A stretch of 64,000 bases of DNA from Flammeovirgaceae bacterium SG7u.111 (GTDB lineage: Bacteria > Bacteroidota > Bacteroidia > Cytophagales > Flammeovirgaceae): positions 4,293,635 through 4,357,634 of the forward strand of contig CP139021.1 in assembly GCA_034044135.1 (NCBI GenBank), read 5' to 3'. The position numbers were made by a program, and so were the translations under genes. Below the pieces are notes generated by a model. The model did no database searches. It was not told the origin of the DNA and was given only the letters and a program-made list of their open reading frames with translations. Shown here in pieces: positions 1-64,000 of this stretch (position 1 is its first letter; each line of letters begins with the position of its first letter).

Positions 1-857
1 CTAACGCCATTCAGTTCCAGTATTTTTATGTTTTTTCCTCTGTAGAGGTCGTCCAAGCTCTTTACCTTTAAGTCGAAGCGTCCGTAGTTATAGCCAGTTA
101 TTTGTGTAGAAATTTTATCGAATACTTTTTCCAGCTTTTTAGAGATCAAATAGTTGCCGTTGAGGAAGGTAGTCCCTCGGCAGTGGTTGCCAATAGGCTC
201 AAGTTTGAGTTTTGCGCCTTTTCCCAACACCTCATTCCATTTGTTTCCAAGTTTTTCTTTAAAGTAATCAGCTCGGTTGTATGCCCGCACATGTGCCTCC
301 ACCAATTCGGAGATTTTCGATTTCCCATCTCCTTCTATGGTGAGGAAATCTTTGATCACTACCGAGGTGATATGTCCCTCGGCTTCATCGGGCATTCGGT
401 GGTAGAGGATACCGAGTTCCAGTTCGTAATCTACAAACTCTTGGATGATGAGATCGTCTTCGGTGTTTTGCACAAGGTATTTTTTGAATGCATTTTCGTT
501 TTCAATCTTTTCCACCCCTCTCCCCCGTTCGCCCACATTGGGCTTTGCTATAAACGGGTAAGAAATTTGGGCATGGGCAATGGCTTTCAGCACTTGCTGG
601 AAAGGTGTGCCTAGGGAAATGAAGGTGGACTTGGGCAAATAACCTTCATTGATTCGTTCCAGCACGCTTGCCTTCGATTCGCCCATTACCCCACCGAATC
701 GCATGCCGGGATTTGCCGCCGTGAAATAGGTAAATGACCTAGATCGCAGGGCAAAAATAGGTGCATAGATGTACAAGGGGATATAAAAGAACCAGAAGGG
801 CCAATATTCGAAGTTCAACTTACGAACAAGGTAGTGGGGTAGCTTCAATTTTTTCAA
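1..857 (-). CDS. ATP-grasp family ligase-like protein, C-terminus beyond window
   Basis: About 285 residues are visible; the C-terminus lies beyond base 1. The centre has ATP-grasp features: AKPNVGERGRGV (nucleotide-binding lysine and glycine-rich loop), then IIQEFVDYELELGILY, and ILELNGV near the edge, resembling the metal-binding E-x-N end of the fold. An aromatic hydrophobic stretch (WPFWFFYIPLYIYAPIFAL) sits near residues 15-35 and may be a membrane anchor. There is no ATG. An in-frame TAA lies five codons upstream of a TTG at 857, so TTG 857 (or TTG 848) is the likely start. Bacteroidota relatives are often named D-Ala-D-Ala ligase or carboxylate-amine ligase, but the substrate cannot be told from sequence. 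The fold assignment is firm; the function is open. Confidence 0.75.
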   Translation of the reverse strand, partial: MKKLKLPHYLVRKLNFEYWPFWFFYIPLYIYAPIFALRSRSFTYFTAANPGMRFGGVMGESKASVLERINEGYLPKSTFISLGTPFQQVLKAIAHAQISYPFIAKPNVGERGRGVEKIENENAFKKYLVQNTEDDLIIQEFVDYELELGILYHRMPDEAEGHITSVVIKDFLTIEGDGKSKISELVEAHVRAYNRADYFKEKLGNKWNEVLGKGAKLKLEPIGNHCRGTTFLNGNYLISKKLEKVFDKISTQITGYNYGRFDLKVKSLDDLYRGKNIKILELNGV

Positions 858-936
858 AAATGCTGATAGTTAAATGAATTATACGATCATGATTGTTATT
901 CCTCTGCCAAGCTAACACCTTTTGCTTTTAGAAGAT

Positions 937-1578
937 TCAATTTACATCTCGTTCTAGAATCTTATTTGTCTGCCTTACCAGTTTGGCAAAGCTACTTCTT
1001 AAATCGAGGTAAATATTATTTTTCTTTATGTAGGTAATTAGCTTTTTGTACTGAGGGCTTCCTTCTTCAAACAGCCCCAAAAAGTCCTTTGTATGTTTTA
1101 CCTGCGTAATCTGATCTTTGTACATGACATAAAATTCATCTCTATATACATACCCGGGCTTATCGGGCACACTGTACAGCAGTCGCCTTTTGTTCTTCTC
1201 AATCGCTTCTTCGTTGACCGTGTACTCACTTGCCATCAAGGTGACATCTCCTTCTACTAGCAGCTCTAGAAACTGATCCACTATGTATCCATCCCGCTTT
1301 TGAATGGGCAGCATGAAAAAGGTTCGTAAGCTATTTCTTTCGGTGTCCACAAAATAGAACATGTCGATTTCACCGGTGGCAAAAGCCTTTATCTTATCGC
1401 CATCTTTGTATTGTATAGCGCCAATTTCGGTGTTGAACTTAATAAGCCCGTTCAAAACGGTTTTATCCAAAAAGGTTATTTCTCCGTTGTACCAGCCATC
1501 TTGAGCGGAGGTTTCAAGGGAGATAAAAAGAAATACGAGTAGTAGTTTAGCCCGAGAGAGTTTTGATAATTTAAGCAT
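937..1578 (-). CDS. secreted protein of unknown function
   Basis: A 213-residue protein with a clear N-terminal signal peptide (basic start, hydrophobic LLLVFLFISLETSAQ, cleavage likely after the Ala or Gln), so it is exported to the periplasm or outer membrane. The mature part begins with a short beta-rich segment (DGWYNGEITFLDKTVLNGLI) of the kind seen in Bacteroidota envelope proteins, and the rest is mixed and charged. I do not recognise a catalytic motif or a named family. It lies 80 bases downstream of the ATP-grasp start on the same strand and 310 bases from the next gene, so it is probably transcribed alone or ahead of the ATP-grasp gene. Confidence 0.6.
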   Translation of the reverse strand: MLKLSKLSRAKLLLVFLFISLETSAQDGWYNGEITFLDKTVLNGLIKFNTEIGAIQYKDGDKIKAFATGEIDMFYFVDTERNSLRTFFMLPIQKRDGYIVDQFLELLVEGDVTLMASEYTVNEEAIEKNKRRLLYSVPDKPGYVYRDEFYVMYKDQITQVKHTKDFLGLFEEGSPQYKKLITYIKKNNIYLDLRSSFAKLVRQTNKILERDVN

Positions 1579-1887
1579 GTTTAGTGTAGTTTTTTAGTTC
1601 AATCTAAAGGCTCTTTAGAATCTACTTCATAATTCTCAAGTACTTGAAAAGGCTTAAGATTGATAATAGAGAGACTAGAAGAACAGTAATGCTTCGATAT
1701 GAAGATTTTTCTAACTTCTAGCCTCTAATTTCTTGTATATACCGTAAACAATTACCAATAAGCTAGTTATATGAGGTTTCAAGTAAAGTCATAAAGAATC
1801 AATCTATATGACCCAAGAGAAACTGAAAAAGTTGGGGCTTTAGATAGGCTAAACAACTATTGGCACTGGCACTTCCGCTATACTAGA
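1579..1887. other. intergenic stretch, no gene seen
   Basis: About 310 AT-rich bases between two minus-strand genes. No RNA gene, strong hairpin or open frame with coding character was seen. It presumably holds the promoter of the secreted protein gene. Confidence 0.4.
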
Positions 1888-2646
1888 CTAGTTCAAGCGT
1901 GATCTTCGTCTAAGTTTTTCAACCATTTCGGTTTCTAGCTTTTGGGCTTTGGGAAAAAGAATGGTGTTCTCTATGCGTGAATGGATGAGCAGATCTTTCT
2001 CGAAGTTTTGAAGTTCCGAATAAACCACTTTGGTGTACAGCCCCGTAGCAGGTGTGATTTGGTAATTATTAGTAAGCTCTCTGATGCCCTCCATTTCGTC
2101 ATCGTCGGTTTCATGCTCCTTCCAAAACTTCTGTATGCTATACTTATTGAGCTCTATAAGTTGTTTGTTTGATAATACTTTGTCGGCTTGAATCGAATTT
2201 AATGTTTCAATGTACCCAAAGCATTTTTTCTCTTCTTCGTAGATATGCTGGATGAAATCTTCGGCAAAAATGGGGAATACAAATTTGAGATCTTTGGCTA
2301 CATCGGGGTCATCAAACATCTTTAGTTGGATGTTGGCAATTAGGTCGCCTACGTAGGGCAGTTTGTGCCTGATAAAGGTTTTGTGGGCATCTTTTAAGTA
2401 ATCGATTATTACATCGACGGGTAGCTCAGTGAGGGCATAGTCTGGTTTTTCTTGTTTGTGCACAGAAACTGACTCAAGGCTGTTGATGACCGTCTGTGTA
2501 TCTAATCCCTTTTTCTGGCAAGCAGTTTTGAGGGAGTCTGCAGGCGCTTCGTAGAAAGCAATTCCGAAGAAATGAAGCACAGAAGCATACACATAGTTAG
2601 TTGCCACTATGCTTTCAAGCGTGCTATGAGCATGGTACAGATTCAT
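1888..2646 (-). CDS. ScdA/RIC-like di-iron (hemerythrin-type) protein
   Basis: A 252-residue protein with the layout of RIC/YtfE/ScdA iron-sulfur cluster repair proteins: a short N-terminal ScdA_N-like domain (residues 8-55, TLESIVATNYVYASVLHFFG) and a four-helix hemerythrin domain. The helices carry spaced metal-ligand candidates: DAHKTFIRHKLPYV, EDFIQHIYEEEKKCF, KEHETDDDEME and HSRIENTILFPKA. RIC proteins repair Fe-S clusters after nitric oxide or peroxide damage. The cysteine-bearing FCCGG-like motif expected in the N-terminal domain reads FYEAP here, so the classical cysteine pair is absent. A single Cys remains a few residues later (TACQKKGLD). It appears to be a stand-alone gene. The hemerythrin assignment is firm; the repair role is inferred. 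Confidence 0.72.
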   Translation of the reverse strand: MNLYHAHSTLESIVATNYVYASVLHFFGIAFYEAPADSLKTACQKKGLDTQTVINSLESVSVHKQEKPDYALTELPVDVIIDYLKDAHKTFIRHKLPYVGDLIANIQLKMFDDPDVAKDLKFVFPIFAEDFIQHIYEEEKKCFGYIETLNSIQADKVLSNKQLIELNKYSIQKFWKEHETDDDEMEGIRELTNNYQITPATGLYTKVVYSELQNFEKDLLIHSRIENTILFPKAQKLETEMVEKLRRRSRLN

Positions 2647-2862
2647 CTTGAGGTTTATGTTCTAAAAAAAGAAGTTAGTTAGCATAAAAGTTTTTATGCG
2701 CATTTTAGATCAGAAATAATCCCCTAAGTAAGCGAAATTTGGGGAAAAAAGCTAATGAACCCACTGCTTATCTTTTCGCTCAATGAAACCAACTGAGCTA
2801 AGAGTTTGTAAGTTTCATACATAAAAAAAAGGCCTCACATAACTGTAAATCCCTTTGAATTG

Positions 2863-2951
2863 TGAGCCCTACTGAATTCGGACGGGGCTGCCCAAGCCAG
2901 TGACTCTCCCGATTATAAATCGGGATGCCCTGAATCAATTGGGCTAAGAGC
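2863..2951 (-). pseudogene. decayed tandem copy of the tRNA-Val gene
   Basis: Read on the minus strand this matches the neighbouring tRNA-Val in blocks: GCTCTTAGC and TTCAG at the 5' side, GAGTCACTGG in the middle, and CAGTAGGGCTC at the 3' side. The anticodon arm is replaced by a longer hairpin (CCCGATTTATAATCGGG) and about 14 extra bases break the T arm. A degenerate copy of the downstream terminator follows at about 2825-2857. Gene plus terminator therefore appear to have been duplicated in tandem, after which this copy decayed. It is unlikely to fold as a working tRNA. Confidence 0.65.
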
Positions 2952-2968
2952 ATGAAAGTTTTGGATAT

Positions 2969-2999
2969 AAAAAAAGGGACTCACATAATTGTGAATCCC
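2969..2999 (-). terminator. intrinsic terminator of tRNA-Val
   Basis: On the minus strand a ten-pair stem GGGATTCACA / TGTGAGTCCC with loop ATTA is followed by a run of T (the A run at 2969-2975). It lies immediately downstream of the tRNA gene. Confidence 0.75.
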
Positions 3000-3009
3000 T
3001 TCATTTTTG

Positions 3010-3084
3010 TGGGCCCTACTGGATTCGAACCAGTGACCCCCTGCTTGTAAGGCAGGTGCTCTGAACCAACTGAGCTAAGAGCCC
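3010..3084 (-). tRNA. tRNA-Val (anticodon UAC)
   Basis: A 75-nt cloverleaf on the minus strand. The acceptor stem GGGCTCT pairs with AGGGCCC and discriminator A follows. The D arm contains AGCTCAGTTGGTTCAGAGC. The anticodon stem CCTGC/GCAGG holds loop CTTACAA, giving anticodon UAC for GUA valine codons. The T arm is CACTGG-TTCGAAT-CCAGTA. The 3' CCA is not encoded. A good intrinsic terminator follows directly. Confidence 0.95.
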
Positions 3085-3261
3085 GTTCGAATTGCTTCGA
3101 TTTGGGATTGCAAATGTAGCGAAGAAATTGTCAACCACAAATTTTTCAAGAAAAATTTCTTCAAAAAATAATCAAGCATTACCCCTTCTGTGCGCTATAC
3201 TCTCCTCTGATTCCTGATTCCCAAATAGTTATTCTCAAAACAGCCCCCTCCTACCCAAATA

Positions 3262-4296
3262 TTATTTCATAATCTTTCTCCTGTTCAACGCTGCTTGCCA
3301 TTTCCTTGCATTGCGGTTGTGCTGGCTTAGGTTCGTTGCAAAGTTGTGGTAACCCGAAAAATCATCTTTCGCACACATAAAAATGTAGTTGTGCCTTTCG
3401 TAATTTAGTACCGCATCTATAGAACTAAGCTCGGGTATATTAATAGGACCAATTGGGAGGCCTGTATTCAGGTACGTATTGTAGGGCGACTCGTATTTCA
3501 ACTGTGACCTCAACACTCTTCGGATGGTAAAATCGCCAATCCCAAAAATCACTGTTGGGTCAGATTCCAAAGGCATTCCTTTTTTTATCCTATTAATATA
3601 CAAACCTGCAACTACCGGTTTCTCATCGTTCTTTTTTGTTTCCGCTTGCACTACCGAAGCCAAAATAGAAACTTCTGTCGGAGTCATCTCCAATTCCTTA
3701 GCTTTTGCCAAACGCTCTTCGTTCCAAAAGCGGTCGTACTCCCCTTTCATTCTATTTATGAGGCTAGGAGCATCCGTTGTCCAGTACATCTCATAGGTGT
3801 TGGGCAAAAACATAGTCGCCACAGTGATGGTATCGAACCCAAGTTCTTCTACAAAAGCAGGGTCGTTGACTAACGAATCGAAGGTTTCCACCTCAGCGGT
3901 GAGGTTTAGGCAAAGTTTTGGAGCAATTTCCTCCTTGTGCCTCACAGAAGTGAGCGTGACTTTTACAGGAGCTTGCGCACCAGAGCGGAGATGGCGAACA
4001 AACTCAAGGTTGTTCATTTTCTGGCTAATAATATAGCGCCCAGGCCTAATATTTTCTTGATAAGAAAGGATTTTGGAAACAAACATAAACGAGACGGCAT
4101 CTTCCAAATAGTTGTACGACTGCATGGAATCCAACACATCATAAATATCGGCATCCTCCGGAATCAACAACACCGCTTTTTCCTTGTTTATCAATACATT
4201 AGGCGAGTAAAATACCTGATAGAAGTAAAAGGTAAACGATATAAATGCCAATGTAGCACCAACAAAAAATGCCGCTTTCAAATTCTTTTTATTCAT
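3262..4296 (-). CDS. mltG: endolytic peptidoglycan transglycosylase MltG
   Basis: A 344-residue YceG/MltG protein. This enzyme is an inner-membrane lytic transglycosylase that cuts nascent glycan strands in the periplasm and so helps set glycan chain length. One N-terminal transmembrane helix (residues 8-28) is followed by a LysM-like region (about 40-105) and the catalytic domain (about 115-335). The catalytic glutamate is E219 in ILASVVQAET, the family signature, and further conserved pieces are SDPTVIFGIGD, SPYNTY and GLPIGPINIPE near the C-terminus. Length is normal for the family. The gene stands alone between the tRNA and the S46 peptidase. Confidence 0.95.
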   Translation of the reverse strand: MNKKNLKAAFFVGATLAFISFTFYFYQVFYSPNVLINKEKAVLLIPEDADIYDVLDSMQSYNYLEDAVSFMFVSKILSYQENIRPGRYIISQKMNNLEFVRHLRSGAQAPVKVTLTSVRHKEEIAPKLCLNLTAEVETFDSLVNDPAFVEELGFDTITVATMFLPNTYEMYWTTDAPSLINRMKGEYDRFWNEERLAKAKELEMTPTEVSILASVVQAETKKNDEKPVVAGLYINRIKKGMPLESDPTVIFGIGDFTIRRVLRSQLKYESPYNTYLNTGLPIGPINIPELSSIDAVLNYERHNYIFMCAKDDFSGYHNFATNLSQHNRNARKWQAALNRRKIMK

Positions 4297-4403
4297 GTTT
4301 ATTTTTTTGATTTCTATTCAAACTATTACTTGCAGCCTCCAAAAACAAAAATTCGCCCAGACAAGCTGGGCAAACGAATATCAGTGAAACGTTGGAAAGC
4401 AAC

Positions 4404-6575
4404 TTATTCCTTCACCAAAGTCATTTCTTCTACCAAATGGCTTGCTCCTGCAAATTTATCAATTACAAATAACACATAGCGAATATCTACGATGATGTTT
4501 CTGCAGCGGGATGCATCGTAGTAAATATCGCTCATGGTACTTTCCCAGCTTCTATCGAAATTGATGCCGATAAGCTGACCGTCTCCGTTGATGACCGGGC
4601 TGCCCGAATTCCCCCCCGTGGTGTGGTTAGAAGCCGTAAAGCAGACCCAAAGTTCCCCATTTTGGGCATAGTCGCCGTAATTTTTTTTCTCGTACAGGTC
4701 AATCAACTTTTGGTGTACATAAAATTCTTCTTGCGGATTATGTTCAGGATTATGCTTTTGGATAATCCCCTCAATGGTACTGTAGTGGCGGTACATCATC
4801 CCGTCACGAGGAGCTGAGCCCGTTACTTTCCCATAGCCCACCCTTAGGGTACTGTTAGCATCTGGCCAGTACTTTTTATCGGGGAAAAGCTCCATTCTTG
4901 CCTTCACATAGGTTTTCATCAACCCTTCCATTTGGGCGTTGATCCCTCCGTAGGTATAATAGATTTTTTCCAAATAGACGTCAAACAAACTTTGCATCAG
5001 CTGGAATGCAGGATCTTTTTGCAGCTTCTTCACAGTAGAGGCTGAAAAATCAGAAAGCAGAGCCTCCGCTTGTTCTTGTGTCCCAAGCTGCGATTTACCA
5101 AACACATATTCTGTATATGCCTCAAAATCACCTTTGTACTTTCCTTTTATAAGCTCATAGACTTCGGGGTAAAACATAGTATCGACTTTCTCAAAATACA
5201 TTTCCAACAGCGAAGCAAATAGCTTTTTATCGAGAGGTTGGTGGTAATTTCTGAAATGGGCACGGGTCGCAGTTTTCAATTTCTCTACCGTTTCCTCCAA
5301 TTTCCCTTCTTCCTCCAGTTTCTCAAAGTTGGCAACCACGTTGCGGTACTCGGCAGCATAATTAATGACCTGCGGTCCGTAATACACCAGCTCTATGAAA
5401 TATTCCCGGGCAAAAGCATACTTTTCTACCTCAGCGTTCAGCTTATCCATTTGGGCAATCAAGTTCACGTACTCAGGCTTTTTCGTATTCGCCCTTGCCT
5501 TAAACTCTTTTTCAAAAGCCTTTTTCTTTTCAATTGCATCTAGACGCACCAGCCCCGTATTTTCCCCAATCCATTTTTTATAATAATTGCTGATGCTCGC
5601 ATAGCGCGAAGCATATTTTATCCGCACCTCGTCGCTCTTCTTCATTTCCGAGTCCATTATCGCCAAGCTCGTTTCACGCATTTTTATCTTTGCCGGGTTG
5701 GCTACATTTTGTACATAATCAACCGAACTGGCTGGCAAATACTGCTGCGTGCGACCAGGGAAGCCATAAATTAGGGCAAAGTCATTTTCGCTTACTCCTT
5801 TCAGTGAAATAGGGAAATGATACTTCGGCACATACGGAATATTGTCTTCCGAGTAGTCAGCCGGTTGGTTGTTTTTATCGGCATAGATCCTGAAAACCGA
5901 GAAATCTCCCGTGTGCCTTGGCCACATCCAGTTGTCTGTGTCGCCCCCAAACTTACCAATGGACGAAGGCGGCGCACCTACCAAACGGACATCTTTGAAC
6001 GTCTCCGTAATGAACATATAGTAATTGTTCCCATAGAAAAAATCCTTCACCACCGCATCGAAATGCGTGCCTTCTACCGCAGCATCTCGCACTTTTTTCG
6101 CATTTGCCAGCACCGCAGCTTCTCGTTGCTGCTCGTCCATGTTGCCATCTATCCCACTGAGCACCTGAGTCGTCACGTCTTCAATCCGCACTATAAAAGT
6201 CACCGTAAGCCCAGGCGTAGGAAGTTCCTCCGTCCTGTTCATTGCCCAAAAACCATCCGTGAGGTAATCGTTTTCCACCGAGCTGTGCGACTGGATAGAA
6301 CCATAACCGCAGTGGTGGTTGGTAAGCAGCAGCCCAGTGCTCGAAACCATTTCCCCCGTACAGCCTCCGCCAAAGCGAACCACGGCATCCTTCATGCTCG
6401 ATTTATTGATCGAATACAGGTCTTCCGCCGTCAGGTTGAACCCAATCGCTTGCATATCTTTTTCGTTGAGCTGCTTGAGCAACAGCGGCAACCACATCCC
6501 CTCGTCCGCCCGAAGCATCAGTGGCGATAAGAACAGAAACAGCCCCAAAAGAACTGCATTTAGTTTTTTAGTCAT
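4404..6575 (-). CDS. S46 dipeptidyl peptidase, DPP11-type (Asp/Glu-specific)
   Basis: A 723-residue secreted serine peptidase. The start at 6575 (MTKKLNAVLLGLFLF) gives a clean signal peptide; the frame stays open 67 codons upstream but that part does not look coding. The S46 triad is visible: His in LLTNHHCGYG, Asp in the GDTDNWMWPRHTGDF region, and Ser in TGGNSGSPVINGDG. In Porphyromonas enzymes the residue 18 after the catalytic Ser is Gly in DPP7 and Arg in DPP11, where the Arg selects Asp/Glu at P1. Here it is Arg (GINFDRSWE), so the enzyme should release acidic dipeptides in the periplasm. The direct repeat at 6719-6814 lies in its upstream region, so promoter spacing may have been altered by that event. 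Confidence 0.9.
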   Translation of the reverse strand: MTKKLNAVLLGLFLFLSPLMLRADEGMWLPLLLKQLNEKDMQAIGFNLTAEDLYSINKSSMKDAVVRFGGGCTGEMVSSTGLLLTNHHCGYGSIQSHSSVENDYLTDGFWAMNRTEELPTPGLTVTFIVRIEDVTTQVLSGIDGNMDEQQREAAVLANAKKVRDAAVEGTHFDAVVKDFFYGNNYYMFITETFKDVRLVGAPPSSIGKFGGDTDNWMWPRHTGDFSVFRIYADKNNQPADYSEDNIPYVPKYHFPISLKGVSENDFALIYGFPGRTQQYLPASSVDYVQNVANPAKIKMRETSLAIMDSEMKKSDEVRIKYASRYASISNYYKKWIGENTGLVRLDAIEKKKAFEKEFKARANTKKPEYVNLIAQMDKLNAEVEKYAFAREYFIELVYYGPQVINYAAEYRNVVANFEKLEEEGKLEETVEKLKTATRAHFRNYHQPLDKKLFASLLEMYFEKVDTMFYPEVYELIKGKYKGDFEAYTEYVFGKSQLGTQEQAEALLSDFSASTVKKLQKDPAFQLMQSLFDVYLEKIYYTYGGINAQMEGLMKTYVKARMELFPDKKYWPDANSTLRVGYGKVTGSAPRDGMMYRHYSTIEGIIQKHNPEHNPQEEFYVHQKLIDLYEKKNYGDYAQNGELWVCFTASNHTTGGNSGSPVINGDGQLIGINFDRSWESTMSDIYYDASRCRNIIVDIRYVLFVIDKFAGASHLVEEMTLVKE

Positions 6576-6718
6576 TTTCCGTGTGTTTTTGGTAAAAAAT
6601 CTTGTGCTGTAAAAATACACATCAAGAGGAAAAAACAGCGGAATGTGGTGGGAAAAGACAGTAGACTTGGGCGCACTCACGCAAAGCTCGCCCCGGGTGG
6701 TCAAGCCAAGCCAGCGCA

Positions 6719-6814
6719 CCAGCCATTTCGGTCTTGCCCTACCCTCTTTCCCCAGTGCGCAAAAGAAAGCTCTCACCTCTCCAACTATCTCACCCGAAAT
6801 AGTATAAAAAGATG
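6719..6814. repeat. 96-bp direct repeat, left copy
   Basis: Identical over 96 bases to 7986-8081, in the same orientation. The pair flanks the DUF4238 gene. The bases on each side differ between the copies, so both boundaries are sharp. Confidence 0.95.
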
Positions 6815-6914
6815 GAAATCATAAAAGGCTGACTTCCATACTAAAATATTAAATTACCCTTAGTTTAACCATGTTACAAATATAAAGAATTGGGTTCCAA
6901 AATTTTAAAAGATC

Positions 6915-7973
6915 ATGCCTGTAAAAAAGAAACAACACTATGTACCAAAATTACATTTGAGATATTTCAGTAATGATCCTGAAAAAAAAACAATTAACGC
7001 CTTTTTACCAGAGTCGAAAAAATATTTAAAGAACATCCCTCTAAAAGATCAGGGACAGGAAGATTACTTTTATGGAAAAGGTATTGATGCTGAGAACTTT
7101 TTAGGGATTATTGAGGATGTCGCTGCTCCAATTCTAGAATTAATCAATGTAGAAAAAAAGCTTCCTAAACATGGTACTGACCCATCATTTTCTTTATTTT
7201 ATTTTACAGGAATAATGTCATTTAGGACAAAGTCCGCAGTTGACTCTTTAAATGAAATTATTAACAAATCAATTCAACAGTTTGCAAACTATGACGACAG
7301 ACTTAAATCAGCAAAAGATCAAAACATAGTATTCCACCATAAAGAACCAGCTTTATTTAATATAGCTTTAACTAGTGAAATTATTCCAAATGCGTATGAT
7401 TTGAACGCTAAACTACTCTTAAATAAAACTAAGGTGAAGTTTATAGCATCAGACAATCCTGTCTTAATGTACAACCAGTATCTTGAACAAAAGAAGCATC
7501 CTTATGGGCATTCAGGACTTTTAGCAAAAGGATTAGAAATATTCTTTCCTATTTCACCCGAAATAATGGTTGTTTATTATGACGATTGGGCATATAAATT
7601 TGGCAATAAAAAGGAAGATGTAGTGCAAATAACTGAACCAGGTGACATAACTCAACTAAACCTACTGCAAATAATTAATTGCAATAAAATTGTCTTTTGT
7701 TCAAATGGAACACCAGAACCATACATGTTAAAGCTTACCAATAAGGCTAAAAAACACATGGGCAATGACAAAATTTGTATGAATAAAATAAACGAATTCA
7801 TAGATAATGAGGGAAATACCCATGTCCAATTTCATCAGTTCGGAATTGAACCTAAAATCAACTTAAACTTGTCATTCGTTAAAATTCTTAAAAAGGCTAA
7901 AAAACACAAGCTAAGCAATTTCGTGGTTCAATTAAGAAACGAGTCTCTTAGAGGTTCTTTTGAAAAAGCTTAA
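6915..7973 (+). CDS. DUF4238 domain protein
   Basis: A 352-residue protein with the DUF4238 opening KKKQHYVPKLHLRYFSND and the later FYFTGIMSFRT, KVKFIASDNPVLMYN and EIFFPISPEIMVVYY blocks of that family. The central SDNP and FPISP motifs are the usual conserved core. There is no signal peptide, so it is cytoplasmic. The biochemical function is unknown; members occur sporadically in accessory regions. The gene is clearly more AT-rich than its neighbours, is the only gene between two perfect 96-bp direct repeats, and points opposite to the genes on both sides. All this indicates a recently acquired cassette. A defence role is possible but rests only on context. Confidence 0.8.
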   Translation: MPVKKKQHYVPKLHLRYFSNDPEKKTINAFLPESKKYLKNIPLKDQGQEDYFYGKGIDAENFLGIIEDVAAPILELINVEKKLPKHGTDPSFSLFYFTGIMSFRTKSAVDSLNEIINKSIQQFANYDDRLKSAKDQNIVFHHKEPALFNIALTSEIIPNAYDLNAKLLLNKTKVKFIASDNPVLMYNQYLEQKKHPYGHSGLLAKGLEIFFPISPEIMVVYYDDWAYKFGNKKEDVVQITEPGDITQLNLLQIINCNKIVFCSNGTPEPYMLKLTNKAKKHMGNDKICMNKINEFIDNEGNTHVQFHQFGIEPKINLNLSFVKILKKAKKHKLSNFVVQLRNESLRGSFEKA

Positions 7974-7985
7974 CTCGAATTTATT

Positions 7986-8081
7986 CCAGCCATTTCGGTC
8001 TTGCCCTACCCTCTTTCCCCAGTGCGCAAAAGAAAGCTCTCACCTCTCCAACTATCTCACCCGAAATAGTATAAAAAGATG
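7986..8081. repeat. 96-bp direct repeat, right copy
   Basis: Perfect copy of 6719-6814, 1267 bases downstream. It begins 13 bases after the DUF4238 stop codon and ends just before the decayed amidohydrolase remnant. Confidence 0.95.
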
Positions 8082-8113
8082 AAAGCCTTCGCAGAATAGC
8101 TTTTCTCTGTTAT

Positions 8114-8547
8114 CTAGAACTTGCCGTTCGTATTTTTCCAATCCGACTCTGCCGGAATTGGCGCAATCACATCCCAATGCTCTGCTATCTGTCTATTTTC
8201 TAGGCGGAATAAATCGTAATAAGCAACATGGGCAATATACTGTATATCTTCAGTAGGAACTTCAAAAGGGTTCTTATCTAAAATAATAAAATCCGCATAT
8301 TTTCCCACTTCCAAACTCTCTAATTTATCTGTCTGCCAGCACCTATTGTCAATGCTTTAATGGCATCAAGTAGCCCAATCATCCATCCATTACAGAAGAT
8401 CATCTCTCCTATCCAATCTTCCAACACGCTGAGCACAAGGCAAGTATTTCCAAGGACAAAAGGAATATATAAAAGGCCAAACTTACCTACAAAAAAACGA
8501 TCGAGAGGAGATAAGCCAGCCACTAGAAACAGTAATTGATAACACAT
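8114..8547 (-). pseudogene. amidohydrolase remnant fused to an NTF2/SnoaL-like tail
   Basis: Two short frames carry parts of one lost gene. The upstream frame ends in LLDAIKALTIGAGRQI and the next begins MEVGKYADFIILDKNPFEVP. Together these are the C-terminal end of a YtcJ-type amidohydrolase, now split by a one-base frameshift near 8318. After EDIQYIAH the text changes to YYDLFRLENRQIAEHWDVIAPIP, which is the C-terminal end of an NTF2/SnoaL-like protein. A deletion therefore seems to have joined two unrelated gene ends. The hydrophobic part at about 8380-8547 resembles neither family. No catalytic domain of either protein is left, so this is a relic. Confidence 0.6.
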
Positions 8548-9492
8548 AGATACAAAGGCATCCCCAAGGTGATATTGAAGGGAAAGGTGATTGCCAAAGC
8601 CATCGGGATATACAAGCCCGGATTCGCCTTGGGCGCAGCCAGTTTCATGGCAGCAGGCACTGCTATGTACGAGGCACTTGCCGCAAGGATGGAAAGCAAT
8701 AACCTATCCCCCACCAAATCCGTCACCGATTTACTGATGTAAGCCACCACTACCCCATTGAAGAGCGGAACGAGAATGGCAAACACGAAAGGCGAAGCTC
8801 CTTGTTTCCAAAAGGCTGATAGTTTTTTGCCGCTCACAATCCCCATATCGAGCAGGAATACGGCAAGGAAACCTTTGAAAATATCGGTGGTGAAGGGTGC
8901 AATTCCTTGGGCTTGCTTGTCGTTTGCCAGAAAGCCGATTATCAAACTCCCCAAAATCAAAATCACACTCCCATTGGTTACAGAATGTTTTACTACATGC
9001 CCAAAAGAAACATCTTGCGAGTCCTTTTTGTCTCGGTAAATGGAAAGCAAGAGTACTCCTACTATAATAGCGGGAGCTTCCATCAGCGCCATTACAGCTA
9101 CCATATAGCCTCCAAACTCTATTTGCTGTATCTCTAAGAAAGAAACAGTTGTTATAAATGTTACTGCACTAACAGAACCATAGGCAGCAGCAATGGCTGC
9201 GGCATTGTACACCCCCCATTTTTTTCTTGATAATAAAGAACGTATAGGCAGGAACAACAAGTGCTAAAGTAACCCCAAACATCAAAATAGCTAAAATATC
9301 AAGATTTAAATTGCTGTGGGAGAGTTCTTGACCGCCCTTGAAGCCAATGGAAAACAGTAAATAAAGGGAAATGAATTTGGAAGAATTTGCTGGTATCTCT
9401 AAGTCACTTTTGAGCTGTACAGCAATTATACCCAACATAAAAAAGAGCAGAGCTGGGTTGGTCAGATTTTCAATCAGTAGGTCAAAGTTCAT
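8523..9492 (-). pseudogene. sbtA: SbtA-type sodium-dependent bicarbonate transporter, frameshifted
   Basis: The first frame (9492 to about 9220, MNFDLLIENLTNPALLFFML) and second frame (WGVYNAAAIAAAYGSVSAV to the end at 8523) together make about 320 residues of an SbtA/DUF897 permease, which takes up bicarbonate with sodium across the inner membrane. Family features are the early NPALLFF segment, YGSVSAVTF, MALMEAPAIIVG and the GLYIPMALAITFPFN end. The frames meet in an A7 run just before the tryptophan codon of KKWGVYN, where one base needs to be gained or lost. In the first frame reading ends about 20 codons later. Length after correction is normal. The divergent LysR gene next door is also damaged, which favours true decay, but a homopolymer error is possible. 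Confidence 0.75.
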
Positions 9493-9588
9493 GAAAAGAA
9501 AGAAGAAATGGTGGATAAAAAATGCTTGAGAAGTAAATGAAATTACACGGCTTCAAACGAGCGATACAGAAGCCGTGTGGGCTGGATA

Positions 9589-9876
9589 TTAGGCTACCTC
9601 TACCTCATTGATTGTTAGTTGAACAGCACAATTGATATCTATAAAGTGCTGGTCATTTTCTAATTTTCTCAAAACTTCTATTAGCTCTGCTCTGCTGGCT
9701 TTTAACTCTTTCACTCTTTTGGTTAAATGTGCTGTGTCAGCTCCATATCTTTCGTTGAGGCTGAACATATGCATATCGAGAAACTTAACCTTGTCATTGA
9801 TCAATGTCAGCAACAACTCTTTTGCTTCATTGACACTATACGTATTGTCGATTAAATTGAACTGGTGGTTTTTCAT
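9589..9876 (-). CDS. small helical protein of unknown function upstream of sbtA
   Basis: A 95-residue, mainly helical, charged protein without signal peptide or membrane segment (MKNHQFNLIDNTYSVNEAKE..., then a long helix with ERYGADTAHLTKRVKELKAS). It lies 96 bases upstream of the sbtA start on the same strand and is divergent from the LysR gene, so it probably shares a regulated promoter with the transporter. It does not resemble the PII-like SbtB partner. I do not recognise the family. The coding character looks real: good start context, balanced composition, and no competing frame of better quality. Confidence 0.5.
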   Translation of the reverse strand: MKNHQFNLIDNTYSVNEAKELLLTLINDKVKFLDMHMFSLNERYGADTAHLTKRVKELKASRAELIEVLRKLENDQHFIDINCAVQLTINEVEVA

Positions 9877-9958
9877 GGCGTTTATATTTTTTTTATTTGA
9901 CAGGACAAAGTTGAAGAGAATTATTTATATATTTTTATTTATATTAATACCCTATCAC

Positions 9959-9973
9959 ATAAATATTATTTAT
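9959..9973. promoter_or_regulatory. candidate LysR operator palindrome
   Basis: ATAAATATTATTTAT is a perfect palindrome with the central ATT as spacer. It covers the start codon of the LysR gene in the 95-base divergent promoter region. Autorepression through such a site is typical of LysR regulators, but AT-rich palindromes also arise by chance. Confidence 0.35.
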
Positions 9974-10892
9974 GAATTATACTTTACACCAGCTTACCAT
10001 CTTCCTTAAGGTAGCTGAAAAGCAGAGTATTACAAGAGCGGCAGACGAGCTCCACCTAACTCAGCCAGCGGTTTCTATCCAGTTAAAAAACTTGCAAGAT
10101 CAGTTCGATATTCCCCTTTTTGAGGTGATAGGCAGGCAGCTTTATATCACTGATTTTGGGAAAGAGATTGTTGCTTCTAGTCAAAAAATCATTTCTGAAG
10201 TAAACGAGATCAAAAACAAAAGCCTTGCTTACAAAGGTCTATTGGCCGGCCAGCTGAAAATCTCTGTAGTTTCTACTGGCAAGTATGTGATGCCCTATTT
10301 CCTTTCTGATTTCACCAAGTTGCACGCTGGAGTTCAGCTCACCATGGATGTAACCAATAAGTCGATGGTGATAGAGAGCTTGGAAAAAAACGAAGTGGAT
10401 TTTGCGCTGGTATCGGTGTTGCCAGCCCACATGAGCGTAAAGCGGATAGAGCTGATGGAAAACAAGCTTTTCATGACAAGGAAATTTGAAGAAGGCTCTT
10501 CAAAATCGATCCGGCTAAAAACCTTGGAAAAAACACCGCTGATTTTCAGGGAATGGGGCTCTGCTACACGGCAAGCGATGGAAACTTTCATTTCCAAAAG
10601 TGGAATTGCCCACCAAAAGTCTATTGAGCTTACTTCCAACGAAGCGGTGAAACAGGCGGTAATAGCTGGCTTGGGCTATTCTGTAATGCCTCTGATTGGT
10701 ATCAAAAACCAGTTGATGAACAAGGAACTAGAAATTATTCCAGTAAAGGGTTTGCCCATCATCACACACTGAAACCTCATCTGGTCCAAGGAAAAAAAGC
10801 TATCTGCCGTTGCCCAAGCCTACCTCAAGTTTATTGAGGAAAATAAGGAAAAAGTTATCAAAATGCATTTTCATGGATATGAGGAATATTAA
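9972..10892 (+). pseudogene. LysR-family regulator with in-frame stop
   Basis: The N-terminal winged helix (residues 1-65, FLKVAEKQSITRAADELHLT) and the LysR substrate-binding domain are complete up to residue 266, where TGA at 10770-10772 interrupts the frame. Reading through that codon continues the family text (NLIWSKEKKLSAVAQAYLKF) to a TAA at 10890-10892, giving the usual 306 residues. A Trp codon (TGG) has most likely become TGA. The truncated product lacks about 40 C-terminal residues, including the last helix, so it may be unstable or may keep partial DNA binding. It is divergent from the sbtA unit and is presumably its regulator, in the manner of CmpR/RbcR-type LysR proteins. Confidence 0.8.
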
Positions 10893-11013
10893 TGGTATCT
10901 CTATGATTGAGAATGGTTCACCACGGTTTATACCTACTACAGTACCAAAGGCGGTTCCATTACTAAAATTTCACATTCAATATTTATTCAAAATTGACTC
11001 GTAAGCTTGTAAA

Positions 11014-11691
11014 ATGAAATTGTTACTGATTGAAGATGAAAAAGATCTCGCAAAAAGCATCCAAGACTACCTTGTTGAGAATGGTTTTTTATGCGAATGG
11101 GCTACCAACTTCTCTTCGGCGATGGAGAAGGTTTTGGTATACGAATATGATTGCATTATCCTTGACTTGATGCTACCCGATGGAAATGGCTTCGATATTT
11201 TACGAGAATTGAAAAGGCAAAAAAAGACAGAAGGTATCATTATTATTTCAGCGATAGAAACCCTAGACCGAAAAATTGAAGGTTTTAATTTGGGTGCTGA
11301 CGATTACCTAATCAAACCTTTTCACTTATCGGAACTGAATGTAAGGATACAGGCGATAATAAGGCGAAAACAATTTGATGGAAACAATACAATTATATAT
11401 AAAGAAATAGAGGTTGATGTTTTATCTAAAACTGTTCATATACATCAGGATAAAGTTGATCTTACAAAGAAACAAATCAACTTATTATTACTTCTAATCG
11501 GCAACAAAAATAAAGTACTGACCAAGAGTGCTATAGCGGAACATTTGTCAGGCGATATGGCCGACATGTTGGATAATCACAATTTTGTGTACGCACATAT
11601 TAAAAACCTTAAAAAAAAATTGAAAGAAGCTAACAGCGGAGATTATATTAAAACTATTTATGGTTTAGGATACAAATGGGCAAATGACTAA
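11014..11691 (+). CDS. OmpR/PhoB-family response regulator
   Basis: A 225-residue regulator with an N-terminal receiver (phosphoacceptor D51 in IILDLMLPDGNG, acidic pair ED at 7-8, conserved K101 in DDYLIKPF) and a C-terminal winged-helix DNA-binding domain (about 130-225, ending IKTIYGLGYKWA). It overlaps the histidine kinase start by eight bases (ATGACTAA), so the two are translationally coupled. The downstream PepSY-like, PAP2 and outer-membrane receptor genes follow on the same strand and are the natural regulon, as in similar Bacteroidota clusters. Confidence 0.92.
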   Translation: MKLLLIEDEKDLAKSIQDYLVENGFLCEWATNFSSAMEKVLVYEYDCIILDLMLPDGNGFDILRELKRQKKTEGIIIISAIETLDRKIEGFNLGADDYLIKPFHLSELNVRIQAIIRRKQFDGNNTIIYKEIEVDVLSKTVHIHQDKVDLTKKQINLLLLLIGNKNKVLTKSAIAEHLSGDMADMLDNHNFVYAHIKNLKKKLKEANSGDYIKTIYGLGYKWAND

Positions 11692-12949
11692 AAAACTACT
11701 TGATAAAACACTACAGGCATATTTTATTTATTCTTTGGCGATGTTTTGCCTCGTTGCCCCTGTCTTCTATTTTACTACCATGTGGCTTTATATGGACGAC
11801 GTAGATGAATCTCTGATTTTATTAAAACTCCAGTTCGAAGAAAACAGCCTTGCCACGTTAAAAAAATCAGACATACCTCAATGGAACAAATACAATGCTA
11901 CGATCAGTATAAATAAATCAAGTGCTTTAAAAAAAGACAGTCTGTTTTCAACATCTTATTTCTCTCAAATAGAACAAGAATATGAGCCTTTTAGAGAATT
12001 AAATTCTCCTATTATAATCCAAGGCACTCCTTATACTTTTTCTGCAAAAACTAATTTGCTCGAATCAAAAGACCTAATACTGGGCATTGTTTTACTTTTC
12101 TTTCTTTTGCTTTTACTGATGTTTTTGGGCCTGGTTTTTATCACCAAAAAGCTATCCCAGAAGCTATGGAAACCTTTTTACACAAGTCTTGGGCAAATTG
12201 AGGACTTTGAGATTGATAAAGAAAACAAACCTCGATTTGCAGCTACTTCTATTGAAGAATTTAATCGACTAAATAACAGTGTAGAGAAATTGATTCATAA
12301 AAACATGGCTATTTATGAGTCGCAAAGAGAATTTGTAGAAAATGCTGCACACGAGCTGCAAACCCCCATTGCTGTATTTCAGGCAAAAATAGACACCCTA
12401 GCTCAATATTCAGAATTAACCCAAAGTCAAGCTGAAACAATCGAATCACTTAACGAAAGTGTTGCACGATTGAATAGGTTGAATAAGAACCTGTTGCTCC
12501 TATCAAAAATTGATAAAAATTGGTTTAGTGAAACGAGCCATTTTTCTATCAAGAACATAATTGAATTAAAACTAGATTTCTTTCAGGAGCAAGCTTTGCA
12601 AAAAGACATTTCAATAGAAACTAAGCTAATTGTTGATGCGATGGCCAATGGCAACAAAGTTTTGGCAGAGGTGCTTTTTAGCAACCTTTTTCTTAATGCA
12701 ATACGTCATAATCTTCCAAATGGCAAAATAAATATTGTGCTTACACCTCATGACTTCACAATTTCAAATACTGGGCTTTGCAACAGTTTATCACAAGGAA
12801 AACTTTTCAATAGATTCAACAAACCAAACCTTATGGGGAATGGTAGCGGGCTGGGTTTAGCAATAGTTAAAAAAATTGCCGATTTAAATGGGTGGGAAAT
12901 TTCTTATGCTTTTTCAAATAGTTTTCATTCATTTTCTGTCCGTTTTTAA
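11684..12949 (+). CDS. sensor histidine kinase
   Basis: A 421-residue membrane kinase. Two transmembrane helices (about 12-35 and 130-153) flank a periplasmic sensor of about 95 residues without a recognised fold. The dimerisation box is ENAAHELQTPIAVFQ with phosphoacceptor H223, and the ATPase domain shows an N-box (NLFLNAIRHNLPNGK) and the G2 box GNGSGLGLAIVKKIA. The G1 box is weak: the position reads ISNTGL. It is the cognate partner of the overlapping response regulator. A periplasmic ligand or envelope signal is likely, but its nature cannot be read from sequence. Confidence 0.9.
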   Translation: MTKKLLDKTLQAYFIYSLAMFCLVAPVFYFTTMWLYMDDVDESLILLKLQFEENSLATLKKSDIPQWNKYNATISINKSSALKKDSLFSTSYFSQIEQEYEPFRELNSPIIIQGTPYTFSAKTNLLESKDLILGIVLLFFLLLLLMFLGLVFITKKLSQKLWKPFYTSLGQIEDFEIDKENKPRFAATSIEEFNRLNNSVEKLIHKNMAIYESQREFVENAAHELQTPIAVFQAKIDTLAQYSELTQSQAETIESLNESVARLNRLNKNLLLLSKIDKNWFSETSHFSIKNIIELKLDFFQEQALQKDISIETKLIVDAMANGNKVLAEVLFSNLFLNAIRHNLPNGKINIVLTPHDFTISNTGLCNSLSQGKLFNRFNKPNLMGNGSGLGLAIVKKIADLNGWEISYAFSNSFHSFSVRF

Positions 12950-13018
12950 AAATTCTAAATTCCTTCAAAATTGAAGTTCAACTTAGTGCCATAGATTTTA
13001 TAACATAAAAATAGAACA

Positions 13019-13468
13019 ATGAAACAAATGACATCTTTAATGCTCGGAGTTTTAATGGCATTATCACAAATTCATGCCCAGTCATCTACTGAAGTACCCG
13101 AAAAAGTAAAAACTGCATTCTCTCAAAAATTCCCAAATGCGACAAATGTAGAATGGGAAAAAGAAAACGAGACAGAATGGGAAGCGGAATTTAAAATGGA
13201 TGGGAAGGAATATTCTTCCAATTTTACAAGCCAAGGCGTATGGACAGAAACCGAATATGAAATAAAAAAACTCGAATTGTCCACTTTGGCAAAAAAAACA
13301 TTGAACACAGAATTTGCAGGTTATGAAATAAAAGAGGCAGAAATATCTGAAACTGCAGAAGGGAAAGTATATGAAATTGAGCTAAAAAAAGGAGAACAAG
13401 AACTTCAGGTTGTGATTTCTACTAACGGAAAGCTAATCAAAAAAGTAGTGGAGGACGACGATAAATAA
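13019..13468 (+). CDS. secreted PepSY-like (BLIP-fold) protein
   Basis: A 149-residue exported protein with signal peptide MKQMTSLMLGVLMALSQIHAQ. The mature part has two PepSY-like repeats: VKTAFSQKFPNATNVEWEKE with the xWxAEF motif, then LAKKTLNTEFAGYEIKEAEI with a KVYEIEL strand. This is the putative beta-lactamase-inhibitor-like PepSY family common next to two-component systems in Bacteroidota. It probably acts in the periplasm, perhaps modulating the sensor kinase. It starts 70 bases after the kinase stop and is followed by a strong inverted repeat, which may reduce read-through into the PAP2 gene. Confidence 0.82.
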   Translation: MKQMTSLMLGVLMALSQIHAQSSTEVPEKVKTAFSQKFPNATNVEWEKENETEWEAEFKMDGKEYSSNFTSQGVWTETEYEIKKLELSTLAKKTLNTEFAGYEIKEAEISETAEGKVYEIELKKGEQELQVVISTNGKLIKKVVEDDDK

Positions 13469-13489
13469 GAATTACCCCCTTATTAGCTT

Positions 13490-13525
13490 CCCTAGCACTC
13501 GTCTGACAACCGACTAGTGCTAGGG
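13490..13525. repeat. 10-bp perfect inverted repeat
   Basis: CCCTAGCACT and AGTGCTAGGG enclose 16 bases between the PepSY-like and PAP2 genes. No T run follows, so it is a processing or attenuation hairpin rather than a classical terminator. Confidence 0.7.
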
Positions 13526-13563
13526 ATTTCAGAGTCAATTTCCTTATACCTTAAACTTATCGT

Positions 13564-14316
13564 ATGAAAGATAAAACGATTTCAATAACTATCATCTCAA
13601 TTTTTCTTTCTCATTTCTCTTATGCACAATCAAGTAGCCAAGACTCAACGCTTTATAAACAAGACAAACTCTATAAATCATTAACTATCCCAACCATATT
13701 GATAGGCTATGGTTTAATTGGAATAGAAAGCGATGGCATTCAATCCATTAACTTGGAAATAAGAGAAGAAGTTGATGAACACATTAAGAAAAAAACAAGC
13801 ATTGATGATTTTACTCAATACGTACCCATAGTCTCAGTCTATGGGCTGAACGCTTTTGGAATAAAAGGAAAAAATAATTTTAAGGAACGCTCAATTATAC
13901 TTTTAACAGCCTCTTTGATTATGAGTACAACGGTTTTTGGAGTAAAAGAACTAACGAAAATTGAACGCCCTGACGGAAGTACTAGCAACTCCTTCCCTTC
14001 TGGACATACGGCAAATGCATTTATGGGTGCAGAATTTCTTTGGCAGGAATATAAAGATGTCTCTATTTGGTATGGGGTGTCTGGCTATATAGTCGCAGCG
14101 GGAACAGGAATATTTAGAGTCTATAATAATAGACATTGGCTTTCTGATGTGGTGGCTGGTGCCGGGGTCGGAATACTTAGCACAAAAATCGCCTATTTAC
14201 TTGTCCCAAAAATGAAGAAAAACAACTGGAAGAAAAAAAGTCAGGTTACTGGTACATTGATGCCCTATTACAATGGAATCTCATATGGAATTGGAATGAA
14301 TCTATCCATAAAATAA
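13564..14316 (+). CDS. PAP2-family membrane phosphatase
   Basis: A 250-residue protein with signal sequence and several hydrophobic segments. All three motifs of the PAP2 lipid phosphatase family are present: K-x6-RP in KELTKIERP, the PSGH box in SFPSGHTANAF, and R-x5-H-x3-D in RVYNNRHWLSDV, which holds the catalytic His. Members dephosphorylate undecaprenyl pyrophosphate or lipid A-type substrates at the membrane. In this two-component neighbourhood a role in envelope modification is likely. It sits 95 bases behind the PepSY-like gene and 57 bases ahead of the outer-membrane receptor. Confidence 0.9.
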   Translation: MKDKTISITIISIFLSHFSYAQSSSQDSTLYKQDKLYKSLTIPTILIGYGLIGIESDGIQSINLEIREEVDEHIKKKTSIDDFTQYVPIVSVYGLNAFGIKGKNNFKERSIILLTASLIMSTTVFGVKELTKIERPDGSTSNSFPSGHTANAFMGAEFLWQEYKDVSIWYGVSGYIVAAGTGIFRVYNNRHWLSDVVAGAGVGILSTKIAYLLVPKMKKNNWKKKSQVTGTLMPYYNGISYGIGMNLSIK

Positions 14317-14373
14317 AAAAAATAACATATTTGCCCTTTTTGAACAAGTCAAATTTATACCCAAACCTACCCG

Positions 14374-16785
14374 ATGAAAACACTCTTTTTTATTAGTACA
14401 TTTCTTATTTCCTTCACCTGCGCATCCCAAGACTTGGCAAATGTCTCGGGCAAAATCATTGATGGCAATTCACTAGCACCTGTTCCCTTTGCAACCGTTT
14501 TGGTAAAAACACTGCCAGACAGCACCTACTTCTCGGGCACGCTGAGCAGTGAAAATGGTCGATTCGAAATAACAGGCCTCACAAAAGGCAAATACAATTT
14601 GAGTTTTTCCTTCTTGGGCTACGAAACCAAACAGGTGGACTTGATAGTCGGTGGGAAAAATGATATCTATGATTTAGGAAAAATTGAACTATCGGTTTCT
14701 TCCCAGCAACTGGACGAAGTAACGGTAGAGGGAAAAAAAGAGATCATAGCGGCAGGGCTTGATAAAAAATCCTTTTCCCTCGACGATAATTTTGCCCAAA
14801 CGGGAGGCTCGGTGCTCGATGCTCTACGGGCATTGCCAGGCATCACGGTAGACCAAGAAGGTAAGGTAATGCTACGAGGAAGCGACCGAGTGGCAGTATT
14901 TATAGATGGAAAGCAATCGAGCCTTACAGGCTTTGGCAACCAAAAAGGCTTGGACAACATCCCTACGGCGAATATTGAAAAAATAGAAATAATCAATAAC
15001 CCTTCGGCAAAATACGATGCTGCTGGCATGGCGGGGGTCATCAATATTGTGTATAAAAAAGACTTGGAAAAAGGCTTTAATGGAGAGGTTGGACTTGCCC
15101 TAGGAGTTGGTCAATTGGGGAAAAGAAAAGAGGATTTACCTACCGAATTGGGCAGTTATTCCTTCAACCCAAAAGTGATTCCGAGCTTGAGTGCCAATTA
15201 CAACAGCTCTAAAATCAACTTCTTTTTGCAGTCGGAAGTACTTATCCAAGAAAAGCTTCCTAACAATGAATTCACCACTCGGTTTTATGACGATGGCAAC
15301 ACTGTTTTTTCCCAAGTCCCCGAAAACAGAAAGCAAACGCAGTACATTGTAAAAACGGGTTTAGATTGGAATATTGACGACCAAAACAGCCTGACCTTTT
15401 CCACGGTTTTCGATTACGAGCAACATACCGACACCTCCCAAGTGCCTTTTATAAGAAATGATGCGGAAAGGTATCGCTACTGGCACTGGAGGGAAGCGGA
15501 AGTAACAGGTTACCTCAACTTCCAGCTGGACTACAAACACGAGTTCGAGCAGCCAGGCCATAAGCTCAACCTTAGCTTGCAATATACACGAGGCTGGGAA
15601 GATGAATCGTACTTTCTGAACGACAGTTCTATCATCCGCAAATCGCAAGATACTACACATTTGGTGGCTACCGAGCACACTATCCCTTTCCTAATCGACT
15701 ATGTAAAACCATTAGCCAATGGTAGAATTGAAGCGGGAACAAAGCTACAAATCAGGCGCTTGCCCCTTACCTATGATATTGGTCAGGGTGAAAATTCGGT
15801 GATCTATCCTGGGCTGGGCGATTGGTCGGAATGGGGAGAAAATATCTATGCCGCTTACTTCAATTATGTACTAGAAAAAGAAAAGTACGATGTAGAAGCT
15901 GGCTTGAGAGCAGAGCAAACGGATGTATTTTACAACCTGCCCGAAGAGAATATTTATTACGACCAGAACGATTCTTACGATTATTTCAAGCTTTATCCCA
16001 ACGTCCGTTTCACGCTCAAAATTGACGAAAACAACAACTTATCGGCTTTTTACAACAACCGGGTAGATCGGCCAGGAGAGCCCGAACTGCGGATTTTCCC
16101 CAAATACGATGATCCAGAATTGATGAAAGTCGGCAACCCTTACCTCCGCCCTCAGTTTACCCAAACATTTGAGCTTGCGTACAAACATTTTTGGGAAACA
16201 GGCTCAGTCTATTTCTCAGGCTATCACCGCATGATCGACAGTCATTTTTTGAGGATTTTCAGCATCGATTCTTCCAATGCCGATTACAATATCATTAATA
16301 AGGTCTACCAAAATGTGGGCGATGCCTCCAACTCGGGCGTGGAGGTTCTTCTCTCCCAAGAGATTGGAGAAAACTGGAAAATGACGGGAAGTTTTAACTG
16401 GTACATAAATACCATTGAAGCTTACGAAGGCGAGGTTTTGTTTCCCTACAAAAGACCTTTCCAAATCCAAAAAACAGAGGACAACACATGGGATGCAAAG
16501 CTCAATAATCAGATAAAACTTCGGGACAACTTGGAAGCGCAAGTGACTATTATCTATTATGCAGCGAAGAATATTCCCCAAGGAAAGCAATTTGCCCGCT
16601 CCTCGGTCGACATCGGTTTGAAAAAGACAATTTGGGATAAAAAAGGGGAAATTATCTTTTCCGCCTCCGACATCTTCAACAAATTTGGCATCAAGCAGGA
16701 ATTGACAGGAGACGGCTTCAGAGCCATTTATGAAAACTTCTACGAGACTCAAGTACTGCGCCTTGGGCTGAAGTATAAGTGGTAG
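14374..16785 (+). CDS. outer-membrane TonB-receptor-like beta-barrel protein
   Basis: An 803-residue outer-membrane protein. Signal peptide (1-18), carboxypeptidase-regulatory-like Ig domain (about 22-105, VSGKIIDGNSLAPVPFATVLV), plug domain (about 120-230, with SVLDALRALPGITVDQEGKV and SAKYDAAGMAGVINI) and an OMP_b-brl_3 type barrel to the C-terminus (ending LRLGLKYKW, terminal aromatic residue). These proteins resemble TonB-dependent receptors; the ligand is unknown. It is the last gene of the run that begins with the response regulator, which suggests control by that two-component system. Confidence 0.88.
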   Translation: MKTLFFISTFLISFTCASQDLANVSGKIIDGNSLAPVPFATVLVKTLPDSTYFSGTLSSENGRFEITGLTKGKYNLSFSFLGYETKQVDLIVGGKNDIYDLGKIELSVSSQQLDEVTVEGKKEIIAAGLDKKSFSLDDNFAQTGGSVLDALRALPGITVDQEGKVMLRGSDRVAVFIDGKQSSLTGFGNQKGLDNIPTANIEKIEIINNPSAKYDAAGMAGVINIVYKKDLEKGFNGEVGLALGVGQLGKRKEDLPTELGSYSFNPKVIPSLSANYNSSKINFFLQSEVLIQEKLPNNEFTTRFYDDGNTVFSQVPENRKQTQYIVKTGLDWNIDDQNSLTFSTVFDYEQHTDTSQVPFIRNDAERYRYWHWREAEVTGYLNFQLDYKHEFEQPGHKLNLSLQYTRGWEDESYFLNDSSIIRKSQDTTHLVATEHTIPFLIDYVKPLANGRIEAGTKLQIRRLPLTYDIGQGENSVIYPGLGDWSEWGENIYAAYFNYVLEKEKYDVEAGLRAEQTDVFYNLPEENIYYDQNDSYDYFKLYPNVRFTLKIDENNNLSAFYNNRVDRPGEPELRIFPKYDDPELMKVGNPYLRPQFTQTFELAYKHFWETGSVYFSGYHRMIDSHFLRIFSIDSSNADYNIINKVYQNVGDASNSGVEVLLSQEIGENWKMTGSFNWYINTIEAYEGEVLFPYKRPFQIQKTEDNTWDAKLNNQIKLRDNLEAQVTIIYYAAKNIPQGKQFARSSVDIGLKKTIWDKKGEIIFSASDIFNKFGIKQELTGDGFRAIYENFYETQVLRLGLKYKW

Positions 16786-17427
16786 ATGAACTGACAATAT
16801 ACCTTAAGACCAAAGTATTGAAACAAAAGCTTGGTAAAACCCGGTTACGGGTTTCATAATTGTAGTATTGTTAATTTGGATAAGACAATCCTGCTAGGTG
16901 TTGCATAAAATGGGTATAAAGTTCATTTGTACAACACCTAGCAGGATTGTAGCTTAAGAATGTAACATCTTTGCTACAATTATGGAATCTCCCGCAAAAG
17001 CGGACAAGCTCTAATAGGATTCTCAAATCAGTACAAGAGAGTATCAAAAAACTGCCCCCAATCAACAACATGCTCAGAAAAAAACCTGCTTGGTTGATCA
17101 TACCCCTCTCTAGTTTTCGAAAAATGGAATAATCATAACTAGGTAATCAAACTAATCATACCTTCCATAATATTGCAAAAACCTATATCCACCAATCTCA
17201 AATTACTAACCAATAACATATCCCCCAGCTTTTTATATAAAATATTGATTCCATCTCGATAAAATGCTACGGCTTAAGCTGATGTGCTAATAATTTTTAT
17301 TACACGTGCGTAGTCTGTTTTTATAAAAATGCAGTCCTTAATATTAATAATTGTTGTAAATACACTTTAACTAACAAACCAAACAATAACAAAATACAAA
17401 ATTTTTAACATAATCAATAATTTGAAA
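16786..17427. other. intergenic region with inverted repeat and promoter of the glycanase
   Basis: About 640 bases without a convincing gene. A minus-strand frame at 16871-17101 spans both arms of the inverted repeat and has no coding character. The last 200 bases are very AT-rich and must hold the promoter and leader of the long secreted enzyme. Confidence 0.5.
16885..16950. repeat. 19-bp perfect inverted repeat
   Basis: Arm 16885-16903 (ACAATCCTGCTAGGTGTTG) is the exact reverse complement of 16932-16950, with a 28-base spacer. The core CCTGCTAGGT looks like a dispersed terminator-like repeat rather than a unique site. No T run follows on either strand. Confidence 0.85.
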
Positions 17428-20400
17428 ATGAAATCAAAACTTACAAAATGGAGGCAATGCCAAATGGTATTGCTCCTATCCTTGGTACTTTACACAACAA
17501 GCTACCAGAAAGCCATGTCACAAGCGCCTAATTTGCCAGAAAAAGATAGCTTGGCTCAAACATTATTCACCAACCAGAATTTTTTAAGTGCAACTCAAGT
17601 AGATACGTTGACCCTCCCTTTGCAGCTTGGTGATAGTTATACGCTTGAAGTAGTAACTAAAGTAAATCAGGCTTTGGGGCGTGGTATGGACATAGAAGGA
17701 AGAAATTCCATTGCCAAAGGTTTCAGAGTTTCTTTGGACGAGCAAACGCTCAATTGGACATCATCGCTTTCTTCCTCTATTGAAATGGCCAGTACAAGTT
17801 CAGATGAATATTATACTGTTAGAGTGGCTGTAGAAAATGAAATGGCTCATGTTTACCAGAATGGTGTATATCTGCAAACGTTTCCGGTTTCTACCATTTA
17901 TGATATAAGCAATGGAGAAGAAAGTAATGAATTACCTGGGGGGCTTTTGGGATCAAGTTTAATTACCGACTGGGCAGGTACAAGTTCTGATAATTCGGGC
18001 AGACCTTCCGACTACGGTTGGGGATTAGAGGGCACAACTGTAGATATGTTCAATACGGCAAATAGCGGAAGCGGAGTGAGATACCTCGATTATGATGAAA
18101 ACACATCCCCACTTACTTACAACGGAGAGGTGTATGCGGGAAGGATCATGTTTATTCGGTGGGACAATAACTCACTTAACGATGCAGTTTACACCTATCC
18201 GGTAACATTGGCTGCTAATACGGTATATAATTTTTCCATGCTCCATGCTTTTTGGGCAAATGCTACAGGTTCTAGAAATATAAATGTTGGTATAGGAAAA
18301 ACTACAGACCCTAATGACGCGATTGCCTCTAATGTATTTTATTCTTCGGGAACAAGAAACCTTAAAAGCGACAACTTCTCATTTACCTCTGAAGAGGCAG
18401 GAACGTATTACCTAACTTTCACAGGCGCTTGGGCATTGTATGCCATAAGTGAGCTTTCTGTAAATGAAATAAACATAGAGCCAAGGTTGATTTTTGGGAA
18501 AAACTATCCAGATGGAAATGTAGATATGAAAATAGCTTCGGCTAGCTTTGAAAATGGAGCGTATGCACCTGCTACTATCACCACTGGTATGAAACAAGAT
18601 GTAATTGTTACAGGTAAAGAAGTTTATTACCCTACTACTTTTAATACCAACTTTGTGGTATCTGGCAAAACTGATCTGCACCTTACCGGTGAATATACCC
18701 CATTGGTAAATTCATCTGTATCGTTAAATTCGGCAGATGCTTGGCTATTTTTCGACAACATAAGCCCTGCAGAAGTCATTGAAGATTGGCTTGACAAAGT
18801 GACTATCAATGGTATGAGTGCTATAAACAATCCAAATGTTCGTATGTCCATTTATAAAAACGGAACAGCAATTATACCCAATGGTAACCAAACTTCTACC
18901 CAAGCCCTAGAGGTATTTACAAATACAGGCTTATCAGGAATGTCGAATACCTACGAAATAGATACCTTCCATACCGACCTAGGCGCATTTGATAATAATA
19001 TCGGTTCTTTTAAGCTTCAAAGAGGCTATATGGCCACTTTTGCAAGTAACTCCGATGGCTCTGGCTTTAGTAGAGTATATATAGCCAATGATGAAGACCT
19101 TGAAGTGACCGAATTACCAAAAGGGCTGAATGGAGCTGTGTCGTTCATTCGCGTGTTTAAGTGGGACTGGGTAAGTAAAAAAGGAAAAGCGGGTTGGTCT
19201 CCTGCTAAGCTGAATTGTACTTGGTACTATGACTGGAATATTGGTGGGAATTCTTCAGATGATTACCAGTACGCTACCATAAGACAAAATGCCGGTTGGC
19301 CATCGTGGGATGCAATCAATAATAAGGAAAGAGTAAACCACCTGTTGGGATTTAATGAGCCCGATCGCCCCGACCAAGCAGACATGACTGTAGAAGAAGC
19401 TATCGAAATATGGCCTGAGATGATGAATTCGGGCATGCGGATTGGCTCTCCTGCTCCTGCTGACCCGTTCAATAATTGGTTGCCAACATTTTTGGATCGA
19501 TGTGAAGAATTGAACTATAGGGTAGACTTTGCCGCTATCCACTGTTATTGGGGAGGACTTACACCTGAGCAATGGTATTCACGCCTCAAACAATTGCATG
19601 AGCGATTCAAACGCCCACTCTGGATTACAGAATGGAATAATGGAGCCAACTGGACTTCGGAATATTGGCCAGACGCTCAAGACGCCCAGTTCCAGAAACA
19701 GCTCAATGACATGAGAGGGATTCTCAATGTGTTGGATACTGCTTCATTCGTTGAGCGTTATGCAATTTACGACTGGGTGGAGGACAAGCGAGCGATGGTG
19801 CTAGCCGATACGCTTACACCAGCCGGAGAATATTACGCAGCCAATAAATCTGATTTTGCCTTCGATCCCGCTAAAGAATTTATCCATACTTGGGCATTAG
19901 TAGCTCCAACCTTGACCAGTACTATCAACGAAAACGACTATTTCAAGGTAACGCTGAATTGGGGAGATGTAAATGGTGAAATGGGTTCAAAATATAAGTT
20001 AGAGCGAAAAATAGATGGACTGGACGCTGATTTTGTCGTTGTACAAGAATTGACCGATTATGTACCAGGAGAAGAGGTTGCTTTCGGAGACAGTGTGTAT
20101 GACAAAGCCTCGTACCGGGTTCAGGCAGTAGGAATTGGAGGAGAAACAGCCTACTCTAATACGGTAGAAGTAATTCGTGATACAAATCCAGCAGCCCCTA
20201 TGCTTCAGGCAGAAGTGCTTTCTTCTTCTATAATCAAATTGACTTGGGACGAAATAGACGAGGCTCGCTCTTTTAATCTAAAGCGTTCGCTAGATAAAAA
20301 CGGTTCTTTTGAAACTGTTTTAGCAAGAACGACAGAATTTGCTTATTTGGATGAAGAGTTGATTTCAGATACTACCTATTTCTATACTATATCTTCACTG

Positions 20401-23400
20401 AACTCGGCGGGTGAAAGCGAAAACGGTGATACCATTGCAGTAAAAACGTTGAAGTTAGTTGCTCCCAAAGGTGTGCTCAACCCGAGAGTTGCTTCTGCAG
20501 ATTCGCGGATTACGCTGAGCTGGGATTTTAGGTATGATGCTATGTATAAAATCCTGAAATCTGAAACCGAGGGTGGTCCATACGATACATTGATTGCTGT
20601 ATTAGACACCACTAACTACATCGATTCTGCTGTAGTAAATGGGCAAACATATTACTATAAGCTACTGGCTTATAATGAGCTAGGCGAAAGCCCACTTTCT
20701 AAAACATTAGAAGGAAAGCCAGTGGTTGGTCAGCATCTTTTTGTGAGTTTTGATGAAGCTTCAGGTACTTTTGCCGAAGACTCTTGGGGAGGCAACCATG
20801 CTACATTGATAGGCGATGCCGATCGTGTAGGAGGCTATGTTTATGCTGGTGCGTTGAATTTGACTGGTGAAAACGATGCTCATGCCCTATTGCCAGAAGG
20901 AGTAGTGAATACATTGGATGATTTTACTATAGCTACATGGGTTAAATTAACGTCATTGAGTACATGGATGCGTATTTTCGATTTTGGTATCGGTACATCC
21001 TCTTACATGTTTTTGACACCTCAGGCAGGTAGGAGTAATGGCATGTCAACTGTAAGATACGGCATCAAAAATGGAGGGGAAGAATATACTGTTAGTTACC
21101 TCGATACTCTTCCGCTAAATACTTGGACGCATTTTGCTGTAACACAATCAGAAGATACTGTTCGCCTGTATTTAAATGGAGAATTGGTAACAACAAGCAC
21201 TGAGTTTTTATTGAGCCCTTCTGACTTAGGAATTACTACTGACAATTTTATTGGTAAATCGCAGTGGTCAGACCCTCTTCTAAACGGAGCAATAGATGAG
21301 TTTAAGATTTACAATTATGCGCTAAGCGAGGCGGAAATTGCGGAAGTCGCAGCTCCAGCAGAATTGTCTGTACCTGTTGAAATTAAAGGGTTTACAACTT
21401 ATTCGGCAGATTCGAAAATCACATTGGATTGGGACTTGGCTTACGATGTTGTATATGATATCTATCGTGCTGAATCGGAAGAAGGCGAGTTTGAAAAAAT
21501 TGTATCGGGATTGGATGCTTTAAATTATGTAGATACTGATGTAGATAACACAACAACTTATTTCTACAAATTAGTAGCTTACAATGAAGCTGGCCAAAGT
21601 CCTATGTCTGATGCACTGCAAGCAACACCTGTTGAAGGCCGACACGCCTATTTTGATTTTGAAGAAGACAACGGAACCTTGGTGAAAGATAAGTGGAGCG
21701 CTTACCAGGGTCACTTACGAAATGATGCATCGTGGAAGGCAGGAAGAATGTACCTGACCAATGCAATAGCCTTAGACAATTCTAAGGAATCTTATATTGA
21801 ATTGGAAGAAGGAATAGTGAGTACCTTGAATGACTTTACCATTTCCTCATGGGTGAAAGTGAATGAGTTAAATAGATGGATGCGTATTTTTGATTTTGGT
21901 TCTGGCACATCCTCTTACATGTTTTTGACACCTCAGGCAAGTAGCAGCAATGGCATGTCAACTGTAAGATACGGCATCAAAAATGGAGGGGAAGAATATT
22001 CCGTTAGTTACCTCGATACTCTTCCGCTAAATACTTGGACGCATTTTGCTGTAACACAATCAGAAGATACTGTTCGCTTGTATTTAAATGGAGAAGTTGT
22101 AGCAGTGAACACCGAAATCCCACTTACTCCTGCCGATTTAGGTATTACTCCACAAAACTATATAGGTAAATCTCAGTGGCCAGATCCTTTTTTGCATGGT
22201 GTGTTAGATGATTTTAAGATTTATAACTATGCATTAAGCGAAACAGAACTATTAGAAGAGCTAAAGTCACCTCAAGTTATCACCTTTGAGGCAATATCTG
22301 CAATGCATGCTGGCGACTCTGATTTTACGTTGAGTGCGGCTTCAAGTGCCGAGTTGAAAGTTGCTTACAGCTCTTCCGATTCGAGTGTGGCAATAGTAGA
22401 TACGCTGGGAGTTGTTCGTATAATGGGTGTTGGAGTTACAGAAATAGCAGCCGAGCAAGGGGGTAATGAGGAATACCTTCCCGCCAAGTCGGTACAAAGC
22501 TTTACCGTAAACTCAATAGCTATGGAGGCATTATACATGGATGCCGACAATAGTGAAAACAACAATACCATTAAGCCTTATATCCAGCTTGTCAATAATG
22601 ACGAGGTAAGCGTTGACTTGCAAGAAATTACAGTGAGGTACTGGGTTACAATGGAAAAATTTAGTGGGGCAAGGGTTGATATTCACTATGCGGAGTTAGG
22701 CAATCAGGTAAATGCAGCGTATGTTGAATTGGAAGAACCGCGTGATAATGCGCTAGGCTATGTAGAATACAGTTTTGATAGTGGAACAGGCGTACTTGAT
22801 CCTATTAATGGCACAGGGGTTATCCAAAGTATGATAGCTAATACCGACTGGAAGCAACTAGACGAGAGTAACGATTATTCTTATCAAACAGGGGCAAGTT
22901 CATATCAGTTAAATGATCATATAACAGTTTACCGAAAAGGTCAGTTGATATGGGGCACTGAGCCCGCTATGACAGCTCCTCAACAACTAATAAAAGTGAA
23001 ATCACTCTCTATAAACGGCGGTTCTAACACCATGAGCACTTATGTTGAAATAGAGAATCAAGGTAATACAGCTCTGCAATACGATGACTTATCTATGAGA
23101 TATTGGTTTACATCGGAAGGAAAAGAACAACTGAATTATTGGATAGATTATTCTTACTTGAATAAAAATGGGATTGATGCCCAGTTTGTAAAGCTGGATT
23201 CTGTAACCCAAAATGCTGACACGTATTTTGAAATAAGTATGGATTCTACACTCGGCATATTTTATCCGTTGAGCAGCTCTGGACCAATTCAATACCGCAT
23301 AGCCAAATCTAACTGGACTGCATTTGACGAAACAAACGATCATTCTTATAATGCATCTAGCAGCTATGTAAGCAACAATAAAATAACGGTTTACTACAAA

Positions 23401-23709
23401 GGCGATTTGATCTATGGGGTAGAACCTTTCGATGTAGCTGAAAACGCTGCTTCCCGAATTGGATTGGAAAAAGAAGTTGATAGTAAAGTATTTTCAATTT
23501 ATCCCAACCCAGTAGTGGACAACTTAACCATTAATTTGGAAGCTGAAGCTTTGGTAACAATTATCAACCTTTCTGGAAACATTGTATGGCAGAGGACTAT
23601 TTCACAGAGCACCAATTCTATAGACTTAAGTTCCTTAAATGAAGGGCTTTATATTATAAAGGTACAAAGTGAAAATATGCATGCTGTGAAGAAGATTCTC
23701 AAAGAGTAA
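17428..23709 (+). CDS. secreted multidomain GH128-type glycanase with CBM3 modules and T9SS sorting domain
   Basis: A 2093-residue exported protein; ATG 17428 is preferred over TTG 17422. An N-terminal beta-rich region (about 40-560) precedes a glycosyl-hydrolase catalytic core (about 565-800) of the GH128/Glyco_hydro_cc type, which cuts beta-1,3-glucans. The likely acid/base is E644 in LLGFNEPDRPD and the nucleophile E735 in LWITEWNNGAN; Trp-rich YYDWNIGG and HCYWGG line the cleft. Then follow FnIII-like modules (about 815-1100), LamG 1 (about 1105-1310), FnIII, LamG 2 (about 1405-1615), an Ig-like domain (about 1618-1690), two CBM3-like modules (about 1700-1850 and 1855-2010) and a type A C-terminal sorting domain (IYPNPVVDNLTINL onward) for export by the type IX system. 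The two LamG segments are nearly identical in DNA over long stretches. It probably degrades algal or fungal glucan. Confidence 0.85.
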   Translation: MKSKLTKWRQCQMVLLLSLVLYTTSYQKAMSQAPNLPEKDSLAQTLFTNQNFLSATQVDTLTLPLQLGDSYTLEVVTKVNQALGRGMDIEGRNSIAKGFRVSLDEQTLNWTSSLSSSIEMASTSSDEYYTVRVAVENEMAHVYQNGVYLQTFPVSTIYDISNGEESNELPGGLLGSSLITDWAGTSSDNSGRPSDYGWGLEGTTVDMFNTANSGSGVRYLDYDENTSPLTYNGEVYAGRIMFIRWDNNSLNDAVYTYPVTLAANTVYNFSMLHAFWANATGSRNINVGIGKTTDPNDAIASNVFYSSGTRNLKSDNFSFTSEEAGTYYLTFTGAWALYAISELSVNEINIEPRLIFGKNYPDGNVDMKIASASFENGAYAPATITTGMKQDVIVTGKEVYYPTTFNTNFVVSGKTDLHLTGEYTPLVNSSVSLNSADAWLFFDNISPAEVIEDWLDKVTINGMSAINNPNVRMSIYKNGTAIIPNGNQTSTQALEVFTNTGLSGMSNTYEIDTFHTDLGAFDNNIGSFKLQRGYMATFASNSDGSGFSRVYIANDEDLEVTELPKGLNGAVSFIRVFKWDWVSKKGKAGWSPAKLNCTWYYDWNIGGNSSDDYQYATIRQNAGWPSWDAINNKERVNHLLGFNEPDRPDQADMTVEEAIEIWPEMMNSGMRIGSPAPADPFNNWLPTFLDRCEELNYRVDFAAIHCYWGGLTPEQWYSRLKQLHERFKRPLWITEWNNGANWTSEYWPDAQDAQFQKQLNDMRGILNVLDTASFVERYAIYDWVEDKRAMVLADTLTPAGEYYAANKSDFAFDPAKEFIHTWALVAPTLTSTINENDYFKVTLNWGDVNGEMGSKYKLERKIDGLDADFVVVQELTDYVPGEEVAFGDSVYDKASYRVQAVGIGGETAYSNTVEVIRDTNPAAPMLQAEVLSSSIIKLTWDEIDEARSFNLKRSLDKNGSFETVLARTTEFAYLDEELISDTTYFYTISSLNSAGESENGDTIAVKTLKLVAPKGVLNPRVASADSRITLSWDFRYDAMYKILKSETEGGPYDTLIAVLDTTNYIDSAVVNGQTYYYKLLAYNELGESPLSKTLEGKPVVGQHLFVSFDEASGTFAEDSWGGNHATLIGDADRVGGYVYAGALNLTGENDAHALLPEGVVNTLDDFTIATWVKLTSLSTWMRIFDFGIGTSSYMFLTPQAGRSNGMSTVRYGIKNGGEEYTVSYLDTLPLNTWTHFAVTQSEDTVRLYLNGELVTTSTEFLLSPSDLGITTDNFIGKSQWSDPLLNGAIDEFKIYNYALSEAEIAEVAAPAELSVPVEIKGFTTYSADSKITLDWDLAYDVVYDIYRAESEEGEFEKIVSGLDALNYVDTDVDNTTTYFYKLVAYNEAGQSPMSDALQATPVEGRHAYFDFEEDNGTLVKDKWSAYQGHLRNDASWKAGRMYLTNAIALDNSKESYIELEEGIVSTLNDFTISSWVKVNELNRWMRIFDFGSGTSSYMFLTPQASSSNGMSTVRYGIKNGGEEYSVSYLDTLPLNTWTHFAVTQSEDTVRLYLNGEVVAVNTEIPLTPADLGITPQNYIGKSQWPDPFLHGVLDDFKIYNYALSETELLEELKSPQVITFEAISAMHAGDSDFTLSAASSAELKVAYSSSDSSVAIVDTLGVVRIMGVGVTEIAAEQGGNEEYLPAKSVQSFTVNSIAMEALYMDADNSENNNTIKPYIQLVNNDEVSVDLQEITVRYWVTMEKFSGARVDIHYAELGNQVNAAYVELEEPRDNALGYVEYSFDSGTGVLDPINGTGVIQSMIANTDWKQLDESNDYSYQTGASSYQLNDHITVYRKGQLIWGTEPAMTAPQQLIKVKSLSINGGSNTMSTYVEIENQGNTALQYDDLSMRYWFTSEGKEQLNYWIDYSYLNKNGIDAQFVKLDSVTQNADTYFEISMDSTLGIFYPLSSSGPIQYRIAKSNWTAFDETNDHSYNASSSYVSNNKITVYYKGDLIYGVEPFDVAENAASRIGLEKEVDSKVFSIYPNPVVDNLTINLEAEALVTIINLSGNIVWQRTISQSTNSIDLSSLNEGLYIIKVQSENMHAVKKILKE

Positions 23710-23739
23710 CTAGATCGTACATAGTTAGTTTCAACAGAT

Positions 23740-23775
23740 AGAGGCTGTCTCATGTTAGAGACAGCCTCTTTTTTG
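23740..23775 (+). terminator. strong intrinsic terminator
   Basis: A 12-pair stem AGAGGCTGTCTC / GAGACAGCCTCT with loop ATGTTA and a T6 run, just after the glycanase gene. Confidence 0.93.
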
Positions 23776-23804
23776 TATATTGCTACAAATCAACCCTTGC
23801 AAGA

Positions 23805-24598
23805 ATGTCACATTTCGACCTTACCGAAAAAATAGACGAGATCATCGCTAAAAAAAACTACGATTCTGGTTTTGAAGAAATTGCTATCAACCTTATCAAT
23901 CAAAAAACCTTGAAGGTAAATGAGGAAGAGTTTCAAATAGTGGGAATCGAATTCTACTTAAATCGGGATGGGAAAAACAACCCTCTTGACATCTTCGCAC
24001 ATGAACATAAAACAGTGAACCATATTGATACAAAACAGGATTCCTGAGAGCTCATGGGGCGGGAATAGATATCACCATAAATCAAGATGGGTATCATGGC
24101 GGTATATTGATTCGTGCTTTAGAATATAGTGGAGAAAGAATTGATGGTCCTTTAAAAGTAATGGATGTCCTTATTGGAAAAATCAATGTTTTTCAAACCA
24201 ATACTATTGAACTCATCGATAAGGAAATTACTGAAGACAAAACCATTTTTAGTTTTCCAAGAGTTGGACTTTCTTTGAAAAGGATCAATTATTTCATCAA
24301 TGGTGATAATAAAGCAGAAGCTGCTGGTTTCAACTACATTTTCAAAAATTGGCGGTTTATTACCAAGCCAAGCAAGACACAAAACGGGAAACACTTAATG
24401 GCTTTGAAGCTGATAAAAGATGGAGAATCAGAAGATGAAGTTTGCTCACTTTTAGATCTTGGCTTGTCAACTTTAAAAAGCTATAAAAAACATATAGAAA
24501 CCGCTTTTGATCCCCAAGAAATAATTGAGCTATCTAAGCAAAAACAATCGGTAGAAATAATGTGCCAGCTTTATGAATACCTTTATCAAAAAGACTAA
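23805..24598 (+). pseudogene. unknown cytoplasmic protein, split by a frameshift
   Basis: The first frame (23805-24047, MSHFDLTEKIDEIIAKKNYD) stops right after HIDTKQDS. From about 24035 another frame continues with GFLRAHGAGIDITINQDGYHGGILIRALEY and runs to 24598, ending MCQLYEYLYQKD. The two halves read as one protein of about 264 residues, so a single-base change near CAAAACAGG at 24031-24039 seems to have split it. The GAGIDIT and GGILIRA strings look like a conserved core. The C-terminal part (ESEDEVCSLLDLGLSTLKSYKKHIE) resembles a helix-turn-helix. I do not recognise the family. A sequencing error would restore a normal gene. Confidence 0.55.
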
Positions 24599-24626
24599 TT
24601 CCAGAACAAAAAACTACTTCATCTCA

Positions 24627-24983
24627 ATGAAAAAATACGTAATCATAGCCATCTTCCTTTTAATCATAGCCTCCTTTGGATATTACAAATTCGGCTTGTT
24701 TACAGGTATAAATTACTTCACCGCTCTTTCAGATATCAGTAAAGGAAAAGTTGAAATTTTAACGTATGGGTTTGTAGAACGTACAGATGAAGAATTGAAT
24801 CCTATTGCCAAGCAATTTGGGTTTCAATTTAAAACCATGGCTGGTTGTGTAGTTACGCAACGGTTTATCAATCAAGTAGATTCTTACAATTATGCTGTAG
24901 AGCGATATCTTGAAAAGAGAAATGGAGAAAATTGGTTAGGGGCTTTTAATAAAGAGGTGGAAAAAGAACTTCCACGAAAGTAG
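24627..24983 (+). CDS. small membrane-anchored protein of unknown function
   Basis: A 118-residue protein starting at 24627 (MKKYVIIAIFLLIIASFGYY). One N-terminal transmembrane helix or uncleaved signal anchor is followed by about 90 soluble residues. An upstream in-frame ATG at 24573 would overlap the previous gene and place charged residues before the helix, so the later start is preferred. No motif is recognised. It begins 28 bases after the preceding (split) gene and may be cotranscribed with it. Confidence 0.55.
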   Translation: MKKYVIIAIFLLIIASFGYYKFGLFTGINYFTALSDISKGKVEILTYGFVERTDEELNPIAKQFGFQFKTMAGCVVTQRFINQVDSYNYAVERYLEKRNGENWLGAFNKEVEKELPRK

Positions 24984-25023
24984 TAGTATCAGCAGACAGA
25001 GGCTCTTTAACACACTTTCACTC

Positions 25024-26316
25024 CTACCCTTCCACTTCCATCAAATAAATACCATCGTGGCGGATGGAAATGAAGCTTTGGTTGCTTATCCAAAAGTCCC
25101 TTCCCGGGTTTTCCGAATGTTGAATCAACTCAAGTTCTCCTTCAGCTTCATCGTACTGATAATACCCATCGGACAACCCATTCCCATCTAGGAAAAACTG
25201 GTGGAAAACACTTTGACTTTGCACGGGCTGCTGCGCATATACATAGGAGACGGATTTTCGCTGGGCATTTTCTTCTTCAAAAACCAGCTCACTACCCTCG
25301 TACATCTTCACTTGCTTTCGCTCATCTTGATAGCTCTGCAAACCAAGGCTAAACTGCGAAGCGTTGTTGTAAGCCAAAATGCTGTAACCTGGCATATCCG
25401 TTTGAGGAAGGCTTGTCAATTTTTGGGTGCTAGGGTCGAGGTAATGATTCCCCAGCCACAAGTTATCACGGTTATCGTACCTCAAAAAAGAGTAAAATGC
25501 GCTAGTGGTTTTGATCTCCTCCCCAGTGCTGGGGATGACCAGCACATCAGGAGTTTTGTCGGCTTTCCATGCCAATAGTTGCCCATCTACAAATCGGGAA
25601 TAGTGCTGATACTCCTTTATAAAAGCTACTTTCTCATGTTTTTTAGTGGAAACATTGAAACTGTACATAGCTAAAGAGTCCCTCTCCAACACTTCATTTT
25701 TATACATCTTTGAGGTATAAACTATTTCGTCTTGAGAAACTGCCCGAATATTCCTGCCAGAAAAAGCATCGCTGATCAGTTCTTGTTCAAATGTTTGGAG
25801 GTTCAGGCGGTATAAAGATTGTTTTCCAAAACCATCGGAGTGGTTTTCGGTAAAAAACAGAACGCAATTATCGGGAGTGAAGTCAAAAGATTCTAAGAAC
25901 TGAGTAAAATCGACCAGTTGAGTTTCTTTAAGCTCATTTGCGAAAGAGTACTGGTAGTCAGCAAAAAAAGACCTATAAAGCGTATCACTATTTTCCCTCT
26001 CAAATTCTACTAATAGATCAATCCCTTTCGCAGGAAACTGAAAACTTGCCGATGCAGTAAGGTAAAATTTATTGGGCAATTGTTCGGTGAACTCGCCTAT
26101 CACCAAGCTATCTTCTGTAGGAAGAATCACCTTTCCCCGCTTTATCCCCCCTTCTTCCAAGCGGATATCTACCATCGATTCGGATTTGGGGATGAACCTG
26201 ATATTTACATCCGAAGTAAGTGAGGCCGGCTTTTGATAGATTGGCTCTACCGCTTCGGGCTCATCGGTACAGGCAGCTAGGCCAAGAAGAAAAAGAATAG
26301 CGTAGATAGGTTTCAT
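25024..26316 (-). CDS. lipoprotein of unknown function, beta-propeller-like
   Basis: A 430-residue lipoprotein: start at 26316 gives MKPIYAILFLLGLAAC with the lipobox LAAC, so the Cys is the likely acylation site. The body consists of repeated beta segments with motifs such as FTPDNCVLFFTEN, GRNIRAVSQDEIVYTS and YDNRDNLWLGNHYLDP, compatible with a TolB/WD-like propeller. No catalytic residues are evident. It is convergent with the small membrane protein gene and stands apart from the VOC gene by about 130 bases. Confidence 0.6.
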   Translation of the reverse strand: MKPIYAILFLLGLAACTDEPEAVEPIYQKPASLTSDVNIRFIPKSESMVDIRLEEGGIKRGKVILPTEDSLVIGEFTEQLPNKFYLTASASFQFPAKGIDLLVEFERENSDTLYRSFFADYQYSFANELKETQLVDFTQFLESFDFTPDNCVLFFTENHSDGFGKQSLYRLNLQTFEQELISDAFSGRNIRAVSQDEIVYTSKMYKNEVLERDSLAMYSFNVSTKKHEKVAFIKEYQHYSRFVDGQLLAWKADKTPDVLVIPSTGEEIKTTSAFYSFLRYDNRDNLWLGNHYLDPSTQKLTSLPQTDMPGYSILAYNNASQFSLGLQSYQDERKQVKMYEGSELVFEEENAQRKSVSYVYAQQPVQSQSVFHQFFLDGNGLSDGYYQYDEAEGELELIQHSENPGRDFWISNQSFISIRHDGIYLMEVEG

Positions 26317-26450
26317 AGTAGTATGAGGGCTTGTGTTCGTCATGTTAAAGACACTCATCTTTCACCTATCGACACGTTATTCCCTGAAAAACTGAAAATT
26401 TAACATTTTAGTGATGGGATAGCTCACCATACCCCACTGTGACAACACCC

Positions 26451-26822
26451 CTACACATGCTGATCGATTAGTATAGGATTTCCATCGGGGTCAATCACTA
26501 CGAAACTCGCAGGTCCCGAAGTACTTTCATCCACCTCGGTTTCCAATTTAACCCCATTCCCCTTAAGGTGCTTTTGAATATCTCGCACATCATCAAACTC
26601 CGCCAACGCATTTGCGCTCGAATCCCAGCCCGGGTTAAAGGTCATAATATTGTTTTCGAACATGCCTTGGAAAAGCCCGACCAACGTAGTCTCATTTTTC
26701 ATGATCAGGTAATTCTTTTTGATATCCCCGGCAAAAACCTCAAAACCTAATGTCTCATAAAATTCTTTCGATGCCTGAATATTCTTTACGCTTAAGCTCA
26801 CTGAAAATGCTCCTAGTCTCAT
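26451..26822 (-). CDS. VOC-family (glyoxalase/bleomycin-resistance fold) protein
   Basis: A 123-residue protein from the start at 26822 (MRLGAFSVSLSVKNIQASKEFYETLGF). Two beta-alpha-beta-beta-beta units of the vicinal oxygen chelate fold are visible; the second begins near NALAEFDDVRDIQKHL and ends with SFVVIDPDGNPILIDQHV, the usual C-terminal strand. The frame is open further upstream but those residues lack family similarity. Members are metal-dependent lyases, dioxygenases or antibiotic-binding proteins. The substrate here is unknown. The gene stands alone. Confidence 0.85.
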   Translation of the reverse strand: MRLGAFSVSLSVKNIQASKEFYETLGFEVFAGDIKKNYLIMKNETTLVGLFQGMFENNIMTFNPGWDSSANALAEFDDVRDIQKHLKGNGVKLETEVDESTSGPASFVVIDPDGNPILIDQHV

Positions 26823-27252
26823 TGTTAAAGTTTCTCCTTGATAAAATATGTTTCCATACATAGATGAATAATACAATTTAAGGCATTTCTTCCTAAGCAT
26901 CAAACCAAATAACTTAACTTTTCTAAGTATCAAATATCTATGTCCTCAATACCATGAAACAAGACATAACCTACCTGCATAAAATCGGTATGCATGCATA
27001 CAAAAACACATAACTATTCTAAGCCTTTATTTCACTAAAAAAAGCCACACACACACTTTGTTTAAAATTAAAAAAACACCAACAAAATTTATAACAACTG
27101 AATATCAACTATTTATGAAATAAAATATAGAGTTAGGCAATAAATACAACCCCCACAACCCAACTAATACAAAATATGTTATTTCAAAGAAAATATAATT
27201 TTCCAAATGGGGTTATCAGAGTATTATACAACATAAACCTAGGCACTTCATA
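26823..27252. other. divergent intergenic region ahead of the chemosensory cluster
   Basis: About 430 very AT-rich bases between the VOC gene and cheY. No RNA gene or coding frame is evident. It should contain the main promoter of the che genes; no consensus site could be fixed with confidence. Confidence 0.4.
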
Positions 27253-27654
27253 ATGAACAAGCATCAAACTATCTTGATTGTTGACGACTTCCAAAGCATA
27301 CGTAAAGTAATAAGAACCACCCTCCAATGTCACGGCTTTGAAGTAGTAGAAGCTGAAAATGGCAAAAAGGCTTTGCAACAATTATTAGAATCAGATCAGA
27401 ACATAGATCTTATTTTATCAGATTATAACATGCCTGAAATGAATGGTTTTGAGCTTCTTGAAGCCGTAAAGCAAAATGACTTATTAAAAACCATCCCGTT
27501 TGTGCTTCTTACTTCGGAAACGAACAGGGAAAAAATGAAGCAAGCTCGAAAAACAGGGCTAGATGCTTGGATTGAAAAACCATATAAAATTGAAGCTTTC
27601 ATCACTCAAATCAACTATTGCATAGAAAAAAGCAAGTCTAATGAGTCAGTATGA
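27253..27654 (+). CDS. cheY: CheY-like single-domain response regulator
   Basis: A 133-residue receiver domain with no output domain. Phosphoacceptor D57 (LILSDYNMPEMNG), acidic pair at 11-12 (IVDDF), the conserved hydroxy position in FVLLTSET and K109 in WIEKPYK are all present. It is first in the chemosensory cluster and its stop codon overlaps the cheA start by 14 bases, so the two are translationally coupled. The likely role is to carry the signal from CheA to the motility apparatus; in a gliding bacterium without flagella the target is unknown. Confidence 0.93.
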   Translation: MNKHQTILIVDDFQSIRKVIRTTLQCHGFEVVEAENGKKALQQLLESDQNIDLILSDYNMPEMNGFELLEAVKQNDLLKTIPFVLLTSETNREKMKQARKTGLDAWIEKPYKIEAFITQINYCIEKSKSNESV

Positions 27655-29665
27655 TAAATTGTTTATTGAAGAAGCAAATGAACAACTTGAAATTGCTGAA
27701 CAGGCATTATTGACTTATGAGACGAGTGCCAACTCAGGATTGATAGAAGAAGCATTTCGAGCACTTCATACATTTAAAGGGGCTGCTTATATATTCAACC
27801 TCAAATATTTAGGAGACTTTGCCCACCACATAGAATCTATTCTGGATGGTATACGGGCTGGAACACTTTCAAGCAACAGCGAGATTATAGGTAAGCTACT
27901 GGTCTACCTCGATCATTTGAAAGGTCTTATGGTCGATCCTGAAATAAGCAATAAAAAAGACAAAGAAAAGCATCGCCTAATTCATGAGGAAATTAGCCGA
28001 TTCTCCGAAGAGGTCGCAAATAACATAAAAGAGGCTGAGAAGAAAGATCTCCCCAAAGAACCTGTGGATAATTCTTACACGTATTACCTGTTTGTAAAAG
28101 CAAAAATAACGTTTACGAACAGCTCACCCCATCCTATTTTTAATATTTTTGATGAAATAAAGGATTTAGGGCCGTCCCAGATCACACCTCACTATTTGGA
28201 GGAAAATACTGATGATAAATCAACTATTAGCGATTGGGATGTTTACGTGGCTACCGAAGAATCGGCAGAAGACTTGGACGCCTACTTCATGTTCATAGAT
28301 ACGGATGTGGAGATAGAAGTCCATCAAATTTCTACTACTAATTTATTCGAAGAAGATGAGTTTGGGCTTTTCCTCGAATCGATTGATGGTAAAACCCCTG
28401 CCGAAAAGGTTGAGGCATTGACGCTTTTTATAGATTCTTTACAGGCTCAAGAAACTGAAAACACAGAGGAAGCAGATGACCTTATGCCTGCCACTACTGG
28501 AAAACTAAAATCCAGCAGCATCAGAGTTGATACAAAAAAAATTGATCAGCTGATGAATTTGGTTAGCGAGTTGGTCACCGACCAGGCAAGCCTGAGCATG
28601 TTCACGGAAAAATATCACATCCCAGAACTTGAAAGTTTGGTCGAAAATATGGACAGGCATATTATCCAACTCAGGGACATCAGTTTTGACATGACGTTGG
28701 TGCCTATAGAAAGCATGATGGGCAGGCTAAGAAGACTGGTAAGGGATAGCTCCAAGTCGCTAGGCAAGGATGTTGATTTTATAGTGAAAGGAGAAAATAC
28801 AGAACTGGACAAGACTTTTATAGACTCACTTACAGACCCTATAATGCATATTCTGCGCAATAGCATTGACCATGGGATAGAGTCACCTGAAGCGAGGAAA
28901 AGTCAGGATAAGCCGGAAAAAGGGACTATTCAATTTGAAGCATATTATTCAGGTACAAATGTCCATATCGACATCACAGACGATGGCAAAGGACTTGACC
29001 TAGATGCTATAAGAGAAAAAGCGATTCAGAAAGGGATCATTGGTAAAAACCAAAATTTGGGACGCAATGAAACCATGAGGCTGATTTTTGAACCAGGTTT
29101 TTCTACAGCCAAAAACATTACCGATGTTTCGGGACGAGGAGTGGGGATGGATGTGGTAAGAAAAAATATACACGAACTAAAAGGTGAGATAGAACTCGAT
29201 TCTGCGGCAGGAAAAGGCACTAAAATCACAATTAAAGTCCCCCTCACCCTGTCCATTATTGACGGACTTTTGGTGAAGATAAAAGACGTTTTTTTTGTTA
29301 TCCCTGTTCAAGTCATCAAAAAATGTTATGAGCTCCCAAATGAAGAGCTTGAAAATAACTTTAACGACCTTGTAGTATTAGATGGGGAGCAAGTGCCTTT
29401 CATCAACTTGCGCGAGGAATTATCCTTTAATGGCTATTCCCCTACTGGCCATACTGTACTTATCAAGGTAATGGACAGAAACAGAGAAGTAGCCCTAACA
29501 GCAGATGAGATTATTGGAGAATACCAGGCTGTACTGAAGCCTATTGGACAATTCTATAAAAACCAAGATTTCATTTCTGGCGCTACTATTTTAGGAGATG
29601 GTACGGTAGCACTTGTGCTTGATACAAACAAGCTTGTAGAACTAAGAACAAAAATGCATATATAA
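27641..29665 (+). CDS. cheA: chemotaxis histidine kinase CheA
   Basis: A 674-residue kinase with all core domains. The HPt domain has H43 (FRALHTFKGAAYIF) as phosphoacceptor. A less conserved middle part (about 145-235) may be the CheY/CheB-binding P2. The dimerisation domain starts near 290 (SIRVDTKKIDQLMNLVSEL), the ATPase domain (about 350-535) shows HILRNSIDHGIES, DITDDGKGLD and SGRGVGMDVV, and a CheW-like P5 domain ends the protein. It forms the signalling complex with the MCP and CheW encoded downstream. CheW follows after four bases. Confidence 0.97.
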   Translation: MSQYDKLFIEEANEQLEIAEQALLTYETSANSGLIEEAFRALHTFKGAAYIFNLKYLGDFAHHIESILDGIRAGTLSSNSEIIGKLLVYLDHLKGLMVDPEISNKKDKEKHRLIHEEISRFSEEVANNIKEAEKKDLPKEPVDNSYTYYLFVKAKITFTNSSPHPIFNIFDEIKDLGPSQITPHYLEENTDDKSTISDWDVYVATEESAEDLDAYFMFIDTDVEIEVHQISTTNLFEEDEFGLFLESIDGKTPAEKVEALTLFIDSLQAQETENTEEADDLMPATTGKLKSSSIRVDTKKIDQLMNLVSELVTDQASLSMFTEKYHIPELESLVENMDRHIIQLRDISFDMTLVPIESMMGRLRRLVRDSSKSLGKDVDFIVKGENTELDKTFIDSLTDPIMHILRNSIDHGIESPEARKSQDKPEKGTIQFEAYYSGTNVHIDITDDGKGLDLDAIREKAIQKGIIGKNQNLGRNETMRLIFEPGFSTAKNITDVSGRGVGMDVVRKNIHELKGEIELDSAAGKGTKITIKVPLTLSIIDGLLVKIKDVFFVIPVQVIKKCYELPNEELENNFNDLVVLDGEQVPFINLREELSFNGYSPTGHTVLIKVMDRNREVALTADEIIGEYQAVLKPIGQFYKNQDFISGATILGDGTVALVLDTNKLVELRTKMHI

Positions 29666-29669
29666 ACCC

Positions 29670-30176
29670 ATGAACTACGAAGAAGAAATAAGCCAAAACT
29701 TAAAGTCTTTTTTATCCTTCAAACTCTCAAAAGAGATGTTCGCGATAGAGGTTGAGAAAGTTGTCGAAATTTTGGAAGTGTCCAAAATAACGCATGTACC
29801 CAAAGCACCAGAATATATGAAAGGGGTGATTAATTTGAGAGGGAAGGTACTTCCGTTAATAGACACATGCCTGAAATTTGGACTTCCTGCTATCGAGCTC
29901 AAAACAGAAACTTGCATAGTGGTGATCTTGATAGAAATAAACAAGGAGCTTACCCACATGGGAATTTTGGTAGATGAAGTAATGGAAGTAGTGGAGATGG
30001 ACGAAAAGGAAATTCAACCTACACCTGGCTTGGAAAACAAAAATAAGCTTGAGTTTATAAAAGGAATACTGAAGGTGGACGAGGAGTTTTTAATGATCCT
30101 AGACCTTGACAAAGCATTTTCCCTAGACGAAATCAACTCGGTAAAAAATTCTGAAGAAGAAGCCACAGTGGTTTAG
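29670..30176 (+). CDS. cheW: chemotaxis coupling protein CheW
   Basis: A 168-residue CheW domain protein (LSFKLSKEMFAIEVEKVVEI, HVPKAPEYMKGVINLRGKVLPLI, then GILVDEVMEVVEM). It links the receptor tips to CheA. The spacing of four bases from cheA indicates one transcript. Length is normal with a short acidic tail. Confidence 0.96.
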   Translation: MNYEEEISQNLKSFLSFKLSKEMFAIEVEKVVEILEVSKITHVPKAPEYMKGVINLRGKVLPLIDTCLKFGLPAIELKTETCIVVILIEINKELTHMGILVDEVMEVVEMDEKEIQPTPGLENKNKLEFIKGILKVDEEFLMILDLDKAFSLDEINSVKNSEEEATVV

Positions 30177-30328
30177 GCAAAATTTGTTTAAACTCATTTA
30201 TTCAAAAAAAAATGAGGATGAGAGCATCCACTTCACAAAAAAACTAAAAATAGCCCACAAGATTTTGATAGTCAATATCATAATACTTTTAATCAGTATT
30301 GACTTCAACTCAAAATCCAACCATTATT

Positions 30329-31624
30329 ATGAAAAAAACACTTTTGCTAATTGTAGTCCTAATACACATTGGAGTGTATTCGGCTAGTGCCCAGTTTACA
30401 GTAGATGTTGATTTTAGGATCAGATCTGAATACCGTGACGGAGCTAGAATTATGCTTGACAGCTCTAAACAAGCAGCCTTTGTGAGTTCACAACGAACAA
30501 GACTTATAACAACTTATAAAAAAGACAAGTTAGAACTACGGTTTGGAATTCAAAATGCCAGAATCTGGGGTCAGGACAAAGAAAGGGCGAATGTAGGAAA
30601 TGTGAACCTCAGCGAAGGTTGGTTGAAATACCAATTGAGCCCTTATTTCAGTGTTCAAGCTGGTCGCCAACATATGGTACTTGACGACGGTAGGATTTTT
30701 GGCAAAAGGAACTGGAACGATATAGCTGTTTCTCATGACCTTGCTGTTTTGCATTTTAACAAAGACAGTTGGTCTGTAAAAACTGGAGCAGCATACAACA
30801 ACGAAAGTAATAATTTCCAAGAAGCTCCTTATACGGTAAACTACTATAAGTACCTCGCTTTCGCATGGGCTCATAAAAAGGTAAGTGATAATCTTCAGCT
30901 TTCATTCCTCACATCTGTAGATGCAAATGAAGATGAAGATGACTTCAAAAAAATTTACCCTAGGTATACATCCGGCTTTTATGCAAAAGTAGGCAGTGGC
31001 GGTTCGAAGTTTGATATGCAAGCATCTGCATATTATCAATATGGCAAAAACCCAGTAGGGCTCAAGCAAAGAGCTTATATGTTTTCAATCATTCCAAAAT
31101 ATAAAATCAGCTCGACTCTTACAGGAGTCTTGGGTGTTAATTTCATTAGCGGTAATGATGAGCTGGACACAGACAACAACGAAAATAATGCTTTTAATAA
31201 ATTATTTGGGGATGGACATCGCTACTACGGATATATGGACTATTTCCTAAATATCGAAAGCAATACAAAAGGAGCTGGAATGAGAGAGCTTTTTGCCAGT
31301 GTCTTCATCAAAACTGGTGAAAAATCCACCCTAGAAATTTCAATCCACAACTTTGCTCTTGCAGGAAATTTACTTGCTACCAACGAACAAAACTCGATGG
31401 TAGCTATAGACAAAAGTCTGGGCAACGAAATTGATTTACAATACACTCAAAAAATAAGTAAGGATCTGAGTTTCAGAGCTTCTTATTCAACCATGTTGGC
31501 ACAGCCTTCCATGGAAGCATTGAAGGGAGGCGACCACCAACGGTACCAACAATGGGCAGCTATTATGCTAATGGCTAAACCAACGCTATTTACAAGTAAA
31601 GAACCAACTGTTCCAAACAAATAA
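30329..31624 (+). CDS. alginate-export-type outer-membrane porin
   Basis: A 431-residue outer-membrane protein with signal peptide MKKTLLLIVVLIHIGVYSASAQ. The start at 30329 is preferred to an upstream in-frame start that lacks signal character. The mature part matches the alginate export/porin domain: an early strand FTVDVDFRIRSEYRDG, RTRLITTYKKDKLELRFGIQNARIWG, GRQHMVLDDGRIFGKRNWND and many alternating strands. It probably forms a channel for a sugar or organic acid. Its place between cheW and the MCP gene, on the same strand with short spacing, is unusual and may tie uptake of a substrate to the sensing of it. Confidence 0.85.
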   Translation: MKKTLLLIVVLIHIGVYSASAQFTVDVDFRIRSEYRDGARIMLDSSKQAAFVSSQRTRLITTYKKDKLELRFGIQNARIWGQDKERANVGNVNLSEGWLKYQLSPYFSVQAGRQHMVLDDGRIFGKRNWNDIAVSHDLAVLHFNKDSWSVKTGAAYNNESNNFQEAPYTVNYYKYLAFAWAHKKVSDNLQLSFLTSVDANEDEDDFKKIYPRYTSGFYAKVGSGGSKFDMQASAYYQYGKNPVGLKQRAYMFSIIPKYKISSTLTGVLGVNFISGNDELDTDNNENNAFNKLFGDGHRYYGYMDYFLNIESNTKGAGMRELFASVFIKTGEKSTLEISIHNFALAGNLLATNEQNSMVAIDKSLGNEIDLQYTQKISKDLSFRASYSTMLAQPSMEALKGGDHQRYQQWAAIMLMAKPTLFTSKEPTVPNK

Positions 31625-31647
31625 AACACTAAAACTTATTAATTAAG

Positions 31648-33375
31648 ATGAACTCTATAAAATTGACAACAAACCAACGGATAGTCGTAATCTTCCTGTT
31701 TGTTATTTTTATCTCCTTGTCAGGTGCTGTCTACACCACTTTTCAAACCCAAAAGCTTAAAGTTGAGATAGAAAAGATCTATAATGACAACTTGCTAAGC
31801 ATAGATTATTTGATAGAAGCTGACCGGGATGCGTATCAATCTAGCATTCTGATTGCCCAAGTCTTTTCTCAATATAAACTTAAAGACACAACAAAGATCA
31901 ATAGTACAGTTGTCGATATAAAAGAAAACCTAGAGCAGGTTTCTGACCGTTATAATCAATTCTTCAATATTTCTGCATTTACCAAATTGAAGGAATATGA
32001 TCAATATGATATACATGACAAAACCTTTAGGGAAAAACACGGGGAACTGAGCGTTATTTCGAATGAAATTATCTCTTTAATATTAAGGGGAGATTTCAAA
32101 ACCGCTGAAGAAACGTACTATTCTTCTTATGTTACTGCTTTTGAGCCCATGAGGAATGCAATGGACAAATACACCGACCTCAGCCTCGAATCTGCAGATA
32201 ATGCATACAATGCTAGCATAAAACTAAGCGAAGGAATTTTCAGGAATTCCATGATAATGGTATTGGTAGTAATGGTTTTTATTATAGCTGGAGGACTATA
32301 CCTGAAAAGAAGCATTTCCATTCCTCTGAATGAGGCAATGGCTATCGTCGATAAAATTTCTGGTGGAGACCTAAGGGTAAAAATCAACAGAGCAAAATAC
32401 AACAGGAAAGACCAAATAGGGTTTTTGCTCTTGAAGATTGATGATATGGCAAAAAACCAGAGGAAAATCATTTTGACTGTTAAAAAAGGGGCTGAGTACA
32501 TAAACAAGGCTAGTGTAGAATTGAGCTCTTCGGCAGGTCAACTATCACAGGGGGCATCGCTTCAGGCTAGTTCGGTAGAAGAGGTGTCGTCTTCAATGGA
32601 AGAAATGGCTGCAAACATCCAACAAAACACCGATAATGCCAGAGAAACGGAACGAATTGCATTGAACTCCAATAAGCAAGTGGAAAGTTCTAACCAGTCT
32701 GTGGAAGAAACAGTAGATTCCATGAGCACGATTGTGAGGAAAAACTCGATCATTGGTGAAATTGCCCGCCAAACGAACCTTTTAGCCTTGAACGCAGCAG
32801 TAGAAGCAGCAAGAGCAGGCGAACATGGAAAAGGCTTTGCCGTAGTTGCCTCCGAAATCCGTAAGCTAGCAGAGCGTAGCCAAACTGCAGCAAAGGAAAT
32901 TGATGAGATTTCAAACACAAGTGAAAAGGTAGCCCGTACTGCTGGCGATATGCTGAACAAATTGGTTCCTGAAATAGAAAAAACGAGTAACCTGGTAGCG
33001 GAAATAAGTGCTGCAAGTATTGAGCAAAACGAAGGAGCAAACCAAATAAATGTGGCCATTCAGCAGCTAAACACGGTAGTTCAACAAAATGCGGCAAGTG
33101 CGGAACAATTAGCCTCCAACTCTGAAGAGTTGAATGGGCAATCTGAGATCCTCAGAAAGTCGATTGCATTCTTTAAGCTAGATCAAGAAGAAGAAAATAC
33201 ATTTGGTGATTTCGATTCTTCACAATCATCTGAAGGTTCAGCTTTCAACAAGAGAAAAAACCAAGCCCAGTACAAGAGTAACCAATACCCTTCTGAGTCT
33301 GAAAACTCGAATGGATTTAATTTGATAATGGATCAGAATTCAGACAGCTTGGATAACGACTTCGAGAAGTTTTAA
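31648..33375 (+). CDS. methyl-accepting chemotaxis protein
   Basis: A 575-residue transmembrane receptor. TM1 is about 12-32 and TM2 about 199-218 around a helical periplasmic sensor (4HB type). A HAMP domain follows (about 220-272). The signalling tip reads [19 protein letters not shown] at about 370-390 with [18 protein letters not shown] after it. A flexible Ser/Asn/Glu-rich tail (about 517-570) ends in DFEKF, which fits the consensus of the C-terminal pentapeptide that tethers CheR and CheB in other bacteria. It is the only MCP in this cluster and is presumably the partner of the adjacent CheA/W/R/B/D set. The ligand is unknown. Confidence 0.95.
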
Positions 33376-33497
33376 TCTCAACCTAACTTATAAATGCAAA
33401 CTATTTATGATAAGCTACCTTGTATGCACCTGTAGTTTACTGAATAGTTTGCCTTCCTTTTGTTGACCTTCCCCACTCTATTAGCCACTTCCCAAAC

Positions 33498-34346
33498 ATG
33501 GTAAACCAAAAAATTGATTATTCGGCTCTGCAAAATGGTATAAAGCTGACAGATGCCGAGTTCCGCAAACTGAGCTCATTTATCTATAAAAGGTATGGGG
33601 TAAACATCCCTCCTGCCAAAAAAACACTTCTGGAAAGTCGGTTACAGAAAAGATTAAAAGCATTAAACCTTCATTCTTTCAAAGATTATCTAACTATAGT
33701 AATCGACAAGAAGGAAAATGACGAAATGGTAAAAATGATGGATAGGGTATCCACTAATAAAACCGATTTTTTCAGAGAAAGCGCTCATTTTGACTTCATG
33801 ACCAACAACGTCCTTGCTAATTACCAAAACAACTTAAATATCTGGTGTGCAGCCTCCTCAAGCGGTGAAGAAGTTTATACCCTGGGAATTACCATTGAAG
33901 AATACTTGGCTAAGAATAATACCAACTTGAAATACTCCATATTGGGTACGGACATCTCCACTGAGATGCTCAACATAGGCCTTTTAGGTATCTACAATGA
34001 AGAAAGAATCGCCAAAATCCCTTTAGAAATAAAAAGGAAGTATTTCCTAAAAAGCAAAGAAAAAAGCAAGTCATTAGTAAGGGTTACCAAAGAGTTGCGC
34101 AGCAAGGTAACGTTCCAAAGACATAATCTGATAGAACACAGTTACCCTTCCACTGCTAGCTATGATATCATCTTTTGCCGAAACGTTTTGATTTACTTCG
34201 ATAAGCCTACCCAAGAAAAAATCATCATGAAACTATGCAATAGACTAAAAAAAGGAGGCTATTTTTTTCTTGGACATTCTGAGTCAATAATCGGTATTAA
34301 TGCGCCATTGCAACAATTAGCTCATACAACATATCAAAAAACATAA
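33498..34346 (+). CDS. cheR: chemotaxis protein methyltransferase CheR
   Basis: A 282-residue methyltransferase. The N-terminal helical CheR_N part (about 15-75) precedes the VSTNKTDFFRES substrate motif and the SAM-binding domain with NIWCAASSSGEEVYTL and SILGTDIS. The usual C-terminal block DIIFCRNVLIYFD is present. It methylates glutamates on the MCP encoded upstream, opposing CheB. The length is normal. A gap of about 120 bases separates it from the MCP gene. Confidence 0.96.
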   Translation: MVNQKIDYSALQNGIKLTDAEFRKLSSFIYKRYGVNIPPAKKTLLESRLQKRLKALNLHSFKDYLTIVIDKKENDEMVKMMDRVSTNKTDFFRESAHFDFMTNNVLANYQNNLNIWCAASSSGEEVYTLGITIEEYLAKNNTNLKYSILGTDISTEMLNIGLLGIYNEERIAKIPLEIKRKYFLKSKEKSKSLVRVTKELRSKVTFQRHNLIEHSYPSTASYDIIFCRNVLIYFDKPTQEKIIMKLCNRLKKGGYFFLGHSESIIGINAPLQQLAHTTYQKT

Positions 34347-34549
34347 TTATTTAAAGAAATATCACATACCCACTACTTAGGAAGCAGCTGTCGGTTAAAA
34401 GCATTCCCAAAAGGTATCGTTAAAGTATAGTGTAATCTAAGCAGCATAGCAAGAGCTGCGCCTAACACAACCAAAAATCCAGCAAGCCATAATTATTTAC
34501 TTTATACAAAAGTTAAATAATTAAACTGATAAGTATAAACTCAGACACT

Positions 34550-35068
34550 ATGATCTACGCATCCAAAAATACCAATAATGATAACTTGGGTAAGTTCTTT
34601 ATAGACAACCCCTTTCTAAAGAATCAAAAACCTAACACTCATTTCCTACTTCCTTCCGAGTTTTTTGTAACTAGCAGAAAGTTTAAAATATCTACTGTTT
34701 TAGGTACTTGTGTTTCTATATGTTTATTTGACCCTACAACGAAAATATCGGGAATGAACCACTTTATGCTACCCAAGTGGAACGGGGAAGGAATAGCGTG
34801 CCCAAAATATGGAAATATTGCGACGGTGAAAATGGTGAGCAGAATGGAAAGGCTAGGCGCAAACCGAAAAAAAATAATAGCAAAAATATTTGGGGGACAA
34901 GAAAGCCCAAATTCTATATATGATATAGGAAAAAGAAATAGTGTAATTGCAGAGGTGATGCTTAAAGAGCTAAAAACTAAAATAATAGTCAAACAAGTGG
35001 GCGGTATCCAAAGTAGAAAAGTAGTATTTGATACCTTTACCGGAGATGTTTACATGAAATATATTTAA
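34550..35068 (+). CDS. cheD: chemoreceptor glutamine deamidase CheD
   Basis: A 172-residue CheD. The catalytic Cys is C54 in STVLGTCVSICLFDP and the His is H71 in SGMNHFMLPKW; the FGG and GGIQSRKVVFDTFTG blocks complete the fold. CheD deamidates receptor glutamines to prepare methylation sites. The first 30 residues are a poorly conserved extension. It ends 17 bases before cheB and follows cheR after about 200 bases of AT-rich sequence, so it may have its own promoter. Confidence 0.94.
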   Translation: MIYASKNTNNDNLGKFFIDNPFLKNQKPNTHFLLPSEFFVTSRKFKISTVLGTCVSICLFDPTTKISGMNHFMLPKWNGEGIACPKYGNIATVKMVSRMERLGANRKKIIAKIFGGQESPNSIYDIGKRNSVIAEVMLKELKTKIIVKQVGGIQSRKVVFDTFTGDVYMKYI

Positions 35069-35085
35069 TACAAAAGCATTTTCAG

Positions 35086-36153
35086 ATGCCCTCAAAAAAA
35101 ATAAAGGTACTCATAGTAGACGACTCAGCGCTGGTCAGAAAACTTTTATCAGAAATACTCAGCAATGACCCTCTCATTGAAGTAATTGGAGCTGCGGGAA
35201 ACCCCTATTTTGCCTCCCGGATTATAAAAGAGCAAATCCCCGATGTAATTACACTGGATGTAGAGATGCCAAAGATGGATGGCTTAACATTTTTAAAAAT
35301 ACTGATGAGCCAAAAGCCCATTCCGGTCGTCATCATCTCCAGCCTCACAGAAAAAAACAGCCTGACTGCTTTAAAAGCCCTAGAACTAGGAGCAGTTGAA
35401 GTGATCCAGAAACCTACCATAAAAGCTATTTCCGACCCGAAGAACAACAGCAGGTTACATCTTATAGATATAGTGAAAGCTTCTGCTGAAGCTAAAATCA
35501 AAAAAGCCAAAAAGAGCTTTCCAATAAAAAAAGATACGTCGGCACACCCTGCTATTGAACACATCTCTACCAACCAAAGTAGCATGATCAAAACCACTGA
35601 AAAAGTGGTTGTTATAGGGGCTTCTACGGGAGGAACAGAAGCTTTGAAAGAAATACTCACCACCCTTCCTTACGATACCCCAGCCATTGCCATAGTCCAA
35701 CATATGCCGGAAATTTTTACAAAATCATTTGCCGATAGGCTGAACGACATTTGCAATATAAAAGTAAAAGAAGCGGAGAACGGGGACACCTTGCTCCGCG
35801 GGCAAGCATTGATTGCCCCTGGCAACAAACATATGCTCATAAAAAGGAGCGGTGCAAAATACTTCGTGCAGCTTTCTGACGATGAACCCGTGAACAGACA
35901 CCGCCCAAGTGTCGATGTGTTATTCAACTCGGCAGCACGCTATGTGGGGCAAAACTGCATCGGGATCATACTGACAGGCATGGGAAAAGATGGGGCAAAA
36001 GGACTCTTAACACTAAAAAATAGTGGATCGGATACAATCGCTCAAGACGAAGCATCTTCTGTGGTTTTTGGAATGCCCAAAGAAGCCATAAGAATCAATG
36101 CTGCAAAAAAAGTTATCCCTCTCAAAAACATTTCCAATGCAATTTTTGGATAA
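35086..36153 (+). CDS. cheB: chemotaxis methylesterase CheB
   Basis: A 355-residue CheB with an N-terminal receiver (D58 in VITLDVEMPKMDG) and a C-terminal methylesterase domain. The catalytic triad is S180 (VVIGASTGG), H206 (IAIVQHMP) and D302 (GMGKDGAKG). It removes methyl groups from the MCP and can deamidate glutamines. It is the last gene of the chemosensory cluster; the nitrilase gene converges on it. Confidence 0.97.
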   Translation: MPSKKIKVLIVDDSALVRKLLSEILSNDPLIEVIGAAGNPYFASRIIKEQIPDVITLDVEMPKMDGLTFLKILMSQKPIPVVIISSLTEKNSLTALKALELGAVEVIQKPTIKAISDPKNNSRLHLIDIVKASAEAKIKKAKKSFPIKKDTSAHPAIEHISTNQSSMIKTTEKVVVIGASTGGTEALKEILTTLPYDTPAIAIVQHMPEIFTKSFADRLNDICNIKVKEAENGDTLLRGQALIAPGNKHMLIKRSGAKYFVQLSDDEPVNRHRPSVDVLFNSAARYVGQNCIGIILTGMGKDGAKGLLTLKNSGSDTIAQDEASSVVFGMPKEAIRINAAKKVIPLKNISNAIFG

Positions 36154-36216
36154 GTGGAAAATGTAAGAAGCCATAAGAAATTTATAGGCATGTTTCCTAA
36201 CAGCTTCTAGATCAAG

Positions 36217-37152
36217 TCACTTCCTCTCCTTGTTCACCTTAAAATCAAACACATCTTTTCGGTTGTAATGACCTGTTACGTCCAGTGCCATGCGCTCGCC
36301 TATGGTCTTGCCCAGATCGTCTATGGTATAATAAATGATATCTTCGGTATCGAATTGAGGGTCGAGCAGGAAGTTGCCATCAGGACCAATTACGCAGCTA
36401 CCACCGTTGAGCAGCAAGCCGTTTTTGTGGATATAGTCTTTGTTCAACGTAAGTTGAGAAGGAACATCCTCTTGGTACATGATTTGCCCAACGGCTATCA
36501 CAAAACAGCGACCTTCGAAGGCGTACGACCTGCTGGCGAGCTGGAGGCGTTCGTGTACATTGGGCCAGAGAGCGATGTGCACCGTTTCCCCGCTTTCGTG
36601 CATTGCCTGGCGGGTGAGCGGCATCCAATGTTCCCAGCAAATAAGGCTACCAAGCTTGCCAAAGTCCGTATCTACCGAATTGAGCCCGTGCCCATCGCCT
36701 ATTCCATACACCAGCTTTTCGCTAAAGGTCGGCATCAGCTTGCGGTGATGGTTTTTGAGCGTTCCATCGCTGCCAATTATCAGCACGGCATTGTAGATAG
36801 TCCCGTTCCCCGCCCCATTTTTCACTATTTCGTTCACCCCTATGCAGATGGTCACCTTTAGCTCTGCCGCTAGGGCACATATTTCTTGGATTTCCTTGCC
36901 CGGCACTTCCACACTGTTGAGGTAGAGCTCGGCAAACACCTCCTTCATGGCAGGGTTGTCCCAAAGCGCCACCTCGGGGCAGGAATCGAGCCAAGCGGGG
37001 TAGCCTGTGAGCCATGTCTCCCCAAAAACGATCAGCTCCGCCCCCTTGGTACTAGCTTCTTTGAGGTACGATTTGAGTAACTCCAAGCTCGTCGGCAAAT
37101 CGAGGTGCTTGGGCTTCTTCTGTATGATAGCGATGTTGAGTTGTGTTTTCAT
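36217..37152 (-). CDS. nitrilase (carbon-nitrogen hydrolase superfamily)
   Basis: A 311-residue enzyme from start 37152 (MKTQLNIAIIQKKPKHLDLP). The Glu-Lys-Cys triad is present: E in ELIVFGETWLTGYP, K in NHHRKLMPTFSE and C in GSLICWEHWMPL. The CWEH-x2-PL form is the signature of true nitrilases, which convert nitriles to carboxylic acids and ammonia, rather than of amidases. The protein is soluble and cytoplasmic. It is a stand-alone gene. The natural substrate cannot be read from sequence. Confidence 0.9.
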   Translation of the reverse strand: MKTQLNIAIIQKKPKHLDLPTSLELLKSYLKEASTKGAELIVFGETWLTGYPAWLDSCPEVALWDNPAMKEVFAELYLNSVEVPGKEIQEICALAAELKVTICIGVNEIVKNGAGNGTIYNAVLIIGSDGTLKNHHRKLMPTFSEKLVYGIGDGHGLNSVDTDFGKLGSLICWEHWMPLTRQAMHESGETVHIALWPNVHERLQLASRSYAFEGRCFVIAVGQIMYQEDVPSQLTLNKDYIHKNGLLLNGGSCVIGPDGNFLLDPQFDTEDIIYYTIDDLGKTIGERMALDVTGHYNRKDVFDFKVNKERK

Positions 37153-37235
37153 AGATGCGGTGATGTAGAATGTCGGTTGCTTTTTGGGCAAAAATAAGGG
37201 AAGTTTTGGAAGGTAAAAGGTTAGATCAATCATTC

Positions 37236-37350
37236 CCTCCCTAATCCGTGTCATTCCTGACCTGATCGGGAATCTCCCTCCTACTATCCTACAATGTCCT
37301 GCTGCTCCTCAAAAAGTAAAGCCCCGCAACAAGCACTACTGAACAATGGG
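37236..37350. repeat. dispersed hairpin-headed repeat, copy A
   Basis: Contains GTGTCAT, a stem TTCCTGA / TCGGGAA with loop CCTGA, then ATCTCCC, a short core ACTATCCTACAATG and CTCAAAAAG followed by GCCCCGCAAC. The same order of blocks occurs at 43805-45190 (interrupted) and 50250-50400. Confidence 0.7.
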
Positions 37351-37412
37351 TAAATAGCCGATGGACAACTTAGTAGCAGGCACTTCCGCTTACCAGTTTA
37401 TTGAAAAAAAGT

Positions 37413-38558
37413 CTATACTCTATACGATTTATTTCGCCAAATAATAAACCCAGTAATCGGTAAGCTTGATATGATCAAACAGGTGATAAATGCCAGCACC
37501 TTGGTGGACAATCCGCCAATAGAGCCAACGTGGATATCATAATTTATTCCTACAACTTTTTCAGCATTTGTTAGGTCGTCCATTTCATCCTTTCTAAGTA
37601 AATGGCCAGTTTTAGAATCGGCATAATATACCGCTCGATCATAAAATGTAGCATGAGAAAAGTACGCCCTACCTACAAATGGATATTCTGGCTTCCTTGG
37701 CATTTTTATAACATAGGAATCAGCATTGGGTGATTGGACTCTCATATGTTGATAAACCTTATCCAAAGGTTCTTGATTTGAGAGTTCTACAGTATCTGGC
37801 ACTTTAGGCAAGGGCCGCTCAATTACCTTTCCTCCATCGGCAATCCATTTAACACCCTGATTTAAAGACTGAAATGACCAAAAAAGTCCTGTGATGGAAA
37901 TGATAAGTCCAAAGGATAAAATATAGAAGCCTAAAACTGTATGCAGATCAAATACCTTTCTTTTTCCACTGAAGCCAGTTTTCCAAGTAAACCAAAACCT
38001 CATTTTCCTCGATTTCTTGTTTTTTGGCCACCAAAGTATTAAGCCAGAGATCATCATAACAACAAAACCCAAAACAGCCCAAGCTACTATCGCCCCTCCC
38101 AAGTCATAGGACATCAGCAACGTCATATGCATCCACATAATAACATTGAAAAATTCCCATTTTGTATTTTCAATTTCCACCACTTCACCACTATAGGGAT
38201 TGAGGTAAACTGTTTTGAAAAACTGCATGTAGCTATTATAAAAAAGAGCATCAGGGTCTAGCTTCTGAAACACAAAAGCCACTGTAGATTCAGAAGTATT
38301 CCGACGATAAATACGCAAGAGCGGAACGTCTTCTTCAATTAGTTCACGGGCCTTGACTGTAAGCTGGCTCAAAGGCAAGGGTTCAACAGTAACAGCTGAA
38401 GAAGAAAGAGTATATTTATCCTTATAGGCTGATTCTGAAATCTCTAGAGAGAACACATAGATTGCCCCAGTAATCCCTTCTATAAAAATGACCAATCCTG
38501 TCAATAGTCCCAGCCAAAGGTGTATGTTTAGAATTATCTTCTTTATTTGTTTCTTCAT
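37413..38558 (-). CDS. PepSY-associated transmembrane protein (iron-uptake type)
   Basis: A 381-residue inner-membrane protein (start 38558, MKKQIKKIILNIHLWLGLLT) with four likely transmembrane helices: the first at about 12-35 (HLWLGLLTGLVIFIEGITGA), a pair near the middle (WMHMTLLMSYDLGGAIVAW, FVVMMISGLILWW) and the last near the C-terminus. Two periplasmic PepSY-type regions lie between them. Members of this family occur with siderophore receptors and are thought to reduce or help release iron. It is the final gene of the sigma/FecR/receptor operon. Confidence 0.88.
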   Translation of the reverse strand: MKKQIKKIILNIHLWLGLLTGLVIFIEGITGAIYVFSLEISESAYKDKYTLSSSAVTVEPLPLSQLTVKARELIEEDVPLLRIYRRNTSESTVAFVFQKLDPDALFYNSYMQFFKTVYLNPYSGEVVEIENTKWEFFNVIMWMHMTLLMSYDLGGAIVAWAVLGFVVMMISGLILWWPKNKKSRKMRFWFTWKTGFSGKRKVFDLHTVLGFYILSFGLIISITGLFWSFQSLNQGVKWIADGGKVIERPLPKVPDTVELSNQEPLDKVYQHMRVQSPNADSYVIKMPRKPEYPFVGRAYFSHATFYDRAVYYADSKTGHLLRKDEMDDLTNAEKVVGINYDIHVGSIGGLSTKVLAFITCLIISSLPITGFIIWRNKSYRV

Positions 38559-38705
38559 CGAAAAAAAGCACAGGGTTGGGTTGAAAAAAATCAAATCACA
38601 CACCCTTAATGAATGTGTGATTTTTATTGGATGGCTTGCTTATCCCACTAACTTTGAAGATGTTGGAATGCAAGCCTTCATCAATTTGAGTCTTGAATAA
38701 ATAAT

Positions 38706-39917
38706 TTATCTAAAGGATACGACCCCTTCAATATAATCAACATCTGAATATGTTAGCCCAGTAGAAAGCGTCCCAGTAGTCGCATCATAAATATACATAG
38801 CACTTCCATTTGCAGTAGTAGCAGCTATAGCACCTTTGCCGTCACGAGTAATGGTCATTGCATTCCTTGGGTACATTGCAAGTGGAATATTAAGCTTTTC
38901 GGTTTCCCCAGATACAACATCAACCACATAATACTCGATATTGAAGTCCCACTGGTAATCACTGTACTCTTCTATCAAATCGCTTCTAAATACCTGTACT
39001 ATTGCTTTGTTGTTTCCAACATACAAGAACCCAGCAGTGTGATTTCCATTAAACTTGCTTGAAAGATCTAAGAAGTAATTCGAATCAAAATCATCTTCTC
39101 CTGCATTTATTCTCAAAAGACCAGAAGGCAAACTTTCATTTGCACCCCAGTAGTTAGAAGGGCAAGATATTAAATACAGGTTTCCACTTTCATCAATACC
39201 ATGAGAGCTTACCACACTAAGGCCCAAACCTGCAGTTCGGTCATCTTTGATTGTTTTTTCTAATTGGAGAGTGGCTGCATCATAAACTTGAAGGGGAGCA
39301 AATGGAAGAGATGACCATTTCGCGTCATAATGGATATATGGGACAAAGATTTTACCATCTTTGTATATATAACCAGACAATGATGCTCTTTCACCTGAGC
39401 CCAATTGTACGGTAAAGTTTCCAGTAGACAACTCTGTCATACCGTCTGTGTCTATTACCTGATAAGAAAACACTCCTGTTTCATTAGCCCTCATCCCTGT
39501 AGAAACAAGCATTTCAGTATCATTTGTAAAAGCTGACAAAGGACCTCCACTAATTCCTAGCCCTAAAATAGCTCCTTCAGATTTCAATACTCCTTGACCA
39601 TCAACACTATATTTTGATAAAACACCGTCATAGTTCAAATACACAAAACCATCTTTTCCATTGACCAATACGTTCCAAGGAGCGTCAGGAATTTCTTGAG
39701 CATCGTAAATAGAAGCACTTCCAGATTGCAATGTAGTAACCGGATGCATTGGGTACAGGTCAGCAGACTCAAGTGCTGGTGCAACAAGATAGCTATAGTT
39801 TTCATCATCAGATGGCAACATTGGCGAGTCGTCATCACTACATGAGGATATAAAAACTATTGAAAACACCAATGCTAAATAGCTTATGTTTTTAATTGAA
39901 GTAATAATTGTTTTCAC
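38706..39917 (-). CDS. DUF4374-type lipoprotein of the iron operon
   Basis: A 403-residue lipoprotein (lipobox near SIVFISSC). The body is a beta-propeller-like protein with repeated GYIYKDGKIFVPYIHYD, GIDESGNLYLIS and AMTITRDGKGAIAAT blocks, matching the DUF4374 family that accompanies siderophore receptors in Bacteroidota. It probably sits on the outer membrane and helps capture ferric siderophore. It begins 27 bases after the receptor stop codon. Confidence 0.8.
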   Translation of the reverse strand: MKTIITSIKNISYLALVFSIVFISSCSDDDSPMLPSDDENYSYLVAPALESADLYPMHPVTTLQSGSASIYDAQEIPDAPWNVLVNGKDGFVYLNYDGVLSKYSVDGQGVLKSEGAILGLGISGGPLSAFTNDTEMLVSTGMRANETGVFSYQVIDTDGMTELSTGNFTVQLGSGERASLSGYIYKDGKIFVPYIHYDAKWSSLPFAPLQVYDAATLQLEKTIKDDRTAGLGLSVVSSHGIDESGNLYLISCPSNYWGANESLPSGLLRINAGEDDFDSNYFLDLSSKFNGNHTAGFLYVGNNKAIVQVFRSDLIEEYSDYQWDFNIEYYVVDVVSGETEKLNIPLAMYPRNAMTITRDGKGAIAATTANGSAMYIYDATTGTLSTGLTYSDVDYIEGVVSFR

Positions 39918-39944
39918 TTGATTGAGTTTTAAAAGTTCTAAGAA

Positions 39945-42308
39945 TTAATTAATAAAATACCTCCATTTCAAATTGAAAGCCCTACCAGGCTTTTGAAGCT
40001 TAAATTCATCATAAGCAAGCGCATTAAAAATATTCGAAACCTCAAAGGAAACGGAATGTCTTTTTTGCGGGCCAAGCGCAGTTACCCCTACATTTTGGAG
40101 GTATTGAGTGGGTATTTCATTTTGAAATCCACTCAAAATATCATAGCCCAAAAGAAATGAATGGACATAATTAAAATTGTAATAGGTAAACAGCTCTACC
40201 TTATCAAAAATCGGTTTAAATGTGTAGCTCAAACCAAGGTTGGCAAAAAGATATGGTTCGTTTGGAATCCTCAAACCAAAAGTAGGGTTTGGGTTTCCTG
40301 TGGAAGAGAATTCTGTGTTGTTGATAAACTTTTGCCAAGTTAGGTTGCCATTTATATTGAACCTCTCTTTGTACTTATATTTAATATCTACCTCCAGGCC
40401 ACTGATAAGTGCATCCAACACATTTTCATGTTGGTTTAACCGTCCGTTGTTTCTTTCTCTGATAAAGTTGTGAACATCACGGTGAAATAAATTAAACCCG
40501 ACCTGTAACGAATTATCCGTGTTAAAAACAAAGGCATATTGTCCTCCAAAATTGAAATTGTTGGCCGATTCGGGAAGAAGAAAAGGGTTTGCAAGCACAG
40601 TTAGTCCATCGCCAAATATTTCATCTGGCTCAGGAATTCGATAGCCTTTTTCGTAAGACGATTTCAGGTAAAAATCACGAGTGACATAGTACCTCAATGC
40701 CAAAGAATAACCAAACTCACCTAAGCTTGTCGACAAGTCTTCAATTGACACAGCACCATCAATAGAGGTTAATACATTACGGGTTTTAGTCGCAAAATTG
40801 TAATACTTGACCGCAGGTATCACTGACAAGTCTTGTTCAAATAAATTGATCTCATACGATAAGCCCGCCACATGTTTTGTCAATGTATTTGGGCTTCTAA
40901 ACGGTTCTTCTTCCGAAGTTCCAAATCTATTTTCACCTTGTCGCTCAAAATGAGTGGTGATGTAATTAAGGTTAATACTTTGATTATTTGTTATATCATA
41001 ATTTAGAAAAGCACGCTGCAAAAAAGAGGTTTGGACATAGTCAAAATAGGTCTTAATCCGAAGGGCTTCACCCCAAGTAGGGTTAATATTCGGTTTGCGC
41101 CCACCTTGCCAATTGTACACATAGGATGAGGTATCGATCTTGGTATTGTTGACCTCACTGTATTGTGCAAAAAGATTAAGATCAAGGTTTTTGATTCCAA
41201 TATCTGATTTCCTAAAATTCAGATTGAAAAAATAACTGTCTTCCAATTCCTTCACTTCACCAAAAGGAGGGTTCAAGCTGAAGCTAGTTTGTAAGTCTTG
41301 GTCTAATTCGGCAAAAGCAGCGCCAATCATAAACTTATCAGCCCACTTTCTATCATTAAAACCAACTTCAACATGCCCCATCATGGATTTATAAGTATCA
41401 TGAAACCGTTTAGTATCAGTAGTATAAGGTTGGCTATTTTCATCAAAAGCCTCTATTCCGTACATTGTATAATTATTTGCGCTGTAGTTGTAAAAACTTT
41501 TTAGCGAAATACTAAAGCCAGAATCTTTAAAATATTTTCTACCTATTAGCGCTGCTCTATGCGTATTGAATGACCCAAAACTGTAAGAAGCATCAAGAAA
41601 TGATTGAACTGAATTATCGGTCACAATATTGACCGAACCGCCTAAAGCATCGCTACCCAAATTGATAGGTACTACCCCCTTATAGACTTCTACACGATCG
41701 ATCAGGTTAACTGGAAAATTATTTAAACCATAAGCCCTGCCCATTATATCCATAGGGATATCATCAATAAAAATCTTGACTTGGTTTCCGCTAAGTCCAT
41801 TCAGCGTAAAGCTAAACTTCGAGCCCAAACCTCCGGTTTCTCTAATCCTGACACCGGATGTCCGGTTTAGCAGTTGATTGACATCCATGTTCCGAATTTG
41901 CATAGGCTTGGCGTCCACGGCGGTTACCGAAAATGCCTTTTGCTGTAAAAATGCTGTTTCATCAGCTTCAACCACCACCTCGCTCAAGAGTTGGGTATTT
42001 TCTAACATTACCACCGTCCCTAAGTTCAATTGGGAACCCTTATCAAAATCTATCGCAATTAACTGCTTTTTTAAACCTACCCCAGAAATTTCGATAGTAC
42101 ACTTTTTCTCACTAGGAGATAACCTGAACTCCCCTTTGTTATCAGTAATAGTACCGTTCTTACTTTCTTTAATAAGAATAGCAACTCCAGGCAATGCACT
42201 ACCCTTCTCATCTACTATTTTACCGTATATGGTATTTTGTGCATAAGCGCTAGCAAATGAGGAAAGAATGAATGCCGCTAAAAAAAATATTGTAAAGTTT
42301 ATCCTCAT
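39945..42308 (-). CDS. TonB-dependent siderophore receptor
   Basis: A 787-residue outer-membrane receptor: signal peptide (1-23), carboxypeptidase-regulatory-like domain (about 25-110, IYGKIVDEKGSALPGVAILI), plug (about 115-230, with NQLLNRTSGVRIRETGG, VKIFIDDIPMD and NLGSDALGGSVNIVTD) and a 22-strand barrel. The adjacent sigma factor and FecR, and the PepSY and DUF4374 genes, point to ferric-siderophore uptake. There is no STN signalling domain at the N-terminus, which is unusual for a receptor beside an anti-sigma factor. The gene starts two bases after the FecR stop. Confidence 0.9.
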   Translation of the reverse strand: MRINFTIFFLAAFILSSFASAYAQNTIYGKIVDEKGSALPGVAILIKESKNGTITDNKGEFRLSPSEKKCTIEISGVGLKKQLIAIDFDKGSQLNLGTVVMLENTQLLSEVVVEADETAFLQQKAFSVTAVDAKPMQIRNMDVNQLLNRTSGVRIRETGGLGSKFSFTLNGLSGNQVKIFIDDIPMDIMGRAYGLNNFPVNLIDRVEVYKGVVPINLGSDALGGSVNIVTDNSVQSFLDASYSFGSFNTHRAALIGRKYFKDSGFSISLKSFYNYSANNYTMYGIEAFDENSQPYTTDTKRFHDTYKSMMGHVEVGFNDRKWADKFMIGAAFAELDQDLQTSFSLNPPFGEVKELEDSYFFNLNFRKSDIGIKNLDLNLFAQYSEVNNTKIDTSSYVYNWQGGRKPNINPTWGEALRIKTYFDYVQTSFLQRAFLNYDITNNQSINLNYITTHFERQGENRFGTSEEEPFRSPNTLTKHVAGLSYEINLFEQDLSVIPAVKYYNFATKTRNVLTSIDGAVSIEDLSTSLGEFGYSLALRYYVTRDFYLKSSYEKGYRIPEPDEIFGDGLTVLANPFLLPESANNFNFGGQYAFVFNTDNSLQVGFNLFHRDVHNFIRERNNGRLNQHENVLDALISGLEVDIKYKYKERFNINGNLTWQKFINNTEFSSTGNPNPTFGLRIPNEPYLFANLGLSYTFKPIFDKVELFTYYNFNYVHSFLLGYDILSGFQNEIPTQYLQNVGVTALGPQKRHSVSFEVSNIFNALAYDEFKLQKPGRAFNLKWRYFIN

Positions 42309-42310
42309 AC

Positions 42311-42988
42311 TCAGTCTGGTTGTTCATTTAGTTTCATGTATGCCATTCCTTCCAGCCTTAGCGGAAGGCGGTGTAACCTTTTGGTATCTACTACTACAAT
42401 ACCACCACCTATAAAATCATGGGTCATGCCCAGATAGGTCTTATCTTTTAAACAATTCTTTATTTTTTTCTTTGCTTTCCGACCAGTACAGCTAGATTCA
42501 AAAGATATTTTCAGATTTTCTGTTGGTTTCAATATCATATCCCCACATAAGCTCACAGATTTAGGCTTCCCTTGCCATTGGCTGGAAATATGGGCAGAAG
42601 AGTTGGCGGTTAAAAAAACTTCCATGGAAGTTATTCCAGCGTATGCTTTTCTTTCTGTTGAGTTATTCGTGAGGTAATGTTTTTTATTCGAAGCAATTTT
42701 CATGACTACAATTCCAGTCATAAAAACCACTAAAACTATTGAGGCAGCATACTTGATAAACGTCCAATTATTTTTAGACTCTTGCACATCTAGACCCTGA
42801 CCCAGCTCAGGGTACTTGCCTACAACATTATCCCATACATCTTGCTGTAGGCTATCTACATCTAATGCAGCCAATTGGTCATTAATACCAGTATCGGTAC
42901 TTTCAAGCCACTCCTTTATTAATTCCTGTTCTTCAGGAGTACTGAAACCCGCTACATAGCGGTCTAGTAATTCTTTAGTAATTTTCAT
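42311..42988 (-). CDS. short FecR-like anti-sigma factor
   Basis: A 225-residue membrane protein. The cytoplasmic N-terminal helical part (1-70) has LLDRYVAGFSTPEEQELIKEWL, typical of Bacteroidota FecR proteins. A transmembrane helix follows (about 77-96). The periplasmic part is only about 125 residues and lacks the long FecR domain; it keeps a basic segment CTGRKAKKKIKNC with two nearby cysteines. By position it should bind and regulate the ECF sigma factor encoded 74 bases upstream. The shortened C-terminus may mean direct or degenerate signal reception. Confidence 0.7.
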   Translation of the reverse strand: MKITKELLDRYVAGFSTPEEQELIKEWLESTDTGINDQLAALDVDSLQQDVWDNVVGKYPELGQGLDVQESKNNWTFIKYAASIVLVVFMTGIVVMKIASNKKHYLTNNSTERKAYAGITSMEVFLTANSSAHISSQWQGKPKSVSLCGDMILKPTENLKISFESSCTGRKAKKKIKNCLKDKTYLGMTHDFIGGGIVVVDTKRLHRLPLRLEGMAYMKLNEQPD

Positions 42989-43062
42989 TCAATACGACTT
43001 TACACATTCTTAAATCATAGTCGTATGAACTAAAGGTTGGGCCTATGCAATGTCCAAAAAAA

Positions 43063-43587
43063 TCATTCATATTTTAGATGGCTGCGTATCAACTTCAAAG
43101 CTTTATTTATATGGTTCTTAACAGTTTTCTCAGCTATCATCATAGAGCCTGCAATCTCCTTATTTGTAAATCCTTTTTCTCTACTCAGCATAAAAACCTG
43201 TCTACATTGATGAGGTAGGTCAGCTACTGCACTATTTATTTCACTTTGTAAATTGTAATAGCCAAAATCATTCTCTGAAGTTCGCTTATCTATTTTCTCG
43301 AAGGAAGACTCTAATCGAATCTCTTTCCTAATCTTTTGTTTTCTAAGCTGATCTATTGATTTGTATTTGGCGGATTTCATCAGATACCTATCCAACCCTT
43401 TTTCAATATTCAAGCCTTTCCTTCTCTCCCAAAGAGACTGAAATACTTCTTGTGTTAGCTCTTTGGCTATTTCAACATCACCTGTCACTCCATAGCAAAC
43501 AGAAAAAACATCCTTGAAGTAAATGCGATATATTCGAGAAAAGAGGTTGGGGTCATCTAGGTCTAGTATAGTACAGTTTTTACCCAT
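43063..43587 (-). CDS. ECF sigma-70 factor of the iron operon
   Basis: A 174-residue Bacteroidetes-type ECF sigma factor. Region 2 is visible at about 12-60 (YFKDVFSVCYGVTGDVEIAK and LTQEVFQSLWERR) and region 4 at about 110-170 (CRQVFMLSREKGFTNKEIAG with an HTH ending in TVKNHINKALKLIRSHL). It heads the minus-strand operon for the FecR protein, receptor, DUF4374 lipoprotein and PepSY membrane protein and should activate it when iron is short. Confidence 0.92.
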   Translation of the reverse strand: MGKNCTILDLDDPNLFSRIYRIYFKDVFSVCYGVTGDVEIAKELTQEVFQSLWERRKGLNIEKGLDRYLMKSAKYKSIDQLRKQKIRKEIRLESSFEKIDKRTSENDFGYYNLQSEINSAVADLPHQCRQVFMLSREKGFTNKEIAGSMMIAEKTVKNHINKALKLIRSHLKYE

Positions 43588-43804
43588 TTTTTGATGCGAT
43601 TAATGCTAGTATGTGGGCAAACATAATCTTTATTTAGACTTATTACAAATAAAGGTTGACTGATTATTGACGCAGCGTTAAGAATACCTGCTGCACAGAG
43701 GAATATCAGTACTACAATAGGAGCTACTGATAATAGTTACCACTCGGCAGATCGGCAGAACCGAGCGGCAGTTGCTTGGTGCAAACGGCTAGCCAAAAAA
43801 TTCT

Positions 43805-43853
43805 CCTCCCTAACCCTTGTCATGCCGTACTTGATACGGCACCTCCCACCTAC
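43805..43853. repeat. dispersed hairpin repeat, copy B left part
   Basis: CTCCCTAACCCTTGTCAT, then stem TGCCGTA / TACGGCA with loop CTTGA, then CCTCCCACCTAC. It aligns with the head of copies A and C and ends where the IS110 element begins. Confidence 0.7.
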
Positions 43854-44099
43854 CTTAGATTTGTGCAGTTGTATTATTCGAAGGATTGTATTTACTTGGG
43901 AAAGCAACTAATCATTCTTTTGGCCAAGAAGGGAACAAGCGACTTAATCCCTCCTATGAACAAGATTCATGTGTGTACCAAATGCTTGTCTCCCTCCTGG
44001 GCATAGGCCTATATAAGAGTTTGCCACCGTTAAGGTAGTTAGGCTGTGCACCGGGACCTTGGCCTCCAGATTTTGTCCAACATAAAAATACGGATAACC
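43854..44099 (+). ncRNA. candidate bridge RNA region of the IS110 element
   Basis: The noncoding left end is 246 bases long, where IS110-group elements such as IS621 encode a bridge RNA that pairs with target and donor DNA. It contains CCCTCCTAT at 43949-43957, similar to the target side (CCTCCTACTATCC in copy A), and a small palindrome ATAGGCCTAT at about 44005-44014. No covariance test was possible, so the RNA is a prediction from position. Confidence 0.4.
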
Positions 44100-45106
44100 A
44101 TGGAATTTAAAAACTTTATCGGCATCGACATCAGCAAAGGCACCATCGACCTTGCCCTCTTGACCGGGCACGGCGAGCTGGCCAGCCTCAAATGGGACAA
44201 CGACGGGAAGGTGCTGTCCAAGGGGCTACGGCTTCTTTTCAAGGAGCATGGGCTCGACAAAGAGACGGCCCTGCTATGTGCGGAGCACACGGGACAGTTC
44301 GGCAACAAGCTTGTAGAGACATGCCTTTGCCTGGGGCTCAACCTCTGGATGGAATCGCCCTATGCCATCTCCCGCTCGCAAGGGCTCACAAGGGGAAAGA
44401 CGACAAGGTGGATGCGGCCAGGATAGCATACTATGCCAAACGGTTTTCTGACAAGGCAAAACCGGTACGACCTACATCAAAGGCTATCAGCAAGTTAAAG
44501 CTGCTATGCGCCGAGCGGGACCTTGCCGTCAGGGACCTGTCCAAGTACAAGGGGCAGCTAAAACAAGAAGAGGGGTTCCTCGACAAAGGGTACTTTGTGG
44601 GGAAGACAAAAAGGGTAAAAAAGATCATGTCCGCCTACGAGAAAACGATCAAAGAGATCGAGGGGGAGATAGACGTGCTCATAGAAAACGACCCCGACAT
44701 CAAGGACAACTTTGACAATATCGTCTCCATCGAGGGGGTGGGCAGGCAGACCGCTATCGCAACGATCGTCGCCACGGAGAATTTCCAGAAGTTCGACGAC
44801 CCCAGAAAGTTCGCCTGCCATATAGGCTGCGCCCCGTTCAGATACCAATCCGGCACGAGCGTCAACTCAAGGAACAAGGTCTCGCACAGGGCAAACAAGA
44901 AGCTCAAAAAAATCTTCCACCTGGCCGCTCTCTCCACGCTCAGGACCAACGGGCAATTGAGAGAATATTTTGACCGGAAGCTCGCCGAGGGAAAGCACAA
45001 GATGTCCATCATCAACGCGATCCGTTCAAAGCTCGTCCACCGAATCTTTGCCATCGTCAAACAAAACAGGAAATATGAAAAAATTTATACCCATACACTT
45101 GTTTAA
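44100..45106 (+). pseudogene. IS110-family transposase, frameshifted
   Basis: Start at 44100 (MEFKNFIGIDISKGTIDLAL). The N-terminal DEDD/RuvC-like domain has GIDISK, CAEHTG and, after a frameshift, GKDDKVDAARIAYYA. The frameshift lies in the A run at 44396-44398 inside RGKDDK: one missing A makes the first frame end at 44426, before the last acidic pair. The second frame continues through the Transposase_20 domain (IEGVGRQTAIATIVATENF, GCAPFRYQSGTSV) to TAA at 45106. The corrected length of about 336 residues is normal. No active transposase would be made from this copy unless the shift is bypassed or is a sequencing error. Confidence 0.85.
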
Positions 45107-45119
45107 ACCATAAGAGTAC

Positions 45120-45195
45120 TATTCTGCAATACCCCGCTGATATTCAAAAAGGATAAGTTCGGTAAAGTTTGTTAGTGCGCAATGAGGAGATACCC
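45120..45195. repeat. dispersed hairpin repeat, copy B right part
   Basis: TATTCTGCAATACCCCGCTGATATTCAAAAAGG, a GC-poor stretch and GCGCAATGAGGAGATACCCC match the later part of copy C (CCGCAATGCACCACTGCTATTCAAAAAG ... GGAGATACC). It continues the copy interrupted by the IS. Confidence 0.65.
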
Positions 45196-45260
45196 CACCC
45201 CACAAAAAAAGCCCCACTTACGCAGGGCTATTATAACATACAGACATAAAAACAAAGCAA

Positions 45261-45899
45261 CTACTTCGCAGGGACAGCAGGCATTTTAGCCGCTAGTTTC
45301 TTCCAACTTTTGATCAGCCTGTTTGCCTTCTTATACCAAGCCTCCAGTTCTTGGAAACTATCCTCAAACTCATCGTGGTCTTCGCTTCTTAGGCTTTCCG
45401 CAGAAGATTGGAACTTCTTTAACTCTACCATATCGCTGTAAAGCTTCAAGCCCATTTCTATGTACTCTTTGCTTATCTTCATCTTTACAAAGGCATCCAA
45501 AATAGCTTTGTTCTTAAGGATAGTAGAATAAAAGCGATGCACTTGGTATTTCATCTCCCCGTACCCTCGCTCCCTGTCCCCTTTCAGGTCTAACAAGTTA
45601 TATACTTCCACATCCTCCTCAAACATGTTCCTTGCCAAGTTCACTATATCAATGTAATGATCCCACAGCGTATCCACTGCTACCTCTACAGCAGTTGTGG
45701 CACTTTTTCTTCTGCCTGTGGCCGTATCGTGCAATTGGCGTTTCTCCACTATCTGGTCGTACTGCTTTAGGCGTTCCTCTAGCTCCTTGTTAGGAAAACC
45801 AGCCGCCGTAGCCGCTTCCAGCTCTTTCGGGTCCGACAAGGTGCCATCTATAAACTTCCACACCTCTTCTAGTTTGTTTGTAATGGAATTCTTTCCCAT
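45261..45899 (-). CDS. helical cytoplasmic protein of unknown function
   Basis: A 212-residue protein from start 45899 (MGKNSITNKLEEVWKFIDGT); the open frame upstream has no protein-like character. It is strongly helical and charged, with possible coiled-coil stretches (NKELEERLKQYDQIVEKRQL; SFQELEAWYKKANRLIKSWKK). There is no signal peptide or membrane helix. I recognise no family. It lies between the IS110 element and the ATPase/TPR pair and is transcribed away from the pair. A 546-base gap with no evident gene follows on its upstream side. Confidence 0.6.
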   Translation of the reverse strand: MGKNSITNKLEEVWKFIDGTLSDPKELEAATAAGFPNKELEERLKQYDQIVEKRQLHDTATGRRKSATTAVEVAVDTLWDHYIDIVNLARNMFEEDVEVYNLLDLKGDRERGYGEMKYQVHRFYSTILKNKAILDAFVKMKISKEYIEMGLKLYSDMVELKKFQSSAESLRSEDHDEFEDSFQELEAWYKKANRLIKSWKKLAAKMPAVPAK

Positions 45900-46444
45900 A
45901 GCTTGTTTAGTTTTAAAGTTGAATAAAATATGTTTCGCTATACTAATGCCCAACAGCCCACCATATGAAGTATAAAAAGCCACATGTACACTTTTATGAA
46001 AAGATAGACAACGAAAAACAAGAGCAGCCAATAGCTTACTGGACAAGCACTTACACAAATACAAAGAAAAAACAACCTTCACTTCCAAATAAGTAAATTC
46101 TATGTTAGAATAATACAAGTGCTTTATAATCAAGGATTAAAGAAAATGCGCCTACACAAGAAGTAAGGTTTGTTAGGGAAAGGAAGGAAACGCAGCACTT
46201 AAAGCCCTACACCCAATACCAAAGCACTTATCATTCTGCACAATTGTAATGAAGATGTGGAATCTTTTCCTCAGTAAAAACAGTAGAAATACTTCTACAG
46301 ACTAGATAGAAACTCTGATACGAAAACATAAAGAGGTAAGTCCATACATTTTTTTTGACAATGATCCTTTTTCTGCTTAAACTTGTTTTATTTCATATAA
46401 AATATCCTTTAAAATTTGTCACTAGCCAACTTAGGCAAAATTAA
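45900..46444. other. intergenic region ahead of the ATPase/TPR pair
   Basis: About 545 AT-rich bases between divergent genes. No RNA or coding frame is convincing. A TTGACA-like hexamer lies near 46357, but Bacteroidota promoters do not follow that consensus closely. Confidence 0.4.
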
Positions 46445-47800
46445 ATGATGAAAAAAGCAGAATCTTTAGAAGATATATATAGGTGTTTCAAATCAGAACC
46501 ACTTCAAATGAACGAACTTGATGGTTTTTATTTGGATGTAAAAGCAGGAAGGGGTGGCCCAGACCCTCGAAAGAGGATTGAGCGTGCATTAAGAGATAAT
46601 TTCGATATCGATAAGCATATTCTTTTTGTTGGCTACAAAGGATGTGGCAAAAGCACTGAGCTTAATCATTTACAGAAAGATATCCAAGACGAATTTTTGG
46701 TACTCAATTACTCGGTAATGAAAGAGCTTGACCCTGTTCATTTGAACTATATTGAGCTATTCATCGTGACAATGGAGCAATTATTTTCATTTGCCGATTC
46801 TGAAGACAAAATACATATAAGCCCAGAATATTTGAAAAACATCACACATTGGCTGGGCACAAAAGAGATTAAAGAAATTAATGATAAGTTTATAGGCTTA
46901 GATACCGAAGCAGGGGCAAAAGGAACTATTGGCGTCCCCTACCTCAAAGAGTTTTTCTACAAGTTTAAGTTTTCTGCCAAAAGCAGCAAGTCACTTAAAG
47001 AAACAATTAAACGAAACGTAGAACCAAAACTCTCCGACTTGATAGAACATTGCAATAATTTGATAAGGGAGATAAAATTGCAACTTAACAACATTGGAAA
47101 AAATGACTTGGTCATCATCATAGAAGACTTGGATAAAATCCCTATTGATAGGGCACAAGAGCTATTCTTCAATTATACCAACCAGCTTGTATCATTACAG
47201 ACTAATGTAGTTTTCACCTTCCCTATCTCCATTTACAACAGCATAAAGTATAATAACATACGAGAATACTTTAGCATGGTAAGAGAGCTACCTATGATCA
47301 AAATTGCTGAGAAAGATGGTTCAGATAATGAACAAGGAATGGACGTAATGCGAAAGATGGTAGAAAAAAGAATGGATACATCAACCCTCATTGAATCCTC
47401 AGAAATACTAAACCAAATGATACGGGATAGCGGAGGGTGTATCCGTGACTTATTTAGGATGATTCATGAAGCTGGGGAAATTGCCCTTGACTACGACGAG
47501 GAAAAAATCACTGAAAAGCACCGACACCAATCCTACTTAGCACTAAAAAAAGAATACGAAAACACTATAGCAGACAACACAGTAGACGGCAAAAAATATC
47601 CAGTAGAAGGATATTACGAAGTGCTAGTAAACTTGGCAAAAAACACTACAAAAAAAGTAGATAACACAGAAGAGCTTTTACACTTGAGAGATAATCTTTG
47701 TGTATTGGGCTATAATGGAGAGGGATGGTGCGATGTACACCCAATTGTAAAAAGTATTTTAAAGGAAAGAGGAAAATGGGATGGAAATCAAGAAGCTTAA
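46445..47800 (+). CDS. P-loop ATPase of an ATPase/TPR pair
   Basis: A 451-residue cytoplasmic NTPase. Walker A is GYKGCGKST (63-71) after a hydrophobic strand KHILFV, and the following ELNHLQKDIQ is typical of a STAND/AAA-like class. Walker B is LVIIIEDLDK (about 221-231), with an acidic pair for hydrolysis. A strand NVVFTFPISIYNSI follows and the C-terminal part ends in a winged-helix-like domain (LLHLRDNLCVLGYNGEGWCDVHPIVKSIL). The first 40 residues (LEDIYRCFKSEPLQMNELDGFYLD) are also conserved-looking. It overlaps the TPR gene by 20 bases, so the two are made together. By analogy with two-gene NTPase/TPR conflict systems it could gate a defence response, but that is inference. Confidence 0.8.
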   Translation: MMKKAESLEDIYRCFKSEPLQMNELDGFYLDVKAGRGGPDPRKRIERALRDNFDIDKHILFVGYKGCGKSTELNHLQKDIQDEFLVLNYSVMKELDPVHLNYIELFIVTMEQLFSFADSEDKIHISPEYLKNITHWLGTKEIKEINDKFIGLDTEAGAKGTIGVPYLKEFFYKFKFSAKSSKSLKETIKRNVEPKLSDLIEHCNNLIREIKLQLNNIGKNDLVIIIEDLDKIPIDRAQELFFNYTNQLVSLQTNVVFTFPISIYNSIKYNNIREYFSMVRELPMIKIAEKDGSDNEQGMDVMRKMVEKRMDTSTLIESSEILNQMIRDSGGCIRDLFRMIHEAGEIALDYDEEKITEKHRHQSYLALKKEYENTIADNTVDGKKYPVEGYYEVLVNLAKNTTKKVDNTEELLHLRDNLCVLGYNGEGWCDVHPIVKSILKERGKWDGNQEA

Positions 47801-50018
47801 CCCTCAAAGTAACTATTATACACTCGTAAATAAATTAGGAAGGTTCATTACAAGAGAAGATGAACGTGGGTATTGCTTTGTGACAACTTCTGACCAACGA
47901 GTGACCCCTGGAGTTAATCAACTACTTTTAGAGAGATCAAAAAGTAAAGGGAAAAATACCAAAGTAGTCCATATTGATAAAAAAAGTGACATAGAGGTTG
48001 TACAACAAATGAGGAATGCGCGTGATGAACAACCAAAAGCTACCGCACTCATTGTCCAAAACATTAATGACTTCATTTTAAAAGATAAAGAAGCATTAAC
48101 CCAAAAAGGGTCTGACTTTTTATTAACATTAAATTTTTCTAGGGAGGCTATTAATCAGTTAAATATCCCTATAATTTTTTGGACAACAGAAGACACTTTA
48201 CGTATTATCTCCAATAGGGCAAATGACTTATTCTCCCAAAGAAGAATGCTCACTGTTCATTTTGAAAGCCATCCAGATGACTTTTTGCCAGATGAAACAT
48301 TAGAAAACAGGTTTCAAGAAAGCTATAAGAGTAGAGAAGAGTATACGCACTTGGAAACAAAAGTAAAATTGCTAAAAAAACAGTTACACCAAGCTGAAAA
48401 AGACAACTACCCTCCCCAAAAACTATTTACCGAACTTGCTCTTCCTCTTGCACAAATATATTCTGAAATTGACCTCCATCAAGATGCTATTCTGACCATT
48501 GAAAAATACAAAGTTGAAGTAGATAAAAACAAAGATGCATATTTGATCTATCAAATTGGGAAAATATATGGAGAGGCTAAGAAATATGAAAAAGCAATTA
48601 AGCTACTAGAGGATGCGACTAATACAACTATCCACGATCCTTTCTTAGCTTCCTATATATTTTTTGAACTCGGAAAACTGTACCAAGAACTTGGCAAGTT
48701 CGACAAGGCATTGGATTTCTTTGAAAAAGACCTTCAATTGACAGAGGAGCTGTTCAAGGACAACCCGCACAGCGAGAGCCTAAAGAACGGGCTGGCGAAC
48801 TCCTTCGGAATGACAGGTGATCTCTTGCTACAAATGGGCAAGGTTCAGGAAGGACTTGAACAAATTCAAAAAGCTACTTCTCTTTTCGAGGAGCTGTTCA
48901 AGGACAACCCACACAGCGAGAGCCTAAAGGACGGGCTGGCCATTTCGTATGAAAAACTCGGCGACATTTTTAAGGCACAGGGAAAGTTCGACAAGGCATT
49001 GGATTTCTTTGAAAAAGAGACCGTCCTGTTCGAGGAGCTGTTCAAGGACAACCCGCACAGCGAGAGCCTAAAGGACGGGCTGGCCATTTCGTATGCTAAA
49101 CTCGGCGACATTTTTAAGGCGCAGGGAAAGTTCGACAAGGCATTGGATTTCTTTGAAAAACAAAGCAGGTTATCAGAGGAGCTGTTCAAGAACAACCCGC
49201 ACAGCGAGAACCTAAAGAACGGGCTGGCGATTTCGTATGCTAAACTCGGCGACATTTTTAAGGCGCAGGGAAAGTTCGACAAGGCATTGGATTTCTTTGA
49301 AAAACGAAGCAGGCTTTCAGAGGAGCTGTTCAAGGACAACCCAAACAGCGAGAGCCTAAAGAACGGGCTGGCGAACTCCTTCGGGATGACAGGTGATCTC
49401 TTGCTACAAATGGGCAAGGTTCAGGAAGGACTTGAACAAATTCAAAAAGCTACTTCTCTTTTCGAGGAGCTGTTCAAGGACAACCCACACAGCGAGAGCC
49501 TAAAGGACGGGCTGGCCATTTCGTATGCTAAACTCGGCGACATTTTTAAGGCGCATGGAAAGTTCGACAAGGCATTGGATTTCTTTGAAAAAGACCTTCA
49601 ATTGACAGAGGAGCTGTTCAAGGACAACCCGCACAGCGAGAGCCTAAAGAACGGGCTGGCGATTTCGTATGCTAAGTTAGGGATGGTTTATTTACAAATT
49701 GATCAAGTAAATAATGCATATAATCATATCAAAAAATACAAATCAATTTCTTATGAACTCTACAAGCACAACAATAGTAATATTCAAATAGTAAGCAATT
49801 ATGCTGAAGCATTATCAACTGAGTTAGGAATGCAACTACTTATTAATAGGGATATTGATATACAAAAACTCAATGAGCCAACAGATATGTTCCAACGGCT
49901 TTTTGATAAAACTCAAAGCCCTTATTACCAGAAAAAAGTAGCACTTGTACAGCAAATGGCAGACTCAAACAGTAAGGAAAATCTGAAAAAGATAATTATT
50001 GAAATACTTTCATTTTAA
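47781..50018 (+). CDS. TPR protein with degenerate NTPase-like N-terminus
   Basis: A 745-residue protein. Residues 1-185 look like a P-loop-fold domain without a Walker A motif; the strings ATALIVQNINDF, LLTLNFSREAINQLNIPIIFWTTED and RRMLTVHFE recall the N-termini of TPR proteins coupled to NTPases. Residues about 200-320 contain ordinary TPR-like helices. Residues about 322-657 are seven TPR units of exactly 48 residues (ELFKDNPHSESLKNGLAISY and KLGDIFKAQGKFDKALDFFE). The rest is a helical cap. The repeats would make a superhelical ligand-binding surface. There are no known effector domains, so activity may lie in the partner ATPase or in another protein. Confidence 0.8.
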   Translation: MEIKKLNPQSNYYTLVNKLGRFITREDERGYCFVTTSDQRVTPGVNQLLLERSKSKGKNTKVVHIDKKSDIEVVQQMRNARDEQPKATALIVQNINDFILKDKEALTQKGSDFLLTLNFSREAINQLNIPIIFWTTEDTLRIISNRANDLFSQRRMLTVHFESHPDDFLPDETLENRFQESYKSREEYTHLETKVKLLKKQLHQAEKDNYPPQKLFTELALPLAQIYSEIDLHQDAILTIEKYKVEVDKNKDAYLIYQIGKIYGEAKKYEKAIKLLEDATNTTIHDPFLASYIFFELGKLYQELGKFDKALDFFEKDLQLTEELFKDNPHSESLKNGLANSFGMTGDLLLQMGKVQEGLEQIQKATSLFEELFKDNPHSESLKDGLAISYEKLGDIFKAQGKFDKALDFFEKETVLFEELFKDNPHSESLKDGLAISYAKLGDIFKAQGKFDKALDFFEKQSRLSEELFKNNPHSENLKNGLAISYAKLGDIFKAQGKFDKALDFFEKRSRLSEELFKDNPNSESLKNGLANSFGMTGDLLLQMGKVQEGLEQIQKATSLFEELFKDNPHSESLKDGLAISYAKLGDIFKAHGKFDKALDFFEKDLQLTEELFKDNPHSESLKNGLAISYAKLGMVYLQIDQVNNAYNHIKKYKSISYELYKHNNSNIQIVSNYAEALSTELGMQLLINRDIDIQKLNEPTDMFQRLFDKTQSPYYQKKVALVQQMADSNSKENLKKIIIEILSF
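48744..49751 (+). repeat. seven tandem 144-bp TPR-coding units
   Basis: The string GAGGAGCTGTTCAAGGA recurs at 48744, 48888, 49032, 49176, 49320, 49464 and 49608: exact 144-base spacing. Units are nearly identical in DNA, not only in protein. Units 1 and 5 share a distinct variant (NSFGMTGDLLLQMGKVQEGL) and differ by about one base in the variant half. The repeats are clearly richer in GC than the rest of the gene. Confidence 0.95.
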
Positions 50019-50576
50019 ATAAAGAAGCTTCCAGAAGTGCCTCAATAGGATTTATCAAAGAAGCAGAATACCCTATTTTTGCCTTTTCTCCTTTTATTTA
50101 TGCCACAAATCTTCCCATACACGCTGCAAATGGAGATATTTTAGGCAAGGGACTCCCTGTGGAGCAATTTTAGGGTTGAAAAAAGCCAAACAAACTATCC
50201 TTTCCAACTTGATGTTGTCCTACGATAAGTCTAGGAATCTCCACCCCCAACCCGTGTCATTCCCAACTCAATTGGTGCCGATAGCTATCGGCATCCCTCC
50301 GACTAGTCCGCAATGCACCACTGCTATTCAAAAAGAAAGCTCCGCAATGCCTACTGGTGCATGGGTTGGAGATACCGCATCTACGTGCGGCATGACTCCC
50401 TTATCTGTCATTCTGGGCGTAGATACTGGATGATACTTTCAAAGTGGCAACTCATTGGTGAAAATCTTCCTTCCCATAGGAGGTTTCTCCTTTTAATTTT
50501 CTCTATTTTTGCAGAATGCATGCTTCCTGACTCAAGCAGGAAGTGGTGATAAAGACAGAAGGTGTTAAGAGAAAGA
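50019..50576. other. intergenic region with hairpin-headed repeat
   Basis: About 560 bases between the TPR gene and mutS2. The centre holds repeat copy C (50250-50400). The short frames across it follow repeat structure, not protein patterns. The last 100 bases should hold the mutS2 promoter. Confidence 0.5.
50250..50400. repeat. dispersed hairpin-headed repeat, copy C (both heads)
   Basis: Left head: GTGTCATTCCCAACTCAATTGG followed by an 18-bp perfect palindrome TGCCGATAGCTATCGGCA (50276-50293) and TCCCTCC. The core GACTAGTCCGCAATG...CTATTCAAAAAG...CTCCGCAATG resembles copies A and B. The right end is an inverted head: on the minus strand GTCATGCCGCACGTAGATGC then GGTATCTCC. The element therefore has inverted hairpin ends, like a small MITE. 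Confidence 0.65.
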
Positions 50577-52994
50577 ATGAACAATAATTTATACCCAAAA
50601 AATATAGAGGAGAAGTTAGGTTTCGATACCGTTAGGGAGCTTTTGGCGGAGAAGTGCGAAGGACCTGTGGGAGAGTCTTATGTATATAAGATGCGCTTTT
50701 CGGATAGGTTCGACCTTATCCAGAAGTTGGTAGCCCAAACGGATGAGTTTGTGCAGTTGCTTGTCTCGGGCGATGATTTCCCCCGAAGCAACTACCTCGA
50801 TATGGAGGACAGCCTCAAAAAATCGAAGATCATAGGCGCATATTTGCTGGAAGAGGAGTTGTACGACCTCAAGCGGGCACTTACTACGCTGCATGCCTGC
50901 TTGGCTTTTTTCTACTCGGAAAAAAGTGAGGAATATGTGGAGCTAAAAAAGCTGACCGAAACGGTGAACTTCGACGCGGGTATCCTCAAAAAAATGGAGG
51001 CGATCATAGACGACCGAGGAAAGATCAAAGACAACGCATCGCCCGAACTTTCCCGCATCCGTTCCAAGCTGGCGTCGGAAGAGGGAAGGCTCAGAAAGGT
51101 ATTGGATGCTTCTCTCCGCAACTTGAAGCAACTGGGCATGGCAGCTGAAAACTCTTCACCCACTATCCGAGAAGGAAGGATGGTTGTGCCCGTGCCTGCC
51201 GAGTACAAGCGGAAGGTAAAAGGCATTGTCCACGATTCTTCTGCTACGGGGCAAACAGTCTATATAGAACCCGAAGAAGTCCTCAACCTCAACAATGAGA
51301 TTCGGGAGCTGGGCTTTTTGGAAAGGCAGGAAATCATCAAAATCCTGTCGCAGATCACCGATGAAATCCGACCAATGGTGGATGATTTGCTCAAGGCCAA
51401 CCTCTTTTTGGGCATGATCGACTTCATTAAAGCCAAGGCATCGCTTGCCATAGAGCTCGATGCCATAAAGCCTGAAGCTGTTCCGGAGCCCTACATAGAA
51501 TGGTACGAAGCTTATCACCCTTTGCTCCTGCTCAACTTCAGAAAAATGGACAGAAAGGTGGTTCCTCAAAACGTAAAACTGAACGAAGAGCAACGCATCG
51601 TCTTGGTATCGGGACCAAATGCAGGCGGAAAGTCGGTGGCGCTCAAAACCATTGGGCTTATCCAATACATGTACCAGTGCGGCATGATGGTGACCATATT
51701 AGAGACCTCTAAAATGGGGGTTTTCAAAAAAATATTTATCGACATAGGTGATGAGCAATCGTTGGAAGATGATTTGAGTACCTATAGCTCGCACCTTACC
51801 AACATGAAGCACTTTTTGCTGAACGCTCGCCACAGCGCCCTTTGTCTCATTGATGAATTTGGTGCGGGAACTGAGCCAAAACTGGGCGGAGCTATCGCCG
51901 AGGCTATTTTGGAACGGCTCAACCAACAAACGGTATTCGGAATCATCACTACGCACTACGCCAACCTCAAGGTTTTTGCCGACAAAACGGAAGGGCTGAT
52001 AAACGGGGCGATGCGCTACGACGTGGAAAACCTCCAACCGCTCTACAAACTAGACCTTGGCAAGCCGGGCAGCTCTTTTGCCCTAGAGATTTCAGAGAAA
52101 ATTGGGCTTCCTAAAAAAGTGGTAGCTGCGGCGAGGAAGAAAGTAGGCTCGAAGCAGGTGAGCTTGGAGCGCCTTCTTTCCCAACTAGAAACCGATAAGC
52201 ACGAAGTGGAGGAAAAGCAACGGGAACTGGTAAGGAAAGAACGTGAGCTAGAAAAGCTGAAAGAGAAATATGAGTTGCTAAAGGAATTCCAAGAAACGAA
52301 CAAGAAAAAGCTCATTTCTAATGCGAAGGTTGAGGCTGAGAAGCTTTTGAAAGAAGCCAATCAGAAGATTGAACAGACCATAAAAGGGATACGGGAAAAT
52401 AAGGCTGATAGAGAGGTTACCAAATCGCTGCGAAAAGACCTTGAGGAGTTTAAGGAAAAAGTAGAAGTAAAGAAAAAGGACATCCCACAAGAAGAAATTG
52501 AGCCGAAAGAGGAAATAGTAGTAGTTGGTGGGCAGATAAAAGCTGGTGATTATGTGCAGATAAAAGGGCAAACCGCGCTAGGTGAAGTACTTGCCGTGGG
52601 CAGCAAAGATGCCGAGGTTTCGATAGGTTTGCTTCGCTCCAATATCAAGCTGAATCGCCTCACGAAGGTGAGCCGAAAAAACTTTAAAAAGCAACAAAAA
52701 GCAGCGGTGAACTACAGCAGCGGCATAGACCTGAATGCAAAGATGGCAAACTTCAAACCGAAGATTGACTTGCGAGGGAAACGTGCCGAGGAAGCCCTTA
52801 AAATAGTAGATGACTTTGTAGATGAAGCGGTGATTTTGGGACAGAAAACCTTGACTATTGTGCATGGAAAGGGAGACGGTATTTTGCGACAGCTTATCCG
52901 CAACCAGCTCAAAAATTTCAAAGAAGTAAAAAGTATGGAAGACGAACACCCCGACCATGGCGGCCCTGGAGTTACGCTGGTGACGCTTCAGTAA
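50577..52994 (+). CDS. mutS2: MutS2 family ATPase/endonuclease
   Basis: An 805-residue MutS2 (ATG 50577 preferred to GTG 50562). The N-terminal MutS core and clamp helices precede the ATPase domain with Walker A GPNAGGKSVALKT (about 346-358) and Walker B CLIDEFGAGTEP, then a long charged coiled coil and a C-terminal Smr nuclease domain (about 725-805, IDLRGKRAEEALKIVDDFVD and IVHGKGDGILRQLI). MutS2 proteins act in suppression of recombination or in rescue of collided ribosomes. It seems a single-gene transcript. Confidence 0.97.
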   Translation: MNNNLYPKNIEEKLGFDTVRELLAEKCEGPVGESYVYKMRFSDRFDLIQKLVAQTDEFVQLLVSGDDFPRSNYLDMEDSLKKSKIIGAYLLEEELYDLKRALTTLHACLAFFYSEKSEEYVELKKLTETVNFDAGILKKMEAIIDDRGKIKDNASPELSRIRSKLASEEGRLRKVLDASLRNLKQLGMAAENSSPTIREGRMVVPVPAEYKRKVKGIVHDSSATGQTVYIEPEEVLNLNNEIRELGFLERQEIIKILSQITDEIRPMVDDLLKANLFLGMIDFIKAKASLAIELDAIKPEAVPEPYIEWYEAYHPLLLLNFRKMDRKVVPQNVKLNEEQRIVLVSGPNAGGKSVALKTIGLIQYMYQCGMMVTILETSKMGVFKKIFIDIGDEQSLEDDLSTYSSHLTNMKHFLLNARHSALCLIDEFGAGTEPKLGGAIAEAILERLNQQTVFGIITTHYANLKVFADKTEGLINGAMRYDVENLQPLYKLDLGKPGSSFALEISEKIGLPKKVVAAARKKVGSKQVSLERLLSQLETDKHEVEEKQRELVRKERELEKLKEKYELLKEFQETNKKKLISNAKVEAEKLLKEANQKIEQTIKGIRENKADREVTKSLRKDLEEFKEKVEVKKKDIPQEEIEPKEEIVVVGGQIKAGDYVQIKGQTALGEVLAVGSKDAEVSIGLLRSNIKLNRLTKVSRKNFKKQQKAAVNYSSGIDLNAKMANFKPKIDLRGKRAEEALKIVDDFVDEAVILGQKTLTIVHGKGDGILRQLIRNQLKNFKEVKSMEDEHPDHGGPGVTLVTLQ

Positions 52995-53157
52995 CCCTTC
53001 ATTCTTCAACGACATCCTAAGGCAGCTTTTCACGGCTGCCTTTCTTATTTCCCTTCCAAAAACATTCTACAAATTTTTCGGGTTAAAAATAGTTTCCCCA
53101 AAAGATCACTTATATTGTAACCTAAATTAATTCAACAGTTTTTAACACATCAATCCA

Positions 53158-53850
53158 ATGAAAAAACTTATACACTATTTGAATCCAACACTTTTTATCA
53201 TACTTGCGGTCATTTTATTTGGTTGCGAAGACAAGGATGCACTCCAAAAAATCGAAAATCTGAAACAAGAGGTCTCGACCTTAAGCGATGAACAACAAGC
53301 TACTTTGGCAGAGCTTAAAGCAGCTACAAAAACATCGGACAGTCTGATTACTGTGGTCAACGATCTTACCAATGAACTGGAAAAAGCAAAGGGCATTGCT
53401 CCTAAGGGATATAAAGCCAGTTCGCAAGATGAAAATGATATTGAAACTTTAGTAAATAACATTCATAGAGGATGGGAATCCATGTTTAAAACCCAAAATA
53501 CTAACGACGTTCTCCAATACTTTTTACCAAAATACACCACTGGTTCCATCCGAATCAATACAGAAAACATTCCCTCGGTACAGAAAAATACTTACAAAGA
53601 TTTTGAACAGCATTTGAAAGACCTGATAGCCGCAGAAGAAAACATCAGTGTATCTTTTGGGCAAACTGATTTTCTTTATACAGAAGTAAAAGGACAAATA
53701 TTTGTAACAAGTTATAAGTTCAATATTCGCGTGTATTCCAATGATAGGCAGATACATACAAGCTCAATCGTTTCTATGTTGGCTGGCGGCAAAAAAGATG
53801 GTACATGGAAAGTAGGTGCTTACAATTGGGTAACTTTCAATTATAAGTAA
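53158..53850 (+). CDS. coiled-coil lipoprotein of unknown function
   Basis: A 230-residue lipoprotein (lipobox ILFGC near residue 23). A coiled coil (about 28-80, LQKIENLKQEVSTLSDEQQA) is followed by a compact domain of about 130 residues with an NTF2/SnoaL-like pattern: helix IHRGWESMFKTQNTNDVLQY, strands GQIFVTSYKFNIRVY and the end GTWKVGAYNWVTFNYK. The likely place is the outer membrane or periplasm. The function is unknown. Confidence 0.6.
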   Translation: MKKLIHYLNPTLFIILAVILFGCEDKDALQKIENLKQEVSTLSDEQQATLAELKAATKTSDSLITVVNDLTNELEKAKGIAPKGYKASSQDENDIETLVNNIHRGWESMFKTQNTNDVLQYFLPKYTTGSIRINTENIPSVQKNTYKDFEQHLKDLIAAEENISVSFGQTDFLYTEVKGQIFVTSYKFNIRVYSNDRQIHTSSIVSMLAGGKKDGTWKVGAYNWVTFNYK

Positions 53851-53920
53851 CCTACAGCGGTGTTTGTCGTATCTATTCCCATAATTGTCTTTACACCTCA
53901 AACCAACTTGTATTTCATTT

Positions 53921-54493
53921 ATGAGAAATTTAAAGTTTATGAAAAACACTGCTTTTATCGCAACTCTTTTGTTTATTTGTTTTACTTCTATAGATGCTTT
54001 CTCCCAATTTTACATTGGAGGAAATATTGGCAATTCTTTCGTCAACAAAGAATTGAAGGATGTCAACTTGGATAACTACAAGCTCAAGTCCAACTCATTG
54101 GCCTACAAAATCTATGGTGGGTTTGGGAAAGACTTCTTAGGGGCTGAAGGAGGCTACCGCAACTTAGGAGAAGTGAAAGACGAAGACTCGGGAATTAACT
54201 TATCATCCAAAATTTCTGGTTGGGACGTTGCAGCTAGAGGCAAGATCAACATAGGTCCTATATTTGCGTTTGGGAAGGCTGGAGCTTTTTTTGCCAAAGA
54301 AGAAAATATGATAGGAGGCTTTACCCCTACCACCACCACGGAGAACAGTACTAATTTCTTATGGGGCTTGGGCGCTGGAGTCAAACTTGGAACACTGGGA
54401 ATAAGAGCTGAGTTCGAATCCCTTGACATCAAGTCTTCAAGTAAAATTTCCATGCTCACCATTGGTGCAACCTTTGACATTGGAGAAGAGTAA
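53921..54493 (+). CDS. outer-membrane beta-barrel protein (OmpA/OmpX type)
   Basis: A 190-residue porin-like protein with signal peptide (FIATLLFICFTSIDAFSQ) and eight predicted strands: FYIGGNIGNSFVN, LAYKIYGGFGKDFLGAEGGY, GPIFAFGKAGAFFA, FLWGLGAGVKLGTLGIRAEF, SMLTIGATFDIGEE. The ATG at 53921 or the one at 53939 could be used; both keep the signal peptide. It is followed by a strong terminator, so it is the end of its transcript. Confidence 0.75.
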   Translation: MRNLKFMKNTAFIATLLFICFTSIDAFSQFYIGGNIGNSFVNKELKDVNLDNYKLKSNSLAYKIYGGFGKDFLGAEGGYRNLGEVKDEDSGINLSSKISGWDVAARGKINIGPIFAFGKAGAFFAKEENMIGGFTPTTTTENSTNFLWGLGAGVKLGTLGIRAEFESLDIKSSSKISMLTIGATFDIGEE

Positions 54494-54523
54494 AAAAGAG
54501 TAAATCTTCAAGAAATAATATAC

Positions 54524-54561
54524 AGTGGGAAGAAAGTCAAGGCTTTCTTCCCACTTTTTTT
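54524..54561 (+). terminator. intrinsic terminator after the beta-barrel gene
   Basis: A 13-pair stem AGTGGGAAGAAAG / CTTTCTTCCCACT with loop TCAAGG and a T7 run. Confidence 0.95.
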
Positions 54562-54691
54562 GGTATTACATATCATGTATTTATATGATACCCATCATTG
54601 GAAGGTAATTGATCGAGTCTGACTTTTGAAGTAGTTATATGGCACAAGGAAATAGTCCTTTACCTATTCAGAAACTTACTTTTTTTGACAG

Positions 54692-55870
54692 ATGAAGAAG
54701 GCTCTAGTCTTATTTTTTACATTAATCTCCACCACTCTCGTATCTGCCCAAGAGCAAGAAGCCCAACCGACGACTACCTTCAAGCTTGGAGGCTACGTAA
54801 AAGCCGACTACCTAGTCACTAAATTTTACAATGGAGAAGTGAAAGAAGGCGCACTCATCCGTGACTTTCACGTGCCAGGACAAATCCCAATAGGCGCCAC
54901 CAATGTGAATTCCTATGGGGATTTCCATGTAAAAGAGTCTAGATTTAATGTAGATATCCGCAGCGATAAGTTTGGAAAGCCTGTAAGAGCATTTTTTGAA
55001 ATGGATTTTATGCTCTCTGCCCAAGGCAACACCAATGTCAGCAACTCTTACGCTCCTCGCCTTAGGCATTTCTATTTTGAATGGAACAATATTTTAGTGG
55101 GACAGACTTGGTCCAACTTCATGATAGTAATGGTTCCTGAAGAATTAGATTTCATTGGGGCATCGGAAGGTGTTGTATTCGTAAGGCAACCGATGGTGCG
55201 AGTTACCAAAGGGTCATGGGCTTTTTCACTAGAAAACCCAGAAACAACTATTAAATACGCCGAAAGCCCAGGCATAGCAAAAAGCAATGCTTTTACCCTA
55301 CCCGACTTTACAGCCAGAAAGAACTTTAGTGGGAAATGGGGCAGTTGGAGTGTCGCAGCCATTGGCCGCCAACTTTGCAGCGTAGATAGTTCCAAAACAA
55401 GTAATTGCTTTGGTTATGGACTTACCACAGGAGGTAAAATAAATGTGGGAAGCAAAGGCGATGACATCAGAATAGTAGCTACTTACGGTTCAGGCTTAGG
55501 TCGCTACGTAGGGCTTGGTCTCTCAGCTTCCAGCACAGTAAGCGATAAGGAAATTAAAAATATAGAAACGATCAACGGCTATATAGCCTATAACCATTAT
55601 TGGGCACCCAAGTTTTGCTCCAGCGCAAGCTTTTCTTATTTTGAAGCTAACAACGATCCGCTGCTGACTGGGCTAGATGCCAACAAAACAGCCTACAGCG
55701 GATCTGTTAATCTGAAGTATAGACCGACCAAAGATCTTTGGTTTGGGGCGGAGTTTTCTCACGGGTATAGGGAGATTGAAAATGGAGATTCGGGAAGCTT
55801 TGATAGAATCCAGTTTTCAGCTAAGTACATTTTTGGCTACGACAACTTCAAACATGTTTTTGAAAAGTAA
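54692..55870 (+). CDS. DcaP-like outer-membrane porin
   Basis: A 392-residue outer-membrane channel with signal peptide MKKALVLFFTLISTTLVSAQ. The first strand FKLGGYVKADYLVTKF, then VKESRFNVDIRSDKFG, RAFFEMDFML, RLRHFYFEWNNILVGQTWSNF and the C-terminal strands match the DcaP family of trimeric porins for dicarboxylic or aromatic acids. The substrate is not known here. Its own terminator follows. Confidence 0.82.
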   Translation: MKKALVLFFTLISTTLVSAQEQEAQPTTTFKLGGYVKADYLVTKFYNGEVKEGALIRDFHVPGQIPIGATNVNSYGDFHVKESRFNVDIRSDKFGKPVRAFFEMDFMLSAQGNTNVSNSYAPRLRHFYFEWNNILVGQTWSNFMIVMVPEELDFIGASEGVVFVRQPMVRVTKGSWAFSLENPETTIKYAESPGIAKSNAFTLPDFTARKNFSGKWGSWSVAAIGRQLCSVDSSKTSNCFGYGLTTGGKINVGSKGDDIRIVATYGSGLGRYVGLGLSASSTVSDKEIKNIETINGYIAYNHYWAPKFCSSASFSYFEANNDPLLTGLDANKTAYSGSVNLKYRPTKDLWFGAEFSHGYREIENGDSGSFDRIQFSAKYIFGYDNFKHVFEK

Positions 55871-55890
55871 AAACCATTTCTTTTTTGACA

Positions 55891-55930
55891 AAACGGTCAC
55901 TTTGGGCTATTCCAAAGTGACCGTTTTTTT
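55891..55930 (+). terminator. intrinsic terminator after the porin gene
   Basis: A 15-pair stem AAACGGTCACTTTGG / CCAAAGTGACCGTTT with loop GCTATT and a T run. It is symmetric enough to act on both strands. Confidence 0.92.
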
Positions 55931-56037
55931 AGGCAAAAGCCAAAATAGTTTTGAGGATTGGGCTTCTTTTCCCGAAGTTTGGATTCATAAAAAACATGAA
56001 TTCTTAGTACATTCCTTACACGATAGTTTTTATTAAG

Positions 56038-56583
56038 ATGAAAAAAGAAAACCCTTGGAAAACCCTTTCGGAAAAAGAAATTTATGACAACGCCTGGATC
56101 CATGTATCGGAACATCAGGTAATTAACCCTAGAGGGGGCAAAGGAATTTATGGGTTGGTGAGTATGAAGAACTTGGCCATTGGCATCATTCCTTTGGACG
56201 AAAACCAAAACACTTGGTTGGTAGGTCAGTACCGTTATCCTTTGGAAGAATACTCTTGGGAAATCCCGATGGGGGGTGGGACTAAATCCGACACGGCTTT
56301 GCAGTCAGCTATGCGTGAATTGAAGGAAGAAACAGGTTTGACAGCGGGAAAATGGACCGAGTTGATGAAAGTGCATACATCCAATTCCGTTACAGATGAA
56401 ACAGGGTTTGTCTTCTTGGCAGAGGAGCTTAGCCAAGGGGAAACCGAGTTTGACGAAACCGAAGATTTGCAAATCAAAAAACTTCCCTTTAAAGTAGTGT
56501 ATCAGATGACATTAGATGGAGAAATCACCGATGCCATTAGTGTGTGTGGAATATTGAAAGCAGGACACATCTTAGGTCTGTAA
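56038..56583 (+). CDS. NUDIX hydrolase (ADP-ribose pyrophosphatase-like)
   Basis: A 181-residue NUDIX enzyme. The Nudix box at residues 79-101 reads GGGTKSD...RELKEETGL: the metal-binding REL-x-EE-x-G part is complete, while the first Glu of the box is Asp (D85). SWEIPMGG before the box is typical of the ADP-ribose and ADP-sugar class. It probably hydrolyses nucleoside diphosphate sugars in the cytoplasm. It appears to be a single-gene unit. Confidence 0.92.
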   Translation: MKKENPWKTLSEKEIYDNAWIHVSEHQVINPRGGKGIYGLVSMKNLAIGIIPLDENQNTWLVGQYRYPLEEYSWEIPMGGGTKSDTALQSAMRELKEETGLTAGKWTELMKVHTSNSVTDETGFVFLAEELSQGETEFDETEDLQIKKLPFKVVYQMTLDGEITDAISVCGILKAGHILGL

Positions 56584-56738
56584 CTCTTTTATTTATTGAA
56601 CTAAAAAAATACATAACCCATTCATTTCTAACACCCTCATAATTTTACCGATCATACTAAATCCTTAAAAGCTTTGTTGAGAACAAACTACAGCCTTGAG
56701 TTGTACAGAGTTGATTTTCAATAAATTCATGTTTTTAA

Positions 56739-57593
56739 GTGAAAACAATTTATCCATATAGGCACTTCCTCTGCCTTCTTCTTTTCTGCTCGGGAATTCA
56801 ACTATCTCATGCCCAAGTTTGGGATTTGGCAAATGGAGCAGCTTACCGAGGGCGGGGAAATACTGGACTGAACAAAAGTGATGAATGGTCGCTGCATAGC
56901 AATATTGCAGGCATGGCTAGGCTCAAATCCATCGCTTTTACCAGCAGCTACCAAGAGCTTTACGGACTTTCTGCTTTCACTACCCTTGCCGCAGGAGTAA
57001 GCGTTCCTGTTAAAGAACTTGTAGTGGGAATCCAGGTCAAGAAGTTGGGAGACAAAGTCTACAGTGAGCAAATCGCGGGGCTTGCCCTCGCCCATCAGCT
57101 TGGAGTTGTTCAGCTTGGTCTCAAAGCAAATTTTCTTCAAATCAATCAGTTGGGGTTAGGAAGTATCACCGTTCCTTATGTTGAATTTGGCGTGATAACC
57201 AAACTAAGCGACAAGGTTTATTTAGGGGCACACTTGTTCAATTTGACCCAGGCTAGCATTACAAATGAGTACAAAGAGCGAATTCCTACAAGAGTTCAAT
57301 TGGGTATAGCTTACAAAGCTGCCGAAAAGCTGTATTTGAATATGGAAATTGAAAAGGATTTGGAGTACTCTCCCCTACTCAAAGCAGGTTTGGAATACAA
57401 AGTGATTGAACTGCTTCGACTCCGAGCAGGCGCAAACATCCCCAGCAAACAAAACTATTTCGGTTTGGGCTTGGAGCTAAAAAACTTGACCATAGATTAT
57501 GCATATGCACACCATTCACACCTTGGAGCTTCGAGCGAACTTTCCCTCAGCTATTTGCTAACCCATCGAAAAAAGGTTATTAAAAAACAGTGA
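56739..57593 (+). CDS. PorV/PorQ-like outer-membrane protein
   Basis: A 284-residue outer-membrane barrel protein starting at GTG 56739; no ATG fits. The signal peptide FLCLLLFCSGIQLSHAQ is clear. The mature sequence (AAYRGRGNTGLNKSDEWSLH, NIAGMA, then alternating strands such as LRAGANIPSKQNYFGLGLEL) has the pattern of the UPF0164/PorV-PorQ group that assists type IX secretion. It overlaps the HhH gene by four bases (GTGA), so the two are coupled. Confidence 0.68.
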   Translation: MKTIYPYRHFLCLLLFCSGIQLSHAQVWDLANGAAYRGRGNTGLNKSDEWSLHSNIAGMARLKSIAFTSSYQELYGLSAFTTLAAGVSVPVKELVVGIQVKKLGDKVYSEQIAGLALAHQLGVVQLGLKANFLQINQLGLGSITVPYVEFGVITKLSDKVYLGAHLFNLTQASITNEYKERIPTRVQLGIAYKAAEKLYLNMEIEKDLEYSPLLKAGLEYKVIELLRLRAGANIPSKQNYFGLGLELKNLTIDYAYAHHSHLGASSELSLSYLLTHRKKVIKKQ

Positions 57594-59659
57594 AACGGGG
57601 CTGGAAAACATATCGCCTTTTTCTAGTCGGATGGCTGGTATTCATCACCAATCCTTTTCAAGCTTTTTCCCAAATAGAAGACATTACAGCTCCAGAAGAA
57701 TCTTTGCAAGAAGGGTTATTTTCTTCTGATGATGAACAAATCTCCACCGGAACTTTTGAAGCTTATGATCAGTATCTCAAAAACCCACTCGACCTAAATT
57801 CTGCCACAGCCGATGAACTTGCCTTACTTTATATTCTTTCCGAGGAGCAAATCCAACATTTTTTGGATTATAAGAAATACCAAGGCTTATTGCTAAGCAT
57901 TTATGAGCTTCAGGCGATAAAAGGCTTTGACTCTTCCACTATCAAACGTTTGCTCCCATACGTGGAAGTGGACACAAGAAAAGCCTTAGGCTACAAAGAT
58001 CCTTTTTTGAAAAGGCTAACAAAACCCGATAAGCATTTCATCATAGTCCGATACTCCCAATCCCTTAACCTGCCTACGGGTTTTTTCCAACAAGACTCTA
58101 CCCCAAAAATCTATGCTGGCAGCCCTGCTCGAACGTATTTCCGCTACCAACTTAGGCGAGCTGGAGATTATAGCTTTGGACTGACTTTGGATAAAGACCC
58201 TGGCGAAAGGTTTCTGCTAAAGGAAGGAAAAGACAAAGGGCTACCCGATTTTTACTCTTTTCATGCCGGCATTTATAACCGAGGGAAAATCAAAAGTTTC
58301 ATTGTGGGCGACTACCAATTCCAAAGTGGACAAGGTTTGCTCTTTACCTCAGGTTTTCACTTAGGCAGTAACGAACCCGTAAAAGCTGTCAACCGATATT
58401 CTACAGGTATTTCCCCCTTCACTTCGGCTATGGAAACGGGCTTTTTTAGAGGAGTTGCTATTACGTTGCAACCGCTGAACAAGCTTTTTTTCTCTACTTT
58501 TTATTCCAACCGAAAGCTAGACGCTGGACTAGAAACAAACGAGGAAGGTAAGCTAATTGCTGTAAGTCTTCCAACGAATGGTTTGCACCGGAAAGAAAGT
58601 GAATATCAAAAGAAAAAAGTATTTGGCGAGCAGGTTTTTGGTGCAGATTTACGCTACAAAAATGGGCCATTCGAACTTGGGTCTTCCATGGTAAAAACCC
58701 ATTTTGAACATCCAATCCAATTACCACTCAAAGACTATAACCTGTTCAACTTTAGAGGGAAAGAACTGCTTGCCGCTAGTGGATACTATAAGTTTAGGTG
58801 GCAAAACTTTTCTTTTTTTGGAGAAGTAGCCACTTCGGGCAAAGATGGTTTTGGCTTCATCAATGGCTTTTCAACAAAGCTCGCTCCCGAAGTTTCCATG
58901 TCTTTCGTCCACCGATCGTATTCCAAAGAATTTACCAGCCTCTACGGTGGAGCATTTGGTGAAAATACAAGAAACAACAACGAATCTGGCGTATTCATAG
59001 GACTGAAGGCTAAACCTGTAAAAGGATGGGAGTTGGCGGCCTTTTTCGATAAGTATCGTTTTCCATGGCTGAAGTTCCGAGTGGATGCCCCTTCGGGTGG
59101 TGAGGGTGCGATGCTCCGGGTAAAGCACAAGCCTAAAGGTTGGCTGATGTGGTATGCCCAAATCAATTACCGCAGCAAAGGGCTCAACTTTCGAGCTGAT
59201 AGCTTGAACATCGATCTGGTAAAACAAACTAAGTTTGTCCAGTATAGACTGAATGCTGATTATACCGCCAACCAATACTTAAAAATGCGCTCTCGCCTCC
59301 AAATGAGCAAGTTCACACATGGCGCATCCAGCATGGGCACCACACTTTTTCAAGACTTCAGCTATGCCCGAGAAAAGTGGAGCTTAGGAACACGCTTCGC
59401 TATTTTCGATACTGATTTTGATACAAGGCAATACGTCTACGAAAAGGATGTGCTTTACTCTTTTTCCGTACCTGCTTACTCTGGAAAAGGCACTCGTTCT
59501 TATCTTATTTTCCACTGGGAACTTACCCACAACATCGACTTTTGGGGCAGGTTCGCTATCACTCATTATACCGAACAATACGAAAAAGGTACGGGGGCAG
59601 ATGCGATTGAAGGAAATATCCACCCTGATGTCAAATTCCAAGTAAAAGTAAAGTTATAA
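57590..59659 (+). CDS. exported helix-hairpin-helix protein with long beta-rich region
   Basis: A 689-residue protein, GTG start overlapping the upstream stop. A signal peptide (FLVGWLVFITNPFQAFSQ) is followed by a helix-hairpin-helix region (about 62-120, DLNSATADELALLYILSEEQ and YELQAIKGFDSSTI), then some 550 residues rich in alternating strands like an outer-membrane barrel (GDYQFQSGQGLLFTSGF, RWQNFSFFGEVATSGK). Such ComEA-like HhH/barrel fusions are common in Bacteroidota but of unknown role. Coupling to the PorV-like gene suggests a shared outer-membrane function. Confidence 0.72.
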   Translation: MKRGWKTYRLFLVGWLVFITNPFQAFSQIEDITAPEESLQEGLFSSDDEQISTGTFEAYDQYLKNPLDLNSATADELALLYILSEEQIQHFLDYKKYQGLLLSIYELQAIKGFDSSTIKRLLPYVEVDTRKALGYKDPFLKRLTKPDKHFIIVRYSQSLNLPTGFFQQDSTPKIYAGSPARTYFRYQLRRAGDYSFGLTLDKDPGERFLLKEGKDKGLPDFYSFHAGIYNRGKIKSFIVGDYQFQSGQGLLFTSGFHLGSNEPVKAVNRYSTGISPFTSAMETGFFRGVAITLQPLNKLFFSTFYSNRKLDAGLETNEEGKLIAVSLPTNGLHRKESEYQKKKVFGEQVFGADLRYKNGPFELGSSMVKTHFEHPIQLPLKDYNLFNFRGKELLAASGYYKFRWQNFSFFGEVATSGKDGFGFINGFSTKLAPEVSMSFVHRSYSKEFTSLYGGAFGENTRNNNESGVFIGLKAKPVKGWELAAFFDKYRFPWLKFRVDAPSGGEGAMLRVKHKPKGWLMWYAQINYRSKGLNFRADSLNIDLVKQTKFVQYRLNADYTANQYLKMRSRLQMSKFTHGASSMGTTLFQDFSYAREKWSLGTRFAIFDTDFDTRQYVYEKDVLYSFSVPAYSGKGTRSYLIFHWELTHNIDFWGRFAITHYTEQYEKGTGADAIEGNIHPDVKFQVKVKL

Positions 59660-60203
59660 GTCCTACTCATTGACTTGTCCCAGCCACGAATTGAATTCAA
59701 TCCCTTGTTAAATGTGATATTTTTTACAACCTTTAAGTACCTAAATACAAAAAATCGTGAATTTTGGACTGTTTCTTTTTCCGCTATGCTTCGTTAAAAA
59801 ATCATTCCGTAGCTAGGCTACATAAGAATTTTTTGTCTCGGCGGGGAACCGCTCGCCTAACGAAAAAATAACCTCGTCCAAATATACGCTTTCTTATATC
59901 CAGATACTTAATACACTGTAAACTAAATAACCGAATGTTTTAATAGTCTTCATTATGTTGATTTTTGAACCCTGCTGATGGTTACTAGTTACTGGTTACT
60001 GACGGTTCGCCGCTACGATTTTCATCAATTGAATGAGCATTACTAAAAAAACTAGCAACGAGCAACCAGTAACTAGCCACAATCAGCGACTATTTTGAAT
60101 TGATAAACAGCTTACAAATACATACGAAAACTTAGTTTATAAGGTACTTAATTGATTTTGTAATAAAAACCAGCTTTTACCTGATTTTTCTGAAGAACAT
60201 TTA
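59660..60203. other. intergenic region with inverted repeat
   Basis: About 545 bases with no coding frame. An imperfect inverted repeat lies at 59974-60087. Another small GC-rich patch near 59835-59865 (GGCGGGGAACCGCTCGCC) can form a short hairpin. Confidence 0.5.
59974..60087. repeat. imperfect inverted repeat
   Basis: GCTGATGGTTACTAGTTACT at the left and AACCAGTAACTAGCCACAAT followed by CAGC at the right pair over about 20 positions around a 65-base centre. It looks like a small mobile or palindromic repeat remnant. Confidence 0.55.
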
Positions 60204-61439
60204 ATGCGTAAAATTGTCATAAGAATATTGCTCATCCTACTTATACTGGACATTCTCTTTATTTTTGGGGTGATGGTTAAAGATGCTATTGACTTTCCAG
60301 AAGTAAACTCTGCGCCTACCCAAGAAGCTCCTCCCGCAATAGAGCCACAGCCTAAAAAAGTAAATGAGGTAAAGCGGTCTCCCGTGAGTATCGAGCTGCA
60401 AAAAATAGAGAAAATCTCTGCTGCCAGAGGGGTAAAATCCTTACTCATGGACAAAAAGGGAGAGCATGTGTATGCCTTCAACCTAGAAGGGATGAGTATT
60501 TTTGAATTTGACAGGAAATCGAGAAAACTCAATAGGGCACTTAAATTTGAACCTACCAAAGCAAAGGGCTTCGATTATATAAAAAAAAAGTGGTTCAATA
60601 ATTCATTTGCAGAAAAGCCTGTAGAAGGATGCCTTTCCCACGATGGAAAATACCTTTGGGTCTCGCTTCACAATGCCGGTGGCGTAGTTGCCTGGAATCT
60701 AAAAGAGCAAGATATGATCCGCCCAGAAATGCCCCATAAAAAAGCGATGGTAATAGCCGGTGACAAAAAGTCTTCTGTATTTCTCCCCTTCATAGAAACT
60801 GAAAAAACACCTAAGGTCATTGCAAAATCCCCTGATGGGAAAAAACTATTCGTGACCAACTGGCACAGCAATTCGGTCAGCGTAGTGGACATCAGTTCAT
60901 TGCTGCATGATGAGTGGAAGTTGGTCAAAAACATTCGTACAGGTGGTGTACCTCGTGGGCTTGCCGTCCCAAGTTCGGGGAATAAAGTTTATGTAGCAGG
61001 CATGGGCAGTGGGAAAATAAGTGTGATTAACCATGAAAAACTAAAGGTCGTTCAAAACATAAGAAGAGGTGCAACACCTCGGCACCTAATAATTGACGAT
61101 GAATATTTGTACGCTTCGCTCTCCAGCCCCGAAAAACTGGTCAAAATCTCTCTTCAAAACTTGAAAGCCGAACAAGAAGCAACTACGATGGACGACCCTA
61201 GGACTATCACCTTTTCTGGAGATAGCACCATGATCATAGCAACTTGCTATTCAGCTGAGCATATTCAAATTTTTTCCGCCAAAGACCTTACGTTGCTTGG
61301 AAGTTGGGAATCGAAGGGAAAACCTGTCGGTGCGGCGGTGTTCCAAAATGGAGACATGTGCGAAGTGTGGTGTTGCAACTATTCGGCTGGAACCATCAAT
61401 ATTTTCACATTTAAAGTCACCTATGAAGCAGAAGCCTGA
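60204..61439 (+). CDS. membrane-anchored YVTN-type beta-propeller protein
   Basis: A 411-residue protein with one N-terminal transmembrane helix (about 5-25, IRILLILLILDILFIFGVMV), a Pro-rich linker (about 35-60) and a propeller from about 65. Blades show the YVTN-like pattern: SPDGKKLFVTNWHSNSVSVV, IRTGGVPRGLAVPSSGNKVYVAG, IRRGATPRHLIIDDEYLYAS. The propeller should lie in the periplasm and bind a ligand or partner. The true function is unknown. The cutC remnant follows immediately. Confidence 0.8.
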   Translation: MRKIVIRILLILLILDILFIFGVMVKDAIDFPEVNSAPTQEAPPAIEPQPKKVNEVKRSPVSIELQKIEKISAARGVKSLLMDKKGEHVYAFNLEGMSIFEFDRKSRKLNRALKFEPTKAKGFDYIKKKWFNNSFAEKPVEGCLSHDGKYLWVSLHNAGGVVAWNLKEQDMIRPEMPHKKAMVIAGDKKSSVFLPFIETEKTPKVIAKSPDGKKLFVTNWHSNSVSVVDISSLLHDEWKLVKNIRTGGVPRGLAVPSSGNKVYVAGMGSGKISVINHEKLKVVQNIRRGATPRHLIIDDEYLYASLSSPEKLVKISLQNLKAEQEATTMDDPRTITFSGDSTMIIATCYSAEHIQIFSAKDLTLLGSWESKGKPVGAAVFQNGDMCEVWCCNYSAGTINIFTFKVTYEAEA

Positions 61440-61446
61440 GCTTATA

Positions 61447-62036
61447 TTCTTGAAACTTGTGTAGAGACTAAAGAAGAAGCCCCCAAGGCTGAAAACCTAG
61501 GAGCTGATCAACTGGAATAGCAGGCTCGATCTCGACGGACTTTCCCCTCTCATTTCCCAAACACTAGACGCTTGTTCTATCCTTGTAAAAGCAATAGTCG
61601 CCCTCAGGGTGGAAACTTTATTTATACCAAACAAGAACTTGAAGAAATGATGAAAGAGATCAAGTTTTCTCAACAATTTCCATTAAAAGAACTGGTACTT
61701 GGAGTTTCCAAGCCAAACGGCAGGCTCAATATAGAAGATATCCGTCTTTTATGTAAAAAAGCTTATCCCCAGAAAATAACCATCCACAAAGCCATTGACC
61801 TTTCGCCCCAACCTTTGGAAGACTTAAAGGATCTTTTAGAAATAGAAAACATCACAAGTGTATTGATGCCCACAGCCATGGAAGACCATGAAGTCCTTAA
61901 CAAACTATCGAAGCTATCTGAGGGTAAAATAGCTATTATAGCTGCCGGAAAAATAACAAACAATAATATTAAACAGGTGGCTTCCCTTATTCATACCACT
62001 GTTTTCCATGAAAGGAAAATAGTTGGGCAATTGTGA
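61447..62036 (+). pseudogene. cutC remnant
   Basis: Pieces of a CutC-family protein in different frames: LETCVETKEEAPKAENLGAD at about 61452-61516, then SRLDLDGLSP at about 61517, then RPQGGNFIYTKQELEEMMKE to the end (VLGVSKPNGRLNIEDIRLLC, TIHKAIDLSPQPLEDLKDLL, IAAGKITNNNIKQV). At least two frameshifts and the loss of a central part separate them. The surviving downstream frame of about 150 residues lacks the N-terminal barrel strands. The family is linked to copper homeostasis. No functional product is expected. Confidence 0.65.
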
Positions 62037-62324
62037 CTTTTAGGTGCAAATGTTGCTCAAATAAAAATACAATAAATAGTTAGTATGTAGGTTTTAAGCA
62101 AAACAAGTAATAATTTTATTGTTGATTATTATATTTGGTTAACAATTATTCGGTATTTTTGAATCGATTATAACCTTTTTCCTCATATCGATACCTAATG
62201 GATGAATTCTCCTGATAGTATAGCCCTAATTTAATCTATTAAATTACCTCTATTATCCTCAAGCTATAAGACACACTTACTTTTTTAAAAAGGATCTTTT
62301 AAAGAAACAACATAAACAAAGAAC

Positions 62325-63446
62325 ATGAATCATAAAGATGTAAAGTTTCCGAACGAAGCTAGTTCGGAATTTGTAAAAACATTAAAATCCCGAGTAAGAG
62401 ATTACTTTAAGGAAAACAACATATCCCGGTATGGAAATTCCGAAATGGTGCTGAAATCGATCGCAATGATCTCGATGTTCTTCGTACCTTATTTTATAAT
62501 GGTACTCGGCGTTGTGACTAGCCCATGGGCTATCACGGCTATGTGGCTTGCTATGGGCGTTGGCATGGCAGGTATTGGTTTGTCTATTATGCATGATGCC
62601 AACCATGGTGCCTACTCAAAAAATAAAACTGTCAATAATTTGATGGGCTGGATGCTAGATGTAGTTGGTGGAAATGCCAGCAACTGGAAAATCCAACATA
62701 ACGTGCTCCACCATACTTACACCAACGTTTCGGGTGTTGATGAAGATATTTCGCCTCCAAAATTCATGAGGTTCTCTCCACATGAGCCATTGATGAAAGT
62801 TCATAAATACCAACATTTTTATGCTTGGTTTTTCTACGGACTTATGACCTTTGGATGGATTGTAGCCAAAGATTACAAACAATTGATCCGCTATAGGAAA
62901 AAAGGATTTATAAAAGGAGATAACAAGTCTTTCAACATGATTTTATTGAAAGTAACTATAGCCAAAATCCTTTATTATACATATATAATTGCCATACCTA
63001 TATTGGTACTTCCATCACCTTGGTGGATGACGCTTATCAACTTCTTCTTGATGCACTTTGTAGCAGGTTTAATTTTGGGGATGATCTTCCAACCGGCACA
63101 CGTAATGCCTTCTTCGGAATACCCACTTCCTGATGAAAAAGGCAACTTAGAAAACTATTGGGCGATCCACCAATTGCTTACTACAACCAATTTTGCACCT
63201 AAGAACAAAATATTCTCGTGGTATGTTGGAGGCTTGAATTATCAAGTAGAACACCATTTATTCCCTAACATCTGCCATGTCCACTACAGGAAAATCTCTG
63301 GAATAGTGGAACAAACAGCAAAAGAGTACGGATTCCCTTACCATTCTGTACCTACTTTTTCTGGCGCACTTTACCAGCACGGAAAGATGTTAAAACTCTT
63401 GGGCAACAACGAACTCAAGCATTTAAAAGGGTTACAACTACATTAG
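62325..63446 (+). CDS. membrane fatty-acid desaturase (front-end type)
   Basis: A 373-residue di-iron membrane desaturase. The three histidine boxes are HDANH (90-94), HNVLHH (125-130) and QVEHH (307-311). The third box begins with Gln, as in front-end acyl desaturases (linoleoyl/delta-6 type). Two pairs of hydrophobic segments (about 45-85 and 205-260) form the membrane part. There is no cytochrome b5 domain, so an external electron donor is needed. It should introduce a double bond into acyl chains and adjust membrane fluidity. A terminator follows. Confidence 0.9.
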   Translation: MNHKDVKFPNEASSEFVKTLKSRVRDYFKENNISRYGNSEMVLKSIAMISMFFVPYFIMVLGVVTSPWAITAMWLAMGVGMAGIGLSIMHDANHGAYSKNKTVNNLMGWMLDVVGGNASNWKIQHNVLHHTYTNVSGVDEDISPPKFMRFSPHEPLMKVHKYQHFYAWFFYGLMTFGWIVAKDYKQLIRYRKKGFIKGDNKSFNMILLKVTIAKILYYTYIIAIPILVLPSPWWMTLINFFLMHFVAGLILGMIFQPAHVMPSSEYPLPDEKGNLENYWAIHQLLTTTNFAPKNKIFSWYVGGLNYQVEHHLFPNICHVHYRKISGIVEQTAKEYGFPYHSVPTFSGALYQHGKMLKLLGNNELKHLKGLQLH

Positions 63447-63470
63447 AAACCCTTTTAAAGAAGCTTCAAA

Positions 63471-63508
63471 AAGCCGTTTCAACTTATAGGTTGAAACGGC
63501 TTTTTTTA
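63471..63508 (+). terminator. intrinsic terminator after the desaturase
   Basis: A 13-pair stem AAGCCGTTTCAAC / GTTGAAACGGCTT with loop TTATAG and a T7 run. Confidence 0.95.
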
Positions 63509-63712
63509 TTGTTTTTGGACGATTTTTTCACTTTCATGGTGTTTTGGAAAAGATAATAGTATCTTTGCAGAATATTTCAGGAGGGTTTGGTAAATAAGTA
63601 GTAGTCTTTTCGGTAAAGTCACAAATGTTTAACAAGCTCTTTATAAAAGTCCCTATAACAAGAAATATCGTAGTTGGGGGACATTTCCATAATCTTATTA
63701 AACATATAAAGA

Positions 63713-64000
63713 ATGACTTTCGAAGAAACAGGATTACGTCCGGAAATCCTTAAAGCTTTGGGTGAAATTGGTTTTGAAAGCCCTACTCCCATACAAGAAA
63801 AAACAATCCCACATCTTTTAAATACAGATAAAGACCTAATTGCCTTGGCCCAAACAGGTACTGGTAAAACAGCGGCTTTTGGTTTGCCTGTATTGCATTT
63901 GTCGGATACTGAATTTAATAGCACACAAGCTATCGTCCTTTGCCCTACTAGAGAGCTTTGTCTTCAGATTTACAGAGATTTAGACTCTTTCGCCAAATAT
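63713..64000 (+). CDS. DEAD-box RNA helicase, N-terminal part
   Basis: 96 residues are visible before the window ends. The Q motif (GFESPTPIQ), Walker A/motif I (ALAQTGTGKT) and motif Ia (CPTRELCLQI) identify a DEAD-box ATP-dependent RNA helicase, likely a RhlE/DeaD relative for ribosome or cold-adaptation roles. The ATG at 63713 gives the normal family start (MTFEETGLRPEILKALGEIG). Confidence 0.93.
   Translation, partial: MTFEETGLRPEILKALGEIGFESPTPIQEKTIPHLLNTDKDLIALAQTGTGKTAAFGLPVLHLSDTEFNSTQAIVLCPTRELCLQIYRDLDSFAKY

What the first reader, a model, noticed from the sequence alone, without database searches (positions are those of the whole stretch)
43805..45195. IS110 element split a repeat and the empty site can be rebuilt
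The flanks of the IS110 element (CCTCCCACCTAC on the left and ACTATTCTGCAAT on the right) are two halves of a repeat found intact near 37.28 and 50.30 kb. This gives element ends at about 43854 and 45119 without relying on terminal repeats, and shows the target was a repeat, a preference known for several IS110-family members.
Basis: partly seen in the sequence, partly recalled or inferred. Interest (0 to 1): 0.6.

Follow-up and report, generated by a model that had tools for sequence, protein, structure and literature searches.

The report
RNA-guided IS110 element in a repeat
The window holds a jumping gene of the IS110 family that landed in a repeat because a guide RNA encoded in the element's own left end matches the repeat's edge; other copies in the same genome carry different guides and mostly sit at correspondingly different sites, which is known IS110 behaviour shown here unusually clearly.

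Summary
Joining the flanks without the element rebuilds a REP-like repeat with no gap at the junction (73.8% over 103 bp to the copy near 37.28 kb, E 9e-16). The ends lie at 43854 and about 45118, with an AC core shared by both ends. The whole genome holds 11 full copies. The only other identical copy (L001) has the same ends and the same 11-bp left flank, CTCCCACCTAC, but sits in a single-copy hairpin, not in the repeat. So the element does not seek the repeat as such; it seeks a short motif. That motif is matched 8 of 9 by a guide in a predicted bridge RNA in the left end. Nine copies of sister lineages carry other guides. Most sit at sites matching their own guide (permutation p about 2e-4). 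An independent relative in another Bacteroidota genome shows the same logic with both guide arms. The recombinase is homologous to IS621 and ISCro4, with the catalytic residues aligned to IS621. It is a new IS110 member of a known kind. Mildly interesting extras: a copy with a recombined guide loop, a donor/target core mismatch, and a frameshifted recombinase gene in both copies of the window's lineage.

The parts
43819..43853 (+). Left half of the split REP-like repeat (GTCATGCCGTACTTGATACGGCACCTCCCACCTAC), containing the left target
   Evidence: Aligns with 37.28-kb and 50.30-kb repeats
43844..43852 (+). Left target (LT) TCCCACCTA, ending at the first core base A; the wider 11-mer CTCCCACCTAC (43843-43853) occurs 5 times in 7.7 Mb and 2 of the 5 are occupied by this element
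43852..43853 (+). Left copy of the core dinucleotide AC (by analogy with IS621)
   Evidence: Junctions of 11 copies; guide registers
43854..45118 (+). IS110-family element, about 1266 bp counting one core; 100% identical to L001 (C1:5313705-5314970)
43922..44064 (+). Predicted bridge RNA: closing stem GGCCAAG/CUUGGCC enclosing a target-binding loop and a donor-binding loop; no Rfam match
   Evidence: Fold -52.6 kcal/mol, z -2.3; alignment of 11 left ends; Rfam negative
43948..43956 (+). Left target guide TCCCTCCTA (8/9 to its LT, same mismatch in both copies; CCCTCCTA is exact in the repeat at 37.28 kb)
43957..43969 (+). Central hairpin of the target loop, TGAACAAGATTCA
43970..43976 (+). Putative right target guide TGTGTGT (predicts AC..; weak match, 2 of 6 here and 3 of 6 in L001)
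44013..44020 (+). Left donor guide ATAAGAGT, identical to the element's right end
   Evidence: invariant in all 11 copies
44031..44036 (+). Right donor guide TAAGGT, reverse complement of ACCTTA at the left end
   Evidence: invariant in all 11 copies
44100..45106 (+). IS110 recombinase gene (DEDD_Tnp_IS110 plus Transposase_20), interrupted by a 1-nt deletion at about 44398 just after the heptamer GGGAAAG; both group-a copies carry it
   Evidence: intact sister protein matches IS621
45118..45119 (+). Right copy of the core AC; the element's own right end is CATAAGAGTA
45120..45150 (+). Right half of the split repeat (TATTCTGCAATACCCCGCTGATATTCAAAAA)
37240..37316 (+). Uninterrupted relative of the target repeat
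50294..50376 (+). Uninterrupted, more diverged relative of the target repeat

Best explanation
This is an IS110-family insertion sequence whose left end encodes a bridge RNA (seekRNA). The donor loop recognises the element's own joined ends (CATAAGAGT-AC-CTTAG). The left guide of the target loop (TCCCTCCTA) recognises the foot of a REP-like repeat or any similar motif (TCCCACCTA). The recombinase inserts a circular form at the AC core without duplicating the target beyond the core. The REP was hit because it carries the motif, not because it is a repeat. Shown: ends, empty site, second identical copy at the same 11-mer, an RNA fold of bridge-RNA layout, guide-target correspondence across most copies, recombinase homology. 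Inferred: that the RNA is transcribed and used, the circular intermediate, and the assignment of the core by analogy with IS621.
For: The two identical copies share exactly the left flank CTCCCACCTAC, a sequence present 5 times in the genome. The left end folds as an outer stem with two internal-loop hairpins, as in IS621 (compared with PMC11208158). Left target guides and left flanks correspond: b2 guide CTCCGACCA is 9/9 at L006, L008, L009; b1 CTCGCTCCA is 8/9 at L003, L004; group a is 8/9 at both copies; the b right guide predicts AGTGGG, seen 6/6 at L003 and L004; permutation p about 2e-4. Donor guides are invariant and match the element ends in all 11 copies. A 38%-identical relative in genome G403 has 5 copies in one REP position, with a left guide matching ..CGTTCCTC and a right guide matching AATCGAAAT. 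The recombinase matches IS621 at E 1.7e-21 with D, E, D, D and S positions aligned.
Against: The right guide of the window element barely matches its right flank (2 of 6). The left guide has the same mismatch in both copies. L005 and L011 fit only with a one-base shift, L007 fits poorly, and L010 fits another copy's left guide better than its own. Copies are related, so the permutation p is not from independent events. No transcription data. The recombinase gene of this lineage is frameshifted.
Confidence: 0.9

Rival explanations
1. The element targets the REP-like repeat as such (its palindrome), through protein recognition of the hairpin.
For: Window copy and several sister copies lie in REP-like or hairpin sequences; REP targeting by insertion sequences is documented (PMC1525189).
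Against: L001 is in a single-copy hairpin with no similarity beyond CTCCCACCTAC; L005 and L007 lie inside RHS-like open frames; flanking motifs change with the guide while the recombinase stays nearly identical.
Confidence: 0.07
2. The two group-a copies share their left flank because one arose from the other with its flank (segmental duplication or gene conversion), not by guided insertion.
For: 100% identity over 1266 bp and an identical 11-bp left flank.
Against: Identity stops after 11 bp on the left and at once on the right; at L001 the 11-mer is part of a local perfect inverted repeat and at L002 of a REP, so it was there before the insertion.
Confidence: 0.03

Closest known systems
IS621 / ISCro4 (IS110 family, bridge-RNA recombinases; PDB 8wt6, 9t56; PMC11208160, PMC11208158)
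   Same: Long non-coding left end with two-loop RNA, guides flanking a central hairpin, recombinase with DEDD and Ser positions, REP targets, no target duplication beyond the core
   Different: Protein E 1.7e-21 only; core AC rather than CT; right target guide weak in the window lineage; target core and donor core differ (AG versus AC) in sister lineages; recombinase frameshifted in the window lineage
IS1111/IS110 seekRNA elements (PMC11187229)
   Same: Non-coding region upstream of tnp as in the IS110 type; each lineage has its own target set by the RNA
   Different: Here several guide variants with near-identical recombinases coexist in one genome, with one clear guide-loop chimera
REP-targeting insertion sequences such as ISPpu9, ISPpu10, ISPsy8, ISPa11 (PMC1525189)
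   Same: Insertion at a fixed place of a REP
   Different: Different phylum and different REP; an identical copy here also uses a non-REP site

Membership tests
IS110 family (IS110 group) | DEDD_Tnp_IS110 (PF01548) plus Transposase_20 (PF02371) recombinase | tested here: met
   IS621 homology
IS110 family (IS110 group) | Catalytic D, E, D, D and S positions of IS621 | tested here: met
   Alignment to 8wt6, intact sister protein; the residues are also present in the two frames of the window copy
IS110 family (IS110 group) | Long non-coding region upstream of tnp (left end), short right end | tested here: met
   246 bp before ATG 44100, about 12 bp after the stop
IS110 family (IS110 group) | No target duplication beyond the core; no long terminal inverted repeats | tested here: met
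   Junctions of 11 copies, rebuilt site
Bridge RNA / seekRNA guided | Structured RNA with target loop and donor loop | tested here: met
   Prediction only; no Rfam family matches
Bridge RNA / seekRNA guided | Donor guides match the element ends | tested here: met
   ATAAGAGT and TAAGGT, invariant in 11 copies
Bridge RNA / seekRNA guided | Left and right target guides match the insertion site | tested here: inconclusive
   Left guide 8/9 (window) to 9/9; right guide 2/6 in the window, 6/6 in L003 and L004; L005, L007, L010, L011 fit less well
Bridge RNA / seekRNA guided | RNA expressed; circular intermediate formed | not testable with these tools
   No RNA or junction-read data

The most novel reading that the evidence does not exclude
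In this genome, IS110 lineages with an identical donor loop change targets by recombining the target-loop module: L010 is 100% L003 over the first 150 alignment columns, which hold the target loop, and 100% L011 from column 226 to the end. In group b the RNA itself specifies different second core bases for donor (AC) and target (AG), and the junctions show donor C at the left and target G at the right in 8 of 9 group-b full copies, as expected if the first-exchanged top strand decides the product.
Probability: 0.4. Interest if true: 0.45.

Novelty: new member of a known kind. Interest (0 to 1): 0.3.

Why it matters
It gives a Bacteroidota example in which guide variation and target variation can be compared inside a single genome, with a recombined guide loop, so it helps show how IS110 elements acquire new targets in nature. 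It also shows that 'REP preference' can be a by-product of a short guide match. For annotation it fixes the ends of this unnamed element.

Tried and rejected
Rfam search of the element: nothing. DNA search of 97 relatives: no close copy outside this genome; 395 genomes of the phylum and the GTDB contig scan: full-length relatives at 41% protein identity or less. I considered a LINE-like 5' truncation to explain the many solo right ends. I set it aside because the right side usually abuts the stop codon of a convergent gene, while the left side faces repeats, so selection on the neighbouring gene plus deletion explains the asymmetry; this is inference. I considered integron attC sites because of GTTGGGG, but the surroundings are RHS loci and non-coding repeat arrays; no integrase search was made.

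Full report
Observation. The window element lies between 43854 and about 45118. The flanks joined at CCTAC|TATTC align with that repeat over 103 bp without a gap at the junction (73.8%, E 9e-16) and with the repeat near 50.30 kb (68%, E 6e-7). The repeat is REP-like: a short palindrome, GTCATTCC..GGAATCTCC, followed by a foot close to CTCCTACTA; a pattern for it finds 5 places in the genome, and one more foot with the window's exact left flank follows a different palindrome at C1:4367230.

Other copies. The genome (7.7 Mb) holds 11 full copies, about 11 shorter right-end fragments and one left-end fragment in the similarity search. Two full copies are 100% identical (the window copy L002 and L001, group a); nine are 78-80% identical to these (group b and relatives). 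All begin CTTAGATT and end CATAAGAGTA. L001 has the same left flank, CTCCCACCTAC, but lies in the right arm of a single-copy inverted repeat between two convergent genes. CTCCCACCTAC occurs only five times in the genome, and this element occupies two of the five. So the repeat is sufficient but not necessary; the motif is what is shared.

Mechanism. The left end before the recombinase start codon folds into an outer stem with two hairpins that each carry an internal loop (-52.6 kcal/mol; 5 of 200 shuffles fold as well), the layout described for IS621 (PMC11208158). In the alignment of 11 copies the first loop varies and the second is invariant around its guides. The second contains ATAAGAGT and TAAGGT, which match the right end and, as reverse complement, the left end of the element (donor guides). 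The first contains, on each side of TGAA-CAAGA-TTCA, sequences that follow the flanks: TCCCTCCTA (group a; flank TCCCACCTA, 8/9), CTCGCTCCA (b1; flank CTCGCCCCA at L003 and L004, 8/9), CTCCGACCA (b2; 9/9 at L006, L008, L009). Right guides predict AGTGGG (b; 6/6 at L003, L004), AGCGAC (L011; 5/6) and ACACAC (a; 2-3 of 6). Total matches are 118 against a permutation mean of 93.3, p about 2e-4; the copies are related, so this overstates independence. L005 and L011 match only when shifted by one base (my reading of the sequences), L007 fits poorly, and L010 sits at a site whose left flank fits the b2 guide better than its own. An independent relative (38% protein identity) in genome G403 has five copies, each at the same point of a REP, and both its left guide (..CGTTCCTC) and its right guide (reverse complement AATCGAAAT) match.

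Protein. The intact sister recombinase matches Pfam DEDD_Tnp_IS110 and Transposase_20 and the solved IS621 and ISCro4 transposases (E 1.7e-21 and 1.2e-20), with the catalytic positions aligned to IS621. Both group-a copies lack one G at about 44398, which splits the gene. No full-length copy of group a without this change was found in the genome. Either the element now moves with recombinase from group b (same donor loop), or a -1 slip on G-GGA-AAG, which would restore RGKDDKVDA, gives some protein, or the assembly is wrong there. These cannot be separated here.

Core. In group b the left junction reads A-C and the right junction A-G, except L007, which has A-C at both. Uninterrupted sites of this kind read CCAGTTGGG. 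So donor and target cores differ in their second base and the products keep donor C at the left and target G at the right. With IS621 geometry (PMC11208158) this is what the top strand would give. This is an inference from junctions and rests on the core assignment by analogy.

Guide-loop recombination. L010 equals L003 (100%) over alignment columns 1-150 and L011 (100%) over columns 226-1273; L009 is L008 with an L010-like patch in columns 151-225. The breakpoints lie by the conserved donor loop. L010's right flank begins like L011's (GCGCCCCCATCG), so L010 looks like a crossover between two copies.

Verdict. Finding confirmed; interpretation refined from 'targets a repeat' to 'RNA-guided to a short motif that the repeat carries'. 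It is a new member of a known kind.

Noticed in passing
G000 C1: L012-L017, L019-L023, L029, L048: About a dozen right-end fragments (about 14 to 262 bp) ending at or near CATAAGAGTA, most followed by GTTGGGG/GTGGGG-like sequence and many within about 30 bp of the stop codon of a convergent gene, against one left-end fragment. L013, L017 and L022 have the right target on both sides of the fragment.
   Followed up: partly
L096 (C1:5050000-5062000): Array of about 388-bp non-coding direct repeats next to an RHS/YD-repeat gene, with IS copy L010 and a solo left end in it; several other copies and fragments also lie at RHS loci.
   Followed up: partly
window 44391-44402: The 1-nt deletion in the recombinase gene directly follows G-GGA-AAG, a possible -1 slippery heptamer in the right frame.
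   Followed up: no
window 48667-49738: Tandem 144-bp repeats inside a TPR-like gene (47781-50018) downstream of a putative ATPase gene (46445-47800).
   Followed up: no
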